NCBI RefSeq assembly: GCF_000181515.1
Contig: NZ_ABCG01000005.1
Span: forward strand, 124,001 to 188,000
Source of the DNA: Erythrobacter sp. SD-21
GTDB taxonomy: Bacteria; Pseudomonadota; Alphaproteobacteria; Sphingomonadales; Sphingomonadaceae
Direction of reading: 5' to 3'
DNA length: 64,000 nucleotides
The notes under the pieces were generated by a model. It searched no databases. It was not told the origin of the DNA and worked only from the letters and a program-made list of their open reading frames with translations. How positions within the stretch are numbered: position 1 is the first letter of the stretch; every line of letters starts with the position of its first letter. Below, in pieces: positions 1-64,000 of the stretch. Both the position numbers and the translations under genes were made by a program.

Positions 1-2
1 CG

Positions 3-575
3 CTGGCGCTGGGCGTGCCGGGCGAAGCGATCATGGGCCTCTTCGGTCCCGAATATGTCGGTGGCACCGGCGCGCTTGCCTTCCTGCTGACCGCCGAAGT
101 GGTGGCGGCGACGGCGGTCGTCTCGGAGGCGGTGCTGATCTATGTCGCGCGCGTCCGGAACCTGTGGATCTCGATTGCGACCATCGCGCTGCAGGCGGTG
201 CTCACCATCGTCTTCATCCAGCTGATGGTCGCGCAGGGCTATGGCGAGCCGTTCAAGGCCGCCGCCGCGGCCATGGCGCTGATGATCGCGCTGGGCATCG
301 CGAGTCTCGTCAAGGCCATGCTGCTCTCGCGCATCCTCGGGCACAGTATCAACAACTGGCGCTGGGCGCTGGTTTATGCGGTGGCGCCGGCGGTGCTGGT
401 GGGTTGGCTGGCGACCTTCCTGCCCGAATGGGCCGAACTGGCGGTGGGTGTGCCCGCCATCCTCGCCACCTATGGCTTCGTGATCTGGAAGCGCGGCTTC
501 GGCCCCGAAGACCGCGTCCTGTTCAAGCGCGACAAGAAGGCGGCCAAAACGCAAGGGGCGAGCGATGCGGAGTGA
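3..575 (+). CDS. Polysaccharide flippase, C-terminal part (cut by window edge)
   Basis: The reading frame is open from the window edge, so only the last 190 or so residues are present. They form a series of hydrophobic segments of about 20 residues, rich in Ala, Val, Leu and Ile and separated by short basic loops, and end in a charged tail (RDKKAAKTQ...). This is the layout of the MATE/MOP-type flippases that move lipid-linked oligosaccharides across the inner membrane for capsule, EPS or O-antigen assembly. The family is inferred from topology and residue style, as the diagnostic N-terminus lies outside the window. A glycosyltransferase and a sulfotransferase about 10 kb downstream fit a polysaccharide theme. 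Confidence 0.7.
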   Translation: MALGVPGEAIMGLFGPEYVGGTGALAFLLTAEVVAATAVVSEAVLIYVARVRNLWISIATIALQAVLTIVFIQLMVAQGYGEPFKAAAAAMALMIALGIASLVKAMLLSRILGHSINNWRWALVYAVAPAVLVGWLATFLPEWAELAVGVPAILATYGFVIWKRGFGPEDRVLFKRDKKAAKTQGASDAE

Positions 576-644
576 CCTGAATGTCCGAAGCTGTGGAACA
601 AGCGGCTTTGCATGCAGAGAGCCTCGCGGCTAGGACCCCAAACG

Positions 645-1382
645 ATGAGAAAGCGTGCCTACATACCCCTGGGGGCTCTCTTGGTGATCGCGATCGGATC
701 GGTCTCGAACTGGTCGGGCCGCGCGGACCGCATGGCCGAACGCCTGTCCGCCGACGCCGGTGCCGCCCTTGCCGCTGAGGGTCTCGGCCAGGTCAAAGCG
801 CAATTCGCGAACCGCTATGGCGCGCCTTCGCGCCATCCCGTCCTCTCGGGCGGTGAGCGGCTCGACGACGTCCGGCGCACCCGCGCGGCGCAGATAGTGA
901 GCTCCGTGCGCGGCGTGGGCGGCGTCAGCTGGGTTGACGGGAGCGTCAGTGCACGAAGCGGAGAACGTGCTTTCGAACCACTCCATTGTCAGGAAGACGT
1001 CGATGGCCTGCTGCGGACGCGTACGATCCGGTTTCAGGAAGCAAGTGCCGCCCTGCTACCGGCCAGCCGCATCTTGCTAGACGAAGTGGCTGCAGCGCTC
1101 GAACCCTGTTCTGGAGCGATCATCGCGATCACCGGACACACCAACAAATCGGGGAGCGAGGCGGCCAATCTCGCGCTCAGCATGGACCGCGCCCGCGTGG
1201 TCCGCGAGGCGCTGGTCCGTCGCGGCATCCCGCGCAGCAGCCTGCGCGCACGCGGTATGGGATCGAGCGAACCCGCCGAACGGCTGAAGCCCGAAGACCC
1301 GGCCAACCGCCGGATCGAATTCTCCGTTATCCGCCTCGAACCGCTAACCCCCACCCCCGTCGACATGCCCGGGCCGAGATAG
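645..1382 (+). CDS. OmpA-family peptidoglycan-binding envelope protein
   Basis: 245 aa if read from the ATG at 645, which has AGGA nine bases upstream; an in-frame ATG at 612 lacks a good ribosome site. A basic start (MRKR) leads into one hydrophobic segment that could be a signal anchor. A middle region of about 90 residues resembles a BON-like fold (weak call). The C-terminal 110 residues are an OmpA/MotB domain: an FQ-x-ASAALLP strand, the ITGHTNKSG motif, then LSMDRARVVREALVRRGI and the closing NRRIEFSVI. Such domains bind the diaminopimelate of peptidoglycan. It is followed closely by the 41-aa membrane peptide at 1396, suggesting an operon. Partner proteins are unknown. Confidence 0.8.
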   Translation: MRKRAYIPLGALLVIAIGSVSNWSGRADRMAERLSADAGAALAAEGLGQVKAQFANRYGAPSRHPVLSGGERLDDVRRTRAAQIVSSVRGVGGVSWVDGSVSARSGERAFEPLHCQEDVDGLLRTRTIRFQEASAALLPASRILLDEVAAALEPCSGAIIAITGHTNKSGSEAANLALSMDRARVVREALVRRGIPRSSLRARGMGSSEPAERLKPEDPANRRIEFSVIRLEPLTPTPVDMPGPR

Positions 1383-1395
1383 GGAAAGGGACGAA

Positions 1396-1521
1396 ATGCC
1401 TATCTGGTTCGAAGTCATCGCTCTAATGCTGGTCGCCTATCTGATCGGCCTGACCATCGGCTGGGCGCTGTGGGGGCGCGCTGCGCCGGTAGAAATCGAA
1501 GATACGAAGGACGAAACATGA
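1396..1521 (+). CDS. Small single-pass membrane protein (41 aa)
   Basis: A short frame starting at ATG 1396 directly behind AGGGAAAGGG, a strong ribosome site. It encodes 41 residues: a hydrophobic helix (WFEVIALMLVAYLIGLTIGWALW) followed by an acidic tail. The stop overlaps the next gene in an ATGA arrangement, so the two are probably translationally coupled. The next protein has the same topology (N-terminal helix, soluble tail), so the pair may act together at the membrane. No known family is recognised. The ribosome site, the overlap and the clean helix are what support it as a real gene. Confidence 0.65.
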   Translation: MPIWFEVIALMLVAYLIGLTIGWALWGRAAPVEIEDTKDET

Positions 1522-1985
1522 GCGAACTTCTCGCCGAAAACTGGATCCTGCTCGCGATCGCGCTGGTCGTCGGCCTGCTGGTCGCCTGGCTGCTGTTCCG
1601 GACCACTCGCCGCACCCGCGTGACCGGCACGAAGAAGGATGTCCTCGACGAAGGTGCGGAACGCGCGCAGCGCAATTCCGCTCTGGTCGATGCGCCGCCC
1701 GCCGCCACGAGCGATGCGCCCGAGCTGAAAGTGTCCGACGGCAACGGCGACGACCTCACCCGCATCAAGGGCGTCGGCCCGAAGCTTGCAGCGACGCTCG
1801 AGAGCCTCGGCGTCACCAGCTTTGCCCAGATCGCTGCCTGGGACGATGCCGAAATCGACCGTATCGACAGCCAGCTCGGCCGCTTCGAAGGCCGTATCCG
1901 CCGCGACGACTGGACCGGCCAGGCGCGGCTTCTGGCAGCCGGCGACAGGGCCGGGTTCCAGAGCAAATACGGCGCCGGCGCATAA
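1518..1985 (+). CDS. Membrane-anchored helix-hairpin-helix protein
   Basis: 155 aa from the ATG at 1518, which overlaps the stop of the 41-aa peptide. Residues about 8-27 form one membrane helix, followed by a basic stretch (FRTTRRTRVT) and a polar linker. The C-terminal 75 residues hold a helix-hairpin-helix motif (DDLTRIKGVGPKLAATLESLGV) and a second helical part ending WTGQARLLAAG. The same type of domain is found fused to NADH dehydrogenase subunit E and to ribosomal-protein-like small proteins in alphaproteobacteria; it may bind nucleic acid or serve as a protein module. Function is not known. An earlier in-frame ATG at 1470 would cut into the upstream peptide and has no ribosome site. 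Confidence 0.75.
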   Translation: MSELLAENWILLAIALVVGLLVAWLLFRTTRRTRVTGTKKDVLDEGAERAQRNSALVDAPPAATSDAPELKVSDGNGDDLTRIKGVGPKLAATLESLGVTSFAQIAAWDDAEIDRIDSQLGRFEGRIRRDDWTGQARLLAAGDRAGFQSKYGAGA

Positions 1986-2051
1986 GTCAGGAACCTTCCG
2001 CGTTCCGACCCATTAGGAACAATTGGGTCCGATCGAACGAGGAGAGTCCGG

Positions 2052-2420
2052 GTGGGACAACAGCAACCCTTGCGAGTGCTTGTCGCCGAAGACGAGATGA
2101 TCGTCGGCTACGATCTGTGCGACACCGTTTCCGAGGCCGGATATCTGGTCGAAGGACCCTATAACGACCTGTCGAGCGCCATGCTCGCCTACCAGAAGAC
2201 GAAACCCGACATTGCCATTCTCGATGTCCAGCTGGACGATGGCATCGTCTATCCGCTGGCCGAGCAGATGATGGCCGAGAATGTGGAGGTCATTTTCCAC
2301 TCTGGGCAACTCAGCCCCCAGGAAGTTGCGACGCGGTTTCCGCGGGCCCAGGCGCTTTCCAAGCCCTGCCCCCCGGCCGATGTCATCCACTCGGTCCACC
2401 GCGCCGCTGCCCACCACTGA
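2052..2420 (+). CDS. Single-domain response regulator
   Basis: 122 aa, essentially only a receiver (REC) domain, with no output domain. The key residues are visible: acidic pair E13-D14 (with E15), phosphoacceptor D58 in AILDVQL, Ser in IFHSGQ, and the conserved Lys in LSKPCPP. The start is GTG at 2052, behind GGAGAG. Stand-alone receivers of this sequence type (VLVAEDE...GYDL...GP, with the target Asp in LDV.L.DG) are common in alphaproteobacteria and often pair with HWE/HisKA2 histidine kinases or act in phosphorelays, but no kinase gene lies nearby. Confidence in the fold is high; the pathway is unknown. Confidence 0.88.
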   Translation: MGQQQPLRVLVAEDEMIVGYDLCDTVSEAGYLVEGPYNDLSSAMLAYQKTKPDIAILDVQLDDGIVYPLAEQMMAENVEVIFHSGQLSPQEVATRFPRAQALSKPCPPADVIHSVHRAAAHH

Positions 2421-2498
2421 ACGCTATCCGGACGCCGACCGGAACGCTCGGTCGTCCCTGACCATTCCTTGGCCACAAACCCAAGGAAAGGAAACCGA

Positions 2499-2885
2499 AT
2501 GTCCCTGCAGGAAATGATCCACGCCCATCCGCAGGTGCAGGACGAGACCGAAGAGCTCGTCCTCGCCGCGCGCCATGCCATGCTGTGCTCCCTGTTCTGC
2601 ACCAGCTGTGCCGATGCCTGCGTGGCCGAGGACATGGACATGGCGCAATGCATCCGCAACTGCCTCGATTGCGCCGATGTCTGCGCCGCCACCGCGCGCC
2701 TCGCCACCCGCCGTACAGCGCAGAATATCGATGTCCTGCGCCGCCAGCTCGAAACCTGCATCAAGGCGTGCGAAACCTGCGCCGCCGAATGCGAGGGCCA
2801 TGACAATCCGCACTGCCAGCTTTGCGCCAAGATGTGCCGCGAATGCGCGGAGGACTGCCGCAAGGCCCTTCCGCTCGTTGAGTGA
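2499..2885 (+). CDS. Cys-rich four-helix-bundle copper-binding protein (DUF326)
   Basis: 128 aa starting at the ATG behind AAAGGAAACCGA. It contains 17 cysteines, most of them in CxxC or CxxxC spacings along predicted helices (LFCTSCADAC, CIRNCLDCADVC, CIKACETCAAEC, CQLCAKMCRECAEDC). This matches the DUF326 family, whose structurally studied relatives (Csp-type copper storage proteins) bind many Cu(I) ions inside a four-helix bundle. There is no signal peptide or Tat motif, so a cytosolic storage or buffering role is likely. Copper binding is inferred from the family. No copper exporter or sensor gene lies nearby. Confidence 0.85.
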   Translation: MSLQEMIHAHPQVQDETEELVLAARHAMLCSLFCTSCADACVAEDMDMAQCIRNCLDCADVCAATARLATRRTAQNIDVLRRQLETCIKACETCAAECEGHDNPHCQLCAKMCRECAEDCRKALPLVE

Positions 2886-2896
2886 GGCAATCGATA

Positions 2897-2925
2897 CGGG
2901 GCGTGATATGATATGATCCGCCCCG
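2897..2925 (+). terminator. Hairpin downstream of the DUF326 gene
   Basis: A 7-bp perfect stem (CGGGGCG / CGCCCCG) encloses a 15-base AT-rich loop made of repeated TGATA units. It begins 12 bases after the stop of the DUF326 gene. No T-run follows, so it could be a weak terminator or an mRNA-stabilising hairpin. Confidence 0.4.
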
Positions 2926-2971
2926 CAATGTCCAGGCTGCAAGCCACGACACCCCGAGCGGTCTGGCAACT

Positions 2972-3232
2972 GTGCGCCGCGTGCGCCTCGCCATGATGCG
3001 CGCGCTGAACACCGTTCCGGCGTCGACCAACTGCCTGCCGCAGGCGCTGGCCGCCCGTTGGATGCTCGGCCGGCGCGGAATAGAGGCGAGCCTGTATATC
3101 GGCACACAGCGCGACGAGTCCGGCCTTCCGCGCGTCCACGCCTGGCGCAAAGTTGGCGAAGAGTGGGTGACGGGTCTATGCGACGAGGAGCGCTACTCAT
3201 TGCTCGTTCCGAGCGAGGGCGAACCGGTCTGA
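2972..3232 (+). CDS. Lasso-peptide B2-like cysteine protease domain, N-terminally short
   Basis: 86 aa from GTG 2972. The core matches the transglutaminase-like B2 (leader peptidase) proteins of lasso-peptide clusters: catalytic Cys in STNCLPQALAARWMLGRRG, then IGTQRDESG, and catalytic His in RVHAWRKVG, ending at VTG. B2 proteins are usually about 140-150 aa, with a hydrophobic N-terminal helix region that is absent here. The frame is open back to about 2912 but has no start codon or helix there. No lasso precursor, cyclase or B1 gene is visible, so this is either a remnant or a small stand-alone member with another role. Confidence 0.6.
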   Translation: MRRVRLAMMRALNTVPASTNCLPQALAARWMLGRRGIEASLYIGTQRDESGLPRVHAWRKVGEEWVTGLCDEERYSLLVPSEGEPV

Positions 3233-3309
3233 GCCCGGAGGCTCGCCGGACCTTGCGCAGCCTGCGTCACTCTGCCATCGGCGGCGCATAAAGTTACACA
3301 GGAGACCCC

Positions 3310-4506
3310 ATGGCTGGCCCGAATAGTGGGATGGTGCCGTTCGACTGGCAGGACCCTTTCAATCTCGACGAACAGCTGACCGAGGAAGAGCGGATGATCC
3401 GCGACGCCGCGCACGGCTTTGCGCAAGGCGAACTCCAGCCGCGTGTGATCGAGGGCTTTTCCAAGGAACTCGACGCGCCCGAACTCTTCCCGCTGATGGG
3501 TGAAGCCGGCCTGCTCGGCGCGACGGTCCCGGAAGAATATGGCGGCGCGGGCGCAACCTATGTCGCTTACGGCCTAATCGCGCGCGAGATCGAGCGCGTC
3601 GACAGCGGCTATCGCTCCATGGCCAGCGTACAGTCCAGCCTCGTGATGTACCCGATCCACGCCTATGGTTCGGAAGAACAGAAGCAGAAGTATCTGCCCG
3701 GCCTCGCCAGCGGCCAGCTGATCGGCTGTTTCGGCCTGACCGAACCCGATGCAGGCTCCGACCCTGCCGGCATGAAAACCACCGCCAAGAAGGTCGACGG
3801 CGGCTATGTCCTCAACGGTTCGAAGACCTGGATTTCCAACTCGCCCTTCGCCGACGTTTTCGTTGTCTGGGCGAAAAGCGAAGAACATGGCGGCGGCATT
3901 CGCGGCTTCGTGCTCGAAAAGGGCATGAAGGGCCTCTCGGCCCCCAAGATCGAAGGCAAGATCTCGCTGCGCGCCAGCACCACCGGCATGATCGTGATGG
4001 ACGAGGTCGAAGTGGACGAGGACGCGCTGCTGCCCGAGGTGCAGGGCCTCAAGGGTCCCTTCGGCTGTCTCAACCGCGCACGTTACGGCATCAGCTGGGG
4101 CGCGCTGGGAGCGGCGGAATTCTGCATGCACGCCGCGCGCCAGTATGGCCTCGACCGCCAGCAGTTCGGCGTGCCGCTGGCTTCCAAGCAGCTTTACCAA
4201 CTCAAGCTCGCCGACATGATGACCGAGATTTCGCTCGGCCTGCAGGGTTCGCTTCGTGTCGGCCGCCTGATGGACGAAGGCAGGTTCTCGCCCGACATGA
4301 TTTCCATCGTGAAGCGCAACAATGTCGGCAAGGCGCTCGATATCGCCCGCAAGGCGCGCGACATGCACGGCGGCAACGGCATTTCGGAAGAATACCAGGT
4401 CATCCGCCACATGGTGAACCTCGAGACGGTCAACACCTACGAAGGCACGCACGATGTCCACGCGCTGATCCTTGGCCGCGCCATTACGGGGATCGCCGCA
4501 TTCTGA
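3310..4506 (+). CDS. gcdH: Glutaryl-CoA dehydrogenase
   Basis: 398 aa, an FAD acyl-CoA dehydrogenase. The FAD/substrate segments are [18 protein letters not shown] and [16 protein letters not shown], and the catalytic Glu is E378 in [10 protein letters not shown]. Glutaryl-CoA dehydrogenases carry this YEGTHD ending together with [17 protein letters not shown], which sets them apart from other acyl-CoA dehydrogenases. The enzyme oxidatively decarboxylates glutaryl-CoA to crotonyl-CoA in Lys/Trp breakdown, passing electrons to ETF. The start follows AGGAG in ACACAGGAGACCCC. It may feed crotonyl-CoA to the beta-oxidation genes at 7.5-9.7 kb. The 150-bp gap after it shows no clear terminator. 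Confidence 0.93.
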
Positions 4507-4656
4507 TGCCCTTTCCTACAAATCGGATATGGAGCATCAGGGCCGGATGAGCACGCACAATCCCGCCAAAACCCTTGAGATTGGCCGGATTGGTGCGCCC
4601 GGAGCCTTTTTGCGCAGGACCGTGTTCCATGTGTTCCAAGCTGTAGGAGAAACCGC

Positions 4657-5301
4657 ATGATCCGCCTGCACGGCTACTATCGCAGTTCGACCAGCTACCG
4701 TTTGCGCATCGCGCTGGAGCTGAAGGCACTCGAATACGAGTATGTGCCGGTGAACCTGCTCACCAGCGAACAGAAGGGCGAGGCGTTCACCAGCCGCAAC
4801 CCGTTCGGTTCGGTGCCGCTGCTCGAGGTGGACGGCAGGGATCGTGTGCAGTCGATGGCGCAGATCGAATGGTTAGACGAGGCGTATCCCGAAAACCCGC
4901 TGCTCCCTACCGACATCGAGGATCGCTACGTTGCCCGCGAACTGGCCTATGCCATCGCGACCGAACTGCACGCTCCCTTGAACCTGCCGGTGCTGAAGTA
5001 CCTCGCCAACGAGTACGGCAAGTCGCAGGACGAGATCGGCGGGTGGTATCGCCACTGGCTCGCCCGTACGCTCGACCCGCTGGAGGCTCGCCTCGCGCAG
5101 CTGAGCACGGGCGACTTCCTGTTCGATGCACCCGGCTTCTTCGAGGTCTGCCTCTTGCCGCAGGTCTACAACGCGCGCCGCTTCGAATTCGATTTCTCCG
5201 ACAAGCCGCATATCGAGCGGATCGAGGCGGCCTGCCTCGCCCTCCCCACCTTCCAGCGCGCCCATCCGGACGCGCAGCCCGACAACCCTGAAAACCAATA
5301 A
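4657..5301 (+). CDS. maiA: Maleylacetoacetate isomerase (zeta-class GST)
   Basis: 214 aa with the glutathione S-transferase fold. The N-terminal active-site motif is RSSTSYRLRIAL (the zeta class usually has SSCSxRVRIAL, so the Cys is Thr here), followed by NPFGSVPLLEVDG and QSMAQIEWLDE for glutathione binding. The C-terminal helical domain ends in LPTFQRAHPDAQPDNP, the usual MaiA tail. It isomerises maleylacetoacetate to fumarylacetoacetate in tyrosine/homogentisate breakdown. The ribosome site is TAGGAG. It lies 15 bp ahead of the fumarylacetoacetate hydrolase gene, a classic pairing. Homogentisate dioxygenase is not in this window. Confidence 0.92.
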   Translation: MIRLHGYYRSSTSYRLRIALELKALEYEYVPVNLLTSEQKGEAFTSRNPFGSVPLLEVDGRDRVQSMAQIEWLDEAYPENPLLPTDIEDRYVARELAYAIATELHAPLNLPVLKYLANEYGKSQDEIGGWYRHWLARTLDPLEARLAQLSTGDFLFDAPGFFEVCLLPQVYNARRFEFDFSDKPHIERIEAACLALPTFQRAHPDAQPDNPENQ

Positions 5302-5316
5302 AAGAGAGGACCTCCC

Positions 5317-6327
5317 ATGAAACTCGCCACGCTCAAGAACGGAACCCGCGACGGCAAGCTGGTGGTCGTCTCCAAGGACCTCACCCGCTATTGCGCTGCC
5401 GACAACATCGCGCCGACGATGCAAGCCGCACTCGACAATTGGGACGAGGTCGCGCCCAAGCTCGAAGCGCTCTACACCGATGTCGGACACCAAGCCGTGC
5501 CGTGCGAGCGTTTCCACGAGCGCGAGGCGCATTCGCCGCTTCCGCGTGCCTACCAGTGGGCGGATGGCTCGGCGTACATCAACCACGTCGAGCTGGTCCG
5601 TAAGGCGCGCGGAGCCGAAGTGCCCGAGAGCTTCTACCACGACCCGCTGATGTACCAGGGCGGCAGCGACAACTTCCTCGCCCCGCGCGACGACATCCCG
5701 CTGAAAGACACCAAATGGGGCTGCGACATGGAAGGCGAGATCGCCGTCATCACCGACGATGTTCCGATGGGCGTTTCGAGCGAAGAGGCCGCCGATCACA
5801 TCAAACTGGTCATGCTGGTTAACGACGTGAGCCTGCGCGGCCTGATCCCGGGCGAACTCGCCAAGGGCTTCGGCTTCTTCCAGTCCAAGCCCGCCAGCGC
5901 TTTCAGCCCCGTCGCGGTCACGCCCGACGAGTTGGGCGATGCATGGAAGGGCAGCGTCATTCACCTGCCGCTGATGGTCGACTACAACGGCGAGCCCTTC
6001 GGCCGCGCCAACGCCGGCGTCGATGCGACCTTCAGCCTCGCCGATCTCGTCGCCCATGCCGCCAAGACCCGCGATCTGGGTGCTGGCACTATCATCGGCT
6101 CGGGCACGGTCTCGAATCAGGGTCCCGATGGTGATCCGGGAAAGCCGGTGGCCGACGGCGGGCTTGGCTACAGCTGCATCGCCGAAATCCGCATGATCGA
6201 GACGATTGCCGACGGTGAGGCCAAGACGCGCTTCATGGCGCCCGGCGACACGGTCCGCGTCGAGATGAAGGACGCAGAGGGCCGTTCGATCTTCGGCGCC
6301 ATCGAACAGAAGGTCGTGGAGGGGTAG
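5317..6327 (+). CDS. Fumarylacetoacetate hydrolase family protein
   Basis: 336 aa. The N-terminal part (MKLATLKNGTRDGKLVVVS) and the FAH core are typical of the shorter bacterial fumarylacetoacetases. Metal-binding and active-site residues are in WGCDMEGEIAVI and MLVNDVSLRGL, with further signatures in KGFGFFQSKPASAFSPVAV and GTIIGSGTVSNQ. It hydrolyses fumarylacetoacetate to fumarate and acetoacetate, the last step of tyrosine degradation. The ribosome site is GAGAGGAC, and it lies directly behind maiA. The stop codon sits within a perfect palindrome that probably ends transcription from both directions. Confidence 0.9.
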   Translation: MKLATLKNGTRDGKLVVVSKDLTRYCAADNIAPTMQAALDNWDEVAPKLEALYTDVGHQAVPCERFHEREAHSPLPRAYQWADGSAYINHVELVRKARGAEVPESFYHDPLMYQGGSDNFLAPRDDIPLKDTKWGCDMEGEIAVITDDVPMGVSSEEAADHIKLVMLVNDVSLRGLIPGELAKGFGFFQSKPASAFSPVAVTPDELGDAWKGSVIHLPLMVDYNGEPFGRANAGVDATFSLADLVAHAAKTRDLGAGTIIGSGTVSNQGPDGDPGKPVADGGLGYSCIAEIRMIETIADGEAKTRFMAPGDTVRVEMKDAEGRSIFGAIEQKVVEG

Positions 6328-6340
6328 CCGGCTACCCCTC
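6319..6340. terminator. Perfect 22-bp palindrome between convergent genes
   Basis: The half-site GAGGGGTAGCC is followed directly by its exact complement, giving an 11-bp stem with no unpaired centre. It covers the stop codon of the fumarylacetoacetate hydrolase gene and ends 9 bases short of the stop of the converging acyl-CoA dehydrogenase gene. There is no T-run. A role as a bidirectional terminator or mRNA 3' stabiliser is inferred from position. Confidence 0.55.
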
Positions 6341-6349
6341 GCACGGTCG

Positions 6350-7513
6350 TCACATCGAGCGGGCAATGACCATCTTCATGACCTCGTTCGACCCGCCAAA
6401 GATGCGGGTAATGCGGCTGTCGCGATACATGCGCGCGATCGGGTAGTCGTTGATGTAGCCCGCACCGCCATGGAACTGGAGGCACTTGTCGACCACTTCG
6501 CCCTGCAGTTCGGTGACCCAGTATTTGGCCATACACGCCGTATCGACACTCAGTTCTCGCTTGAGATGCCTGGCGATGCAATCGTTGACGAACACCCGGG
6601 CCGCGGTCGCCCGCGCTTTCAGGTCGGCCATCACGAATTGCGTATTCTGGAAGTCCCAGATTGTCTGGCCGAAAGCCTTGCGATTCTTGACGAAATCCAT
6701 GGTCGTCTCGAGCGCCTTCTCGATCCCCGTCATGGCCCCCATGGCGATGATCAGGCGTTCCTGCGGCAGTTCGCCCATCAGCTGGTAGAAGCCCTTGCCC
6801 TCTTCCCCGCCGAGCACGTTTTCGGCCGGCACGAAGACATCGTCGAAGAACAGCTCGCTGGTGTCGGCCGCATCCATGCCGATCTTGTCGAGCTTCTTGC
6901 CGCGCTGGAATCCCTCGGCGCCTTCGGTCTCGAGCAGCATGAGCGAAATGCCCTTGGCGCGCTCCTTGGGATCGGTCTTGGCGACGACAATGATGAAATC
7001 GGCGGTCTGGCCGTTCGAGATATAGGTCTTGGCCCCATTGATGCGGTAGCCGTTGCCGTCCTTCAGCGCAGTCGTGGTGATGCTCTGGAGGTCGGAGCCG
7101 ACACCCGGCTCGGTCATCGCAATTGCGCTGACCAGTTCGCCGCTGACGAGCTTGGGAAGATACTTTTTCTTCTGCTCTTCGGTCCCGTGACGTACGAGAT
7201 AGGGTAGGATCACGGTGTTGTGCAGGCTGGCGGCAAAGCCTTCGACATTGTGTTTTGCCTGCTGGTCGATGACGACCATCTCGTGCCGGAAATCGCCGCC
7301 GTGGCCGCCATATTTCTCGGGCACCGAACTGCCGAGCAGACCGGCCTCACCGGCCTCGCGCCAGAAATCGCGCTCCACCTGGCCATCCTCGCGCCACTGG
7401 AGGACGCGCTTTTCCGGGGCGTGCTGCTGGTAGAACTTGCCCACGGCATCGGCGAAGATCGAAATCTCCTCGTCATCCATGAATTCGGGCTGGGGTACGT
7501 TGAGAACGCTCAT
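6350..7513 (-). CDS. Acyl-CoA dehydrogenase
   Basis: 387 aa from the ATG at 7513, which has GGGGAAG upstream and lies 1 bp after the stop of the enoyl-CoA hydratase gene. FAD-binding and substrate motifs are visible (AIAMTEPGVGSDLQ, YISNGQTADFIIVVAKT, FHGGAGYINDYPIARMYRD), and the catalytic Glu is in IFGGSNEVMKM. It introduces the alpha-beta double bond in acyl-CoA substrates, passing electrons to ETF. The chain-length class cannot be told from sequence; the SNE ending resembles short/medium-chain and terpenoid-type enzymes. With the hydratase it forms a two-gene beta-oxidation operon, divergent from a thiolase. Confidence 0.9.
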   Translation of the reverse strand: MSVLNVPQPEFMDDEEISIFADAVGKFYQQHAPEKRVLQWREDGQVERDFWREAGEAGLLGSSVPEKYGGHGGDFRHEMVVIDQQAKHNVEGFAASLHNTVILPYLVRHGTEEQKKKYLPKLVSGELVSAIAMTEPGVGSDLQSITTTALKDGNGYRINGAKTYISNGQTADFIIVVAKTDPKERAKGISLMLLETEGAEGFQRGKKLDKIGMDAADTSELFFDDVFVPAENVLGGEEGKGFYQLMGELPQERLIIAMGAMTGIEKALETTMDFVKNRKAFGQTIWDFQNTQFVMADLKARATAARVFVNDCIARHLKRELSVDTACMAKYWVTELQGEVVDKCLQFHGGAGYINDYPIARMYRDSRITRIFGGSNEVMKMVIARSM

Positions 7514-7514
7514 C

Positions 7515-8276
7515 TTACTTCCCCTTCCAGTTGGGCTTGCGCTTTTCGGCAAAGGCGGCGGCGCCTTCGCGCGCGTCTTCCGAGACGAAGACCGGACCGA
7601 TGAGCTGCGCCTGCTTGTCGTAGCGCTCGTCCATCGCCCAGCCGCGCGATTCCTTCATGATCTGCTTGGACACGCGCACCGCCAGCGGGCCGTTGGCGGC
7701 AATGCTGGCAGCCAGCGCCTTCGCCCCGTCGAGCGCCGAACCGTCGGTGACGCGGTTGATGAGGCCCAGTTCATATGCGCGGTCGGCGCCGATGAAATCG
7801 CCCGTCAGCGCCAGCTCCATGGCAACGCGCTCGGGGATCTGGTCGGGCAGCATCATAACCCCGCCAGCCGCCGCCACGAGGCCGCGCTTGGCTTCCGGAA
7901 TGCCGAATTTTGCATCCTTGTGCGCGACGACGAGGTCGCAGGCGATCATCAGTTCGAGCCCACCGGCCAGCGCATAGCCTTCGACGGCGGCGATCAGCGG
8001 CTTCTTCGGCGGAGCCTGCACCACGCCGCCGAACCCGCGGCCTTTGATGCTGGGCGATTCGCCGCGCAGGAAGCCCTTGAGGTCCATGCCCGAACAGAAG
8101 GTGCCGCCCGCGCCGGTGAGGATGCCGACGCGCAGGTCATCCTCGGCATCCAGCCGGTCCATCGCCGCCGCGATCCCTTCGGCCGCGGCCTTGTTCATCG
8201 CATTTTTGGCTTCGGGACGGTTGATCGTGACGATCAATACGCCCTCATCGACTTCGGTCAGGACATCATCCGACAT
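7515..8276 (-). CDS. Enoyl-CoA hydratase/isomerase (crotonase)
   Basis: 253 aa from the ATG at 8276 behind GGAGAG; an earlier frame start has no ribosome site. It carries the crotonase signatures: TINRPEAKNAMN, the first oxyanion-hole Gly in FCSGMDL, GYALAGGLELMIACD with one catalytic Glu, and FGIPEAKRGLVAAAGG with the second. It hydrates trans-2-enoyl-CoA or carries out a related crotonase reaction. It shares the divergent promoter region with the thiolase gene and precedes the acyl-CoA dehydrogenase by 1 bp, so the three genes probably form a regulon for fatty acid or branched-chain acyl-CoA breakdown. Confidence 0.9.
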   Translation of the reverse strand: MSDDVLTEVDEGVLIVTINRPEAKNAMNKAAAEGIAAAMDRLDAEDDLRVGILTGAGGTFCSGMDLKGFLRGESPSIKGRGFGGVVQAPPKKPLIAAVEGYALAGGLELMIACDLVVAHKDAKFGIPEAKRGLVAAAGGVMMLPDQIPERVAMELALTGDFIGADRAYELGLINRVTDGSALDGAKALAASIAANGPLAVRVSKQIMKESRGWAMDERYDKQAQLIGPVFVSEDAREGAAAFAEKRKPNWKGK

Positions 8277-8324
8277 GCTCGCTCTCTCCATTTCATTCTG
8301 AAACTGTTCTTGCGCCCTTGCTGC

Positions 8325-8346
8325 TTGAGGTTTACGCAAACGTCAA
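8325..8346. promoter_or_regulatory. Palindromic operator candidate between divergent beta-oxidation genes
   Basis: A 22-bp near-perfect palindrome, left half TTGAGGTTTAC and right half GCAAACGTCAA. Nine of the 11 base pairs match when the halves are folded on each other. It lies about midway between the hydratase start (8276) and the thiolase start (8392). The TTGA-GTTT-CG-AAAC-TCAA pattern looks like a dimeric regulator site of the kind used by TetR- or MerR-type regulators of acyl-CoA degradation in proteobacteria. The regulator gene is not in the window. Confidence 0.6.
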
Positions 8347-8391
8347 CCGGCAAAAGCCGCAAGTTTCGACAAGCCGAGAGAGGATTACGCC

Positions 8392-9660
8392 ATGCCCGAA
8401 GCCTATATCATCGATGCCGTCCGCACGCCCCGGGGCATCGGCAAGCAAGGCGAGGGTTCGCTGGCGGCCATGCATCCGCAGCATCTGGCGGCCACGGTCC
8501 TGAAGGCTATCAAGGACCGCAACAATCTCGACACCGCTACCGTCGACGACGTGATTTGGTCCGTCAGCACACAGGACGGTATGCAGGCGGGCGACATGGG
8601 CCGCATGGCCGCGCTCGACGCGGGCTTCGACATCACCTCGTCCGGCACCACGCTCGACCGGTTCTGCGGCGGCGGCATCACCTCGGTTGCACTTGCCGCG
8701 GCACAGGTGATGAGCGGGATGGAGGATTGCGTCGTCGCGGGCGGCACCGAGATGATGAGCCTCACCGCGCAGATGGCGAAGGACAAGATGCAGGCGGGCC
8801 TCAAACCGCCGATGATGGGCAGCTACAACGAGCGCCTGCAGGCGAGCCACCCGCAAAGCCACCAGGGCGTGTGCGGCGATGCAATCGCCACGATGGAAGG
8901 CTTCACCCGCGAGGAACTGAACGAAGTCGGCTATCGCAGCCAGCAGCGCGCGGCGCAGGCGATTGCGGAAGGGCGTTTCGACAAGTCTGTGGTGCCGGTC
9001 ACCGATGACGAGAACAACGTCGTGCTCGACGAGGAAGAATATCCGCGTCCGCAGACGACGCGCGAAGGCCTCGCCGAACTGGAGCCCGCCTTCGCCAAGA
9101 TCGCCAATGTCCCGCTCGACAAGAACGGCACGACCTTCGCCGGCCTCGTGAACGCCAAGTATCCGGATCTTGAGATCCAGCACTTCCACCATGCGGGCAA
9201 CAGCTCGGGCGTGGTCGATGGCGCGGCGGCGGTGCTGGTGGCGAGCAAGGAGTATGCGAAAGAGCATGGCCTCAAGCCCCGCGCCCGCATTGTGGCGACT
9301 GCGAATATGGGTGACGATCCCACACTGATGCTCAACGCCCCCGTTCCTGCCGCGAAAAAGGTTCTGGAGAAGGCGGGACTGACCAAGGACGACATCGATC
9401 TTTACGAGATCAACGAGGCTTTCGCTGTCGTCGCCGCCAAGTTCGTACGCGATCTCGACCTCGATTGGGATAAAGTCAATGTGAACGGCGGCTCGATCGC
9501 GCTGGGCCATCCGATCGGGGCAACCGGGTCGATCCTTATCGGCACGATGGTCGACGAGTTGGAGCGGCAGGACAAGCGTTATGGGCTGGTCACCATGTGC
9601 GCGGCTGGAGGCATGGCTCCGGCCATCATCATCGAGCGCGTCGACGATTTCGTCGACTGA
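8392..9660 (+). CDS. Acetyl-CoA C-acyltransferase (thiolase)
   Basis: 422 aa, of thiolase length. The acyl-enzyme cysteine is C92 in LDRFCGGG; the C-terminal half has EINEAFAVVAAKF, the His in NGGSIALGHPIGATG and the second Cys in VTMCAAGGMAPA (more often CIGGG). It cleaves 3-ketoacyl-CoA with CoA, the last step of beta-oxidation; biosynthetic use in the reverse direction cannot be excluded. The start follows AGAGAGGAT. It is divergent from the hydratase/dehydrogenase operon across 115 bp containing the palindromic operator candidate. The GGG after the active Cys marks a distinct thiolase subgroup. Confidence 0.92.
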   Translation: MPEAYIIDAVRTPRGIGKQGEGSLAAMHPQHLAATVLKAIKDRNNLDTATVDDVIWSVSTQDGMQAGDMGRMAALDAGFDITSSGTTLDRFCGGGITSVALAAAQVMSGMEDCVVAGGTEMMSLTAQMAKDKMQAGLKPPMMGSYNERLQASHPQSHQGVCGDAIATMEGFTREELNEVGYRSQQRAAQAIAEGRFDKSVVPVTDDENNVVLDEEEYPRPQTTREGLAELEPAFAKIANVPLDKNGTTFAGLVNAKYPDLEIQHFHHAGNSSGVVDGAAAVLVASKEYAKEHGLKPRARIVATANMGDDPTLMLNAPVPAAKKVLEKAGLTKDDIDLYEINEAFAVVAAKFVRDLDLDWDKVNVNGGSIALGHPIGATGSILIGTMVDELERQDKRYGLVTMCAAGGMAPAIIIERVDDFVD

Positions 9661-9676
9661 CGCGAGGTAGCGTCAG
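9657..9676. terminator. Hairpin between convergent thiolase and DUF2061 genes
   Basis: A perfect 7-bp stem (CTGACGC / GCGTCAG) with a 6-base loop. It includes the stop codons of both converging genes. No T-run follows on either side. A bidirectional 3'-end hairpin is inferred. Confidence 0.45.
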
Positions 9677-9924
9677 GCGGTCTTCTCGGTCGCCTCGCCT
9701 TCATCCTTGGCAAAGCCCCAGGACACGTTCGCCCAGGCGCGTTCGTGGAAGTAGTAGAGCACCATCTTGGTCAGCACTTCGCTGATGGCGATGGCCCCTG
9801 CGGCCTTCGGACTACCGGTGAAGAACCAGCTCAGCAGGAAGGTGTCAAGGCTGCCGAGAATACGCCAGCTGAGGGCCTTGGCGAAGCTGCGCGAATGCGC
9901 TTCGCGACCACGAAACAAAATCAT
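9673..9924 (-). CDS. DUF2061 membrane protein
   Basis: 83 aa from the ATG at 9924 with GGGGAAA upstream. The pattern REAHSRSFAKALSWRILGSLDTFLLSWFFTG, then an Ala-rich second helix and KMVLYYFHERAWANVSWG, is the DUF2061 signature: two predicted membrane helices with a conserved YFHER.W motif. Biochemical function is unknown. Members often lie next to sulfate-activation genes in alphaproteobacteria, and cysN/C and cysD are indeed about 2-5 kb away, but here it is separated from them by two genes and is not in the same operon. Confidence 0.8.
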   Translation of the reverse strand: MILFRGREAHSRSFAKALSWRILGSLDTFLLSWFFTGSPKAAGAIAISEVLTKMVLYYFHERAWANVSWGFAKDEGEATEKTA

Positions 9925-10066
9925 TGAATTTCCCCGGCCCGGCAAATGCCGGATTTCGTTCAAATAAGGCCGCGCAATTAGGCATCCCAGCGAGCGAACG
10001 CGCCTATAGTCACCGATGATAAAGTCAATCTTTCAAGGTCCACGCTCTTGCGCATCGGACTAAGGC

Positions 10067-10891
10067 GTGATTGTAGAAATACAGAGAAACGTGAGCGATC
10101 GAAAGAACAGTCAGATCATGGATTTTTCGCGCTCTGCGAACGAGGAACGAGCAGCTGTCGTCCTCAGCAACATGACGATCGCCGAAGGCGCCGAGGTGGA
10201 AGAACTGCTTCTTCCCTCGATTGCGACCGTCGCGAAACCTTCCACCTTGGGTTTCCTAAACGCCCATGGCGTGAATTTGTGCTGGGAAAATGCGGACATC
10301 GCGCGAAATTTTGCTTCTCTCGACTTTCTGCTTCGCGATGGCATCGGCGTCCGCCTCTGTTGTGAAAAGATGGGATGGCCAAGTGGTGCGAACCTCAATG
10401 GGACCGATTTCATTCCTCGGATACTAAGTCATCGACGTGGTTCCGTAACTCTCTTGGGCACTCAGGCACCATGGCTCGATGACGCCGCTACAAAGTTGAG
10501 TGACAGCGGGCTCGACATTGTTGCTACCCATCATGGCTTCGAGGATGTCGAGTTCTATGTGAGAAAGGTAATCGAGACCCGGCCCGACACAGTACTTCTC
10601 GCCATGGGAATGCCTAAGCAGGAGCGTGTCGCAGCGCTGATAAAGCAACAGGCGGATTGGCCTGTTCTCATCATTTGCGGAGGCGCTATTTTGGATTGGA
10701 TAGCCGAACGGTTTGACCGCGCCCCGGCCTTCTTCCGCAACAATCATCTCGAATGGCTCTATCGCTTGATGAGGGAACCCAAGCGCTTGTTCCGCCGCTA
10801 TGTGATCGGCAATCCACTACTCCTGCAGCGAATCCCCGCACTGGCGCGTGCCGTAAGTTTGCGAGGTCTTAAGCCGAAATTGCTTAAGTAG
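10067..10891 (+). CDS. WecG/TagA/CpsF-family glycosyltransferase
   Basis: 274 aa if started at GTG 10067. The ATG at 10118 and a GTG at 10091 are alternatives, and none has a strong ribosome site. The family signatures are LNGTDFIPR, a conserved substrate region around VTLLGTQAPW, the MGMPKQERVA motif, and the C-terminal RAPAFFRNNHLEWLYRLMREPKRLFRRY. These enzymes transfer a hexosamine (such as ManNAc) to a lipid-linked acceptor in surface-polysaccharide or teichoic acid synthesis. GC content is about 53%, well below the neighbourhood. It converges on the sulfotransferase gene, 3 bp away, and may act on the same polymer. Confidence 0.88.
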   Translation: MIVEIQRNVSDRKNSQIMDFSRSANEERAAVVLSNMTIAEGAEVEELLLPSIATVAKPSTLGFLNAHGVNLCWENADIARNFASLDFLLRDGIGVRLCCEKMGWPSGANLNGTDFIPRILSHRRGSVTLLGTQAPWLDDAATKLSDSGLDIVATHHGFEDVEFYVRKVIETRPDTVLLAMGMPKQERVAALIKQQADWPVLIICGGAILDWIAERFDRAPAFFRNNHLEWLYRLMREPKRLFRRYVIGNPLLLQRIPALARAVSLRGLKPKLLK

Positions 10892-10894
10892 GGC

Positions 10895-11800
10895 CTATCC
10901 TACCCAATCGGGAAAATCAGTGACATCGAGATTGCCAAGAACTTCCGGCAAGGCTTGTAATTCGGGAGCGTAAAATTGTTGCACGCGCTTTCGAGTCGCC
11001 TTGTCCGGCAACTCGCGCGTGTCTTCGTTGAAAAAATAGTAGACATCGCGCATTAGATCGCGAGCAGGTTTTATACGATTGAAGACGGGTTCGAGAATGG
11101 CGTTGAGACGGACAGCGACATCATGCAACCGCCCGACTTTTACGTCGCGCGCTTTGTTTTCGTGGTAAAGAGGTTCGACAGGCAGTTCCGCGTCGGTCAC
11201 ACCAAGTGCGCTTGAGATTACCGCACGAAGCTTTGCCTGCCCCTTTTCGTTGCCCATCCAGTCCTGAAAGACGACGTGTATTTGCTCTTTCGGGAAGATG
11301 TTCATCCATTCGCGCAAAACACTGGCGTAAGAACCCTCCCGCAATGTGAGCCGGTCGATCTCGCCGAAATTGCTTATCTCAGCATCGCGTTGTTCAATGC
11401 CGAGATCGACCAGTTCCGCTGCGGTGTACCCTTCAAACTCCTTGACGTGAGGCCAGCGCTTGTTGTTGATCATCGTCCAGGCGGAGAAGAACCGCTCGGT
11501 CGGCTCGCGCAGGGTGAAAACGATATGCGCGTCGGGCGCTTCGGCGTGGATGGCCTCGGCGGCCCGCTTGCCGAAAGCGAAATAGAGCGGCGAGGCTTCG
11601 AGCCGCGCCGTCGCCCCGGACACATCGCGGAAGCACGCTTCGTAGCGATCATAGGGGCATTCCACCCCCTCGATCAGCCGCGAAAGAAAATAGTCCGTTT
11701 CCTTGTGAATCGACGGGGCGACGCCCTTCGTCCGCGCGAAATAGCGGAACAGCGAGGTCGTGGCGGTCCGCGTGGGGCCTGCAAGGATGCACGTGCGCAT
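10895..11800 (-). CDS. PAPS-dependent sulfotransferase
   Basis: 301 aa. The 5'-phosphosulfate-binding loop is visible at the N-terminus (AGPTRTATTSLFRYF) and the 3'-phosphate-binding motif follows (FTLREPTERFFSAWTM), as in Sulfotransfer_1/3 family enzymes. A His/Lys-containing early helix (SIHKETDYF) may hold substrate contacts. It should move sulfate from PAPS to a hydroxyl or amine of a glycan or other acceptor. It lies 35 bp behind cysNC, whose APS-kinase domain makes PAPS, on the same strand. The 5' third is 60-72% GC but the rest is about 53%, so the gene looks mosaic. Confidence 0.82.
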   Translation of the reverse strand: MRTCILAGPTRTATTSLFRYFARTKGVAPSIHKETDYFLSRLIEGVECPYDRYEACFRDVSGATARLEASPLYFAFGKRAAEAIHAEAPDAHIVFTLREPTERFFSAWTMINNKRWPHVKEFEGYTAAELVDLGIEQRDAEISNFGEIDRLTLREGSYASVLREWMNIFPKEQIHVVFQDWMGNEKGQAKLRAVISSALGVTDAELPVEPLYHENKARDVKVGRLHDVAVRLNAILEPVFNRIKPARDLMRDVYYFFNEDTRELPDKATRKRVQQFYAPELQALPEVLGNLDVTDFPDWVG

Positions 11801-11827
11801 GGCTTCGTATCCGTATCGTCAGCCGGT

Positions 11828-11851
11828 CCTGCCGCTTACTTGAGCGGCAGG
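11828..11851 (-). terminator. Hairpin across the cysNC stop codon
   Basis: A perfect 9-bp stem (CCTGCCGCT / AGCGGCAGG) with a 6-base loop covers the last codons and stop of cysNC, 28 bases before the sulfotransferase start. There is no T-run on the minus strand, so it may lower read-through or protect mRNA between the two genes rather than end transcription fully. Confidence 0.45.
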
Positions 11852-13755
11852 ATCTGCTTGATGATGTAGTCCGCGGCTTCTTCAGGGCTCATCGCCACCG
11901 TGTTTACGCGGATTTCCGGGCTTTCGGGCTCTTCATAGGGGCTGTCGATACCGGTGAAGTTCTTCAGCTCCCCGGCGCGTGCCTTCTTGTAGAGGCCCTT
12001 CACGTCGCGCTGTTCCGCCACTTCGAGCGGCGTGTCGACGTGGATTTCGATGAACTCGCCCTCGCCCATCATGTCGCGGACCAGCTGGCGGTCGGCGCGG
12101 AAGGGCGAAATGAAGGCGGTCAGCACGATGAGGCCGGCGTCGGTCATCAGCTTGGCGACTTCGCCGATGCGGCGGATGTTCTCGATCCGGTCCGTCTCGG
12201 TGAAGCCCAGGTCCTTGTTGAGGCCGTGGCGGACATTGTCGCCGTCGAGCAGGAAGGTGTGGCGGTTCATGATCGCCAGCTTTTTCTCGACCTCGTTGGC
12301 GATGGTTGACTTGCCAGAACCCGAAAGGCCGGTGAACCACAACACGCGCGGTTTCTGGTTTTTCATCGCGGCGTGATCGTCACGCGTGATGTCCACCGCC
12401 TGCCAGTGCACGTTCTGCGCGCGGCGCAGGCTGAAGTGCAGCATACCGGCACCGACCGTGTGGTTGGTGATCTTGTCGATCAGGATGAAGCCGCCGAGCG
12501 CGCGGTTTTCCGTGTAGGGATCGAACACGATCCGCTTGTCGGTGGTGATTTCCGCAACGCCGATCTGGTTCAGATGCAGCGTCTTGGCTGCAAGATGCTC
12601 CATCGTGTTGACGTCGATCTCGAACTTGGGCTCGGCGACGGTCACGCTGACCATCTGCGTGCCGAGCTTCATCCAGTAAGCACGGCCGACGACCAGCGGG
12701 TCCTCGTCCATCCACACGATCGTGCTTTCGAACTGGTCGGCCACTTCGGGCGGGCTGTCGGCTGCCGCCAGCACGTCACCGCGCGAGCAATCGATCTCGT
12801 CGTCGAGCGTGATGGTGACCGACTGGCCGGCCACGCCTTCTTCGAGATCGCCGCCCATGGTGACGACCGACTTGACCGTGCTGGTCTTGCCCGAAGGCAG
12901 CGAGCGGACGGTGTCGCCCGGCTTCACGCTGCCCGAAGAAATGAGGCCGGAGAAACCGCGGAAGTCGAGGTTCGGGCGGTTCACCCACTGCACCGGCATG
13001 CGGAACGGGTGGGCAAGGTTTGCGTCCGAGCGCACTTCGACCGCTTCGAGATGCTCCATCAGCGTAGGGCCATCATACCAGCCGGTGTTGTCCGAGGGCG
13101 AAGTGATGTTATCGCCCGCAAGACCCGAGATCGGAATCGCGGTGAAGCTCTCGATCCCGATGCTTTCAGCAAAATGCGCGTAGTCAGCGATGATCGCGTC
13201 ATACTTTTTCTGGTCGTAATCGATCAGGTCCATCTTGTTAACGGCAAGCACGAGGTTCTTGATGCCGAGCTGATGGCACAGGAAGCTGTGGCGCTTGGTC
13301 TGCACGAGCACGCCCTTGCGCGCATCGATCAGGATGCAGGCAAGGTCGGCGGTCGAAGCGCCGGTTACCATGTTACGCGTGTACTGTTCGTGGCCCGGGC
13401 AGTCGGCGACGATGAACTTGCGGTTCTCGGTCGCGAAAAAGCGGTAGGCGACGTCGATGGTGATGCCCTGCTCGCGCTCGGCGGCAAGACCGTCGACCAG
13501 CAGCGCGAAGTCGATCTCTTGGCCTTGGGTGCCAACACGCTTGCTGTCGCTTTCGAGCGCGGCAAGCTGGTCTTCGAAGATCATCTTGGAATCGTAAAGC
13601 AGGCGACCGATAAGGGTCGACTTGCCATCATCCACACTGCCGCAGGTGATAAAGCGCAGCATGGTCTTGTGCTGGTGCTTTTCGAGATAGGCGTCGATGT
13701 CCTCGGCGATGAGGGCGTCGGTCTGATAAATGGGATCGTTTGCGTTCTCAGGCAT
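11836..13755 (-). CDS. cysNC: Bifunctional ATP sulfurylase GTPase subunit / APS kinase
   Basis: 639 aa. Residues about 30-440 form the CysN GTPase: G1 [12 protein letters not shown]3 DCPGHEQ, G4 NKMDLID, then EF-Tu-like beta domains. From about residue 465 a full APS kinase follows, with Walker [10 protein letters not shown] near 476-484, the DGDNVRHGL motif, and SPFRADR and [11 protein letters not shown]. Together with CysD it activates sulfate to APS and then phosphorylates it to PAPS. The start overlaps the cysD stop by 1 base. A sulfotransferase gene follows on the same strand, giving PAPS a local user besides cysteine synthesis. Confidence 0.96.
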
Positions 13756-14663
13756 CAGAAGTAGCCCTCCTGCTTCTTCTTCTCCATCGAAGCGTCTCCG
13801 GAATCCTTGTCGATCACGCGGCCCTGCCGCTCGGAGGTCGTGGTGAGGAGCATTTCCTGAATGATTTCGGGCAACGTCGCCGCCTCGCTTTCGACAGCGC
13901 CGGTCAGCGGGAAGCAGCCCAGCGTACGGAAGCGGATCGAGCGTTCGGTGATTTCAGGACGTTTGCCCATGACGCGTTCGAGGCGTTCGAGGTCGTCGGC
14001 CATGAACAGGCCGCCCTCATATTCGAAGGTCGGCCGCACGGCGGAGAAATACAGCGGCACGATTTCGATATTCTCGAGATGGATGTACTGCCAGATGTCC
14101 AGCTCGGTCCAGTTCGACAGCGGGAAGACCCGGATGCTTTCGCCCTTCTTCTTCTTCGCGTTGTAGATGTTCCACAGCTCGGGGCGCTGGCTCTTCGGGT
14201 CCCAGCCGTGGCTGGCGGTGCGGAAGGAGAAGATGCGCTCCTTCGCGCGGCTTTTTTCCTCGTCACGGCGTGCGCCCCCGAAGGCCGCATCGAAACCGTA
14301 TTTGTCGAGCGCCTGCTTGAGCCCTTGCGTCTTCCACATGTCGGTGTGGAGCGGGCCGTGGTCGAAGGGGTTCACCCCCATTTCCTCGGCTTCCGGGTTC
14401 TGGTGGACGAGTAGCTCCATGCCTGCGTCCGCCGCGCTCTTTTCGCGCAGGTCGTACATCGCCTTGAACTTCCAAGTCGTGTCGACATGGAGCAGCGGGA
14501 ACGGCGGTGGCGAGGGATAGAAGGCTTTCTTGGCGAGGTGGAGCATCACCGCGCTATCCTTGCCGATGGAATAGAGCATCACGGGCTTTTCGGCCTCGGA
14601 CACCACTTCGCGCATGATGTGGATGCTCTCGGCTTCGAGCCGCTGCAAATGGGTGAGGGACAT
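13755..14663 (-). CDS. cysD: Sulfate adenylyltransferase subunit 2
   Basis: 302 aa from the ATG at 14663 ([20 protein letters not shown]). The open frame runs further upstream but without family similarity. The PP-loop is SIGKDS at residues 32-37, and typical CysD segments follow ([43 protein letters not shown]). It is the catalytic subunit that forms APS from ATP and sulfate, driven by GTP hydrolysis in CysN. It starts the cysD-cysNC-sulfotransferase transcript; the 176 bp upstream probably holds the promoter, but no clear site is recognised there. Confidence 0.96.
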
Positions 14664-14839
14664 GGGTTCTCGTCTGTGTCGTTCTGTCGTGCGAAACGGG
14701 ATGCGCACGCCTTGCGCGCGCGGCGTCGATTCACAAGCTGCGATTGATGGCACGCGCGATAGGAGAACTTGCCGCGCAGCACAATGGGCGGGTTGTGGCT
14801 TTCGTCTCCGCCCCTGGCTGTGCAATCGTATTGAAATTG

Positions 14840-15913
14840 TTATCGCGAACCGTTGCTTAGCAGCGTCCATTCCCACGGCTCAAGGTTGAGCTGCTGCTCT
14901 TCCCGCACGGTGACTTCGCCGCTGGACTCGCTCCCTGCGCGAAACTCGCGATAGGTCCCGGCGGCAAGCGCGCTGGTAAGCGCAACCGATGCGGGACGAT
15001 CGCTCATGTTGAAGATGCCGAGCACCTTGTTGCCGTCGCGCTGGCGCACCCAGGACAGAACCTGTTCGGGATTGGAATTCTCGACCTTGTGCATGACCGC
15101 ACCCCACTGACCGTTGGCCAGCGCCGGGTTGGCCTTGCGGAAGGCGATGAGGCTGGCGAGCAGGTCGCAATAGGTGCACCCTTCGTCCTGGCTCCAGTCG
15201 ATCGGGTCGCGCTCGAAGAACTCCAGCCGCTTGGCGTTGCAGGCTTCCATCCCGTTGTGGATCAGCGGCAAGCCTTCGCCCGTGAAGGACAGCGCGGTCA
15301 TGGCGGTGAGCGCATCGCCGTAATTCTCGCGCATGGTGCCTTCCCACGCGTTGCTGTCGTGGTTCTCGATATAGGTCATGCGCATCGCCTCGCGCGGCCA
15401 AAGGCTCTCATTCTCGGCGTAATAGCCGAAGAGGCTGGTCGCGTTGCCCTTGCCTTGGGCCACGTTCTTCGACGTATTGTGCCAGTCCCACGCATAGGTC
15501 GCGTCGAAGGCCTTGTGGTGGAAGGCGGTCTGCTGCACCTCGCCCAGCATGAAAACCGGCTTGATCGCTTCGAGCCGAGCGCGCGCGGTTTCCCAGAAAT
15601 CGAGCGGGACATAGCCCGCCACATCGGCCCGGTAGCCATCCACGCCGTATTCGCGCACCCAGTATTCCTTCGCCCCGCCGACATGCTCGCGCACGCCGGG
15701 CTGCGACCAGTCGAGATCGATGATGTCGGACCAGTCCCACCAAGGCGTGGGGCGGAAATCGCCCTTCCAGTCTTTCTCGTACCAGTCAGGGTGCTGCTTC
15801 GCGAGATCGTTGTCCCACGCCGTATGGTTGGCGACAAGATCGAGGATGACCTTGAAGTCTTGCGCGTGCGCAGCGTCGACCTGCGCCTTGCGCCGGCTGG
15901 CGGTTTTGCGAGC
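14840..15913 (-). pseudogene. GH13 alpha-amylase, N-terminus lost
   Basis: About 355 residues of a GH13 catalytic domain remain. The (beta/alpha)8 signatures are region I DLVANHTAWDND, nucleophile region GVDGYRADVAG, acid/base MLGEVQQTAF and NHD region TYIENHDSNAW, followed by a small C-terminal beta domain ending at the stop. What is missing is the signal peptide and the first roughly 100 residues including the first barrel strands: similarity begins abruptly near 15885. The frame runs on to 16024, but those residues are the antisense of the halogenase start. The three catalytic acids are present, yet the fold should be incomplete. Starch/maltodextrin use was the likely role. Confidence 0.78.
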
Positions 15914-15930
15914 GAATTCGTGCCGCAGGA

Positions 15931-16338
15931 GTGAACGAACCGCGCCCTCCCCACGTAGTGATACTTGGCGGCGGCAACTCGGGCTGGATTGCCGCCTGCC
16001 TGCTGCACCATGCGTGGGGAACAAGGGGCGGAAAAATCACCGTTGTTGAGAGCCCTTCCATCGGCATCATCGGTGTGGGCGAAGGCTCCACGCCTCAATT
16101 GAAGATGACCACCTGGTTCACCCATGAGGATATCGCGGCGGCCAACCGCTCGATCTACGGGCAGCAACCGGCCTATGCGCCGATGAGTTGGCATTGCCTC
16201 TTTGCCGGCTATGGCTGTTTCCCGCCACGCGAAAAGCTCCAGCCAGTACCCCAAGGCATGCCGAGGGGCGATGTGGAGGCTGTGCGCGCCACGTTGACCC
16301 CCTGCGCCACCAACTTCGGCGGTTACGCGCCGCTATAG
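15931..16338 (+). pseudogene. Tryptophan halogenase family gene, internally deleted
   Basis: 135 aa against about 500 for the family. The first 60 residues are a good halogenase start: FAD-binding VVILGGGNSGWIAAC, then VESPSIGIIGVGEGSTPQLK. The rest (TTWFTHEDIAAANRSIYGQ, MSWHCLFAGYGCFPP, ending CATNFGGYAPL) looks like the family's C-terminus. The join after QLK is in frame, so roughly 370-400 codons are missing, including the catalytic Lys/Glu and the WxWxIP motif. It cannot be an active halogenase. The GTG start is directly behind AGGAG with too little spacing. It is head-to-head with the truncated amylase. Confidence 0.75.
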
Positions 16339-16346
16339 CCCACAAA

Positions 16347-16376
16347 AAGGGCGGCAGGATCGCTCCCGCCGCCCTT
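16347..16376 (-). terminator. Rho-independent terminator of the proline-rich lipoprotein gene
   Basis: A 9-bp stem (AAGGGCGGC / GCCGCCCTT) with a 12-base loop. On the minus strand it is followed by a T-run (CTTTTTGTG). It begins 21 bases after the stop of the minus-strand gene at 16398. It may also act on the plus strand, behind the halogenase remnant. Confidence 0.75.
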
Positions 16377-16397
16377 CTCTCCGAACTATCTTTCCGC

Positions 16398-17384
16398 TCA
16401 GGGAACGGGCTCGTCGTCCTCATCATCGGAATCGATGTCTTCGCCGAGGCCCGCTTCGCCTTGCACGACTTCACCCGACTGGAAGATCGGCCCTTCGGTG
16501 GGCAGCGTCGTGACCGGCTGGCCGTTCGCGTCTACCTCGCCTGTGGCAATCACGACCGGCTCTTGTCCGGTGGACGGCGGAATGTCGACGGGTGCCTGCG
16601 GTTCGCCGGGTGCGTCGAGCGGCGCGGTCGCGGGCATGGAGTTCACCACCGTCTCACCCGGAGCGACGTCTACGGAAGGGTCGAGCGGATTGGTATAGCC
16701 CTGCACGGTGGTGGTCACCGTCGGCGGGCCGTATTCGGAATCCCACGCGCGCAGGTCGACACGGTACTGCTCGTAAGCGCGGAAGAAATTCTCGAACACG
16801 CCTTCTATCCGCGGCAGCGCGGTCGCCGAATAGGAGTCCAGAGTGCCGACCTCGATCGTGTTCACTTCCTGGCTAATGGCGAAAGCCACATCGCAGAAAT
16901 CCGCCTTGGCAGGCGGCAGCGCGAAATAGTTGTAGACCTGCGTCATGTAGGAATCCTGCACGTCGCGATAGGTGCCGCCATAACGCTGGCGAAATTCGCT
17001 CTGCAGGGCGCGGTTGGTCGCCGAAAGCTCACGCGCGTTGCGCTTGAGGAAGGCCCCATAATTGTCGACCAGCCCGGTGTACTTGAGTTCTTGGCAGTTG
17101 AGCGCCGCGACATTGAGCGCCGAGCGAAGGTTCCAAGTGGTCTGCGCCGGGGTCAGATTGGCGTTCACCGTCTGGCGCACGCCCGTTGCCGCAACCATCG
17201 GGATCGTCATGCTGGTGGTCGCGCCCATCGGCGGCGCCGGCCGCGGCGGGATGACGACCGGCGGAGGCGGCGGAGCCGGCGGGGGTGGCGGGGGTGGCGG
17301 CGGTGCGGTTGTGCAGGCGGCAAGCGCGCCCAGAGCAGCCGTTACGGCTGCGAGACGGATAGATTGTGCTGACATGCGGCTCAC
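16398..17384 (-). CDS. Proline-rich lipoprotein of unknown function
   Basis: 328 aa from GTG 17384, chosen because GAGGAGGG lies 10 bases upstream; an ATG at 17375 is the alternative. The N-terminus is a lipoprotein signal (AAVTAALGALAAC, lipobox LAAC) followed by a run of 9 and then 5 prolines. The middle (residues about 70-230) is helical, with NCQELKYTGLVDNYGAFLKRN and a conserved-looking tyrosine-rich part. The tail is acidic and proline-rich, ending in DDEDDEPVP. The Pro run should need EF-P for translation. No domain is recognised; it is probably an outer-membrane or periplasmic structural protein. Confidence 0.75.
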   Translation of the reverse strand: MSRMSAQSIRLAAVTAALGALAACTTAPPPPPPPPPAPPPPPVVIPPRPAPPMGATTSMTIPMVAATGVRQTVNANLTPAQTTWNLRSALNVAALNCQELKYTGLVDNYGAFLKRNARELSATNRALQSEFRQRYGGTYRDVQDSYMTQVYNYFALPPAKADFCDVAFAISQEVNTIEVGTLDSYSATALPRIEGVFENFFRAYEQYRVDLRAWDSEYGPPTVTTTVQGYTNPLDPSVDVAPGETVVNSMPATAPLDAPGEPQAPVDIPPSTGQEPVVIATGEVDANGQPVTTLPTEGPIFQSGEVVQGEAGLGEDIDSDDEDDEPVP

Positions 17385-17485
17385 TGTGTGCCGACCCTCC
17401 TCAAGTCTTGGCTCTCATGATCGCGCCTCGTTCATTGACGGGACATGAAGCAGGACGTCCTAGCGCCTTGACCGGACAAAGAAAA

Positions 17486-17514
17486 TGCCCGGAGCGAGAG
17501 TTTCGCCCCGGGCA
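17486..17514. terminator. Rho-independent terminator of the BI-1 family gene
   Basis: A stem of TGCCCGG / CCGGGCA with further partial pairing inside. On the minus strand it is followed by TTTTCTTT, 31 bases after the stop of the gene at 17546. T-rich bases (GTTTTTCC) lie on the plus side too, so it could work both ways. Confidence 0.75.
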
Positions 17515-17545
17515 CGTTTTTCCGGTCCGCATTTGCAGCCTGCCG

Positions 17546-18328
17546 TTACTCGCGGTTGCCGAGGAACTGCAGGATGAAGAGGAAGAGGTTGATGAAATCG
17601 AGATAGAGGCTGAGCGCGCCCATCACGACGGCCTTGCCGGCAAATTCCGTGCCGCGCAGGTACTGATACTCTTCCTTGAGGCGCTGCGTGTCATAGGCGG
17701 TGAAGCCTGCGAAGATCAGCACGCCGAGGATCGAGATCACGAGGCCCATTGCGCCTGACTGGAAGATGAAGGCGTTGAGCAGCATGGCGACGATAATGCC
17801 GATGAGGCCCATCATCAGGAAGCTGCCCCAACCCGACAGGTTTTTCTTGGTCGTGTAGCCGTAGAGGCTGAGACCGGCGAAGGCGGCCGCCGCCGCGAAG
17901 AAGGCCGAAGCGACCGACTCGCCGGTATAGACCGCGAAGATCGTCGAGAGCGAGAGGCCCATGAGGGTCGCAAAACCCCAGAACATCGCTTGCAGCGTGG
18001 TCTTGCTGAAGCGCTGGACGCCGCCGAAACTGATCACGAGGATAAAGGCGAGCGGCGCAAGCTTGATCACCCAGCCGAGGCCGGTGGTCTGGAGCGAGCG
18101 GCCGTAAGGCGTCTGCACGACGTTGAAGGCGCTTTCAAACAGCGGTGTATTGACGAACAGCAGCGCGACGATGCCCGTCAGGAGCACGCCCGATGCCATC
18201 ATGTTGTAGATCGACAGCATGTGCTTGCGCAGGCCTTCGTCGAAGGTGGTACCGCGCGTAGCCGCGTCGCCAGCGCGCGGAACGGACGTCATGTCCGGCC
18301 TGCGGTTGGTTTCGTTCCAATCGGCCAT
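17546..18328 (-). CDS. Bax inhibitor-1 (BI-1)/YccA family membrane protein
   Basis: 260 aa with about seven membrane helices after a 35-residue polar N-terminus. The family signature is near the end: GFTAYDTQRLKEEY, then ALSLYLDFINLFLFILQFLGNR, where the buried Asp residues form the calcium/proton-sensing pair in structurally studied relatives. The DEGLRKHMLSIYNMMASGVLLTG segment is typical of the first helix. The family is linked to calcium leak and membrane-protein quality control; the role in bacteria is not settled. The ribosome site is GGAGAA. It has its own terminator. Confidence 0.92.
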   Translation of the reverse strand: MADWNETNRRPDMTSVPRAGDAATRGTTFDEGLRKHMLSIYNMMASGVLLTGIVALLFVNTPLFESAFNVVQTPYGRSLQTTGLGWVIKLAPLAFILVISFGGVQRFSKTTLQAMFWGFATLMGLSLSTIFAVYTGESVASAFFAAAAAFAGLSLYGYTTKKNLSGWGSFLMMGLIGIIVAMLLNAFIFQSGAMGLVISILGVLIFAGFTAYDTQRLKEEYQYLRGTEFAGKAVVMGALSLYLDFINLFLFILQFLGNRE

Positions 18329-18452
18329 TGCAAAATTCTCCCTTGCGCGGAGGCGAACCCGGCCCCGCTTCTATGAACAATATCGTGTCTTTAGCGCCCG
18401 ATTTCAAGCGAAACCGGAAGGGGTATGCCTAACGCCAAATCAAGGATTTACG

Positions 18453-18956
18453 CTAAGCTTCACCGGCAGCATCGACCATCGCGGCCTTTAGCGCGTCGCG
18501 CGGGCTCTTGTCGCCCCACAGAACGAACTGGAAGGCGGGATAGAAGCGGTCGCATTCCTCCACCGCGATCTCCACCAGCGATTGCGCCTGGTCGAGGCTG
18601 AGCATGCCGTCGTTTCCGAGCAGTGTCCCGTTGCGGTAGAGGAGCACGCCGCCGTTCGACCAGATATCGAAATGGCCGAGCCACATCTGCTCGTTGGCCA
18701 GCGCGACCAGCTCGTGCGCGGCGGTCGTTTTCTCTGCCGAAACGCGAACCTCGGGCAGGCACAGGATCTGCAGGACGCGATCGTCGGGTCGCCAGATGCC
18801 GCGCAGCTGGTATTTCGCCCAGCTGCCCTGGATCTCGCCGCAGATTTCTTCTGCATTGGCCTCGCAGGGCCAGCCGCGCGCCTCGAACAGCGCGACAAGC
18901 ATGTCGAGCGGCGCTGCGTCCTCTTCGAATTCGAATTGCCGTTCCACGGCGCGCAT
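18453..18956 (-). CDS. YbjN-family protein
   Basis: 167 aa from the ATG at 18956; a TTG at 18974 is possible. The pattern matches YbjN (a putative sensory transduction regulator fold): PLDMLVALFEARGWPCE near the start, then LRGIWRPDDRVLQILCLPEVRV, HELVALANEQMWLGHFDIWSNGGVLLYRNGTLL and a C-terminal helix around EIAVEECDRFYPAFQFVLWGDKSP. In E. coli YbjN affects motility and stress responses, but the mechanism is unknown. No signal peptide. It stands alone, with 130 bp or so on each side. Confidence 0.78.
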   Translation of the reverse strand: MRAVERQFEFEEDAAPLDMLVALFEARGWPCEANAEEICGEIQGSWAKYQLRGIWRPDDRVLQILCLPEVRVSAEKTTAAHELVALANEQMWLGHFDIWSNGGVLLYRNGTLLGNDGMLSLDQAQSLVEIAVEECDRFYPAFQFVLWGDKSPRDALKAAMVDAAGEA

Positions 18957-19104
18957 CAGTGGTTTCCCGTCCAAGCCATGCGCCCATTTGACGAATGGTT
19001 AAGGCACTTGGCAATCGCGCCGGCTCCCGGTGTTGGGGAGAACGCAAAGCGCCTGTGCATAGCTTGTGAACAAGCTCCCGCTTACGGATAGGGGCGCGTG
19101 CCGG

Positions 19105-21039
19105 TCAATCGAGCGTGTCGATCGCTTCGCCTTCTTCACTGGTGAAGGTGAAGCCGTCTATTCCCAGCTGTTTCAAGCGGTTCACCATGTTGCGCGCGGC
19201 TTCCGGCGAATCGTAAGGTCCCGCCAGAAGACGGTTCGCCTCGCCCCATGTGACGACGAATGGCCCCTTGTCGGAAAGTGCGCCTTGGGCCTTTCGCGCA
19301 ATGCGCCGCCAGTCGAAGCCAAGCGCGTTGCGATCGCGGCCGGTAGCCACCTGCACCCAGTGGCGCGAGGGGTGGGAGGGTTTCTCGGCCTCCGGCGCGG
19401 GTCGTGCACCGTCGAGCGGGTAAACCCGCTCGCCCTCGGCGCTGGAGAAAGCAAAACTGTCGACGCCGATCGCCTTTAGTCGCGTGACAGCTTGGCGTGC
19501 TGCGGCGGCGCTGGGATAAGGACCCGCAAGCAGGCGGTTTGCTTCACCCCACGGTGCGGTGAAGGCACTCTTTCCGGCAAGCTCACCCTGCGCGCTGCGT
19601 CCGATGCGCCGCCAGTCGAAACCGAGCGCCTTTAGGTCGCGCCCGGTCGCGACCTGCACGTAATGGCGCACCGGCTCGGGCGGAGGGGGCGGCTCGTTGC
19701 GCTCGCGCGGGACACTGATGGCGGTGATATCCACGGCCCCTGCGCGCGGGCTGGCGCTGCTGTCTTGGGCGAGCGCGAAATCGGCAAAAGCTTCGGCCAT
19801 ACCGATCTCTGGCGGAGGCGGAGGAGGTGGAGGCGCCGGCGGCGGCGGAGCGGGACGCGTGACCGGCTGCTGGCCGAGATCGACCGGCTGCGTAGCCGCA
19901 GAGCGCGCCGGGGCGGCCTGTGTATCCCCTTGCGAGACGGCGGGAAGCTCGCCCGCAAATGTCCCAGACGGACGGGGCGGCGGTGAAGGTGGCGCTGGTG
20001 ACGGCGGAGCAGCCAGCGTTGCCGAAACCGCGGGCAATTCGCTGGATACGTTACCTGACCTGCCACTCGCACGTTCGGTCCGATCCCGCCCGCTCCGCGA
20101 TGCACGGCTTCCCTGCCAACGCCCGATAGTCGCGCCGCGTGTATCGCCCTCCCGCCGGGCTGTCGGTGCGCGGGTTGACCCCATCGGCTCACCGGCGGGC
20201 ACGAGGGCGGCATCGGCACGCGCCACCGCTGCGGGCGCTGAAGGCCGGTAGGCTGCGATCTGCCCGTCATCGGTGCCGATCGCCGCCGTGCGCGGGAACA
20301 CGCCGAGCGCGCCCGCCGCGGCTTGCTGTGCCGGTGTAAGTCGGGTCATGTAGCGCAGGTAAGGCTCGATCTTCGACGCTATGGCTTGCGGCATCATGTC
20401 GCGAGCGATCTTCACCGCCGCTTCGGTTTCGCCAAGGATAGCGAGGCCGAAAGCGCGGGTGCGGAAGCCTGCGGAATCACCCTGCTGCAACAGCGGCAAA
20501 AGCGTAGCCTCGAACCCTTGCTTGTCGCCTGAGATCGCTTGGCTCAGCGCAAGATTGCGGCGCACCGCGTCATCCGCCCCGGCGGCCAGCGCCATGCGGT
20601 AAAGCTCCTGCGCGCTGCGCGCGTCGCCGACGAGATCGAAGGCGAGGCCTCGGTCGGCGGCCATTGCTGCTTGCGAAATACCGCCGCGTTCCGCCTCCGC
20701 ATAGAGGCGCAGTGCTTCGACCGGACGCCGGGACAGCGTGTAGGCGCGCGCAAGGCCGAGCGAGATACGTGCGTTGGAAGGCGAGAGCGCCTTTGCGCGA
20801 CCGAAGAAACCGATCGCCGCGGTCACATCGCTCAAAGTCAACGCGGCGTCGCCAGCATCGATCAGCGCGGCGACATCCTTGCCGTCACGCGCCAGGCGCT
20901 GGAGCGCGTTGCCCAGCTCCTGCGATCCGGGCGGCGGAAGCGCCTGCACGACTTCCTGCCCGCGCATGGCAGGCGCTCCGGCGGCAAGGGCGACCAGCGC
21001 TGCGCCGGTAGCCCATTTTCTGGCTTTGCGTATAGGCAT
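19105..21039 (-). CDS. Secreted TPR protein with two SPOR domains
   Basis: 644 aa. After a signal peptide (WATGAALVALAAGAPAMRGQ), TPR-like helices span residues about 40-240. A long low-complexity Pro/Arg/Ala linker follows, and then two SPOR domains at about 458-543 and 559-644. The two are clearly a duplication: both carry VQVATGRD..ALGFDWRRI and WGEANRLLAGPY. SPOR domains bind denuded septal peptidoglycan, so the protein should gather at the division site. It lies 44 bp after ftsZ on the same strand, as the last gene of the dcw cluster. No strong ribosome site is visible before the ATG at 21039. Confidence 0.85.
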   Translation of the reverse strand: MPIRKARKWATGAALVALAAGAPAMRGQEVVQALPPPGSQELGNALQRLARDGKDVAALIDAGDAALTLSDVTAAIGFFGRAKALSPSNARISLGLARAYTLSRRPVEALRLYAEAERGGISQAAMAADRGLAFDLVGDARSAQELYRMALAAGADDAVRRNLALSQAISGDKQGFEATLLPLLQQGDSAGFRTRAFGLAILGETEAAVKIARDMMPQAIASKIEPYLRYMTRLTPAQQAAAGALGVFPRTAAIGTDDGQIAAYRPSAPAAVARADAALVPAGEPMGSTRAPTARREGDTRGATIGRWQGSRASRSGRDRTERASGRSGNVSSELPAVSATLAAPPSPAPPSPPPRPSGTFAGELPAVSQGDTQAAPARSAATQPVDLGQQPVTRPAPPPPAPPPPPPPPEIGMAEAFADFALAQDSSASPRAGAVDITAISVPRERNEPPPPPEPVRHYVQVATGRDLKALGFDWRRIGRSAQGELAGKSAFTAPWGEANRLLAGPYPSAAAARQAVTRLKAIGVDSFAFSSAEGERVYPLDGARPAPEAEKPSHPSRHWVQVATGRDRNALGFDWRRIARKAQGALSDKGPFVVTWGEANRLLAGPYDSPEAARNMVNRLKQLGIDGFTFTSEEGEAIDTLD

Positions 21040-21083
21040 GACAAGGAACCAACGCGCCAGCAGGCGCGATGGTCCGGAACCGC

Positions 21084-22931
21084 TTACTGGTTGTTCTGGC
21101 GACCGAGGAAGCGCGGGATGTTGAGGCCGCCGCTACCGCCTTCATCCTCGTCCTCGTCGTCCTCGTCGTCCTGCGTCGAGCTGGAGCCGCGCGAGAGGTT
21201 GGCCATGCGTTCGAACAGCGTGCTTCCCTGCGGCGAACCACCACCGGTAGGCGCTGCGCCAGCGCCGCCTGCAGCGCCGCCGCCAGCAGCACCGCCTGCG
21301 CCTGCGCCGGCATCACCGGCTCCGCCACCCTCGCGAGAGAAGAGCGGACGACGTGCGGGCTTCTGCGACAGCGGGCTCTGCTGCTCGGCATACTGGTCGC
21401 TGCCGAGTTCGAGCGCGTCGTCGTCACCATATTCGTCCGACAGGTTGAGCGGCGAACCGGCACCGGCTTCAGCCTCGTCGGTCCAGCCGTCGTTCTCGCT
21501 GGCGCCAGCAGCATATCCGTGGTCTTCTGCCGGCGGGGGAAGCTGGTCCTCATCGTCTTGATTGCCGTCGAAGCGCTCGGTGTGCTCGTTGCGCATCCCG
21601 GCGAGCGGGTCGACGATGCCGTCGACGTCTTCGTCTTCTTCGCCGTAATCCTCGTCCTTGCCAAAGTCATTGCCCCCGGCGGGAGAGAGGCCGGCGGGGT
21701 TCATCAGCGGGCCTTCTTCGTCCTCGCTGCCATCATAGGCGGGCTCGGGAGCGGATTCGGGTTCCGGCTCGGCATACGCCACCGGCTCGGGCTCGTAGGT
21801 AGGTTCAGGCTCGGGCTGCGGTTCCGGCTCTGCCGAAAGGCCTTCGTTCAGCTCAAACGGCTCTTCTTCGGTTGGTGCGCTCGCCTGCAGGTCCAGAACC
21901 GGGCGTTGCGGCGCGCGCTGCGGAGCCATCGAAAAATTGCGCGGCTGGGCAGGCTTGGCGCTGCCGCCCTCGTCGATACCCGTCGCGACCACCGACACGC
22001 GGATCTGGCCGTCGAGATCGGGGTTGAAGGCGCTGCCCCAGATGATGTTGGCATCGTCGTCGACCAGCTCGCGGATGTGGTTCGCCGCCTCGTCGACTTC
22101 GAGGAGTTTCATGTCCTCGCCGCCGATGATCGAGATGATGACACCTTTCGCGCCAGCCATGCTGACGCCGTCGAGCAGCGGATTGGCGATGGCGCGTTCA
22201 GCCGCTTCGAGAGCGCGGTTCTCGCCTTCGGCGGTGCCGGTGCCCATCATTGCCTTGCCCATCTCGCTCATCACCGAGCGCACGTCGGCGAAGTCGAGAT
22301 TGATGAGGCCTGGCATGACCATGAGGTCGGTGATCGAGCGGACGCCCTGCTGCAGCACTTCGTCGGCCAGCGCGAAGGCTTCCTTGAAGGTGGTGTCGGC
22401 CTTGGCGACCAGGAACAGGTTCTGGTTCGGGATAACGATCAGCGTGTCGACGTGCTTCTGCAGCTCGTCGATACCCGCTTCGGCGGCGCGCATGCGGCGC
22501 GTGCCTTCAAAGAGGAACGGCTTGGTTACCACGCCCACGGTCAGCACGCCCTTGCGGCGCGCAGCCTCGGCGATGACCGGCGCGGCGCCAGTGCCCGTAC
22601 CCCCACCCATGCCAGCGGCGATGAAGCACATGTTCACGCCGTCGAGCGAGTCCTCGATGTCCTCGACCGTCTCTTCGGCCGCAGCCTTGCCCACTTCGGG
22701 GCGTGCACCGGCACCGAGCCCACCGGTGATGTCCGGGCCGAGCTGGATGCGCTTTTCGGCCGGCGAGCTTGCCAGCGCCTGCGCGTCGGTGTTGGCGACG
22801 ATGAAATCGACACCTTCGATTTCGGAATCCATCATGTTGGCGATGGCGTTGCCGCCCGCGCCGCCCACGCCGACCACCATGATCTTGGGGCGCATTTCGT
22901 CGCTGGAAGCGGGTCCGATATTGATGCTCAT
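21084..22931 (-). CDS. ftsZ: Cell division GTPase FtsZ
   Basis: 615 aa from the ATG at 22931 (AGGGAACG upstream). The tubulin fold is complete: [10 protein letters not shown], the signature [12 protein letters not shown], the T7-loop region [17 protein letters not shown] and the C-terminal domain. Beyond residue 330 or so a very long linker follows (about 270 residues, rich in Glu, Pro and Asp, then Gly/Ala), ending in the conserved tail [11 protein letters not shown] that binds FtsA and other partners. The typical bacterial protein is about 380-500 aa. The 138 bp upstream, after ftsA, contains a GANTC and a TTAACC site. Confidence 0.97.
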
Positions 22932-22994
22932 TAGGCGTTCCCTTGGGAAAAAATTCTGGCCGTGGCCGTGCTGCACTCGCTTTTGGCACAAAGC

Positions 22995-23016
22995 GAATCA
23001 CGCATGCAAAGGTTAA
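22995..23016 (-). promoter_or_regulatory. GANTC and TTAACC sites upstream of ftsZ
   Basis: In the ftsA-ftsZ gap there is a GANTC (GAATC on the plus strand, 22995-22999), the target of the CcrM methylase, and 12 bases further a TTAACC half-site for CtrA (minus strand, 23011-23016). Both are known in Caulobacter as cell-cycle control elements, including for ftsZ. Whether they act here is inference; single occurrences of short motifs are expected by chance. Confidence 0.35.
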
Positions 23017-23069
23017 ATGGCTTTATCCACCGCGCGTAACGCGGAAATCCGGCAGTAATTGGAACCGGA

Positions 23070-24368
23070 TCAGAAATACTCGCGCACCGCCTGCACCACC
23101 CGGTTAACCAGCCCGAGGCCGGAATAGCGTTTGGTGGGCTGGTAGCTCGGCCCGATCGAGCGAATATCGACCGGATCTTCGGAGGCGTAGAGGCACAGGC
23201 CCGCCAGCGTGGCGAAGCCGGGCGTCGAATGCGCCTCGGGCAGACCGCGAAGTGCCGGGGGTTTTCCGCGGCGCACCGGAAGCCCCAGCGCGCCCTGCAT
23301 GAATTCGGCAATGCCGTGCAGTTCGGCCCCGCCTCCCGTGAGGACGACCTGACCGCCATTAGCGCCCGAAAACCCCATCGTCTTCAGACCCTTGTTGATC
23401 TCCGAGGTCATCGTGCCGAGCCTGTCGGTGACGATCGAGACCAGCTCGGCCCGGGCGATGCGGTTCTGTTCGTCCGCGCCGCGCGCGAGGCGTCCCCCGG
23501 ACTCGTCGCCCGGACCGTTGACCGGGATCATCTCGCGGTGGTCGCTCGGTGTTGCGATGGCGGAGCCGGACACGCATTTCAAGCGTTCGGCCTGCCCGCG
23601 GCGGATACCGAGCGAACTGGCAATGGCATCGGTGATGTCGTTCGACCCGACCGGGATCGAGCGCAGGCCCAGCAGCATTCCGCCCGCGTGGACCGAGACA
23701 TTGGTCACCTGCGCCCCGATCTCAACCAGCGCCACGCCAAGATCGCGTTCCTCGTTCGACAGGCAGGCATAGGCCGCGGCGAGCGGGCTTGCGACCACGC
23801 CTTCCACGTCGAGATGCGCGCTCTGCACCGCTTCGATGAGGTTCCGCACAGGCGCGCCTTCGGCCAGCGTGACGTGGATATCGACACCCAGCGATTCCGC
23901 GTGGAGGCCGATGGGGTTGGCGATGCCATGCGCCCCGTCGAGCGTGTAATGCGCCGGCTGCGCGTGCAGCACCATGCGCCCGTCTGGCTGGATGTGGTCG
24001 CGCGCGGCGAACAGCAGGTGCTCGACATCGTCCTCGTCAATGCGGCGGCCGCCGATGGCGATCTCGACGCTGGCGATCTTGCTCGACAGTCCGGCTCCCG
24101 CGCAGCCGATCCAGACGCCCGAAACGCTGGTGTTGGCGTTCGCCTCTGCCGTTTCCACGGCCGCGCGGATCGCGTGGGTGGCGGCGCCCATATCGGTGAC
24201 ATAGCCGCGCTTGATGCCTTCCGCCTTGCGGTGGGAAGAGCCGAGCACGATCATTTCGCCATCTTCGCTCTGGCCCATGATCATAGCCGAGATCCGGAAC
24301 GAGCCGATGTTCACCGCCGCGTGAACGCGGGCGATGCGCGGCAGCGGCGTATGCGGCGAGGAGGCCAT
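23070..24368 (-). CDS. ftsA: Cell division protein FtsA
   Basis: 432 aa from the ATG at 24368, which overlaps the ftsQ stop by one base. Actin-like ATPase motifs are seen: an AAVNIGSFRISAMI start, a middle region VALVEIGAQVTNVSVHAGG (phosphate 2) and VVLTGGGAELHGIAEFMQ (adenosine). A variable loop of polar residues (EMIPVNGPGDESGG) sits in subdomain 2B. The C-terminal amphipathic helix that anchors FtsZ to the membrane (LGLVNRVVQAVREYF) is intact. FtsA tethers FtsZ and recruits later division proteins. Confidence 0.95.
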   Translation of the reverse strand: MASSPHTPLPRIARVHAAVNIGSFRISAMIMGQSEDGEMIVLGSSHRKAEGIKRGYVTDMGAATHAIRAAVETAEANANTSVSGVWIGCAGAGLSSKIASVEIAIGGRRIDEDDVEHLLFAARDHIQPDGRMVLHAQPAHYTLDGAHGIANPIGLHAESLGVDIHVTLAEGAPVRNLIEAVQSAHLDVEGVVASPLAAAYACLSNEERDLGVALVEIGAQVTNVSVHAGGMLLGLRSIPVGSNDITDAIASSLGIRRGQAERLKCVSGSAIATPSDHREMIPVNGPGDESGGRLARGADEQNRIARAELVSIVTDRLGTMTSEINKGLKTMGFSGANGGQVVLTGGGAELHGIAEFMQGALGLPVRRGKPPALRGLPEAHSTPGFATLAGLCLYASEDPVDIRSIGPSYQPTKRYSGLGLVNRVVQAVREYF

Positions 24369-25276
24369 TATTCCGCGCTCCCGTGCGCCTGCAATCCGCG
24401 CGGGCACGGCCCATTGGCGCAGCGCAGATAGGCGCGGTCGGGCACACGCATGTCGATGGCCACGGCCTTGCCGCCGATCAGCCGGTTGCGCCCGTCCATC
24501 TCGGCGAACTTGACCAGCGCGGCGGGTCCCTTGTCGCCTTCCGGCAGGGCGAGCATCTGGCCGGTCTTGAAGGTGAGGTTCCAGCGGCGGTTGCCGATCC
24601 ACTCAGCGCCCGCGATCTGCGGCTTGAGCGCCGGAGCGGCATCGAGCAGCTTGTCGAGTTCGCCGACCTGTTTCTGCGCGCCGGGGCCGGAGATCAGCAG
24701 CATTTCGCCCGCTTCCTCGCGCGAGACAGGCTCGAGCTCGTGGCCGGTCGCATCGACAAGGATGAGCCGGTCGGGCTTGACCACCACGGCGTGCGGCTCG
24801 CGTTCGACGATATCGATCCGGAGCAAATCGGGCAGCTGGCGGGAGACGCGCGCATCCTTGACCCAGGACAGTTCGAGAAGCCGTTCGCGGATCGCCTCCA
24901 CATCGACGAGCGGCATCGGGCGATCCTGCTCGCCGAGCACGCGTTCGTAGACGATCTGGTCGTTCAGCCGCTCGGCCCCGGTCACCCGCACGCGGGCGAC
25001 TTCGAAACCGGCGCGGCTGGCCGACTTGGCAAGTTCGCTGCGGGCATAATCGAAGGCCCCGGCGTAGCTTGCGATGACCCAGGCGATGCCCAGCGTGCCC
25101 GCCACGATGAGCGAGAGGAAGAATTTGTGCCACTGCTCGTCGGTGAAGGGCAGCGCGGCCATCGCCCGGTCGAGCAGGCCGGAGGTATGCTTCTTGGCCG
25201 CGCGCGCCTTCTGGCTGCGGCTGCGCGCAGCGGCGGAACGGCGGACGCCGGTCGGTTTGCGGCTGACCTTAGCCAT
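24368..25276 (-). CDS. ftsQ: Cell division protein FtsQ
   Basis: 302 aa: a basic cytoplasmic tail of about 50 residues (RKPTGVRRSAAARSRSQKARAAKK), one membrane helix (FFLSLIVAGTLGIAWVIASY), and a POTRA domain whose start is FEVARVRVTGAERLN, followed by the FtsQ beta-domain (LSWVKDARVSRQLPDLLRIDIVEREPHAV). It joins FtsB and FtsL in the divisome and controls septal synthesis. The start overlaps the end of ddl by 8 bases, and the stop shares one base with ftsA. The basic tail is typical of alphaproteobacterial FtsQ. Confidence 0.93.
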   Translation of the reverse strand: MAKVSRKPTGVRRSAAARSRSQKARAAKKHTSGLLDRAMAALPFTDEQWHKFFLSLIVAGTLGIAWVIASYAGAFDYARSELAKSASRAGFEVARVRVTGAERLNDQIVYERVLGEQDRPMPLVDVEAIRERLLELSWVKDARVSRQLPDLLRIDIVEREPHAVVVKPDRLILVDATGHELEPVSREEAGEMLLISGPGAQKQVGELDKLLDAAPALKPQIAGAEWIGNRRWNLTFKTGQMLALPEGDKGPAALVKFAEMDGRNRLIGGKAVAIDMRVPDRAYLRCANGPCPRGLQAHGSAE

Positions 25277-26258
25277 CGCTTCCCCGGCCCACCTTCACCT
25301 TATGATCGCGCAGCGCGGCGGCGATGATCGTTTCGACCAGCGCGCCATATTCGATGCCGGCGAACTTTGCCTGTTCCGGAACGAGGCTGAGCGGTGTCAT
25401 GCCCGGCTGCGTGTTGGTTTCCAGCACGAAGAGGCCATCTTCGCCCTCTTCCTCGTCCCAGCGGAAATCGGTGCGGCTTGTGCCCTTGCATCCCAATACC
25501 TTGTGGGCCTTGAGCGCAATCTCAAGGCAGAGGTCGCGGATGTGTTCGGGGATGTCTGCGGGGCAGACATGGTCGGTCAACCCGTCGGTGTATTTCGCGT
25601 CAAAATCGTAAAAGCCGCTCTTGGGCTTCAGCTCGGTCACGGCGAGCGCGCGCGGGCCTTCGGGGAAATCGACCACCGCGGCGGTCATTTCGCGGCCCTT
25701 GATATAGGGTTCGGCGAGCAGTTCGGCGAAATCCTGCCACGGCCCCTTGGCCGAGCGCGAGATCGGGTTGCCATGATTGCTCTCGTCGGTGACGATGGCG
25801 ACACCGACCGAGCTGCCTTCGTTGACCGGCTTGAGCACATAGGGGCGCGGCAGCGGATCGCGGTCGAACAAATCGGCGCTTTTCACGATGCGTCCACCGG
25901 GCATGGGGATGCCGTGGGGGACGAGCGCCTGCTTGGTAAGCTGCTTGTCGATCGCAATGACCGATGTGGCAAGGCCGGAATGCGTATACGCCACGCCCAT
26001 CAGGTCGAGCATGCCCTGCACCGTGCCATCCTCGCCCGGCACGCCGTGGAGCGCGTTGAAGACGACATCGGGCTTCACTTCGGCAATGCGCGCAGCGACC
26101 TGGCGATCCATGTCGATCCGCGTGACCTTGTGGCCGCGCTCTTCAAGCGCCTTGGCGACGCCCTCGCCAGACATCAGGCTGACGGGCCGCTCGTTCGCCC
26201 AGCCGCCCATGAGAACGGCGATGTGGATGTTATCGGGCAGTGTCGGGAGATCAGTCAT
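25269..26258 (-). CDS. ddl: D-alanine--D-alanine ligase
   Basis: 329 aa, ATP-grasp fold. Signatures: AVLMGGWANERPVSLMSG, FNALHGVPGEDGTVQGMLDLMGVAYTHSG (N-domain with the conserved Glu/His), YVLKPVNEGSSVGV and KPKSGFYDFDAKYTDG in the middle, and SRTDFRW plus FVLETNTQPGMTPLSLVPEQA for the metal-binding C-terminus. It ligates two D-Ala for the peptidoglycan stem peptide. The start has GAGGGAACC upstream and lies 9 bp after the murB stop. Confidence 0.96.
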   Translation of the reverse strand: MTDLPTLPDNIHIAVLMGGWANERPVSLMSGEGVAKALEERGHKVTRIDMDRQVAARIAEVKPDVVFNALHGVPGEDGTVQGMLDLMGVAYTHSGLATSVIAIDKQLTKQALVPHGIPMPGGRIVKSADLFDRDPLPRPYVLKPVNEGSSVGVAIVTDESNHGNPISRSAKGPWQDFAELLAEPYIKGREMTAAVVDFPEGPRALAVTELKPKSGFYDFDAKYTDGLTDHVCPADIPEHIRDLCLEIALKAHKVLGCKGTSRTDFRWDEEEGEDGLFVLETNTQPGMTPLSLVPEQAKFAGIEYGALVETIIAAALRDHKVKVGRGSDG

Positions 26259-26267
26259 AAGGTTCCC

Positions 26268-27239
26268 TCAAGGGCGTCCCACGCGCTGGATTTCCCATTC
26301 GAGCTCGACGCCCGAATGTTCGTAAACGCGGCGTTTCACTTCTTCGCCCAGCCCTTCGATATCGGCGCTGGTGGCGTCGCCGGTGTTGAGCAGGAAGTTG
26401 GTGTGCTTCTCGCTCACCTGCGCGCCGCCCATCGTCAGGCCTCGGCAGCCCGCCGCGTCGACCAGTTCCCAGGCCTTCCGGCCCGGCGGGTTCTTGAAGG
26501 TCGAACCGCCCGTCTTGGTGCGCAGCGGTTGCGAGTTTTCGCGCGCTCCGGCGATCTCGTCCATCTTCGCGCCGATGACCTCGGGATCACCCGGCTCGCC
26601 CTTGAAGCGTGCGCGGATCACCACTGCCCCTGCGGGCAGGGCCGAGTGGCGATAGGAATACTGGAGGTCGGAGGCGGGCAGCGTGTGGAACTGGCCGTCG
26701 GGCATCACGACTTCGCAATCGATCAGCACGTCGCTGACCTCGCGGCCATAAGCGCCGCCGTTCATGCGCACGAAGCCGCCGACCGTGCCGGGGATGCCGC
26801 GCATGAATTCGAGGCCCGCCACGCCGCAATCGCGCGCGGCACTGGCGACGAGGATGCCATGCGCGCCGCCGCCGCAATCGACGACGCAGCTTTCATCGTC
26901 GATGGCAACGTCGGCGAAGGGCTTGCCGAGCTTGATGACCACGCCCGGTACGCCGCCGTCGCGCACGATCATATTGGAGCCGAGGCCCAGCGCCATGACC
27001 GGCAAGTCGCCATCGAGGCGGCGGAGGAATTCCTTGAGGTCGGCGAGGTCTTCCGGCTCGAACAGCCAGTCGGCCTTGCCGCCGCTCTTGAACCAGACGA
27101 GCTTGGCGAGCGGTGCGTCCGGCGTCAGCTTGCCCTTGAGGCCATCGGTGTCGATCGGCGCTTCGATGGTGCCTTCGACCGAACAGTCCGGCGCCATGCC
27201 GCTGTCCCAGTTCCAGACGTCGTTTTCCTGATCGCTCAC
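26268..27239 (-). CDS. murB: UDP-N-acetylenolpyruvoylglucosamine reductase
   Basis: 323 aa from GTG 27239, which overlaps the murC stop in a GTGA arrangement. FAD-binding segments are [14 protein letters not shown] and [17 protein letters not shown]; the family core [22 protein letters not shown], catalytic-region SYRHSALP and [21 protein letters not shown], and the closing [19 protein letters not shown] are all present. It reduces UDP-GlcNAc-enolpyruvate to UDP-MurNAc with NADPH. Confidence 0.96.
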
Positions 27240-28645
27240 GAAGCGCGTTCCTTCCCGACCGCATCGGCAAGACCGGCCGCCCATTTGGTGATGTCGCCCG
27301 CGCCGAGGCAGACCACGAGGTCGCCTTCTTCGACGTCGGTGGCGAGCTTTTTCGCCAGGTCGTCGCGATCCTCGACCGTGGCGGCGTTGCGGTGGCCGCG
27401 GGACTTGAGACCTTCGACCAGGGCCTCGGCGCTAACGCCCTCGATAGGGTCTTCGCCCGCAGCGTAGACCGGGGTGATGTAGACCTGGTCGGCCTCGTTG
27501 AAGCTGCTCTGGAAGTCGTCCATCAGATCATGCAGCCGGGTGTAGCGGTGCGGCTGCATGACGGCGATGACTCGGTTCTTCGTCGCCTCGCGCGCGGCTT
27601 CCAGCACGGCACGGATTTCTACCGGGTGGTGGCCGTAATCGTCGATCACCGTCGCCCCGGCCACGCTGCCGACATTGGTGAAGCGGCGACGCACGCCGCC
27701 GAAGCTGGAGAAGCCGTTGCAGATTACTTCGTCCGGGCAGCCCATCTCGATCGAGACGGCAATCGCGGCGAGCGCGTTCTGCACGTTATGGCGGCCGGGC
27801 ATGGGCAGGCACACGTTCTCGATCCGGCGGTCTTCCTCGCCGCGTTGGCGCACGATCACATCGAATCGGTTGCCGCCCTCGTGCGGCTGGACGTTCACAC
27901 CGCAGATGTCGGCCTGCAGGTTAAAGCCATAGGTCACCACGCGGCGGTCGCGGACCTTGCCGATCACAGCCTGCACTTCGGGATGGTCGATGCACAGCAC
28001 CGCCGCGCCGTAGAAGGGCACGTTGTGGATGAACTCGACGAAGGCGTCCTTCACCCCATCGAAATCGCCGTAATGGTCGAGGTGCTCGGGGTCGATATTG
28101 GTGACGACCGCAATCGTCCCGTCGAGACGCAGGAAGCTGCCGTCGCTCTCGTCGGCTTCCACGACCATCCAGTCGCTGTCGCCCAGCCGTGCGTTCGAGC
28201 CATATTGCTCGATGATGCCGCCGTTGATCACGGTCGGGTCGATGGCCCCGCAGTCGAGCAGGCTGGCGATCATGCTGGTGGTGGTCGTCTTGCCGTGCGT
28301 TCCGGCCACCGCAATGGTCGACCTCAAACGCATCAGCTCGGCGAGCATTTCTGCACGGCGCACGACCGGGATACGGTTTTCCAGCGCATGGGCGACTTCG
28401 GGATTGGTCCGGCGAACGGCAGTTGAGGTCACGACAACGGCCGCGCCCTCCACGTTCTCCTTCTCGTGCCCGATGTGGACCGAAATTCCCTGCTCGCGAA
28501 GGCGCTCCACCGTGGGGCTTTCGTTGATGTCCGAACCCTGCACCGTATAGCCGAGGTTGTTCATCACCTCGGCAATGCCCGACATGCCGATGCCGCCGAT
28601 GCCGACGAAGTGGATCACACCGATATCGGTAGGAACGCCCTTCAT
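27236..28645 (-). CDS. murC: UDP-N-acetylmuramate--L-alanine ligase
   Basis: 469 aa from the ATG at 28645, sharing one base with the murG stop. The Mur ligase layout is clear: N-domain [18 protein letters not shown]-loop [44 protein letters not shown], and the C-domain start [20 protein letters not shown]. It adds L-Ala to UDP-MurNAc. The C-terminal [17 protein letters not shown] is the usual MurC ending. Confidence 0.97.
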
Positions 28646-29853
28646 TATGCGCTCTCCATCTTCGCGCCCAGAATCTTGGAAGTCTGGCCCGCAGGCACCC
28701 CTTGAGTGGCTCCGCGAGCGTTGTTTCCGCCGACGCGGATCACATCCATCATATCCGCCCCTCCAAAGCTTTCGACGAGGTCGGCAAGGTCCTCCACAGC
28801 CTTGGGACGGCCACAGTTCCATGCCGCATGGGCGGCGTTCGAGAGACCCTGCGGATCGTCCGCGAGTACGCGGATCTGCTTGGCGAGTTCCTTTGCCTCG
28901 AACTTGTCTTGCCGGATCATCCGCGCGCCGCCCGCCTTGGCCATTTCACGCGCGTTGAACGCCTGGTGGTCGTCGGTCGCGATGGGCAGCGGGATGAGGA
29001 TGGCCGGGCGTCCCACGGCGGTCAGTTCCGCAATGGTCGAAGCGCCGGCGCGGCCGATGAAGAGATGCGCATCCGCGAGGCGCGCCTGCATATCTTCGAA
29101 ATAGGTCGCCAGTTCGGCAGGAATGCCGTGATTGCGATAGCGTTCGCGCACCGCGTCCAAGTCTTCCGGGCGGCACTGCTGGGTGACCTGCAGCCGCTGG
29201 CGGATAGCGGGGGGCAGCATGGCCAGCCCGTCGGGCACGACTTCGGACAGCACGCGCGCGCCCTGGCTGCCGCCGGTTACGAGCACGCGCAGGAGGCCGT
29301 CTTCGCCATAGCTCGGGAACGGCTCGTCCCTGAGGGTCAGCACGTTCGCGCGGACAGGGTTGCCGACCAGGTAGACCTTGCCCTGATGCGCCGGTTTGAG
29401 GCGCTGCACTTCGGGATAAGCGGTCGCGATGGCCTGAACCCGTCCGGACAACAGCCGGTTGACCCGCCCGAGAACCGCGTTCTGTTCGTGCACCACAGTG
29501 GGAATTTGCGCCGATGTCGAAGCGAGGATCGCAGGCAGCGAGGGGTAGCCGCCGAAGCCCACCACCGCGCTCGGCTGGAAGCTCTCGAACAGCCGTAGCG
29601 CCATCTTGCGCCCTTCGAGGACGGCCTTGGCTCCCTTCACCCATTGCAGGGGGTTCTTGCCGAAGCGGCCCGCGGGCAGGACGTGGGCGGGCATGGAATC
29701 GGGCTTGCCGGGGATCTGCGCGCCGCGCTCGTCGGTGATCAGCGCGACATGATGCCCGCGTCGGTCGAGTTCGGTCGCCAGCGCGAAGGCGGGTAGCAGG
29801 TGTCCCCCGGTCCCTCCCGCGGCGAGCACGAAATGGCGGCTCGAGCCCGTCAC
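28645..29853 (-). CDS. murG: UDP-GlcNAc:lipid I N-acetylglucosaminyl transferase
   Basis: 402 aa from GTG 29853, overlapping the ftsW stop by GTGA. The first glycine loop [19 protein letters not shown] and the second, [16 protein letters not shown], mark the GT28 fold; [16 protein letters not shown] and [37 protein letters not shown] are the acceptor and UDP-GlcNAc regions. It makes lipid II at the inner membrane face. The C-terminal 35 residues are a longer polar tail than usual. Confidence 0.96.
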
Positions 29854-31118
29854 TGGTGGATTTCGCGCGTGATGCGCGCCTCTGGTGTCGTCATCGCGCC
29901 CCCCTGCCCTATGCCCAGCAGGTCGCCAAGTCCCCTTGTCGTCGTTTTGAGATAGGGATTGCGGCGCGTGATCGCGATCAGCAGGCCCACGGCGAGGCAC
30001 ACGGCGATGGTAGACGACCCGCCATAGCTCACCAGCGGCAGCGTCATCCCCTTGGAGGGAAAGAGCTGGAGGTTGACGAGGATGTTGATGAAAGCCTGCC
30101 CGCCGAACAGCGCGACGAGACCGGTGCCGGCCAGCAGGGCGAAGAGGTCTTCCTCATCCACCAGCCGCATCAGCACGCGCAGCACGATTGCGAGGTAGAG
30201 CAGCACGATGAAGGCGCAGGCGATCAGCCCGAATTCCTCGCCGATGACGCTGAAGATATAGTCGGTATGCGCCTCGGGCAGGCTCATCTTCCTGAGGCCA
30301 AGGCCGTATCCCGCACCGGTCCAGCCGCCGGCCAGCAAGGTGCGGCTGGCAAGATCGACCTGGTCGAAGGCGGTACCGCCGCCGAAGAAGGCGTCGATAC
30401 GGTGGCGCGCGTTGTCGTAGAGGAAATAGGTCAGTGTCAGCAGCGCGAGGCCGCCGCCGAGGAGTATGCCGAGCCGCTTCACCGGGACGCCCGAGAGGAT
30501 GATCATCACGAACCAAACGCCGCCGAACAGGATGGTGCCGCCAAAATTGGGTTGCATCATCATCAGCGCGGCGATGAGGATGAGGAGGCCGGTGGCGATC
30601 GGTAGCACCGGCAGGTTCGGATCGCGCATCCGCCACGACAGGATCCAGGCGAGCACGATGGCAAAGGCGGGCTTGAGGAATTCCGACGGCTGGAATTGCA
30701 TGCCGAGGTTGATCCAACGCCGCGCTCCGTTGATCTCCACCCCGACGAACGGGACGAAAAAGAGCAGGCCGAGCATGCCCGCCCCCAGCAGGATGCCGAG
30801 CCGCCGCGCGTTTTCGCGGCTGAGCAGCGAGGCCCCAAAGAGGACGCACAGCGCCACCGCCTGCCAGGCGAGGTGGCGGTAGAAAAAGTGCAGCGGATCG
30901 AGCGTGACGCTGGAGGTCGACAGGCGATCCGCGCTGGCCGGGCTGGCCGCAGCGACGGCAATGGTGCCGAGCGTCATCAGGAAGAGGATGAGGCCTAGCA
31001 AAACGCAGTCGATCTCGCGCCACCAGATCTTCAGCTGACTCCAGCGCGAAAGCTTGCCGCCCGGGATGTGGGCGGGCTTGCGCTTGGCGCCGGGGACGAA
31101 GGGCTGCATGCCGTTCAT
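29850..31118 (-). CDS. ftsW: Peptidoglycan glycosyltransferase FtsW
   Basis: 422 aa with ten or so membrane helices (SEDS family). Markers include GARRWINLGMQFQPSEFLKPAFAI, with the conserved PSE, MMQPNFGGTILFG, and the long periplasmic loop with DQVDLASRTLLAGGWTGAGYGLG; then LPEAHTDYIFSVIGEEFGL with the catalytic-region Glu/His/Asp, and FINILVNLQLFPSKGMTLPLVSYGGSS near the end. With FtsI it builds septal glycan. The ATG at 31118 overlaps the murD stop. Confidence 0.95.
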   Translation of the reverse strand: MNGMQPFVPGAKRKPAHIPGGKLSRWSQLKIWWREIDCVLLGLILFLMTLGTIAVAAASPASADRLSTSSVTLDPLHFFYRHLAWQAVALCVLFGASLLSRENARRLGILLGAGMLGLLFFVPFVGVEINGARRWINLGMQFQPSEFLKPAFAIVLAWILSWRMRDPNLPVLPIATGLLILIAALMMMQPNFGGTILFGGVWFVMIILSGVPVKRLGILLGGGLALLTLTYFLYDNARHRIDAFFGGGTAFDQVDLASRTLLAGGWTGAGYGLGLRKMSLPEAHTDYIFSVIGEEFGLIACAFIVLLYLAIVLRVLMRLVDEEDLFALLAGTGLVALFGGQAFINILVNLQLFPSKGMTLPLVSYGGSSTIAVCLAVGLLIAITRRNPYLKTTTRGLGDLLGIGQGGAMTTPEARITREIHQ

Positions 31119-32404
31119 TTCAGGCGCTCCACCAGCTCGCGGAAATGATCGCCGCGCTTTTCGAAGTCGGCATACTGGTCGAAGCTGGCGCAGGCAGGCG
31201 AGAGGAGGACGGTGTCGCCTGCCTCTGCCTTGGCGGCAGCGGAGGTCACGGCGCGGTCGAGCGATTCGCACTGCTCCACCGGTACGCGGCCATCAAGCAG
31301 CGCGGCGAAGTCCGGCCCGGCCTTGCCGATGGTGTAAGCGGCTTTCACAAGGCCCAATTCGGCCTCGCATTCACCCAGCCCCGGCTCCTTGGCGAGCCCG
31401 CCGACGATCCAGTGGATATTGTGGAACGCCGCGAGCGCAGGCGCGGAGGCGGCGGTGTTGGTGCCCTTGCTATCGTTGACGTAAGCGACGCCGGCAATTT
31501 CCGCGATCCGCTCCATGCGGTGCGGGAGGCCGGGGAAGGTGCGGAGAGCTCGGCTCACCGCCTCTTCTGACAGCTCCAATTCATAAGCCACCTCGATAGC
31601 TGCAAAAGCATTCTGGCCATTATGAGGTCCTTGTAAAGTGGGCCAATCCCGCTGCGAGCCAAGCGGTCGAGCATCACGTGCACGGTCTTCGCTATCCCAA
31701 GGTCCCCAAACATCGGTTGGATCATCGGGGTACCGGTGGACATTCTCTGTGACGGCTGCGTGCTGGCTCGCCTGCATTTCGAAAAGCCTCAGCTTCGAAG
31801 CCTGATACTTCTCAAAATTCCCATCGTACCGATCCAAATGATCCGGCGTGATGTTCAGCAGCACCGCCACGTCGCAATCGAGCGAATAGGTCAGGTCGAT
31901 CTGGTAGCTCGACAATTCCAGCACGTAGACCCCGCCTTCGGGCAAAGGCTCCTGTTCGAGGATCGGCAGGCCGATATTGCCGCCCATGGTGGTCGGCACA
32001 CCTGCGGTCTCGAGGATGTGGTGGACCAGCGCGGTGGTGGTCGACTTGCCATTGGTGCCGGTGATGCCGACGACCTTGTGCGGCGGTAAATCCGCCCTCG
32101 CCTGCGCGAAAAGCTCGATATCGCTGATGACCGGCACGCCGAAGCTGTCGGCATGCGGTTTGATCGGGTGGGTGTTGAGCGGGACGCCGGGGCTGACGAC
32201 GACTCCCGCATAGCCGGTAAGGTCTGCCTCCAGCGGATCGCCGATGGCGCAGCGCCCGCTGTAGGGCTCGCGCGCCTCGGCGCGGTCATCCCACACCAGC
32301 ACATCCGCGCCCGCCGCCCGTAGCGCCTCGACCGTCGCCCGGCCGGACCGCGCGAGGCCGAGCACCGCGTATTTTGTGTCCTTCCAGGCGGGTGAGGTGA
32401 TCAT
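31115..32404 (-). CDS. murD: UDP-N-acetylmuramoylalanine--D-glutamate ligase
   Basis: 429 aa. N-domain [21 protein letters not shown]-loop [57 protein letters not shown] and C-domain [20 protein letters not shown] are all present, so it should be active in adding D-Glu. The stretch at about 31560-31860 is only about 54% GC and uses different codons from the flanks (about 65%), while remaining in frame; it encodes [10 protein letters not shown] through the [10 protein letters not shown] region. Start and stop overlap mraY and ftsW by ATGA. Confidence 0.96.
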
Positions 32405-33471
32405 CTGAGCTTGAGCGTTGCCAGCCCCAGGAGTGCGAGCACGATGGCGACGATCCAGAAACGGATCACGACCTTGCTCTCGGACCAGCCAAGCTGCTCG
32501 AAATGGTGGTGGATAGGCGCCATGCGGAAAACCCGCCTGCCCGTGCGCTTGAACCAGAAGACCTGGATGATGACCGACAGCGCCTCGAAAACGAACAACC
32601 CGCCGACGATCGCGAGGACGATCTCGTGATGCGTGGCCACGGCAATCGCGCCGAGAGCGCCGCCAAGAGCAAGGCTGCCGGTGTCACCCATGAAGACGGC
32701 GGCGGGCGGCGCGTTGAACCACAGGAAGGCAAGCCCTGCCCCCATGATCGCGGCGCAGAAGATCGCCAGCTCACCCGCACCTTCGACGTAGGGAATGCCG
32801 AGGTATTCGGAATAGTCCACCCGGCCCACCAGATAGGCGATCACCGCGAAGGTGCCCGCCGCAATGATGACCGGCATGGTAGCGAGGCCGTCGAGCCCGT
32901 CGGTCAGGTTCACCGCATTGCCCGCGCCGACGATCACCGTCGCCGCGAAGACATAATAGAGCGGGCCCAATTCGATCCCGAAGTCGTTGACGAAAGGCAC
33001 ATAGACGAAGGTGTTGATCTGGCTGACGATGAGGTAACTGGCAATACCCGCGACGGCGAATTCCAGCAGCAGGCGCACCTTGCCCGACACGCCCTTGTGG
33101 CTGGCTTTCGAAACCTTGTCGTAATCGTCGAGAAAACCGATGAGGCCAAAGCCGCCCGTCACTGCCAAGCAGGCCCAGATGAAGGGATTGGAAAGGTCCA
33201 TCCACAGCATCAGCGAGATGAACAGGCTGACGAGGATCATCAACCCGCCCATCGTGGGTGTGCCGACCTTTGCGAGGTGCGTCTGTGGCCCGTCCTCGCG
33301 GATCGGCTGGCCCTTGCCCTGGCGCACGCGCAGCATGTCGATGAAGCGCGGCCCGATGAACAGGCCGATGATCAGCGCGGTCAGCAGCGTCGCTCCCGCG
33401 CGCGCCGTCTGATAGCGCACGAGGTTGAAAAGGCCCTCGAAATTGAAATACTCGGCGAGGAGATAAAGCAT
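32401..33471 (-). CDS. mraY: Phospho-N-acetylmuramoyl-pentapeptide-transferase
   Basis: 356 aa, ten membrane helices. Signatures: [17 protein letters not shown], the Asp-rich [19 protein letters not shown], the catalytic-region [28 protein letters not shown], and the HHHFE-like [24 protein letters not shown]. It transfers phospho-MurNAc-pentapeptide to undecaprenyl phosphate, making lipid I. There is a 15-bp gap to the murF stop. Confidence 0.97.
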
Positions 33472-33486
33472 CGGCCTCGTCGGCTC

Positions 33487-34968
33487 CTAACTAGCGCGGG
33501 TGAAGTGATCCACGAGCTTGCCCAGCCCGACCGAATTGGAGCCTTTGACCAGCACGGCATCGCCCGCAACGATGCCGAATTCCTGAAGCAGTCCGATTGC
33601 CTCTTCGGCCGAATTGCAATGCTCCCACTCGAGCGGATTGCCAAGCGAGTTGAAGGCGGGTTTCCCCAGTTCGCGGGCCAGTGCGCGCATCTCGTCGCCC
33701 ACCAGTAACGCATAGTCGACATCGGCCGCAATCAGGGGTTCGGAAAGCCCTGCGTGGAACTTGGCCGCGAAGTCGCCGAGTTCCTTCATCGAACCGAGCA
33801 CCGCGATACGGCGAGAGGATGGGGTCTGGCCCAGCTGCGCCAGCGTGGCGCGCATGCTGGCAGGGTTGGCGTTGTAGCTCTCGTCGATGAGCAGCGCCTT
33901 GCCGCCGGGCGCATCGATCCCGTGACGGGCGCCGCGGCCCTTGAGCCCGCCCATTTCGGCGAGAGCGAGGCCGGCTGCGGCCATGTCGCCGCCCGCCGCG
34001 CGGACGGTCGCCATCACGGCGAGCGAGTTGATCACCCAGTGATCGCCCGGCTCGGCCACCGTGTAGCAAAGGCGGCCGCCGCCCTTGGCGGGGTTGCCGA
34101 ATTCGCAGGTCACGAGGCTGCCGCCATTCGCGCTCGGGATCGCGTCGAGGAGGCGGACATCGGCGTTCGCTGCGCGGCCGAAGCTGACGACGCTGGCGCT
34201 CATGCGCAGCGCGGCGAGGCGCAGGCGCTCGAAGTGTTCGCTATCGGCGGGAATGACCGCAACGCCGCCCGGCTCGAGCCCGGCGAAGATTTCGGCCTTG
34301 GCGTCGGCAATCGCCTCCATCGACCCGAGGTTCTCGATATGCGCGGGCGCGATGGTGGTGATGACCGCGACGTGCGGGCGGACCTGCGTGGTCAGCCCCT
34401 CGATCTCGCCAGCGTTGTTCATGCCCATCTCGAAGATGCCGAAGCGGTTGCGCGCGGGCATGCGTGCAAGGCTCAGCGGAACGCCGACATGGTTGTTGTA
34501 GCTGCGCGTCGAGCGATGCGCCGCGCCGCGGCTGGCGCGTTCGAGGCTGGCGAAGATCGCTTCTTTCACGCCGGTCTTGCCGACCGAGCCGGTCACGCCG
34601 ATGATCTTGGCTTCGGTGCGGTTGCGGGCCGCGCGGGCGAGCGCTTTCAGCGCCTCGGTCGTGTCCTCGACGAGGATGTGCGGGTAGTCGACCGGGCGGT
34701 CGACGATGGCCGCAGCGGCCCCGTTGGCAAAGGCCTTGTCGAGGAAGCGGTGGCCGTCCATCGCCTCACCCTTGAGCGCGACGAACAAGTCGCCATGGAC
34801 GACGTCGCGGCTGTCCATCTCGACCCCGGCGACCTGGAAATCGCTACTTGCGGTCCCGCCCACGGCCTCGGCGATGGCTTTCGAATGCCACAGCGTCAGC
34901 GGCAGCCGGTCGCGATCCTCCGCGGGCCATTCCATATAGGCCGGGTGGCGCAGGATGGCGGCGCTCAT
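33487..34968 (-). CDS. murF: UDP-MurNAc-tripeptide--D-Ala-D-Ala ligase
   Basis: 493 aa. N-domain GVEMDSRDVVHGDLFVALKG, P-loop GVTGSVGKTGVKE, YNNHVGVPLSLAR, FEMGMNNAGEIEGL, and C-domain LIDESYNANPASMRATLAQL are typical MurF. It adds the D-Ala-D-Ala made by Ddl. The start at 34968 overlaps the murE stop by ATGA; an ATG 33 bases further in (34935) is an alternative. Confidence 0.96.
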   Translation of the reverse strand: MSAAILRHPAYMEWPAEDRDRLPLTLWHSKAIAEAVGGTASSDFQVAGVEMDSRDVVHGDLFVALKGEAMDGHRFLDKAFANGAAAAIVDRPVDYPHILVEDTTEALKALARAARNRTEAKIIGVTGSVGKTGVKEAIFASLERASRGAAHRSTRSYNNHVGVPLSLARMPARNRFGIFEMGMNNAGEIEGLTTQVRPHVAVITTIAPAHIENLGSMEAIADAKAEIFAGLEPGGVAVIPADSEHFERLRLAALRMSASVVSFGRAANADVRLLDAIPSANGGSLVTCEFGNPAKGGGRLCYTVAEPGDHWVINSLAVMATVRAAGGDMAAAGLALAEMGGLKGRGARHGIDAPGGKALLIDESYNANPASMRATLAQLGQTPSSRRIAVLGSMKELGDFAAKFHAGLSEPLIAADVDYALLVGDEMRALARELGKPAFNSLGNPLEWEHCNSAEEAIGLLQEFGIVAGDAVLVKGSNSVGLGKLVDHFTRAS

Positions 34969-36443
34969 GCGTCACCTCTGGCGATGAGTGCTGCGCATTC
35001 GCGTGCGACTTCCACGTCGTCGAAGGGATGGACCCGCATGTTTTCTCCCGATCCGATGATCTGACCCGTTTCGTGGCCCTTGCCCGCGATAAGGACGATG
35101 TCGTCCTTGCCCGCTTCGGCAATGGCGGCATGGATGGCTTCGCGGCGCCCGGCCACTTCGCGCGCCTCGCCTGCGCCTTCAAGCACTGCGCGGCGGATGT
35201 CCGCAGGATCTTCGCCACGCGGATTGTCGTCGGTGACGATCACGAGGTCGCTGGCCTTGGCGGCCGCTTCGCCCATCGGCGCGCGCTTGCCGTGGTCGCG
35301 GTCCCCGCCTGCCCCGAAGACGGTGATAAGGCGGCCCGTCACATGGGGACGCAATGCGGCAATCGCAGCTTCCAGCGCGTCGGGCGTGTGGGCGTAATCG
35401 ATATAGACCGGCGCACCCGAAGGCGCGATGACGGCGCGTTCAAGGCGGCCGCGCACCGGCTGGAGCCGCGCGACGGCGTCCCAGACGCGGCTCGCGTCGA
35501 TCCCGGTCGCAAGCGCGAGGCCGCCAGACACCAGCGCGTTCGACACCTGGTAGGCGCCGATCAGCGGCAGGTTGATGGTCCGCTCGGTGCCTGCGTGTTC
35601 GACGGTCAGCGACTGTCCAAGCTGGGTCGGCTCGCGGTGGGTGAGACGGATGTCCTCGCCCTGCTCGCCGACGGTCATGACCGTGAGACCGCGCTGTTTC
35701 GCATGGTCGACGACGCGGGCGTTCCACCCGCTCTCGCCCGCGCCCATCCAGATGACCGCGGTAGCGCCGTCCGAGACGACCTCGTCGAAGAGGCGCATCT
35801 TGGCGGCGAAATAGTCTTCCATGTCCGCGTGGTAATCGAGGTGGTCGCGGCTGAAATTGGTAAAGCCCGCCGCTTCGACCGCGACCCCCTCGTTGCGGTA
35901 TTGCGAGAGGCCGTGGCTCGAGGCCTCGTAGGCGACATGGGTCACGCCTTCGCGCGCCAGCCCGCTCATGTTCGATAGGAAGGTGACGATGTCGGGCGTG
36001 GTCAGGCCGGTCGACACGCTTTCGTCGGGCGTGGTCACACCGAGCGTGCCGATGCTGGCCGCGCGCTCGCCCGACATGCGCCAAATCTGGCGCGTCATTT
36101 CGACGCAGCTGGTCTTGCCGTTGGTGCCGGTAACCGCGACGATATGCTCGGGCGCCGGGGTGAAGAAGCCGGCGGCGAGTTCCGCGAAGCATTTCCGCGG
36201 AATGTCGCTGGCAATGTGCAGCGCGCCTTCGACCTTGGCCGCTGCGCGTGCGACCACGGCGACCGCGCCCGCCTCGATCGCGGCGGGAATGAAATCCTCG
36301 CCATTGACCTGCGCGCCCTGAAACGCGCCGAAAACGGTGCCCGGAGCGACCTTGCGGTTGTCGATGGCAAAGCCGGTGACGTTGATCTCGGCGCCGCTCG
36401 GGCAGTCGATGCCGGCGCCAACGCAGAGCTTACTCAGCTTCAT
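34965..36443 (-). CDS. murE: UDP-MurNAc-L-Ala-D-Glu:meso-diaminopimelate ligase
   Basis: 492 aa. N-domain AIDNRKVAPGTVFGAFQG, P-loop AVTGTNGKTSCVEM, EASSHGLSQYR, NFSRDHLDYHADMEDYF, IDYAHTPDALEAAI and GAGGDRDHGKRAPMG are present. The amino-acid selecting motif is DDNPRGED; DNPR is the form seen in enzymes that use meso-DAP. The start overlaps the ftsI stop by 14 bases. It adds the third residue of the stem peptide. Confidence 0.96.
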   Translation of the reverse strand: MKLSKLCVGAGIDCPSGAEINVTGFAIDNRKVAPGTVFGAFQGAQVNGEDFIPAAIEAGAVAVVARAAAKVEGALHIASDIPRKCFAELAAGFFTPAPEHIVAVTGTNGKTSCVEMTRQIWRMSGERAASIGTLGVTTPDESVSTGLTTPDIVTFLSNMSGLAREGVTHVAYEASSHGLSQYRNEGVAVEAAGFTNFSRDHLDYHADMEDYFAAKMRLFDEVVSDGATAVIWMGAGESGWNARVVDHAKQRGLTVMTVGEQGEDIRLTHREPTQLGQSLTVEHAGTERTINLPLIGAYQVSNALVSGGLALATGIDASRVWDAVARLQPVRGRLERAVIAPSGAPVYIDYAHTPDALEAAIAALRPHVTGRLITVFGAGGDRDHGKRAPMGEAAAKASDLVIVTDDNPRGEDPADIRRAVLEGAGEAREVAGRREAIHAAIAEAGKDDIVLIAGKGHETGQIIGSGENMRVHPFDDVEVARECAALIARGDA

Positions 36444-38187
36444 TCTGGGCCTCCGGAATGAGCGGGGTGATGGCGGAAATGTCGATGTCGCGTGTGTCGT
36501 CGGGTCGCACGCCGATCAGCGGGCCGATGCGCGGTACGAGGCGGCCAACGATGGGCGCGGCGTTCCAGGCTGCGGTGCGCTGGTAGGAGCTGGCAAGCGT
36601 GCCCTTGGGCTCGTCGAGCATGGCGATCACGACATAGCGCGGGCGGTCCATCGGGAAGGCGGCGGCGAAGGTCGAAACCAGCGCGGTCCGGCGATAGCCC
36701 ACCTTGCCGCCGGGCTTTTCGGCCGAGCCGGTCTTGCCGCCGACCCGGTAGCCCGGTGCATCGGCGTTGCGGCCCGTGCCGTAGATCGCAATGGCGCGCA
36801 GCATCTGGCGCATCCGGCTGGAGGTCGAGGCCTTGAATACGCGGCGGCCCTTGGGCGCTTCGCCCGGGCCCAGTTTCTTGAGTGTCGCGGGTCGATAGAC
36901 ACCGCCATTGACCATGGTCGCATAGGCGCTGGCGAGATGCAGCGGCGTGACGGCGATACCGTGGCCGAAGCCGACGGTCATGTTGGTGAGGCGCGCCCAT
37001 TTCTCGCCCGGCCACAGCGGGAAGCCCTTTGCCGGCAGCTCGATTTCGGGACGGGCGTTCATACCGAGGTCTATCATGTACTGGCGCATGCGTTCCGGCC
37101 CGACCTCGTCGGCAATGCGGGCGGTCGTCGTATTGGAAGAATGGATCAGCGTTTCCACCGCGTTGAGATCGGCGCCCATCGCATGGCTGTCGCGAATGGT
37201 GAAGCGGCCTACCTTGACCGACGAGGCGTCGAACCGGCGGCCCAGGTCGCGGATCGTGCCGCTATCGATAGCTGCGGCTACGGTGAGCGGCTTGAAGGTC
37301 GAACCCAGCTCGTACACCTGGTTGGTGACGCGGTTGAACATGAGCTTCTGCCCTTCCGCGTCGATCTTGTTGGGATCGAATTCGGGCAGCGAGGCCAGCG
37401 CCAGCACTTCGCCCGTATCGACATCGAGCACGATGCCGGCGCCGCCCTGCGCCCGGGTCAGCTTCATGCCCCGGCGCAATTCGTCTTCGAGCGCGCCCTG
37501 CACGCGCACGTCGATCGACAGCGCGACGGGCGTTCCGCGCGTCAGCGGATCGCGCAAGTGCTTGTCGAAGACCTGCTCCATGCCCACCCGGCCCTTGCCG
37601 TCGGCTGCGACATAGCCGAGCACATGCGCGGCCATCTTGCCTTGCGGGTAGTGGCGGTCTTCCTCCATCGGCATTTCGAGCGCCAGCTCGCCGATGTCCT
37701 GCACTCGGTTGGCCTCTTCGGGCAGCAGGCGCCGCCGGATGTAGCCGCCGCTCCCGCTGGCGAGCTGGGCGGTCACTGCCTTCTCGTCCAGAGCGGGGAA
37801 GATCGTTTGGAGCTTTGCCGCGACCGCTGCGGGCTCGGCCACGAGCGGGGCCTCTCCCTCGCCCAGCGCCTCGGGATTGAACCACAGGGCATAAGCCGGG
37901 AAAGCGCGCGCCATCGGCACGCCATTGCGATCGACGATCTCGCCGCGATCGGGCAAGAGCGCCGCCTCGAGCGACGTCGCGCGCGCGCCATCGCCCCCGG
38001 CACCGAGATAGATGATGCGAGCCAGCGCCATGACCGCGACGAGCGCGAAGCCCAGCGCGATCCACAAGACGCGCCAGCGCGCCAGGTCGAGCGATTTCTG
38101 GCGAATGCTGACGAGCTGCACGCGGCCGCTCGCCAAAGCCATGCTCACCGCTCCCGGTCCTCCGTGGAGAGCGGAGAATGCGTTCAC
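36430..38187 (-). CDS. ftsI: Division transpeptidase FtsI (PBP3)
   Basis: 585 aa from GTG 38187, overlapping the ftsL stop by GTGA. A cytoplasmic tail and one membrane helix (residues about 40-62) precede the dimerisation domain (RGEIVDRNGVPMA). Active-site motifs are STFK (296-299), SSN (350-352) and KTGSAEK. It cross-links septal peptidoglycan with FtsW. The sequence GYRVGGKTGSAEKPGGK before a late beta-strand is standard for the family, so it should be active and beta-lactam sensitive. Confidence 0.96.
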   Translation of the reverse strand: MNAFSALHGGPGAVSMALASGRVQLVSIRQKSLDLARWRVLWIALGFALVAVMALARIIYLGAGGDGARATSLEAALLPDRGEIVDRNGVPMARAFPAYALWFNPEALGEGEAPLVAEPAAVAAKLQTIFPALDEKAVTAQLASGSGGYIRRRLLPEEANRVQDIGELALEMPMEEDRHYPQGKMAAHVLGYVAADGKGRVGMEQVFDKHLRDPLTRGTPVALSIDVRVQGALEDELRRGMKLTRAQGGAGIVLDVDTGEVLALASLPEFDPNKIDAEGQKLMFNRVTNQVYELGSTFKPLTVAAAIDSGTIRDLGRRFDASSVKVGRFTIRDSHAMGADLNAVETLIHSSNTTTARIADEVGPERMRQYMIDLGMNARPEIELPAKGFPLWPGEKWARLTNMTVGFGHGIAVTPLHLASAYATMVNGGVYRPATLKKLGPGEAPKGRRVFKASTSSRMRQMLRAIAIYGTGRNADAPGYRVGGKTGSAEKPGGKVGYRRTALVSTFAAAFPMDRPRYVVIAMLDEPKGTLASSYQRTAAWNAAPIVGRLVPRIGPLIGVRPDDTRDIDISAITPLIPEAQNEAE

Positions 38188-38711
38188 CGGGCTGCCTCGG
38201 CCATGGCTACCGAGGCGCTGGCCGGCCGCGCAAGGCGCTGGGCGAGGCTGGTTGCAAGCCGCTCGGCAGGCTGGCTTTCGACCACCGCTACGGCAAGCGC
38301 CTGACCACCCTCGGAAGGTTCGTCATCGCTCATCCAGTCGCCGAACAGGCTGTCATCCTCAACCGGGCCGGTGTCGGCCTTGGCAACGCGGATCGGCTGG
38401 GGCGCGCCCAGTCCGCGCGGCGTGCCGAGCGCGGCAAGCTGGCGTTCGTGCTCGACATACTGGTCGGCACGCGGGGCGTTGTAGCCGAATTCCACCTGGT
38501 TCCACGCCGCGAGCTGCTGCTGGCTGGCACGGGTCTGGAATTCGGTTTCGAGCATCAGCTTGGAGCGTTCCGCTGCAATGATCTGGCGTTCGATCAGGCG
38601 CACGTCGCTCTTCACGGCGTTCACCTGGAAGGTAAGCGCGAGGAACAGGGCAACGCAGGCCCCGAGAAGGAGCAACCAGCCGATCTGGCGAACGCGTGAG
38701 GTGCGGGACAT
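38184..38711 (-). CDS. ftsL: FtsL-like cell division protein
   Basis: 175 aa, longer than the usual 100-120. It has a basic tail (MSRTSRVRQ), one membrane helix (GWLLLLGACVALFLALTF), then a coiled-coil-like stretch with the FtsL pattern VKSDVRLIERQIIAAERSKLMLETEFQTRAS and LAAWNQVEFGYNAPRADQYVEHERQLAALG. The last 80 residues are an acidic, Ala-rich periplasmic tail of unknown use. It lies between rsmH and ftsI, as FtsL does in other dcw clusters; the assignment rests on position and topology. Its start shares a base with the rsmH stop. Confidence 0.85.
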   Translation of the reverse strand: MSRTSRVRQIGWLLLLGACVALFLALTFQVNAVKSDVRLIERQIIAAERSKLMLETEFQTRASQQQLAAWNQVEFGYNAPRADQYVEHERQLAALGTPRGLGAPQPIRVAKADTGPVEDDSLFGDWMSDDEPSEGGQALAVAVVESQPAERLATSLAQRLARPASASVAMAEAAR

Positions 38712-39649
38712 CAGGCAGCCTCCCTCGCCGGTGCGGCGGTGCGGACCGCGTGGCGCAGCACCGAAGAGCGCGCACGCGGGTTGCGGTCGATCTCGGCTTC
38801 GGTGGGCTTGATCGCCTTGGAAACGGGAGAGAAGACCGGATCGACCTGTGCTGCCATGGGGACGTGACGCGAGCCGCTCGGGGTCGAGGATGCCTCGCGC
38901 AGGAAGCGCTTGACGATCCGGTCTTCGAGGCTGTGGAAGCTGACCACCGCAAGGCGGCCCCCTTCGCGCAGCAGGTGTTCGGCGGCCGACAACCCTTGGG
39001 ACAGTTCGTCGAGTTCGCCGTTCACGTGAATTCTGATGGCCTGGAAGGTCCGGGTGGCCGGGTCCTTCTTATCATGCGGCTTGTGACCCAGCGCCTTGCG
39101 CACGACACGGGCGAGGTCGCCGGTCGTCTCCAGCGGACGCGCGGCCACGATCGCGCGGGCAACGCGGCGCGACTGGCGCTCTTCGCCATACTGGTAGACC
39201 ACGTCCGCTATGGTGCTTTCCGCCGCGGTGTTCAGGAAGTCGGCCGCGCTTTCGCCATCCTGGCTCATGCGCATGTCGAGCGGGCCGTCGGCGGAAAAGG
39301 CAAAGCCGCGATGCGCCTGGTCCAGCTGCATCGAGGAGACGCCGATATCCATGACCACGCCGTCCACGCGCTCCACACCGGCAGCGCGCATGACTTCCAG
39401 CATCTCCGAAAAGCGATGCGGGTGGAGGATTAGGCGGGGCGGAGTTTGCTCCGTCTCCCGCCACGTGCGACCCGAAGCAATGGCGTCGGGGTCTCGGTCG
39501 AATGCATGAACGGTCGCGCCGCGTTCGAGCAGCGCGCGCGTGTAGCCGCCCGCGCCGAACGTGGCGTCGATAAGCACATCGCCCGGCTGCGGGTTCAGCG
39601 CTTCGACGACTTCGTCAAGCAGGACGGGAATGTGGGGCGCGCCGCTCAT
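38711..39649 (-). CDS. rsmH: 16S rRNA (cytosine1402-N4)-methyltransferase
   Basis: 312 aa from the ATG at 39649, which overlaps the mraZ stop by ATGA. Signatures are [37 protein letters not shown] (SAM-binding), [38 protein letters not shown] and [15 protein letters not shown]. It methylates C1402 of 16S rRNA in the ribosomal P site. It is the second gene of the dcw cluster. Confidence 0.96.
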
Positions 39650-40131
39650 TTGCCTTTCGCCTTTGCATCGGCAAGCAGGCTTTCGCAGGCAGCCTTGGCG
39701 CTGGCCCAGTCGTCGCCCATCTCGGCGAGCTCGCTCGGGTTCCACAGCGTGAAGAAGCGACCGCCGCCCTGGAAATAGAGGCCGTCCTCGATCTTGCCGA
39801 GGGCGCGCAGATGTTCGGGCATGACGAAGCGGCCACTGTCGTCGAAAGGCATTTCGACGAAGCCGAACAGCTGGCTGGCACGGGTGTCGCGGTCGAAATC
39901 GCGGTTCAGGCGGATCGCCATCTCTTCCTCGCGGTCGAGCTGGGCATCGAGCTCTTCCTTGCGGCTGAGACCGAAGCCGACGAGGCAGTTCCAGGTGGGA
40001 TGCTTCATGAGGCACAGGACGCGGCCGTCGGAACTTTCCTTCACGGCCTTGCGGAACAGAGGCGGAAGCACAAAGCGGCCCTTATCGCCCGCAGGCGAAT
40101 AGGCTTGTCCGCTGTACCCTCCGAATTGCAC
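39646..40131 (-). CDS. mraZ: Transcriptional regulator MraZ
   Basis: 161 aa if begun at GTG 40131 (GGGGA seven bases upstream); GTG codons at 40170 and 40218 would give longer forms. Two SpoVT/AbrB-like beta domains are visible: [18 protein letters not shown] near the start and [25 protein letters not shown] later, each with the (D/K)xxGR core. MraZ forms rings and represses the dcw promoter by binding repeated GGG-containing boxes upstream of itself. It is the first gene of the cluster, and the region upstream has ten GGGA boxes spaced 9-12 bp. Confidence 0.93.
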
Positions 40132-40293
40132 TGCCTGTCCCCGCGCTCTGGCCCCAGTCGGCGTTTTCACCTCTCCACCAGACACACCTCCTCCGTCCGC
40201 AAAAGCACGCGCTTTCACGGCGCGCCCGCATTAGCGGCGCGCGCAACGACACTGGCATGTCCGATGTCTGAGTGATTTATCGCGGAAGGCGCG

Positions 40294-40327
40294 GGGATGG
40301 AAGGGAAAACTGCGGGATTTTACGGGA
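40294..40327 (+). repeat. Phased GGGA array 1, near the mraZ promoter
   Basis: Four GGGA boxes on the plus strand start at 40294, 40303, 40314 and 40324 (spacings 9, 11, 10). They lie just downstream of the candidate mraZ promoter start point (about 40344, reading leftwards). One box per helical turn on the same face suits a ring-shaped DNA binder such as MraZ. Confidence 0.6.
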
Positions 40328-40350
40328 TTAACCCGCAACAAATTGATTTA

Positions 40351-40380
40351 GTTATACTTTTACTCCTAAAAGCCTGTTGA
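40351..40380 (-). promoter_or_regulatory. Candidate dcw (mraZ) promoter
   Basis: On the minus strand TCAACA (-35 like, 40380-40375) and TATAAC (-10 like, 40356-40351) are 18 bases apart, in the only AT-rich stretch of this intergenic region. It sits between the two GGGA arrays. The -35 matches the sigma-70 consensus at four of six positions and the -10 at five of six. Confidence 0.5.
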
Positions 40381-40435
40381 AATCTCTAAGATTTCGTTAA
40401 CGTCGCTTATGGAAAACCGCAGAAGTTCCGTCACT

Positions 40436-40493
40436 TCCCGTGAACCTCCCGTGCCATTCCCGGGAAATCCCCGCCCGAGTCCCGCGATTTCCC
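40436..40493 (-). repeat. Phased CGGGA array 2, upstream of the mraZ promoter
   Basis: Six TCCC (GGGA on the minus strand) boxes start at 40436, 40447, 40458, 40468, 40480 and 40490, with spacings 11, 11, 10, 12 and 10. Five of the six are CGGGA on the minus strand. The array lies about 55-115 bp upstream of the candidate promoter, just after the stop of the lipoprotein gene at 40504. Together with array 1 it fills the 372-bp gene-free stretch before mraZ. Confidence 0.65.
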
Positions 40494-40503
40494 GTGTCAG
40501 AGT

Positions 40504-41280
40504 TCAGCCTGGAAAAATACGAAGGAGAAGATCGCGAAGCGCGCCGCTGCGGGCAGCACCTTCTTCGTGGTCGTCGAGCAGGGCGGCGTCGGCGACCATT
40601 AGCGCCCGCCCCTTGCCGAGACGGCAATCCGCCACCAGCCTGTCGACGAGCAAGGCGCATTCGTCCCCGCCCGCGCCGCCGCGCAATTCGAAGTGACCCG
40701 CAAGCTCGACCGGCAGGACGAGATCGTCCGCAGCGACGCCGCGTAATCCCGCCCGCTGCCCCTCATCGAAACGCAGCACAAGCCCCCAATGCGCAAGAAG
40801 CGGCGAGAGCACTACCATGTCATGCGGGCGACGCGGGTCGCCAAGCGGATAGTCGCTGTGCTGAGTCAGCATCGGGTCGGCGAAGACCAGCGCACTTCCG
40901 CCGTTTCGCACCCACGCGTCGAAAGCCACGTTCTCGGAAGGCGCCAGCGGGCGCGGCTGGGCGAGGATGACACGATCCAGCCCTAGCAGCGCGTCTTCTT
41001 CGAGCGTGTCGAGGGGGACGATTTTGCCCTCTTCCTCCAGCACGCTGCGGACCCAGCCCTGTTCGCCTGCCCCCTCGAGGATTGCCGCGACATCACCGCC
41101 CTCGCCCCAGTAGATCGGCAGAGTGGAGAAGAGGCCGAGGCGTTCGCCTTCCTGCCCATCGATGCTCCTGGCCGCTTCCGCTTGCGGCGCGATCGCGTCC
41201 GTGGCCGGCTCCGGTTCGCCATGGCAACCGGCAAGCAGGACAGGGAAGAGTGCGGCGAGCCTAAGGCTGGCGCTGGTCAT
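40504..41280 (-). CDS. Lipoprotein of unknown function (DUF4350-like)
   Basis: 258 aa from the ATG at 41280; the open frame extends further but only as an antisense-like Arg/Pro-rich stretch. A lipoprotein signal is clear (LRLAALFPVLLAGC). The rest looks like the GATase-like domain of GldG/DUF4350 proteins: LFSTLPIYWGEGGDVAAIL, then VPLDTLEEDALLGLDRVILAQPRPLAPSENVAFDAWVRNGGSALVFADPML and a late helix LRDLLLRIFPG. No catalytic residues are recognised. It overlaps the upstream 41261 gene by 20 bases, so the two are probably co-transcribed with cysK. Confidence 0.65.
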   Translation of the reverse strand: MTSASLRLAALFPVLLAGCHGEPEPATDAIAPQAEAARSIDGQEGERLGLFSTLPIYWGEGGDVAAILEGAGEQGWVRSVLEEEGKIVPLDTLEEDALLGLDRVILAQPRPLAPSENVAFDAWVRNGGSALVFADPMLTQHSDYPLGDPRRPHDMVVLSPLLAHWGLVLRFDEGQRAGLRGVAADDLVLPVELAGHFELRGGAGGDECALLVDRLVADCRLGKGRALMVADAALLDDHEEGAARSGALRDLLLRIFPG

Positions 41281-41662
41281 TTTCGGGAGTGGCCTGTTCG
41301 GGAACGACGGCGGGCGACTGGCTGGGCGTGGGAGAAGGCGCATCCGGGAGGTCGGGTACCACGCCCGCTTCGACCAGCGGATCGTTCTGCGTGACCGTCT
41401 CGCTCGGCTCGGTCGTCGGCGCGGCGGCCGGGACGGCGGCGGCATCGACCTCGCGCGTGCGATCCTGGATCAGGCTGGCCAGGCCGACCAGCAGCACCAT
41501 AAGAACGACACCGCCAATGCCGAACTGGAGACGCTGCACCGATTGCGAGCGCGTCCCGCCGAGCGGAAGATCGGTGGGATCGCTCGGTCCGGGAGCGTTG
41601 CGGGTAAGATCGAGGCCACGCGGCATGGGGCGAATCTTGGGCCTCGCGGCGCGCTTCGTCAA
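41261..41662 (-). CDS. Single-pass membrane protein of unknown function
   Basis: 133 aa from TTG 41662, which overlaps the cysK stop and has GAGGAC six bases upstream; an ATG at 41626 is the alternative but lacks a well-placed site. A polar N-terminus of about 45 residues leads to one membrane helix (FGIGGVVLMVLLVGLASLI), then a low-complexity Ala/Pro/Thr/Glu tail in the periplasm. No family is recognised. It sits between cysK and the lipoprotein gene with overlaps on both sides, so the three form an operon. Confidence 0.65.
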   Translation of the reverse strand: MTKRAARPKIRPMPRGLDLTRNAPGPSDPTDLPLGGTRSQSVQRLQFGIGGVVLMVLLVGLASLIQDRTREVDAAAVPAAAPTTEPSETVTQNDPLVEAGVVPDLPDAPSPTPSQSPAVVPEQATPENDQRQP

Positions 41663-42675
41663 TCGCTGTCCTCGAGCCAGTCGAACACCGGCAAGTCCTT
41701 CGAGCGCAACCAGTCCGCGTTATAGAGCGTGGAGAGATAGCGGAAGCCCGTGTCGCACAGGATGGTTGCAACCCTCGAGTTCTCGCGCCCCTCGGCAACC
41801 AGATGTCTGCCCAGCGCCACCGCGCCGGCAACGTTGATCCCGCTCGACAGGCCGAGGCACAAACCTTCCTCGCGCAGCAGGCGGGAGACCCAGTTCAGCC
41901 CCTCCTCGTCCGAAATACGGAACTGCGTGTCGATCGGAGCGCCTTCGAGATTGCCGGTGATGCGGCCCTGCCCGATTCCCTCCGCGACCGAGGAGCCCTC
42001 GCCCTTCAATTCGCCATTGGCGTAGTAATTGTAGAGCGCCGCACCATGCGGATCGGTCAGCGCGATAGTGACGGTCTCGTCCAGTTCCTTCAGCCCCATG
42101 CCGACACCGGCGATGGTGCCGCCGGTGCCCGCTGCGCAGGTGAAACCGTCGATCCGGCCTTCCAGCTGCTCCCAAAGTTCCTTGGCGGTGCCTTCGATAT
42201 GCGCCTTGCGATTGGCAATGTTGTCGAACTGGCCCGCCCAGATCGCGCCATCGGTTTCTTCCGCCATCCGGCGCGAGACGTGCTGGAAATGCTGCGGATC
42301 GGCGTATTTGGTCGGCGGCACGGTCACCAGCTCCGCCCCCAGAGCGCGCAGGGTCTGCATCTTCTCGCGGCTCTGGTTGTCGGGCATCACGATGATCGTG
42401 CGATAGCCCAGCGCGTTAGCGACCAGCGCGATGCCGATGCCGGTGTTGCCCGCGGTGCCTTCCACCACGCAGCCGCCCGGTTTCAGCTCGCCACGCGCCT
42501 CGGCATCACGGATGATATAGAGCGCGGCGCGGTCCTTCACGCTGGCGCCGGGGTTGGCGAATTCGCATTTGCCGTAGATATCGCAGCCGGCTTCCTCGCT
42601 CGGCCCGGCAAGACGGACGAGCGGGGTGTTGCCGATGAGGTCGAGCGTGCGCTCGCGTACGGGGATCTGTGTCAT
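41659..42675 (-). CDS. cysK: Cysteine synthase A
   Basis: 338 aa from the ATG at 42675. The PLP lysine is K47 in NPGASVKDRAAL; the phosphate-cradle and substrate loops are VEGTAGNTGIGIALVA and TCAAGTGGTIAGVGMGLKE. LSSGINVAGAVALGR and TILCDTGFRYLSTLYN are standard late motifs. It makes cysteine from O-acetylserine and sulfide, drawing on the reduced sulfur that starts with CysD/CysNC. A CBS-type reaction cannot be excluded from sequence. The two small genes downstream are coupled to it. Confidence 0.93.
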   Translation of the reverse strand: MTQIPVRERTLDLIGNTPLVRLAGPSEEAGCDIYGKCEFANPGASVKDRAALYIIRDAEARGELKPGGCVVEGTAGNTGIGIALVANALGYRTIIVMPDNQSREKMQTLRALGAELVTVPPTKYADPQHFQHVSRRMAEETDGAIWAGQFDNIANRKAHIEGTAKELWEQLEGRIDGFTCAAGTGGTIAGVGMGLKELDETVTIALTDPHGAALYNYYANGELKGEGSSVAEGIGQGRITGNLEGAPIDTQFRISDEEGLNWVSRLLREEGLCLGLSSGINVAGAVALGRHLVAEGRENSRVATILCDTGFRYLSTLYNADWLRSKDLPVFDWLEDSD

Positions 42676-42717
42676 GCTGGCCGAGGTAGAGGGCGCCCTA
42701 CTCGCGCGCAAACAACA

Positions 42718-43035
42718 TCAATCTTCAGGGGCGATAGTAACCTTCAGCCCGTCGAGTTCGCCGGTGAAGGGGATCTGGCAGGACAGGCGTGAGGTATCGA
42801 CGCGGTGATCGCTGCTTTCGAGCAGATCGTCCTCGTCCTCGCTCATTTCCGGCAGCTTGCCGGTGAAAGCGGGGTCGACATGGACGTGGCAGGTCGCGCA
42901 GGAGCAGCAGCCGCCGCACAGGGCGAGGAGTTCGTCGAAACCGTTGTCGCGGATGGCTTCCATCACGGTGAGGCCGTTTTCGACCTCGATTTCGGAAGTC
43001 TCGCCTTCGCGGGTAGTGACGATCAGCTTGGGCAT
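42718..43035 (-). CDS. 2Fe-2S ferredoxin (adrenodoxin type)
   Basis: 105 aa. The cluster ligands are in [15 protein letters not shown] (C-x5-C-x2-C, with one extra Cys beside the usual GGSC) and a fourth Cys in [11 protein letters not shown]. The acidic stretch [12 protein letters not shown] between them is the partner-docking helix of adrenodoxin-like ferredoxins. It passes electrons to cytochrome P450s or in Fe-S assembly; no isc or P450 genes are nearby. It lies 42 bp upstream of cysK on the same strand. Confidence 0.93.
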
Positions 43036-43124
43036 CGATGCATGTCCTGTGTTGCCTTGCCCGCCGCGCGGGCCCTATGCGAGGGGCTGCTATTCAAAGC
43101 GAGGCGGGAAGGCAAGCCAAAGAC

Positions 43125-43742
43125 ATGGGGTTAACCAACGCTCAGCTGCGCGACCACCTCGACGCCGTCGCCGCGCAGGACCCGGTGGTGGCCGGCGCCA
43201 TCCAGCGGGTCGGCTATCCCGAAGAGCGCATCCGCCCGACCGGTTACCGCACGCTGCTCAGAACCATCGTGGGCCAGCAGGTCAGCGTCGCCGCGGCCTC
43301 CTCGGTTTGGGGCAAACTCGAAGCCGAACTGGGCGAGGATATGCACACAGGCGAACTTCTCGCGCGCGATTTCGACACGCTGCGCGCTTGCGGCCTTTCG
43401 CGCCAGAAGCAGGGCTACGCCCGAAGCCTGTGCGAACTGGTGGAAGGCGGCGAACTCGATCTGGAAAACCTGCCGCAGGACGACGAGGCCGCGATTGCCG
43501 AGCTGACCCGGATCAAGGGCATCGGGCGCTGGTCGGCGGAAATCTACCTGCTCTTCGCAGAAGGCCGTCAGGACATCTGGCCTGCAGGCGACCTTGCCGT
43601 GCAGGCGGCCTGCGGGAAGCTGTTCGACCTGTCCGAAAGGCCCAGCGAAAAGCGGACGCGTGCGCTTGCGGAAGGGTGGAAGCCGTATCGCGGCGCGATG
43701 GCCATCTTTACCTGGCATGCCTATGCCAACCCGGCGCTCTGA
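43125..43742 (+). CDS. DNA-3-methyladenine glycosylase (AlkA-like)
   Basis: 205 aa from the ATG at 43125. It is an HhH-GPD base-excision enzyme: the N-terminal helix TLLRTIVGQQVSVAAASSVW, the hairpin ELTRIKGIGRWSAEIYLLF, and the catalytic Asp in WPAGDLAVQAACGKLF. It should remove alkylated purines from DNA. It lacks the extra N-terminal domain of E. coli AlkA, as in many alphaproteobacteria. It is divergent from the ferredoxin gene and precedes an SDR gene by 30 bp. Confidence 0.88.
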   Translation: MGLTNAQLRDHLDAVAAQDPVVAGAIQRVGYPEERIRPTGYRTLLRTIVGQQVSVAAASSVWGKLEAELGEDMHTGELLARDFDTLRACGLSRQKQGYARSLCELVEGGELDLENLPQDDEAAIAELTRIKGIGRWSAEIYLLFAEGRQDIWPAGDLAVQAACGKLFDLSERPSEKRTRALAEGWKPYRGAMAIFTWHAYANPAL

Positions 43743-43772
43743 AGCGACAAAACCAAAAAAGAGAGAGGGACT

Positions 43773-44579
43773 ATGACCACGCGCAAGGCAATATTCGTCA
43801 CTGGCGGCGCTTCGGGGATCGGGCGCGCCATCGCGCTCTATTTTGCGGAGCGCGACTGGTTCGTGGGCGTGGGCGATGTCGACGAGGCTGGCATGCGCGA
43901 AACTCTCGGCCTGATGAAGCACGGCTTCAGCTACCAGCACACCTTCGACGTGCGCGACCGCGAGGCGTGGGACCGTGCGCTCGATGGCTTCGCCACTGCC
44001 GCCGGCAGCCGGATCGACGTGCTGGCCAACAACGCGGGCATTCCGCTGGGCGGCGCGCTGGAGGAAAACAGCGTGGCGGAAATCGAACGCTGCCTCGATA
44101 TCAATCTGAAGGGCGTGCTGTTTGGCGCGCAGACGGTCTATCCCTGGCTCAAGAAGACTGCGCCCGGTTCCTGCCTGCTCAACACCGCGAGCGCGGCGGG
44201 CATCTACGGCACGCCCGGCGCGAGCGTGTATTCGGCGACCAAGTTCGGGGTGCGCGCCATCACCGAAAGCCTCGACGGGGAATGGGCGGAGGACGGCATC
44301 AAGGTCCGCTCGATCATGCCCAGCTTCATCGACACGCCGCTGCTCGATCACAATCCCAATGCCAAGAGCAACGAGGACATCCGCACCCGCGTCACCGACG
44401 CCGGGCTGGAGATCACGCAGGTCGAGGAAGTGGCCAAGGCCGCCTGGGACGCGGTGCATGGCGACAAGCTCCACACCACCGTCGGCAAGACCGCCAAGCA
44501 ACTTGCTTTCGGTGCGCGCTGGATGCCCGGCAAGGTCCGCAAGCAGACCCGCGCCTCGGCCCGCCCGCTCGGCAAGTAG
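43773..44579 (+). CDS. Short-chain dehydrogenase/reductase
   Basis: 268 aa with the Rossmann start IFVTGGASGIGRAIALYF, the cofactor-specificity position GDVDEAG (an Asp, suggesting NAD), NNAGI, and catalytic Ser, Tyr and Lys in LNTASAAGIYGTPGASVYSATK. The substrate is unknown. The ribosome site is GAGAGAGGG. The C-terminal part (GKTAKQLAFGARWMPGKVRKQTRASARPLGK) is a basic tail longer than the basic SDR fold. It converges with the phhB gene. Confidence 0.9.
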   Translation: MTTRKAIFVTGGASGIGRAIALYFAERDWFVGVGDVDEAGMRETLGLMKHGFSYQHTFDVRDREAWDRALDGFATAAGSRIDVLANNAGIPLGGALEENSVAEIERCLDINLKGVLFGAQTVYPWLKKTAPGSCLLNTASAAGIYGTPGASVYSATKFGVRAITESLDGEWAEDGIKVRSIMPSFIDTPLLDHNPNAKSNEDIRTRVTDAGLEITQVEEVAKAAWDAVHGDKLHTTVGKTAKQLAFGARWMPGKVRKQTRASARPLGK

Positions 44580-44634
44580 GGGCACGCTCGAAGATGACGC
44601 TGGACCTCACACCCCGGCAGCGCGAGGGTAATTT

Positions 44635-44925
44635 CTAGACCAGCTTGTCGATCTTCTTGGCCATGTTCACGTCGCGAAGGGAGAGGCCGCCCGCGTCATG
44701 CGTGGTCAGGGTGATGTCCACCTTGTTGTAGACGTTGAACCATTCGGGATGGTGATCGCGCTTTTCAGCGATGATCGCGATGCGCGTCATGAAGGCGAAA
44801 GCCTCGGCGAAATCGGCGAATTCGAAGCTGCGTTCGATTGCCTTACCTTCGCGCGCCAGCGACCATTCGGGCAGCGCGCGCAGCCAGGTGTCGCGTTCTT
44901 CGGCGGTCAGTTCTTCGACGGGCAT
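44635..44925 (-). CDS. phhB: 4a-hydroxytetrahydrobiopterin dehydratase
   Basis: 96 aa, full length for the family. The active-site motif is [25 protein letters not shown], preceded by [18 protein letters not shown]. It recycles the pterin cofactor of phenylalanine hydroxylase, which feeds the tyrosine pathway whose late enzymes (maiA and the hydrolase) are at 4.7-6.3 kb. No hydroxylase gene is in the window. It is divergent from ccmA over 58 bp. Confidence 0.95.
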
Positions 44926-44983
44926 CTTGAGCGAATCCTGTGTTGCTTGTGGCTAGCGCGGCTTTTGCCTATCGCACCCAACC

Positions 44984-45565
44984 ATGCAAGCGCAGCTCAC
45001 CGCGAAAGATATTGCCTGCCGCCGCGGCGAGAGACTGCTCTTCAAGGGGTTGTCGCTGGCGTGCGAGGCGGGCGATGCGCTGCATGTGGCCGGTGCGAAC
45101 GGGGTCGGAAAGTCGAGCCTGATCCGCATCCTTGCCGGCCTCTTGCGCCCCTTCACTGGCGAAATTTCCACGACCGGCGATATAGGCCTCATTGACGAAC
45201 GGCTTGCGCTGGACGCGAACCAGCCGCTGGGACGCGCCCTTGCGTTCTGGGAGCGGCTCGACGGCTGCAGCGATTCAGGCCGAGCGTTCGATCTGCTCCA
45301 GCTTGATGAGCTGCTCGACATTCCGGTACGATACCTCTCGACCGGCCAGAAGAAGCGTGCCGCGCTCGCCCGTTTGCTCAACCGTAATTGCCCGATCTGG
45401 CTGCTCGACGAGCCGCTGAACGGTCTCGATGCGCAGGCTCAGGCGAGCGTGGAAGCGCTGGTGGCGCAGCATTGCGCAGGCGGCGGCATCGCCGTGGTCG
45501 CCTCGCACCAGGCGATTGCCCTTCCCGGTGGCCGGACACTCGCGATTGAGGACTTCGCGGCATGA
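44984..45565 (+). CDS. ccmA: Heme exporter ATP-binding protein CcmA
   Basis: 193 aa ABC ATPase. Walker A GANGVGKSSLIRILAGLL, a short signature region YLSTGQKKRAALARLL, and Walker B WLLDEPLNGLD are present, with the H-loop His in VASHQAI. CcmA drives the cytochrome c maturation complex CcmABCD, releasing holo-CcmE. The start at 44984 has no clear ribosome site. It overlaps ccmB by ATGA. ccmC, D and E are not in the window. Confidence 0.92.
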   Translation: MQAQLTAKDIACRRGERLLFKGLSLACEAGDALHVAGANGVGKSSLIRILAGLLRPFTGEISTTGDIGLIDERLALDANQPLGRALAFWERLDGCSDSGRAFDLLQLDELLDIPVRYLSTGQKKRAALARLLNRNCPIWLLDEPLNGLDAQAQASVEALVAQHCAGGGIAVVASHQAIALPGGRTLAIEDFAA

Positions 45566-46221
45566 GCGCGGCCATCACTCTGCTCCGACGCGATCTCGGC
45601 TTGCTCCTGCCCGGCGGGAGCGGAGGCGGCGGCGTGCTGCCGCTCTTGTTCTTCCTCGCGGTGGCGATGCTCTATCCCTTCGCCGTCGGGCCGGATGCGC
45701 AATTGCTCGCGCGCACGGGCGGCGGCGTGATCTGGGTCGCGGCGTTGCTGGCCGCGATCCTGCCTTTGGAGAAGTTGGTCGCGAGCGATCTCGAGGCGGG
45801 CGTCTTCGACCAGTTGCACCTGCGCGGCATTTCGGAGGAGCTTGCCATGATGGTGCGTCTCGCCGCCCACTGGCTCGCCTTCGCTCCGCTGCTGCTACTC
45901 GCTACCCTGCCCGCTGCGGCCCTGCTGGGATTGACGGGCGAGACGACCCGCACCGTTCTTCTCGGCCTCATGGCCGGCACGCCGGGTCTTGCCGCCGTCG
46001 GCCTTGCAGTGGCCGCGCTCACGGCGGCGATGCGCGGCGGCGCGGCGCTAGCGGGGCTGATGGTGATCCCGCTTGCCGTCCCGATCCTGATCTTCGGGGC
46101 TGGCGCGCTGGGCCGGCCCGATCCGTCCGCCCTGTTGCTGACCGCGTCGATAAGCCTCGGCCTGGTCGCGCTGGCGCCCTTCGCCGCGGCAGCTGCGATA
46201 AGGGCCGCTCGGGAGACTTAG
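45562..46221 (+). CDS. ccmB: Heme exporter membrane protein CcmB
   Basis: 219 aa with six predicted membrane helices. The family pattern includes RRDLGLLLPGGSGGGGVLPLLFFLAVAMLYPFAVGPD near the start, then VIWVAALLAAILPLEKLVASDLEAGVFDQL and late helices. It is the membrane partner of CcmA in cytochrome c maturation. Its stop codon overlaps that of the converging map gene, so the two transcripts must overlap at their 3' ends. Confidence 0.9.
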   Translation: MSAAITLLRRDLGLLLPGGSGGGGVLPLLFFLAVAMLYPFAVGPDAQLLARTGGGVIWVAALLAAILPLEKLVASDLEAGVFDQLHLRGISEELAMMVRLAAHWLAFAPLLLLATLPAAALLGLTGETTRTVLLGLMAGTPGLAAVGLAVAALTAAMRGGAALAGLMVIPLAVPILIFGAGALGRPDPSALLLTASISLGLVALAPFAAAAAIRAARET

Positions 46222-47048
46222 GCGTAGGGCGGCTTGTGCAATCCCTTGGGGCTGGTGGTGAAGATTTCGACCCCGTCCTCGGTAATGCCGATGGAGTGTT
46301 CGAACTGGGCGGAAAGCGATTTGTCGCGCGTCACTGCAGTCCAGCCGTCGCTCAGCATCTTGGCGTGCGGACGGCCCAGATTGATCATCGGTTCGATGGT
46401 GAAGAACATGCCGGGCTTCAGCAGCGGGCCCGTGCCCTTGCGGCCCGTGTGGATCACTTCGGGCGCATCATGGAACAGGCGGCCGAGGCCATGGCCGCAG
46501 AATTCCTGTACCACGCCATAGCGGTGCTGGCGGGCGTGCGCCTCGATCACCGCGCCGATATCGCCTAGCCGCGCGCCCGGCTGGCGTGCGGCCTCGATGC
46601 CGAGCATGAGGCATTCATAGGTCACGTCGACCAGCTTGCGCGCCTTCAGCGCCGGTTCGCCGGCGAAGAACATCCGGCTGGTATCGCCGTGCCAGCCGTC
46701 GAGCAGCGGGGTCACGTCGATATTGACGATATCGCCATCCTTCAGCGCCTTGTCTGACGGGATGCCGTGACAGATCACGTGATTGATCGAAGTGCAGCAG
46801 CTGTGCGCATAGCCGCGATAGCCCATGGTCGCCGGCACCGCGCCGGCGTCGAGCATCATCTCGCGCGCCTTGTCGTCGATCTGGCCAGTGGTAACGCCCG
46901 GCTTCACGAAACCGGTCAGCTCGTCGAGGATTTCCGCCGCAAGGCGCCCGGCCTTGCGCATGCCTTCGAAGCCTTCCGGCCCGTGGAGCTTGATGGTCCC
47001 GTCACGATAGACGGTCTGGTCGCTGTCGATTACCTGATATTCGGTCAT
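46218..47048 (-). CDS. map: Methionine aminopeptidase, type I
   Basis: 276 aa. Metal ligands lie in GDIVNIDVTPLLDGWHGDTSRMF (the two Asp), FCGHGLGRLFHDAPEV (His), FFTIEPMI (Glu) and QFEHSIGITEDGVEIFT (Glu). HGIPSDKALKDGD is the usual substrate-side loop. It removes the initiator Met from new proteins. The N-terminal 25 residues are a short extension. It is followed on the minus strand by no gene, as its stop overlaps the ccmB stop. Confidence 0.96.
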   Translation of the reverse strand: MTEYQVIDSDQTVYRDGTIKLHGPEGFEGMRKAGRLAAEILDELTGFVKPGVTTGQIDDKAREMMLDAGAVPATMGYRGYAHSCCTSINHVICHGIPSDKALKDGDIVNIDVTPLLDGWHGDTSRMFFAGEPALKARKLVDVTYECLMLGIEAARQPGARLGDIGAVIEAHARQHRYGVVQEFCGHGLGRLFHDAPEVIHTGRKGTGPLLKPGMFFTIEPMINLGRPHAKMLSDGWTAVTRDKSLSAQFEHSIGITEDGVEIFTTSPKGLHKPPYA

Positions 47049-47089
47049 GCGCGTCCATGTAGCGACGCGGCGCCCAAATTGCGAGTATC

Positions 47090-47926
47090 CTAACGCTTTA
47101 CGCTGAAAGCGCTGGCATATTCCGGCTTTACGGCGTCGAGCACCGAACCCGTGACGGGAAAATTGAGCTCGTAATCCCCTTCGGCATAGGCGCCTGCGAC
47201 ATAGGGGCCGAAATAGACCCCGATGCGGTCGAACGTCTGCCCGTTCGAAGAACCGATGAGGAGGCTTGCCTCGTCAAGACCCGGGCAATCATTGAAGGCG
47301 CCGCCTGACGAGCGGTCCACGGCCATTCCGCGCTTGCGCTCGCGCGCCCGATCCAGGGCCTCGCAAAGGCGTGCGCCCAAAGCATTCTCGAGCGCGACGG
47401 GCGAGTTGAAAAGCTCGATGCCGGCAAGCGAGCGAGCCCGCTCCTTGTCCCAAACGAGGGACTGCTTTCCGTAAATGCCGTGTGCCCCGCCGGTATATTC
47501 GTAAAGGTTTGCCGAAAGGCTGAGGTAGCCGGGAAGATCGGCCACGACCTGCCATTCCTTTTCGTAGCCGCGGCTCTTGCACGACACGCAATCGCCGGGG
47601 AAGTCGACCAGCGATTGCTCCCACTCGCGTCTTTGCGTTGTCAGCGCGCTGGTCCGTTCCTTATCGAGCTGAACGGCGAGTGGCTCGATGCGGGCGACCT
47701 CGCGCGGCCAGCTGTAGCTGAATTCCCGCGTTCCGCCGTCACGCTGCTCCTGATCGTCGAAGGTGAAAGCCTGCACCGCGTCCGCATTCAGGGCGTCCGG
47801 CGCCTTCGGTGATGCGGGGGCTCGCGGATTTTCCGGCCCGGCAATCGGTTGGCCAGTTTCGTCCCCACCCGGCGCGCAGGCCGCGCTCGACAGGGCGAGG
47901 GAAATCAGGAACAGGGGCGTACGCAT
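47090..47926 (-). CDS. Lipoprotein with DUF4163/DUF3298-like domains
   Basis: 278 aa. A lipoprotein signal is visible (MRTPLFLISLALSSAAC, lipobox SAAC), then a polar Pro-rich linker. The body resembles the PdaC/RsiV-type DUF4163 and DUF3298 pair: FSYSWPREVARIEPLAVQLDKER, then YLSLSANLYEYTGGAHGIYGKQSLVWDKER, and GVYFGPYVAGAYAEGDYELNFPV at the end. In RsiV this fold binds lysozyme, but here the ligand is not known. It lies 41 bp upstream of map on the same strand and is divergent from the aminopeptidase gene. Confidence 0.8.
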   Translation of the reverse strand: MRTPLFLISLALSSAACAPGGDETGQPIAGPENPRAPASPKAPDALNADAVQAFTFDDQEQRDGGTREFSYSWPREVARIEPLAVQLDKERTSALTTQRREWEQSLVDFPGDCVSCKSRGYEKEWQVVADLPGYLSLSANLYEYTGGAHGIYGKQSLVWDKERARSLAGIELFNSPVALENALGARLCEALDRARERKRGMAVDRSSGGAFNDCPGLDEASLLIGSSNGQTFDRIGVYFGPYVAGAYAEGDYELNFPVTGSVLDAVKPEYASAFSVKR

Positions 47927-47969
47927 CGAATTACCTTGGCACGAAGCAGATTAATCCGAGGGGAATACC

Positions 47970-49358
47970 ATGGCCGACAAGACCAACCTAGTTCAAGCGG
48001 ACCGCGGACAGGACGCTATCCCCATCCATCTCGTGAACAAGGACGGGTTCAACGACTGGGCCAAGTCGCTTTCTTCCGGCCAGCGTGCCGCGCTCGAGGC
48101 GCAAAAGTTCGACGGCAGTGGCTACCAAGTCGGCATAGTGCCCGATGGCGATGGCTGGTTTGCCGTAGGCGGCGTGGCCGATCCGGATGAATTGTCCAGC
48201 TGGTGCATGGCGAAACTCGCCGAGGCGCTGCCTGCCGGGACCTATCGCCGCGCCGAGGGCGAGCCCGGCCCTGCCGTGCATGGCTGGCAGACCGCGCAAT
48301 ACAGCTTCACCCGGTACAAGAAACCGGACAAGCCCGTGGGGCCGCGCGTGCTGCTGACCAAGGATGCCAAGCGGATCGATGCCGCGCTGGCCGAGGCGCG
48401 CGCCGTGTGCCTCGTGCGCGATCTCGTCAACACGCCCGCCGAGGACATGGGCCCCGCCGCGCTGGAAGAGCAATGCGAGCGGCTGGCCAAGGAGCACGGC
48501 GGCAAGTTGACAGTGACCCGCGGCGACCAGCTCGAACAGGGCTATCCCATGGTCCACGCCGTGGGCCGCGCCGCGACGCGCCACCACGCCCCGCGCATCA
48601 TGCACCTCACCTGGGGCAAGGAAAGCGATCCCGTGATTGCGGTGGTCGGCAAAGGTGTGTGCTTCGACAGCGGCGGCCTCGACGTGAAGAGCTCCTCGGG
48701 AATGCTGCTGATGAAAAAGGACATGGGCGGCGCGGCGCACGCCATCGCGCTGGCCGGACTGATCATGGGCGCGAAACTGCCGGTGCGGCTCCACCTCCTC
48801 GTCCCGGCGGTCGAGAACGCGATTTCCGGCAACAGCTTCCGCCCCGGCGATGTTCTCAAGTCGCGCAAGGGGCTGACCGTGGAAATCGGCAACACCGATG
48901 CCGAAGGCCGCCTCATCCTCGGCGATGCACTCACCCGCGCGAGCGAGGAGGAACCGGAACTGATCCTCGATTTCGCCACGCTGACCGGCGCGGCGCGCGT
49001 GGCGCTCGGCCCCGACTTCCCCGCCCTAATGGCGCGCAAGGACGCGACGGCCGATGCGCTGATCGAAGCCGGCAAGGCGCATGACGACCAACCCTGGCGC
49101 CTGCCCCTGCCCGAAGCCTATGCCGAGTGGCTCAATTCCGAGATCGCCGACACCAACAACGCGCATGGCAACGCCTTCGCCGGAGCCAGCGTGGCGGGCC
49201 TGTTCCTCGACAAGTTCGTGGGCGACGGCATCGACTGGGCGCATTTCGACACTTTCGCATGGCGGCCTTCCGCCAAGCCGGGACGACCCAAGGGCGGCGA
49301 TGCCTACGGCCTGCGCGCCGCCTGGCACATGCTCCAGAACCGTTTCAAAGCGGCATAG
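47970..49358 (+). CDS. Leucyl aminopeptidase family protein (M17)
   Basis: 462 aa. The catalytic M17 domain has the metal-binding VGKGVCFDSGGLDVKSSSGMLLMKKDMGGAAH segment and the signature NTDAEGRLIL; AENAISG-like and SRTPAEDMGP-like regions are also seen. The N-terminal 130 residues are the variable domain. It cleaves N-terminal amino acids from peptides in the cytosol. Ribosome site GAGGGGA. Like other alphaproteobacterial members it is shorter than E. coli PepA (503 aa). Confidence 0.92.
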   Translation: MADKTNLVQADRGQDAIPIHLVNKDGFNDWAKSLSSGQRAALEAQKFDGSGYQVGIVPDGDGWFAVGGVADPDELSSWCMAKLAEALPAGTYRRAEGEPGPAVHGWQTAQYSFTRYKKPDKPVGPRVLLTKDAKRIDAALAEARAVCLVRDLVNTPAEDMGPAALEEQCERLAKEHGGKLTVTRGDQLEQGYPMVHAVGRAATRHHAPRIMHLTWGKESDPVIAVVGKGVCFDSGGLDVKSSSGMLLMKKDMGGAAHAIALAGLIMGAKLPVRLHLLVPAVENAISGNSFRPGDVLKSRKGLTVEIGNTDAEGRLILGDALTRASEEEPELILDFATLTGAARVALGPDFPALMARKDATADALIEAGKAHDDQPWRLPLPEAYAEWLNSEIADTNNAHGNAFAGASVAGLFLDKFVGDGIDWAHFDTFAWRPSAKPGRPKGGDAYGLRAAWHMLQNRFKAA

Positions 49359-49430
49359 TCCGTGCGTCCGACTTGCCCAGCGCAAGGGACGGGGTTAAGC
49401 GCTCCCGCACCGCAAAAGGGAAAGAAATAC

Positions 49431-49784
49431 GTGAGCGCAGCCGCCGATTACACACTGCCTGAAGGGATCGTGGGACTGAAGGGACCGGTGCAGAAGCCTG
49501 CTCCGGGAACGCTGCCCCTGCGCGGCGACCTTGCGCATGTCGCGCTGGCCGATGGCTATCTGGCCGCGCATTACGTCATCCCGCACGCGCACAAGATCGG
49601 CGATGCCGATGTGACGCTCAAGCTGAACTCGCGCGACGATGCGGAAGACGGCGCGACCCTGTCCGCCGGATCGGACGTCGAGCTGCTCGATTGCGAAGGC
49701 GATTGGGTATGGCTGACCCGCGGCCCGCAAGGCCCCAGCGGCTACGCGCACATCAGCGCGCTCGCGCCCGACATTGACGCATAG
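49431..49784 (+). CDS. SH3-like domain protein
   Basis: 117 aa from GTG 49431 behind AAAGGGAAAG. The last 50 residues look like a bacterial SH3 fold (GATLSAGSDVELLDCEGDWVWLTRGPQGPSGYAHISALAP). The first 65 contain GDLAHVALADGYLAAHYVIPHAHKIG, a segment often found in small alphaproteobacterial proteins of this sort. There is no signal peptide. Function is unknown. It overlaps the start of argC by 11 bases and follows the aminopeptidase by 72 bp. Confidence 0.7.
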   Translation: MSAAADYTLPEGIVGLKGPVQKPAPGTLPLRGDLAHVALADGYLAAHYVIPHAHKIGDADVTLKLNSRDDAEDGATLSAGSDVELLDCEGDWVWLTRGPQGPSGYAHISALAPDIDA

Positions 49785-50718
49785 CGTCTTCATCGACGGG
49801 GCGGCGGGGACGACCGGCCTCGAGATTGCCGAACGGCTCAAGGGCCGCAGCGAATTTACGCTGATCACGCTCGACGACGCGCAGCGCAAGGATGCGAACG
49901 CCCGGCGCGAAGCCTTGAACGATGCCGATGTCGCGATCCTGTGCCTGCCCGACGAGGCGGCGATCGAGGCGATCGAACTGCTCGACCCGGCCAGCGGCAC
50001 GCGGGTAATCGACGCCTCTTCCGCCCATCGCACCGCCGAGAACTGGTGTTACGGCTTTCCCGAACTCAACGGGCGCGAACGCGTGGCCGACGCGCGCCGG
50101 GTCAGCAATCCGGGCTGCTATCCTACCGGCTTCCTCGCTCTAATCGCGCCGCTGGTGCGCAAGGGACTTCTGCCCGCCGACTGGCCCTACACCGTGCACG
50201 CCGTCAGCGGTTTTTCCGGCGGGGGCAAGGGCCTGATCGAGCGGTTCGAGATCTTCGAACCCTCCCCCGCCTTTCGCGCCTATGGCCTGGCGATGGGGCA
50301 CAAGCACCTGCCCGAAATGCAGGCCCATGCGCAGCTCACCCATCCTCCGGTGTTTTCCCCGGCCGTGGTCGATGCCTATCGCGGCATGGTGGTCGAAGTG
50401 CCGCTGGCGCTGGGGCTGATCGATGGTGCCGTCGATGCTGGGGCGCTGCTCGAGGCTCTGGAACGCTTCTACGAAGGCTCGCCAATCGTCCGCGTCCACC
50501 CCGATTTCGGCCTGCCCGTCGAATTGCTGGTCAAGCCCGATGCCCCCGCGCGCGACGACATGGAACTGTTCGTCTTCGCTTCTCCCGATCGCTCGCAGGC
50601 GCGCCTCATGGCCACCCTCGACAATCTCGGAAAGGGAGCGAGCGGGGCCGCAGTGCAGAACCTCAACCTCCTGTGCGGCCTGCCGGAAACAGCGGGGCTG
50701 CACTTGCCGATTGCCTAA
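49774..50718 (+). CDS. argC: N-acetyl-gamma-glutamyl-phosphate reductase (type 2)
   Basis: 314 aa from TTG 49774; no nearby ATG gives the correct N-terminus (VFIDGAAGTTGLEIAERL). The catalytic Cys is in SNPGCYPTGFLALIAPL, and the His in GLAMGHKHLPEMQ. The length and the FIDGxxGTTGLEI start mark the shorter type 2 ArgC. It reduces N-acetylglutamyl phosphate in arginine synthesis. It overlaps the SH3-like gene by 11 bases, which would suit translational coupling of the TTG start. Confidence 0.93.
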   Translation: MTHSVFIDGAAGTTGLEIAERLKGRSEFTLITLDDAQRKDANARREALNDADVAILCLPDEAAIEAIELLDPASGTRVIDASSAHRTAENWCYGFPELNGRERVADARRVSNPGCYPTGFLALIAPLVRKGLLPADWPYTVHAVSGFSGGGKGLIERFEIFEPSPAFRAYGLAMGHKHLPEMQAHAQLTHPPVFSPAVVDAYRGMVVEVPLALGLIDGAVDAGALLEALERFYEGSPIVRVHPDFGLPVELLVKPDAPARDDMELFVFASPDRSQARLMATLDNLGKGASGAAVQNLNLLCGLPETAGLHLPIA

Positions 50719-50801
50719 TTATTGTGCAGCCTCAGGCCATACTTTGGGCACTAGGCTCCAAGCCGCCAACCCATCACCGCGCATTTCCGCCATTCGCGCG
50801 C

Positions 50802-50818
50802 TTGGCACGTTTCTTGGA
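50802..50818 (+). promoter_or_regulatory. Sigma-54 type promoter upstream of glnB
   Basis: TTGGCACG at 50802-50809 followed after four bases by TTGGA gives a -24/-12 element with correct spacing. Only the invariant -12 C is changed to G. It starts 92 bases before the glnB start codon. glnBA operons of alphaproteobacteria are often under NtrC/RpoN control, so this fits. No clear NtrC box was seen. Confidence 0.6.
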
Positions 50819-50842
50819 ACACCGCGCGAAAGAACACATTAG

Positions 50843-51232
<390 letters not shown>

Positions 51233-51238
51233 CTACCT

Positions 51239-51330
51239 CCCCCTCCCGCTTGCGGGAGGGGGTCGGGGGGTGGGCCACAGGGGCCGCTCTCCACCAACCC
51301 ACAACTAGCCCCTCCCGCAGGCGGGAGGGG
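51239..51330. repeat. Pair of REP-like GC-rich palindromes between glnB and glnA
   Basis: Two near-identical palindromes: 51239-51262 (11-bp stem of CCCCCTCCCGC, loop TT) and 51309-51330 (10-bp stem of CCCCTCCCGC, loop AG). The 46 bases between contain partly complementary GTGGG and CCCAC stretches, so the whole can form a larger cruciform. This matches the style of repetitive extragenic palindromes. It may lower glnA transcription relative to glnB or stabilise glnB mRNA. Confidence 0.7.
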
Positions 51331-51350
51331 AATTGAAGAAGGAAGAATTC

Positions 51351-52760
51351 ATGGCAAGTGCGAAGGACGTCCTCGAGCGTATCAAGGACGAGGAAATCGA
51401 GTGGGTCGACCTGCGCTTCACGGACCCCAAGGGCAAGTGGCAGCACCTGACCATGGTCGCCAAGACGCTCGATGAGGACCAACTCGAAGACGGCCTGATG
51501 TTCGACGGCTCGTCGATCGCCGGCTGGAAGGTCATCAACGAAAGCGACATGATCCTGAAGCCCGACCTCGAACGCGTCTATGTCGACCCGTTCAGCGCAG
51601 AACCGATGCTGATCATGTTCTGCGACATCGTCGAACCCTCGACCGGCGAATGGTACGCCCGCGACCCGCGCACGACCGCCAAGCGCGCCGAGGCCTTCCT
51701 CAAGTCGACCGGTCTCGGCGACACCATCTACGTCGGTCCGGAAGCCGAATTCTTCATGTTCGACGATGTCCGCTTCGAAGACGGCTATGCAGGATCGGGT
51801 TACGCCATCGACGACATCGAACTTCCGACCAACAGCGGCAAGGAATACGAGAGCGGCAATCTTGCCCATCGTCCGCGCGCCAAGGGTGGCTATTTCCCCG
51901 TGGCCCCGGTCGACAGCGCCGTCGACATTCGCGGCGAAATGGTCTCGACCATGATCGAAATGGGCCTCAATTGCGACAAGCACCACCACGAGGTGGCCGC
52001 CGCGCAGCATGAGCTTGGCCTCACCTTCGGAACGCTGGTCGAAACCGCCGACAACATGCAGATCTACAAGTATGTCGTGCACCAGGTCGCGCATATTTAC
52101 GGCAAGACCGCGACCTTCATGCCCAAGCCGATCAAGGACGATAACGGTTCGGGCATGCACACCCACATGTCGATCTGGGACGGTGGCAAGCCGACCTTCG
52201 CCGGCAACCAGTATGGCGGTCTCAGTGAAAACTGCCTCTACTACATCGGCGGCGTCATCAAGCACGCCAAGGCCCTCAATGCCTTCACCAACCCGACCAC
52301 CAACAGCTACAAGCGCTTGGTGCCGGGCTTTGAAGCGCCGGTGCTGCTCGCCTATTCGGCGCGCAACCGTTCGGCATCGTGCCGCATCCCCTATGGTGCG
52401 GGCGACAAGGCAAAGCGCGTCGAGTTCCGCTTCCCAGACGCGATGGCCAACCCCTATCTCGCCTATGCCGCGCTGCTGATGGCCGGTCTCGACGGCATCC
52501 AGAACAAGATCCATCCGGGCGAAGCGATGGACAAGAACCTCTACGACCTGCCCCCGGCAGAGCTCGCCGACGTTCCGACTGTCTGCGGTTCGCTTCGTGA
52601 GGCGCTCGAGGCGCTGGAAGCCGATCACGAGTTCCTGCTCAAGGGCGACGTCTTCACCAAGGACCAGGTCGACGCCTACGCCGAACTGAAGTGGGACGAA
52701 GTCCTGCGCGTCGAAACCACGCCCTGCCCGGCGGAGTTCGATATGTATTACAGCGCTTAA
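51351..52760 (+). CDS. glnA: Glutamine synthetase, type I
   Basis: 469 aa from the ATG at 51351 (AAGGAAG upstream), the standard type I length. Signatures: [11 protein letters not shown], the metal-binding [35 protein letters not shown], the ATP site region [11 protein letters not shown] and NRSASCRIP. The adenylylation tyrosine is in DKNLYDLPP. It makes glutamine from glutamate and ammonia and is controlled by PII (glnB, upstream) through adenylylation. A terminator follows. Confidence 0.98.
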
Positions 52761-52780
52761 GCCTCGCACCAAAAAGATGA

Positions 52781-52813
52781 GGGCGTCGGGTTCTGCCCGG
52801 CGCCCTTTCTTTT
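52781..52813 (+). terminator. Rho-independent terminator of glnA
   Basis: An imperfect stem (GGGCG-T-CGGG with CCCG-G-CGCCC) followed by TTTCTTTT, 20 bases after the glnA stop. It should close the glnBA transcript. Confidence 0.8.
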
Positions 52814-52903
52814 GCGCGGAAAGGAGAGTGATGAGCCTAAACTGTTTCTTAGTATCACCGCTCTAGGCTCCCTTTGAGAGCTTACGGCGGACCTAGGACA
52901 GGC

Positions 52904-53905
52904 ATGAATTTCTGGCGCAAGGACATACCTCAGGATGAGGCGCAGACGCGCGCCGACGTGATCATCCAGAAGAAAAAGCGCAAGCAGGACCCCCAGGCCT
53001 CGGGTCTCGGCGCGGTGGCTATTCCGCGCAACGGTCCGCGCGCGATCCACCAGCGCAACGAGGATCGCCACGTCCTGCGCGGGAAGAAGGCCCGCGCGGA
53101 CATCGGCGGCAATATCCACGAAGTTTGCCTGCTCAACATCTCATCCAACGGGGTTATGATTGAAAGCGGCCTCGATCTGGCAATCGGACAGGAAGTGTAC
53201 CTCTCGATCGAGGACTGCGCCCCGATCACGACTGCGGTGCGTTGGCTGCGCTCGGGGCGAATCGGTCTCGAATTCATCGCCGAGACGGTGATCATCGCCG
53301 ATGCCGGTGTGCAGGACTATGTCGTCAAGACGATCCGGCACGAACTAGAAGCGGCGGGAGGTGCGGCGGGCCTCGCCGTAGGGTCCGAACGGCGCGAGCG
53401 TTCGACCCGCCACAACCTCGTCTTCGTCGCCAAACTGCGTTGGAAAAAGCGCGAGGCGACCGCGCGCCTGCGCAATATTTCGCGCAGCGGGGCCATGATC
53501 GCGCTTGCCGACAGTGTCGATCTTGCGGTGGGACAGGACGTCACGCTATCGCTCGCCAACGCCGGCGATATCGCGGCCCGTGTACGGTGGGCTGTCGACC
53601 GCCAGTTCGGCCTCGAGTTCCTCGAGGATTTCGACGTGTCGCTCCTTGTGAAGGAGTTCTGCGCCGAGCTGGAGCCTAGCGACGATGCCTCGGGCCTTGG
53701 CCGGAGCAAGGAAGTCTGGTCCCCGTCGGCGGAAGATTTCGACATCCTCAACATGCGTCTCGGCAAGGTCGAAAATCCCCACAAAGCCCCTGACATGGCC
53801 TATGGCAGACTGACCTTGGACGAGGTCTATGCAACGCTCTATCCGGAAGGCCGGCCGGAAGGTTCGGACAAGGACGGCGAGGAATCCCCCGGTGCCGAGG
53901 GCTGA
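52904..53905 (+). CDS. Double PilZ-domain protein
   Basis: 333 aa from the ATG at 52904. Two PilZ domains are seen: residues about 50-145 with RHVLR (55-59) and NISSNG (78-83), and about 160-255 with an Arg-rich RERSTR (164-169) and NISRSG (191-196). Both keep the arginine motif and the (D/N)xSxxG motif needed for c-di-GMP binding. A basic patch (QKKKRK) precedes them and an acidic tail follows (GSDKDGEESPGAEG). There is no membrane helix, so a cytosolic c-di-GMP receptor is likely. Its target, for example motility or polysaccharide synthesis, is unknown. Confidence 0.85.
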   Translation: MNFWRKDIPQDEAQTRADVIIQKKKRKQDPQASGLGAVAIPRNGPRAIHQRNEDRHVLRGKKARADIGGNIHEVCLLNISSNGVMIESGLDLAIGQEVYLSIEDCAPITTAVRWLRSGRIGLEFIAETVIIADAGVQDYVVKTIRHELEAAGGAAGLAVGSERRERSTRHNLVFVAKLRWKKREATARLRNISRSGAMIALADSVDLAVGQDVTLSLANAGDIAARVRWAVDRQFGLEFLEDFDVSLLVKEFCAELEPSDDASGLGRSKEVWSPSAEDFDILNMRLGKVENPHKAPDMAYGRLTLDEVYATLYPEGRPEGSDKDGEESPGAEG

Positions 53906-53979
53906 TCCTCAAACCGGATTTCCTACTTAACTTGAGTGTGCATGATTGGGCGGCCTGTCTCCGATGAAAGGCCTTCCCT

Positions 53980-54576
53980 ATGCACCGCAAGCCCGTTTTC
54001 GACGCCGTCCGCCGCCTGCTTGGTCGCAAGTTCGACCAGCAGGAAGTCGACGCTCTCGACGCTGCGCTCGACGCGTCGGCGGGAGTTTCCGCCCAGGACC
54101 CTGCTCCATCCGTTCCATCCTGTAGGGTGTCGCCAGAGGGCATCCAGCTTATCAAACGGTTCGAGGGCTGCGCCCGCGAGCGACCCGACGGGTGTTTCGA
54201 AGCCTATCCCGACCCCGGCACCGGAGGCGCACCCTGGACCATCGGCTGGGGCGCAACCGGCACCGATATCAGTCTCGACACCGTGTGGACCAAGGCGCAA
54301 TGCGATGCACGGTTGGAACAGGATATCGCACGGCACGCAAAGGATGTCGCGTCGGCGATCGGAAATTGCCCGACGACGCAGGGCCAGTTCGACGCCCTCG
54401 TGAGCTTCCATTTCAACACCGGCGCGATCCGCCGCGCCTCGCTCACCAAGCTACACCGGGCAGGAGAATACGAGGCGGCCGCCGAGGAGTTCGCCCGTTG
54501 GCGCTACGCAGGGGGCAAAGTGCTTAAGGGACTGGAACGGCGACGCCGGCAAGAGGCCAAACTCTACCGCAGCTGA
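53980..54576 (+). CDS. GH24 lysozyme (endolysin type)
   Basis: 198 aa. The catalytic triad E62 (RFEGC), D78 (AYPDPGTGG) and T87 (PWTIGWGATG) is in place, with a short insertion before AYPD; FDALVSFHFNTGAIRRASL and FARWRYAGGKVLKGLERRRRQEAKL are standard late motifs. The N-terminal 45 residues are a helical extension. There is no signal peptide or membrane helix, and no holin, spanin or other phage genes nearby. It may be a domesticated or relict phage enzyme. Confidence 0.88.
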   Translation: MHRKPVFDAVRRLLGRKFDQQEVDALDAALDASAGVSAQDPAPSVPSCRVSPEGIQLIKRFEGCARERPDGCFEAYPDPGTGGAPWTIGWGATGTDISLDTVWTKAQCDARLEQDIARHAKDVASAIGNCPTTQGQFDALVSFHFNTGAIRRASLTKLHRAGEYEAAAEEFARWRYAGGKVLKGLERRRRQEAKLYRS

Positions 54577-54661
54577 CGGTTTTCCGCCGTTTCCTTGCGT
54601 CCAGATTAACCGGAACCGACTCGCGCTCTACCCCGTTTGCAGGGTCAAAGGAGTATCAGCT

Positions 54662-55690
54662 ATGCGTATCATCGTGGCAGGGGCGGCAGCCATCGCGCTC
54701 GCGGCCAGCGGCGCTTACGCCCAGGGAAACGGCAAGGGCAATGGCGGCGGAAACAAGCACGCCGCGGGTCAGGCCAAGGGCAATGGAAACGGCGGCAAAA
54801 AGGCCGATCGCGGCCCTGACCGTCAGGAAAAGGGGCAGCGCGCCCAAAAGAAGGGCAACGGCAGGGACAACCGCGATCGCGACTGGGAGGGCCGTCCCGC
54901 CCAGGCCCAGAACGACAAGCGCGGGAACGGCCGACGCGACGAGCGGAACGAACGCTCCTATGACGACCGGCGCGCAGACCGCAATGATCGGCGCGACGAT
55001 CGGCGCGAAGTGCGCGTGCGCTATGATGATCGCGACCGCCGCGACGGCCACCGCATCCTGCGCGGCGAGCGCGACACGCGCTGGCTGGTGCAGGATCGCG
55101 ATCGCACCCTGATCGACGGCTGCCCCCCGGGCCTTGCGAAGAAGCGCAACGGGTGCAACCCGCCGGGGCAGGTCAAGGACCGCTACCAGCGCAACCTGTT
55201 CGGCTACGATTACCGCCCCAGCCTGTTCGGCCTGACCAATTACGACCGGCGCGGCGACTATTACTATAACGACGGCTATCTCGTGCGGTACGGCGATCGG
55301 GGTGTGTCGAGCTGGATTCCGCTCCTCGGCGGAGCGCTGGGCATCGGCAACGTATGGCCGCGCGGCTATGAGAGCTATCGCGTGCCGGACTACTATGTCG
55401 ACTATTACAACCTCGGCAGCCCGGACCGCTATCGCTATGCCGACAACGTCATCTACCGCGTCGCCCCCGAAGACGCGGCGATCACCTCGATCGCGGCGCT
55501 GATTACGGGTGACGATTTCCGTATCGGGCAGGCCATGCCGCGTGGCTACGACGTCTACAACGTCCCCCACGCCTATCGCGATCGCTACTATGACACCCCC
55601 GACTATATGTATCGCTATTCGGATGGCTACGTGTACCAGATCGATCCCGAGACCCGCCTCGTCGCGGCTGCCATCGAACTGCTGATCTGA
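54662..55690 (+). CDS. Secreted Arg/Asp/Tyr-rich protein (RcnB-like), with tandem repeat
   Basis: 342 aa. A signal peptide (IIVAGAAAIALAASGAYAQ) is followed by a Gly/Asn/Lys-rich stretch and an Arg/Asp-rich stretch up to about residue 140, then CPPGLAKKRNGCNPPGQVKDRYQ, a motif seen in alphaproteobacterial RcnB-like proteins. The last 100 residues contain two similar units of about 50 residues, each PRGY-x-Y-VP-x-Y followed by a tyrosine-rich part and an Ala/Ile helix (AAITSIAALI; LVAAAIELL). The ribosome site is AAGGAG. Function is unknown; the charge pattern suggests an extracytoplasmic polyion- or metal-binding protein. Confidence 0.75.
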   Translation: MRIIVAGAAAIALAASGAYAQGNGKGNGGGNKHAAGQAKGNGNGGKKADRGPDRQEKGQRAQKKGNGRDNRDRDWEGRPAQAQNDKRGNGRRDERNERSYDDRRADRNDRRDDRREVRVRYDDRDRRDGHRILRGERDTRWLVQDRDRTLIDGCPPGLAKKRNGCNPPGQVKDRYQRNLFGYDYRPSLFGLTNYDRRGDYYYNDGYLVRYGDRGVSSWIPLLGGALGIGNVWPRGYESYRVPDYYVDYYNLGSPDRYRYADNVIYRVAPEDAAITSIAALITGDDFRIGQAMPRGYDVYNVPHAYRDRYYDTPDYMYRYSDGYVYQIDPETRLVAAAIELLI

Positions 55691-55701
55691 TCCGGAGAGA
55701 C

Positions 55702-56286
55702 ATGATGAAGAACTTCACCAAGCCCATCGTGCTGGCCGGTGCAATCGCAGGCATGGCCCTGCTACCCGCCTGTTCGAGCGATGCCGACACGGCCGACGAA
55801 GGTTCGACCGCCACCCAGGATGAAGGCACCCGCACCCTCGCCGCCTCGCTCGGCGACCTCCCCGACATGGCTAGCCTCAACGGCGCGATTTCGGCGGCGC
55901 AACTCGGCTCGATCTTCGATGGCCCGGGCAGCTACACACTGCTCGCCCCCAACGATCCCGCCTTCGACAGGCTGGGCGATTCCGGCAAGGCGCTGCTTGA
56001 GGAAGAGCAGCGTCCTCTCCTCGTCGGCCTGCTGCGCGAACACATATTGCCGGGGCACCTGACGCCCGAGAACATCGGCGAGGCGCTGGACACCCAAGGC
56101 GGCGATGTGACTATGACCACGCTGGGCGGCACCGCCGTCACCTTCTCGCGCGATGGCGAGGCGATCACGGTCTCCAACGGCAACGGCTCGTCGGCCCGGT
56201 TCACCGGTACGGCGACCGCCGCCACCAACGGGGTGATCATTCCGCTCGACACCGTGATGGTGCCGACCGAGACGCCCACGGCCTGA
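55702..56286 (+). CDS. FAS1 (fasciclin)-domain lipoprotein
   Basis: 194 aa. The lipoprotein signal ends in LLPAC. A single FAS1 domain covers residues about 55-190: LNGAISAAQLGSIFDGPGSYTLLAPNDPAFDRL (H1 box), LLREHILPGHLT, then NGVIIPLDTVMVP (H2 box). FAS1 domains are adhesion modules; bacterial lipoprotein forms are thought to work in surface contact. It starts 11 bp after the tyrosine-rich secreted protein, probably in the same operon, and converges on tamB. Confidence 0.88.
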   Translation: MMKNFTKPIVLAGAIAGMALLPACSSDADTADEGSTATQDEGTRTLAASLGDLPDMASLNGAISAAQLGSIFDGPGSYTLLAPNDPAFDRLGDSGKALLEEEQRPLLVGLLREHILPGHLTPENIGEALDTQGGDVTMTTLGGTAVTFSRDGEAITVSNGNGSSARFTGTATAATNGVIIPLDTVMVPTETPTA

Positions 56287-56295
56287 AATGCCAGA

Positions 56296-59200
56296 TCAAT
56301 AGTCGCGGCTGATTTCCGCGACGGCACTTTCGCGACCGATGGTCGAGACGCTTGCGAGTAGGGATAGCCAGCTCGTGACGCGGAACTCGACCTCGGTCGC
56401 GCTGTATCCGCGCCCGTCGGTGACCAGTTCGACGTAGAACCTGCGCCCGATGTTCTTGCCCAGCGCTACGCCGGTCTGGCGATTGAGCGCGGGGTCGGCG
56501 GACACGATGCGCAGCCGGTCGAGCCCGATGGCCGAGCGAAGCTGGTTGATCGGATCGAGCCCGCCACCGCCACGCAGGCTGGCGACGGCCGCTCCCAATT
56601 GCAGCGCGTCGGTCGCGGAAAGCTCGGTGATGGAACCGCCAAACAGCAGGCGGGCGAGGATTTCCTCTTCGGGCAAGGCGGGATCGGAAGAGAAGGCGAT
56701 CTCGGTCTGCGAAACCGTGCCGGTTACGGTGACGATGACGGAGACGCCGTCCGCCTCGCTCTCGGCCCTGATATCGAGGGTGGGATCGATCGGCTGGTTC
56801 TCGTCGAAGTCGATCTCGCCACGGGTCAGCTCGAAGCGCGTCCCGGCAAAGGTGTAGTCCCCGCGCACCACGCGGGCGCTGCCGCCGATGCGCGGTTCGT
56901 CGGTGGTGCCGCGCAGGATGATGTCGGCGCCCCATTCGCTGTCGAGACCCATTCCGTCGACATCGATCCGGCTGTTGCCGCGCGCATCGATGAGATAGCG
57001 CCACGGGCGGCTTCCGGTCACACTCGGCGCGCGGTCGGCAGGGGCGTTGATCTCGGTCGTCGCGATGCGCGGCAGGCGCATGTCTTCGGCAGCCGTGCCC
57101 AGTTTCCAGCTGGCGCGGTTAATCCGCACGCGGCCGGCGATGGTGCCGCCAAGACCGTTGGAGACAATCCGCAAGGGTCCGCTGATCGTGGCATCAAGGC
57201 CGTTTGCCCGCAGCAGTCGCGCATTCTTGGCTGATGCGCGCAGGTCCAGAGTCGGGCCGCGGATCTCGGTAAAGCGACCGACCACGCGTTCGCCCAGCCC
57301 TTCGAGATCGACGATACCGCTTCCGGTCACCGTACCCCCGTTCGCCGTGCTTCCCGCAAAGCGCGTGAGATTGAGGCGCGAGCCGGCGAAGGTGCCGCGC
57401 ACCGTCACGTCTTGGATATCGGTCCCCGACAGGGAACTGCGCACGCGCAGGTCGTCGCTCGTCACCCGGCCACGCACGACCGGATTGGCGAGTGTGCCCG
57501 TGGCGTTGGCAGCGATCGCGACCGGCCCGGTGAGGTCGAAGGCGTCGACCGCTGCGAGACGCCACAGACTTTCCGCGGCTCCTTCGTAGCGCAATTGTCC
57601 ATCGAGCCGCCCCGCCCGCAAACGCTGCGTGAGATCGCCGCCCGACGGCAAGTTCGTGATCAGCGCCTGCATCCGGCCGCGGCGAATATCTTCGTTCGCC
57701 ACCACCGCCCTCGCTTCGAGCTGGTTCCTCTCGAGCCTTGCGACGAGAGCGAGGTCGACCGGCTTGCTCGTCAGAACCAGACCCGATCGCGTGAGATCGT
57801 CCACTTTCACACGGGCGATCCCGGTGGGAAGTCCGCCCTTCGGCTGCCGAAAATCGATGGTGCCCGACATGGTCCCGCCGAGCCCGATGTCGGACACGGC
57901 CACATCGACCAGCGAGAGCGGCATGCCTGCCAGCTTGAGTTCGAGGGCGGTTTCGTTAGGCGCGAAGACACCCGAAGCGATCGCTCCGCCACCGCCATAG
58001 TTCAGCTGGGTTGGCGCCAGGCGCCATCCGCCGCCTTCCAGCGCGGTCAGCACGGCGCGGCGCGGCATGGTGATCGTGCGGCCGGCGAATTGCCCGTCGG
58101 CGGCCACTGCGATCCGGTCCGGCCGGAAGCGGGCGTTAACGTCGAGCGCGAAGCGGTTGCCGCGCTGTCCTGTGAGCGCCGCGTCGAGACTGCCCACGCC
58201 GTCGACTACCTCGCCCCTGGCTGCCATCCGCCCGATGAAGAGCGTGCCGTATTGGAGGCCCTGTGCGTTGGCCGTGCCGCGGAAGCTGTAGGAACCGTCT
58301 CCTAGCAGGCCCGAGGCGTCGATATCGGCCCGCGCAATCGTCAGCGGCGTATCGCCGCCGAACCGCGCGTTGCGCGCGGTCAAGTCGAGATCGACCCCCT
58401 GCCTGCCGTCTCTCGGAGCAAGACCCACCGTTCCGTCAAGTCCGCCGCCGCCAAGCGCCAGCGTGCCCTGCACGCCGCCTTCGACCAGCAGGATATCGCC
58501 CGAGACATCGGTCTCGGAAACGGTCAGTTGCCGGATCGCGATCCGTGTCGGTCCGCTCTCGGGCGCAACGAGGCCGAGCGCGCCCGTAAAGGGACCGAGC
58601 AGCGAATTGCCCTCGGTGTCGATCGCGAAACCTTCCTCGGTCGGAGCGATTGCGAGGCGGACATCCTCCAGCCCCGTTACGGGCCGTGCGAAGACGAGTT
58701 CCGCCGTGGGTGCACCGTCCTCGATCCGTCCTTCGACCGTGAACGGACCGTACTGGGTGTGCTCGCCCGTGCCCGCGAGCGTGGTCGTGCCGCCGTCGAT
58801 CGCGCCGTCCATCGCCAGGGTGAGCTTTTCCGAGTTCACCCGCAGCCGGTCGAAAGCGATCGCCGCGCCATTGCTGGTTGCGATCCCGCCGCGCACGCGG
58901 ATTGCGGGCCCCGCGAGATTGGCCAGCGTATCGTTGCTGACCGGAGATATGCGCGCATCGAGCGTCGCTCCGAGCCGCCATCCCGACGGCAGGAGATCGA
59001 AATCGATCAACGCCGTCCCGCCCGCCGTCCCGACATTGTCGAGCGCAAGGCGATCGGCCCGCACCGGTCCGCGGAGCTGGTAGCGGCCTGTCTCAAGGTC
59101 GCCGCGCAGGACGAGATTGGCTGCGAGGCCGCGAAAGGCAATGGTGAGGTCCTCGCCAACCAGCGTGCTGCCGGAAAGAACCAGCCGGCCGCGGCCGGTG

Positions 59201-60495
59201 CCGTTGACCAGCCGCGGGTCGACCAGTGCGTTGCCCGTCTCCACGCGGGCGACGCGAAGCGACAGCGGGACGGTCCAGCGCGCGCCGTCGTAACGCGCAG
59301 TGCCTTGCTGGCTAAGCCCGGTAAGGCTGGTCGTGCCCGATACCAACCGCCCGATGGTGAGATCGTGGACGATGGCGAGATCGTCGAACGCGCCGTTGAC
59401 GCTGGCCTCGGCGCGGGTGTTCTCCAGCCGCAGGTCCTCACCGAAGAGCGCCGGATCGCGCAACACCGCGGCAAGCTCGTAAGCCTCGACCCGGTTTTCC
59501 GCGAGATCGACCAGGCCTTCGCCATCGAGACGAATGCCGCGCCCGACCAGCGTGGTCCTTCCGTCGAAGGCGCGGTTGTCGATCCGTAGGCGCGAACGGA
59601 TCGCCACGTCGTCGCCCAAGGCGTTGGCGACCGTGCCGCTCGTGAAATCGCTGGGGTCGATCTTGCCGAGAACGCCGAAGACGCCCTTGTCGTTTGTGAT
59701 GCGAAGCGCGGCCATGCGCTCGCCTTCCGAACGCGCCAGCAGGCCGCCCGTCCAGCGCGACCAGCTGCCATCGCCCTGCAACCTTGCCTCGTAACCGCGC
59801 GGGAGACCGAGCATCTGCGCCAGCGGCCCCTCCTCTTCCGCCGTTATGCGCGCCGCCAGATCGAAGGAATCGCCATCGGGTTCGGCATCGACCAGCACCG
59901 CCACCCGGTCACGCTGACCCAGCCGCGCGTCGCCATCGACGAAGAGGCGGCGATCCTCGACCAGCACTTCCGCCTCGAGATCGACGCGCTGGGCCGCATC
60001 GCCCGCTATGCCCGGTGCGAGGGTAAGATTGTCGATCTCCAACCGGTCCACCGAGATGTCGAAGCCGGGCAGGATCGGGCCGTCGTCCTCGCTCGGCAAG
60101 AATTCCGGCAAGCGTTGCAGGGTCGCCCGGCGCGCAGTGAAGCGGTCGATTTCGAGCCGTTCCTCCAGCCATGCGCCCGGGTTCCAGTCCACCTCGGCGC
60201 GCGGGATGGTGAGGAAGACGCCTTGCGGATCGAGCAGCTTCACATCGTGCAGCACTGCCTCGCCGTAGAGATTGCCCTCGATCCGGCCGATCTGCACGAC
60301 CAGCCCGTTGGGGAAGGTCTGCTTAGCGATCTGGCTGGCGAGGAAACGTTCACCCAGGGGTGTGTTGAGCAGCGCCAACGCGGCAATGACCAGCAGAATC
60401 GGTCCGCCGATGAGGGTCGCCGCCCATTTCGAGAAGCTGCGCGCACGGCTGCGGCGGCGCGGCGGCGGGCTTTCGTGCGTATGCTCTTCGGCCAT
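56296..60495 (-). CDS. tamB: Translocation and assembly module protein TamB
   Basis: 1399 aa. One membrane helix near the N-terminus (residues about 28-45) is followed by a very long beta-rich region of repeated Asp/Gly/Leu/Val strands, the AsmA-like groove. The C-terminal DUF490 domain is clear (RGDYTFAGTRFELTRGEIDF, then FSSDPALPEEEILARLLFGG and YVELVTDGRGYSATEVEFR). TamB spans the periplasm and works with TamA in outer-membrane protein assembly and/or phospholipid transport. The start overlaps the tamA stop by one base. Confidence 0.95.
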   Translation of the reverse strand: MAEEHTHESPPPRRRSRARSFSKWAATLIGGPILLVIAALALLNTPLGERFLASQIAKQTFPNGLVVQIGRIEGNLYGEAVLHDVKLLDPQGVFLTIPRAEVDWNPGAWLEERLEIDRFTARRATLQRLPEFLPSEDDGPILPGFDISVDRLEIDNLTLAPGIAGDAAQRVDLEAEVLVEDRRLFVDGDARLGQRDRVAVLVDAEPDGDSFDLAARITAEEEGPLAQMLGLPRGYEARLQGDGSWSRWTGGLLARSEGERMAALRITNDKGVFGVLGKIDPSDFTSGTVANALGDDVAIRSRLRIDNRAFDGRTTLVGRGIRLDGEGLVDLAENRVEAYELAAVLRDPALFGEDLRLENTRAEASVNGAFDDLAIVHDLTIGRLVSGTTSLTGLSQQGTARYDGARWTVPLSLRVARVETGNALVDPRLVNGTGRGRLVLSGSTLVGEDLTIAFRGLAANLVLRGDLETGRYQLRGPVRADRLALDNVGTAGGTALIDFDLLPSGWRLGATLDARISPVSNDTLANLAGPAIRVRGGIATSNGAAIAFDRLRVNSEKLTLAMDGAIDGGTTTLAGTGEHTQYGPFTVEGRIEDGAPTAELVFARPVTGLEDVRLAIAPTEEGFAIDTEGNSLLGPFTGALGLVAPESGPTRIAIRQLTVSETDVSGDILLVEGGVQGTLALGGGGLDGTVGLAPRDGRQGVDLDLTARNARFGGDTPLTIARADIDASGLLGDGSYSFRGTANAQGLQYGTLFIGRMAARGEVVDGVGSLDAALTGQRGNRFALDVNARFRPDRIAVAADGQFAGRTITMPRRAVLTALEGGGWRLAPTQLNYGGGGAIASGVFAPNETALELKLAGMPLSLVDVAVSDIGLGGTMSGTIDFRQPKGGLPTGIARVKVDDLTRSGLVLTSKPVDLALVARLERNQLEARAVVANEDIRRGRMQALITNLPSGGDLTQRLRAGRLDGQLRYEGAAESLWRLAAVDAFDLTGPVAIAANATGTLANPVVRGRVTSDDLRVRSSLSGTDIQDVTVRGTFAGSRLNLTRFAGSTANGGTVTGSGIVDLEGLGERVVGRFTEIRGPTLDLRASAKNARLLRANGLDATISGPLRIVSNGLGGTIAGRVRINRASWKLGTAAEDMRLPRIATTEINAPADRAPSVTGSRPWRYLIDARGNSRIDVDGMGLDSEWGADIILRGTTDEPRIGGSARVVRGDYTFAGTRFELTRGEIDFDENQPIDPTLDIRAESEADGVSVIVTVTGTVSQTEIAFSSDPALPEEEILARLLFGGSITELSATDALQLGAAVASLRGGGGLDPINQLRSAIGLDRLRIVSADPALNRQTGVALGKNIGRRFYVELVTDGRGYSATEVEFRVTSWLSLLASVSTIGRESAVAEISRDY

Positions 60496-62621
60496 CAGAA
60501 GGCCTGTCCAAGCGACACGTAAACGGCAATCGGCGCGTCATCGGGATCGGGATTGAGCGGGGTCGCGACATCCACGCGCAGCGGCCCGAAACCGGTCGCG
60601 TAGCGCAAGCCCACCCCCGCGCCGTATTTCACGAACCGGAAATCGGGCACGGAATCGATCGACACAGCGCCAGCATCGAAAAAGGGCACGATCGAGACCG
60701 CGCCATCGAAAAAGCCGGTGCCGATACGCGCCTCGATCGAAGCTTCGACGAGGCTGGCGCCGCCGGTCGGTTCGCCGAAATCGTTGGTCGGGCCGATTTT
60801 CTCGTAGCCATAGCCGCGTACCGACGCGCCGCCACCGGCATAGAGCCTGCGCGATGGCGGTACGCCGAAGAGTTCGCCGCCTTGGATCGTCGCCCCGCGC
60901 AGGCGCCCGGCCAGCACGATCCGCTCGCTCACCGGCTGGTAGTAGCTGGCATCGGCCTGAAGGCGGAAATAGATGAACTCCCGGTCCGCCGTGTAGGAGA
61001 TTTCCGGGGCGACGAAGCCGCCGATGCGGAAACCCTGCGTCGGATCGAGCAGGGAATCGGTCGTATCCAGCGTGGCGCGGCCAAAAACCGAACCGACGAA
61101 ATAGGTCCGCCGTGGACGCGGGACGCCACCGATCACGCGGTTGCGCTCGTCGGTCGCCAGCACCTCGACCCCGCCCGCCCAGCTGAAGGGCTTTTGGAAC
61201 AAGAGCGTCGACAGCTTCTCGAAGGTGCCCGTCAGCGCGACGGTGTTGGCGTCATAGGCATCGGTGTCGAGCGTGCGCGCATAGGCGTCGAGCGTCAGCA
61301 CCTTGTCGCGACCGGTGAAGTTGTTCTTGCGGAAGGTGATGCCCGCCATCTGCTCACGTGTGCCGGCGACGCCGCGCAGGCGCAACAGGCCCTCGGGCGG
61401 AAACAGATTGCGATGCTCCCAGCTCGCCTGCAAGCGGAAGCCCTCTTCTGAGCCATAGCCGATCGCACCGGCAATCGTGCGCAGCTTGGCGCGGCTGAGT
61501 TCGACATCCATGGCAACCACACCCGGCTCGTCGCCCTGCGGCGGCGTCACTTCGCGCGGAGTGACCGAGACCGAAGAGACCAGCCCCGTCGCGGTGACGG
61601 CGCGCCGCAAATCCATCGACAGGCTGCGCTGGTAGGTATCGCCCGGATCGAAGCGGGCGATCCTTCCAAGATGGCGGCCCGACAGGAATTCGGGATCGTT
61701 GCTGACGACTTCGCCGAACACATACTTGCCGTTGGGATCGACCTTGAGTGTCAGGTCGCCTTCGACCCGCTCGTGATCGATCAGCAGCTGCGGTTCGTCG
61801 ATGGCGGCAAAGGCATAGCCGTTCTCGCCCAGCGCCCGGTCGAGGTTGAACTGCTCCTGCAGGATCATGTCGCTTTGCAGGTAGTCCCCCGGAAAAATGC
61901 CGAAGGTCTCGCGCAGCACCTTGTAATCGGGCGCGGTATCGAGATTGCCGAGATTGACGGTTCCGACCTTGTACCGATCGCCGGGGATGACATCGAAGCG
62001 GACCGTGGGCGTTTCATCGGCGGTGGTATCACCGGCCCGGATACTGCCGGTCGAACGGATCACCTGTCCATCGTAGTAGCCATAGACCCGCAGGAGGTTG
62101 CCAAGCAGTTCTTCGTCCTCGCGTGCCCGCGCGGCGAGCTGAGCGACGTTGGCGTCCTCGTCCTCGAGCTGCTCGAGGGTGGAGAGCGCCTCGAATCGCT
62201 CGACGAAATCGCCGCGCTCGGAAAAGGGTGGCTCGGTCTGCGGGAAGCCGAGCACCAAATTGTCGGCCAGGCGCTCGATATCCGCCTCGTCGAAAGCGAC
62301 TTGCGACTGGCCCAGATCGAGGTCTGCGAATTCTATGTCTTCGTCCGGTTCGAGCGGTTCGAACCCGTCGATGGCGATATCATTGGGCCAGGGCAGGTCG
62401 AGACCCGGCGGTTCGGCGATCGGCGTCTCGGGATCGGGCGCCGCAGCATCCGGGATCTCTACCGCTTCCGCGGAGCCCTGTTCGGCCCAATCGTCAGGAT
62501 TGTCGACGGCGCTATCGGGTATGAGGTCTTCCAGCTGCGCAGGGGCGTCCGGATCCTGGGCGGCAAGGGGTGCCGCCGCCAACGCGAGCGTGGCGGCGCA
62601 AAGGACCGGAGCCAGCCGGAT
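60495..62621 (-). CDS. tamA: Translocation and assembly module protein TamA (non-standard start)
   Basis: 708 aa if started at ATC 62621. A signal peptide (RLAPVLCAATLALAAAPLAAQ) follows immediately, then an acidic Pro-rich stretch, POTRA domains (GDRYKVGTVNLGNL, LSMDLRRAVTATGL) and an outer-membrane beta-barrel (VASIEARIGTGFFDGAVSIVPFFDAGAVS, ending RVDVATPLNPDPDDAPIAVYVSLGQAF). No ATG, GTG or TTG in frame lies at the signal peptide: the candidates are ATC (62621) or CTG (62615). The ATC is four bases after the bpt stop, behind TAGGCAG. Confidence 0.85.
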   Translation of the reverse strand: MRLAPVLCAATLALAAAPLAAQDPDAPAQLEDLIPDSAVDNPDDWAEQGSAEAVEIPDAAAPDPETPIAEPPGLDLPWPNDIAIDGFEPLEPDEDIEFADLDLGQSQVAFDEADIERLADNLVLGFPQTEPPFSERGDFVERFEALSTLEQLEDEDANVAQLAARAREDEELLGNLLRVYGYYDGQVIRSTGSIRAGDTTADETPTVRFDVIPGDRYKVGTVNLGNLDTAPDYKVLRETFGIFPGDYLQSDMILQEQFNLDRALGENGYAFAAIDEPQLLIDHERVEGDLTLKVDPNGKYVFGEVVSNDPEFLSGRHLGRIARFDPGDTYQRSLSMDLRRAVTATGLVSSVSVTPREVTPPQGDEPGVVAMDVELSRAKLRTIAGAIGYGSEEGFRLQASWEHRNLFPPEGLLRLRGVAGTREQMAGITFRKNNFTGRDKVLTLDAYARTLDTDAYDANTVALTGTFEKLSTLLFQKPFSWAGGVEVLATDERNRVIGGVPRPRRTYFVGSVFGRATLDTTDSLLDPTQGFRIGGFVAPEISYTADREFIYFRLQADASYYQPVSERIVLAGRLRGATIQGGELFGVPPSRRLYAGGGASVRGYGYEKIGPTNDFGEPTGGASLVEASIEARIGTGFFDGAVSIVPFFDAGAVSIDSVPDFRFVKYGAGVGLRYATGFGPLRVDVATPLNPDPDDAPIAVYVSLGQAF

Positions 62622-62625
62622 CTGC

Positions 62626-63468
62626 CTAGTCGGCGAGCTTGTATTCGCGCTGGCTGCCGTCTTTCGAAGGCCTGGGTTCGCCGTCCCGGTCGCTCCGCGG
62701 TGCCGTGGCGGCCGCGATGAGGCGCTTTTGCTCGGGTTCGGGCATGCGTTCCCAGCCGCCGCGAGTGAGCCGTTCGAGCGGACGATAGCGGACCTTGTAT
62801 TGCATACGGTCCGATCCTTCGACCCAGTAGCCGAGGTAGACATAGGGCAATCCGCTGTCGGCGGCGCGCCTGATGTGGTCGAGAATGATGTAGTTCCCAA
62901 GCCCGGCCCGATCCTCAATCTCAGGGTCGTAAAAGCTGTAGATCATCGACAGCCCGTCGCCCTGTACGTCCGTGAGGCAAGCGCCGACCAGTCTGCCTGG
63001 TTCGTTGCCCACTCCCGGTTCCCGATATTCAATGACATAGCTGGATACCGGCGTGTGTTCCACCATATCCGCAAAATCGCTTTCGTCCATCTCCGCCATG
63101 CCCCCACCGGGGTGACGTGCCGCAAGATAACGACGAAGCAGATCGTATTGCTCTTCGGTCGCCCAGGGACGGCACTCCGAAGCGATCAGATCGTCGTTCG
63201 CCTTGAGCGTGCGCTTCTGGCTGGACGAGGGTTTGAATTCCTTCGCCACGACGCGGACCGAGACGCAGGCCTGGCAGTCGAGGCAGGAGGGGCGGTAGGC
63301 GACGGTCTGGCTGCGGCGGAAACCGATGCGGCCCAGCGCCTCGTTAAGCTCGTCCGCGCTGTCGCCGCGCAGTTCGGTGAAGACCTTCCGTTCGCTGCGC
63401 CCGGGCAGGTACGGACACGGCGCGGGGCTGGTCACGAAAAACCTGGGAAAGCGGATGGGTGCCGTCAC
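62626..63468 (-). CDS. bpt: Aspartate/glutamate leucyltransferase (Bpt)
   Basis: 280 aa. The family signatures are the N-terminal [23 protein letters not shown], CxxC-type pairs in [15 protein letters not shown], and the GNAT-like part with [29 protein letters not shown] and [24 protein letters not shown]. It adds leucine to proteins with N-terminal Asp or Glu for degradation by ClpSAP. It is short and compact, as in other alphaproteobacteria. tamA follows on the same strand after four bases. Confidence 0.94.
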
Positions 63469-63557
63469 GGCCTGCGGGTCCTCTCGTTGCGACGTTCAAT
63501 TCGTTAACAACTCCTTTATGCATGACCCGTGCCCGCGTTTAAAGACTATTAACCACG

Positions 63558-63590
63558 AAAAAGCGGACGACCTCGCGAGTCGCCCGCTTT
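63558..63590 (-). terminator. Rho-independent terminator of ilvA
   Basis: A stem of AAAGCGG with CCGCTTT plus inner GAC/GTC pairing, followed on the minus strand by a T-run (CTTTTTCG). It begins 26 bases after the stop of the threonine dehydratase gene at 63616. Confidence 0.8.
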
Positions 63591-63615
63591 CGAGGGATTT
63601 TTCGGTTAACGCTTG

Positions 63616-64000
63616 TCAGGCGAGTTCGGCGAGTTCGACGCTGTAACCCTTGCTTTCCAGCTCACGGACAAGCCGGTCGATCTGGGCCCCGTCGCGGGCC
63701 TCGCACTCGATTTCCGTGATCAGCCCCTTGGCTGGCAGCGTGGTGAAAATGCGCTGGTGGTAGATTTCGATGATGTTGACGTTGTGCTCGTTGAACTCGC
63801 GCATCACCTTGTAGAGCGCGCCCGGGCGATCCTGCAGCGTGATACGCAACCGCGCGAGGCGGCCCGAACGCGCAAGGTCGCGCACCAGCACATTGGCCAG
63901 AAGGCGCGTGTCGATATTGCCGCCGCACAGTACGAGACCCACGGTCCTGCCCGCGAATTTTTCCGGATGCGACAGGACGGCAGCAAGACCCGCAGCCCCA
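63616..64000 (-). CDS. ilvA: Threonine dehydratase, C-terminal part (cut by window edge)
   Basis: The last 127 residues. The PLP-domain end is GLVLCGGNIDTRLLANVLVRDL, followed by an ACT domain (LARLRITLQDRPGALYKVMREFNEHNVNIIEIYHQR). It matches the short threonine ammonia-lyases with one ACT domain. These deaminate threonine to 2-oxobutyrate for isoleucine synthesis or catabolism; which applies here cannot be decided without the rest. Confidence 0.85.
   Translation of the reverse strand, partial: GAAGLAAVLSHPEKFAGRTVGLVLCGGNIDTRLLANVLVRDLARSGRLARLRITLQDRPGALYKVMREFNEHNVNIIEIYHQRIFTTLPAKGLITEIECEARDGAQIDRLVRELESKGYSVELAELA

Follow-up and report, generated by a model that had tools for sequence, protein, structure and literature searches.

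In Erythrobacter sp. SD-21 and in relatives from 39 genera, the DNA upstream of mraZ carries two opposed arrays of short GGGA boxes, and the distance between the distal and the proximal array is helically phased. MraZ is a widely conserved bacterial transcription factor whose gene heads the division and cell-wall (dcw) cluster; little is understood of how, and to what end, a protein of ring shape recognizes boxes set in a straight line. That the distance between two opposed arrays keeps to the helix in so many genera leads to the prediction that MraZ engages two DNA segments simultaneously; if this is true, the region represents a natural phasing experiment maintained by evolution. We consider it moderately probable that the arrays form a two-part operator, in which MraZ binds both and closes a repression loop. 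The helical phasing goes beyond the original prediction for this DNA, which had claimed more than is found here with respect to the place of the promoter and the number of boxes.

The window analyzed is a stretch of 64,000 nucleotides of contig NZ_ABCG01000005.1. Followed in the direction of mraZ, the region comprises a six-box distal array, about 110 bp, and a four-box proximal array with a degenerate fifth box. The original prediction listed four GGGA boxes on the + strand with spacings of 9, 11 and 10, and these are read as proximal boxes 4 (40294..40297), 3 (40303..40306), 2 (40314..40317) and 1 (40324..40327), each being TCCC in the mraZ sense; the degenerate box 5 (40284..40287, +) is GGAA here and GGGA in several relatives of the same genus. 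The mraZ-sense start of box 4, position 40297, serves below as the reference point P. The six boxes predicted on the - strand (TCCC on +), with spacings of 11, 11, 10, 12 and 10, are equally present, as distal boxes 6 (40436..40439, nearest to mraZ and 142 bp from P), 5 (40447..40450), 4 (40458..40461), 3 (40468..40471), 2 (40480..40483) and 1 (40490..40493). Distal box 1, 196 bp from P, lies shortly beyond the stop codon of the upstream gene, which is 209 bp from P.

A chain was defined as boxes at a spacing of 9-12 bp. The count in shuffled sequence that had been proposed together with the prediction gave a longest chain of at most three boxes in 20,000 dinucleotide-preserving shuffles of positions 40219-40503 (285 bp), compared with the observed six and four. 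Given the word counts alone, four of five boxes in a chain on the + strand has P of about 3e-4, and six of six on the - strand was reached in 0 of 200,000 draws. Chains of at least three boxes occur within the 64-kb window solely at this region. In the assembly of the same genome (2.97 Mb, 19 contigs), the three-box pattern has 12 matches, six inside the two arrays and six at separate places, compared with a single match of the reversed control pattern, and nowhere else do overlapping three-box matches form longer arrays. The other 24 genomes searched contain isolated three-box matches at rates near the reversed control, so that a lone match elsewhere means little. A three-box match of the form GGGATCGGNTGGGANNANTGGGA recurs in several genomes of the same genus (e.g. 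G000:C18:426187-426209) and perhaps sits in a conserved coding gene.

The gene downstream of the arrays is mraZ (39646..40131, -), identified by a match to NCBIfam NF001477 (E=2.4e-12) at 47 bits, under the curated cut-off of 162, and followed by rsmH. For the same product, PF02381 scores 19.8 bits against a cut-off of 23, and MraZ is absent from the results of a Pfam search of the whole genome. Since MraZ of this lineage falls below the curated cut-offs, surveys relying on those models would overlook it. Its start is probably the GTG at 40131 rather than position 40218: the alignment of the relatives' MraZ begins at this GTG, and some relatives have in-frame stops between the two candidate starts. 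The AlphaFold model of the window's MraZ, built with 18 close sequences, has a pLDDT of 51, too poor for use, and the comparison with PDB sequences gave six weak matches with no MraZ entry among these. The next dcw gene, rsmH/mraW, lies in an ORF at 38711..40015 (-; PF01795, E=4.8e-90, residues 127-423), the listed start of which is probably upstream of the real one. After mraZ, the gene order is rsmH, an ftsL-sized ORF, an ftsI-type penicillin-binding protein and murE, with ftsL and murE named by order and translation, without a family match. On the other side of the arrays, the ABC_transp_aux-like gene at 40504..41445 (-; PF09822, 32.9 bits, cut-off 34.7) is co-directional with mraZ. This gene has a tblastn match (E up to 1) in 187 of the 196 upstream regions described below, making it a conserved neighborhood.

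A search of 298 genomes of the family identified MraZ relatives in 286. Altogether 237 loci were taken, E. coli (L140) and the filler locus L239 being excluded; the named close relatives, from Qipengyuania, Erythrobacter, Altererythrobacter and allied genera, contribute 59 loci. Most family loci come from the matches listed, which reach down to about E=4e-24, so that weak matches are undersampled. Fifteen of the 237 loci, mostly deep or distant relatives, scored below 15 on the proximal profile and were dropped, and the remaining 222 gave 196 distinct upstream regions once identical ones had been merged. The comparison within the genus covers 24 of 25 loci, the search motif being absent from L023, and the genus-level tests employ the loci with a G handle, which represent 46 genera. 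To locate the stop codon of the upstream gene, tblastn (E up to 1) was used in 187 regions and the longest open frame in all others. A further 38 order-level and deep-family loci and 30 loci of the class were examined separately, outside the 196; in these, distal chains were read at the 49 of 68 loci that were anchored, some loosely; the separate reading of arrays and TTGAC beyond the 196 includes two loci without an anchor and several anchored inside the gene. Conservation in related genomes had been suggested as a check of the prediction: both arrays are kept, and the positions and phase of the boxes are largely kept as well.

The proximal array follows the core consensus TCCCg.aaaaTCCCg.aaTTTtCCCTTccaTCCCc......ccCg.G.TA over the 196 regions. 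In columns counted from P, TCCC is found in 86-95% at -30..-27 (box 1) and in 90-100% at -20..-17 (box 2), CCC in 98-100% at -8..-6 (box 3), and TCCC in 94-98% at box 4. Most proximal arrays have 3-5 intact boxes, and intact four-box arrays are usually spaced by 10, 11 and 9 or by 10, 10 and 10, both of which sum to 30 bp. Between and beside the boxes, TT at -5/-4 from box 4 is found in 100 and 98% of the 196 regions and TA at +18/+19 in 100%, with a G two bases 5' of the latter in 90%. In the window, these bases belong to a putative -35 hexamer, TTCCAT (40297..40302, -), inside the array and, 17 bp from it, a putative -10 hexamer, TAAATC (40274..40279, -), in which the TA is invariant; transcription would then start near 40267. 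A consensus sigma-70 scan of 40000-40600 gave no site.

Arrays at loci outside the family have the strand orientation of the proximal array. TCCC chains of at least two boxes occur in 23 of 30 class-level and 10 of 20 order-level loci, chains of at least three boxes in 10 of 30 and 2 of 20, and CATTGAC in 12 of 30 and 18 of 20, respectively; in L243, from other Alphaproteobacteria, TTGAC and a TATCCC-like -10 lie interspersed among the boxes. The proximal array resembles the single array of other Alphaproteobacteria. Together with these arrays, the conserved TT and TA at the distance of a -35 and a -10 suggest a promoter inside the proximal array, which thus probably carries the -35 and -10 of mraZ itself, instead of leaving them between the two arrays, where the original prediction had put its candidate promoter.

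A distal array of at least two GGGA boxes at 9-12 bp is present in 164 of the 196 regions and in 39 of 46 genera, compared with TCCC chains in 3 of 196 in the same stretch; no distal chain was found in 32 regions and seven genera. Beyond the family, GGGA distal chains are rare, being found, with loose anchors, in 3 of 29 anchored class loci and in 2 of 18 order loci; in the deep-family loci, a GGGA chain occurs anywhere in the stretch read in 3 of 18. Five of 18 order loci, from other families (L275, L277, L279, L281 and L289), have a second upstream TCCC chain in direct orientation, approximately 150-200 bp before the TTGA anchor, and distal arrays of the MraZ type may have originated repeatedly. 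By size, the 164 distal arrays comprise 113 with two boxes, 21 with three, 21 with four, five with five and four with six, so that the six boxes of the window, found in 4 of 196 regions, are unusual; the total of ten boxes stressed in the prediction is real in the window and is not the rule.

This size distribution also bears on the proposal that the repeats act as a nucleic-acid structure. A G-quadruplex has been reported by the S. aureus mraZ promoter (PMC11796246), and the distal array of the window reads G3-N7-G3-N4-G3-N1-G4. A promoter G-quadruplex was rejected as a candidate, because four conserved G-runs are not found: the 113 two-box arrays hold too few G-runs for one quadruplex. Nor does such a structure predict the helical phasing described below, and we regard this explanation of the arrays as very improbable.

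Direct repeats with a GGG core at a period of approximately 10 bp are thus found upstream of mraZ, and the MraZ-box form that had been attributed to both arrays is borne out by E. coli, which has GTGGGAAATTGTGGGGCAAAGTGGGAATAAGGGG before mraZ; the distal arrays of relatives L007, L008, L011 and L021 contain GGGAAATTGCGGGA. Outside the GGGA core, the distal boxes correlate with proximal boxes 1 and 2 (r=0.53 and 0.66) and hardly with boxes 3 and 4 (r=0.06 and 0.01). The moderate match to the first pair and the lack of any match to the second would suit a reading in which a DNA-binding protein other than MraZ recognizes the distal boxes. We think this improbable: the distal boxes share the GGGA core, the near-10-bp period and the likeness to the E. 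coli MraZ boxes, and the divergence of boxes 3 and 4 could be explained by their adjacency to the putative -35.

The distances from the last distal box to box 4 cluster at approximately 111, 121, 132, 143, 153, 164, 174 and 185 bp. A period of 10.5 bp fits these distances best (R=0.71, n=164), and when each of the 45 different distances is counted once, R is 0.49 at 10.5 bp; if the first distal box is taken instead of the last, the optimum shifts to 11.3 bp (R=0.68), with R=0.67 at 10.5. Within 2 bp of the mean phase lie 145 of 164 arrays, versus 50% for the mraZ codon (n=128) and 48% for the upstream stop codon (n=164), and where both landmarks are available (147 regions), the array gives R=0.72 and the stop codon 0.09. 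When each genus counts once, the array distance gives R=0.76 (n=39, p=1.7e-10), compared with R=0.31 (n=36, p=0.03) or 0.32 (n=46, p=0.009) for the stop codon, whose weak genus-level phase implies that some shared ancestry remains in these data. Ten of 11 control words give few chains or no significant genus-level phase. The eleventh, GCGG, forms chains in 52 of 196 regions with a genus-level R of 0.68 (n=27, p=4e-6); 59 of 129 members of its chains are GCGGGA, so that GCGG is not an independent control, and this overlap with the boxes explains the phasing of GCGG in part only. More than 3 bp off phase are 12 of 164 arrays, 11 of these at 188 bp or more. In L021, L022, L087, L088 and L213, whose arrays are 200-222 bp away, the deviation from phase amounts to approximately half a turn. 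With increasing distance the phase may lose importance, or the off-phase arrays may represent different arrangements.

Since the gain or loss of boxes in register could give an appearance of phasing, pairs were compared in which the gap between the distal array and the stop codon is unchanged. L008 and L009 have an identical four-box pattern (10, 12, 10) and an 8-bp stop gap, and their spacers differ by 10 bp. Among 47 such pairs with the same pattern of at least three boxes and the same stop gap, which overlap in their members, the spacer differences are 0-2 (27 pairs), 10-12 (16) and 22 bp (4), with no others. Twenty-four non-overlapping same-gap pairs have spacers that differ by no less than 3 bp, and in 19 of these the difference is within 2 bp of a whole number of turns (P=7e-4 versus 45%), the homology of the arrays being assumed, since the spacers of many same-gap pairs are only 50-60% alike. 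Distances between the arrays differ by 3-7 or 14-18 bp in 34 of 852 tabulated aligned pairs (917 in all), compared with 238 of 651 for the mraZ-codon control. Spacer length changes thus tend to be whole turns. The gain and loss of boxes as the sole cause of phasing is opposed by the same-gap pairs and may explain some, though not all, of the length changes. By parsimony, 67 turn changes were counted on a tree built from a short region; this number is probably inflated and is not used as main evidence.

These results leave a negligible chance that the arrays are accidental or inherited repeats without joint function. The phylogenetic signal kept by the stop-codon control and the phasing of the word GCGG are what could be cited for such an origin; the shuffles never yield such chains, the phase survives changes of spacer length, the stop and mraZ codons are hardly phased, and the spread of distal arrays over 39 of 46 genera largely contradicts it. 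Another possibility is that the distal array functions independently of the proximal one, as a roadblock that stops read-through from the upstream gene or as a decoy that titrates MraZ. Its position close to the stop codon of the co-directional gene, the first distal box being at most 56 bp away in 137 of 147 regions, fits this idea. Neither a roadblock nor a decoy needs a helical phase; the phase to the promoter block is kept and the stop codon is hardly phased, and we give this possibility a low probability, slightly below that of a protein other than MraZ on the distal boxes.

The proximal array, the probable promoter and the IHF-like site described below all stand at fixed places, so that phasing is equally compatible with the distal array facing any of the three. 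The phase was measured against the whole of this block, which would also suit a mechanism in which MraZ occupies both arrays and the distal MraZ contacts RNA polymerase or IHF, activating or modulating the promoter with no MraZ-MraZ loop. For mycoplasmas, an activating role has been ascribed to MraZ (PMC7761207, citing other work); MraZ is a repressor in E. coli (as cited in PMC8475190 and PMC7761207) and in M. genitalium (PMC8475190), and for inverted arrays of the same box at 110-190 bp a contact between operators is the simpler fit. We therefore hold such a loop-free mechanism to be unlikely, and prefer the two-part operator closed by MraZ. The looped complex that the original prediction envisaged gains in that the distance is helically phased, as such a complex needs, and loses the promoter that it had supposed between the arrays.

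Under the two-part operator, MraZ on the proximal array, overlying the -35 and -10 of mraZ, would block RNA polymerase. The distal array, with its two to six boxes in opposite orientation mostly 110-190 bp upstream, would be a second MraZ operator that faces the proximal one from a constant side of the helix. Oligomers of MraZ seated on the two arrays would join, or one ring would bridge the arrays, forming a DNA loop, perhaps aided by IHF bending the DNA at an intervening site, and the loop would raise the local concentration of MraZ and sharpen the autorepression of the dcw cluster. In its fullest form, this model has an MraZ loop repressing the whole dcw cluster throughout the Erythrobacteraceae and allied Sphingomonadaceae, with one ring or two stacked rings gripping the inverted arrays on one helix face and IHF bending the DNA between them; we advance it tentatively, being slightly inclined to doubt that it holds in every part.

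The candidate IHF site, AATCAATTTGTTG (40336..40348, -), lies between the arrays and is a perfect match to WATCAANNNNTTR, which, with an A-rich 5' flank, we take to be the IHF consensus. Perfect matches occur in 23 of 196 regions (shuffles 1.3), and 88 regions have a match when up to one mismatch is allowed (shuffles 22.8); of the matches of the latter kind on the sense strand, 74 share one fixed place, and the columns beside the site (-66..-60) are A-rich. Farther upstream, too, the motif with up to one mismatch exceeds the shuffles (32 versus 8.7 of 196), the reversed control is slightly raised (26 versus 17.7), and the motif is only loosely associated with the distal array (68 of 164 regions with it versus 10 of 32 without it). 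To some extent, the match may represent an A/T-rich element of the promoter. The genome has genes for both IHF alpha and IHF beta, and each passes the cut-off of a single NCBIfam model (NF001401, NF001222). A CtrA site (TTAA-N7-TTAA) between the arrays, half-sites of which had been seen by eye, was also considered and rejected as not exceeding the spacing controls, with exact matches in 1 of 196 regions versus 1.1 in shuffles and, allowing one mismatch, 27 versus 15.6, the N6 control giving 30.

The E. coli operator, reportedly described by Eraso et al. in 2014, consists of TGGGN repeats before mraZ. It likewise has GGG-core boxes at a 10-bp period in front of this gene; its boxes are on the sense strand, whereas here the proximal array is antisense and is accompanied by a second, opposed and phased array. 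Looped repressor operators are known from lac, gal (with HU), ara and deo. These share with the present system two operators and helical phasing, and in gal a bending protein, and differ from it in that arrays of many small boxes would here serve an AbrB-type protein, in a loop that we infer. To our knowledge, an MraZ-mediated loop would be the first of its kind. Among the papers listed, with subscription papers outside this set, titles and the beginnings of abstracts contained no report of a second, opposed or phased MraZ array. In B. cenocepacia, the promoter has four 7-nt repeats with 3-nt spacers, and a probe with them is bound by purified MraZ, whereas an upstream probe (-386 to -136) is unbound (PMC7761207); the repeats are at the promoter, as is probable here, and, unlike here, no distal site was found in that work. 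Mollicute MraZ reads AAAGTG[T/G] direct repeats at mraZ (PMC8475190), which resemble the present arrays in kind and place and differ in box sequence, a second array not being mentioned in the accessible portion of that text.

The leader of mraZ, from the predicted start site to the GTG at 40131, would be approximately 136 nt long (40132-40267, -). An Rfam search over 39950-40700 returned no family up to E=1. The leader opens with a conserved block, CCATCGGACA (columns +30..+39), and the GC-rich inverted stretches seen by eye in the mraZ leaders of relatives suggest structure.
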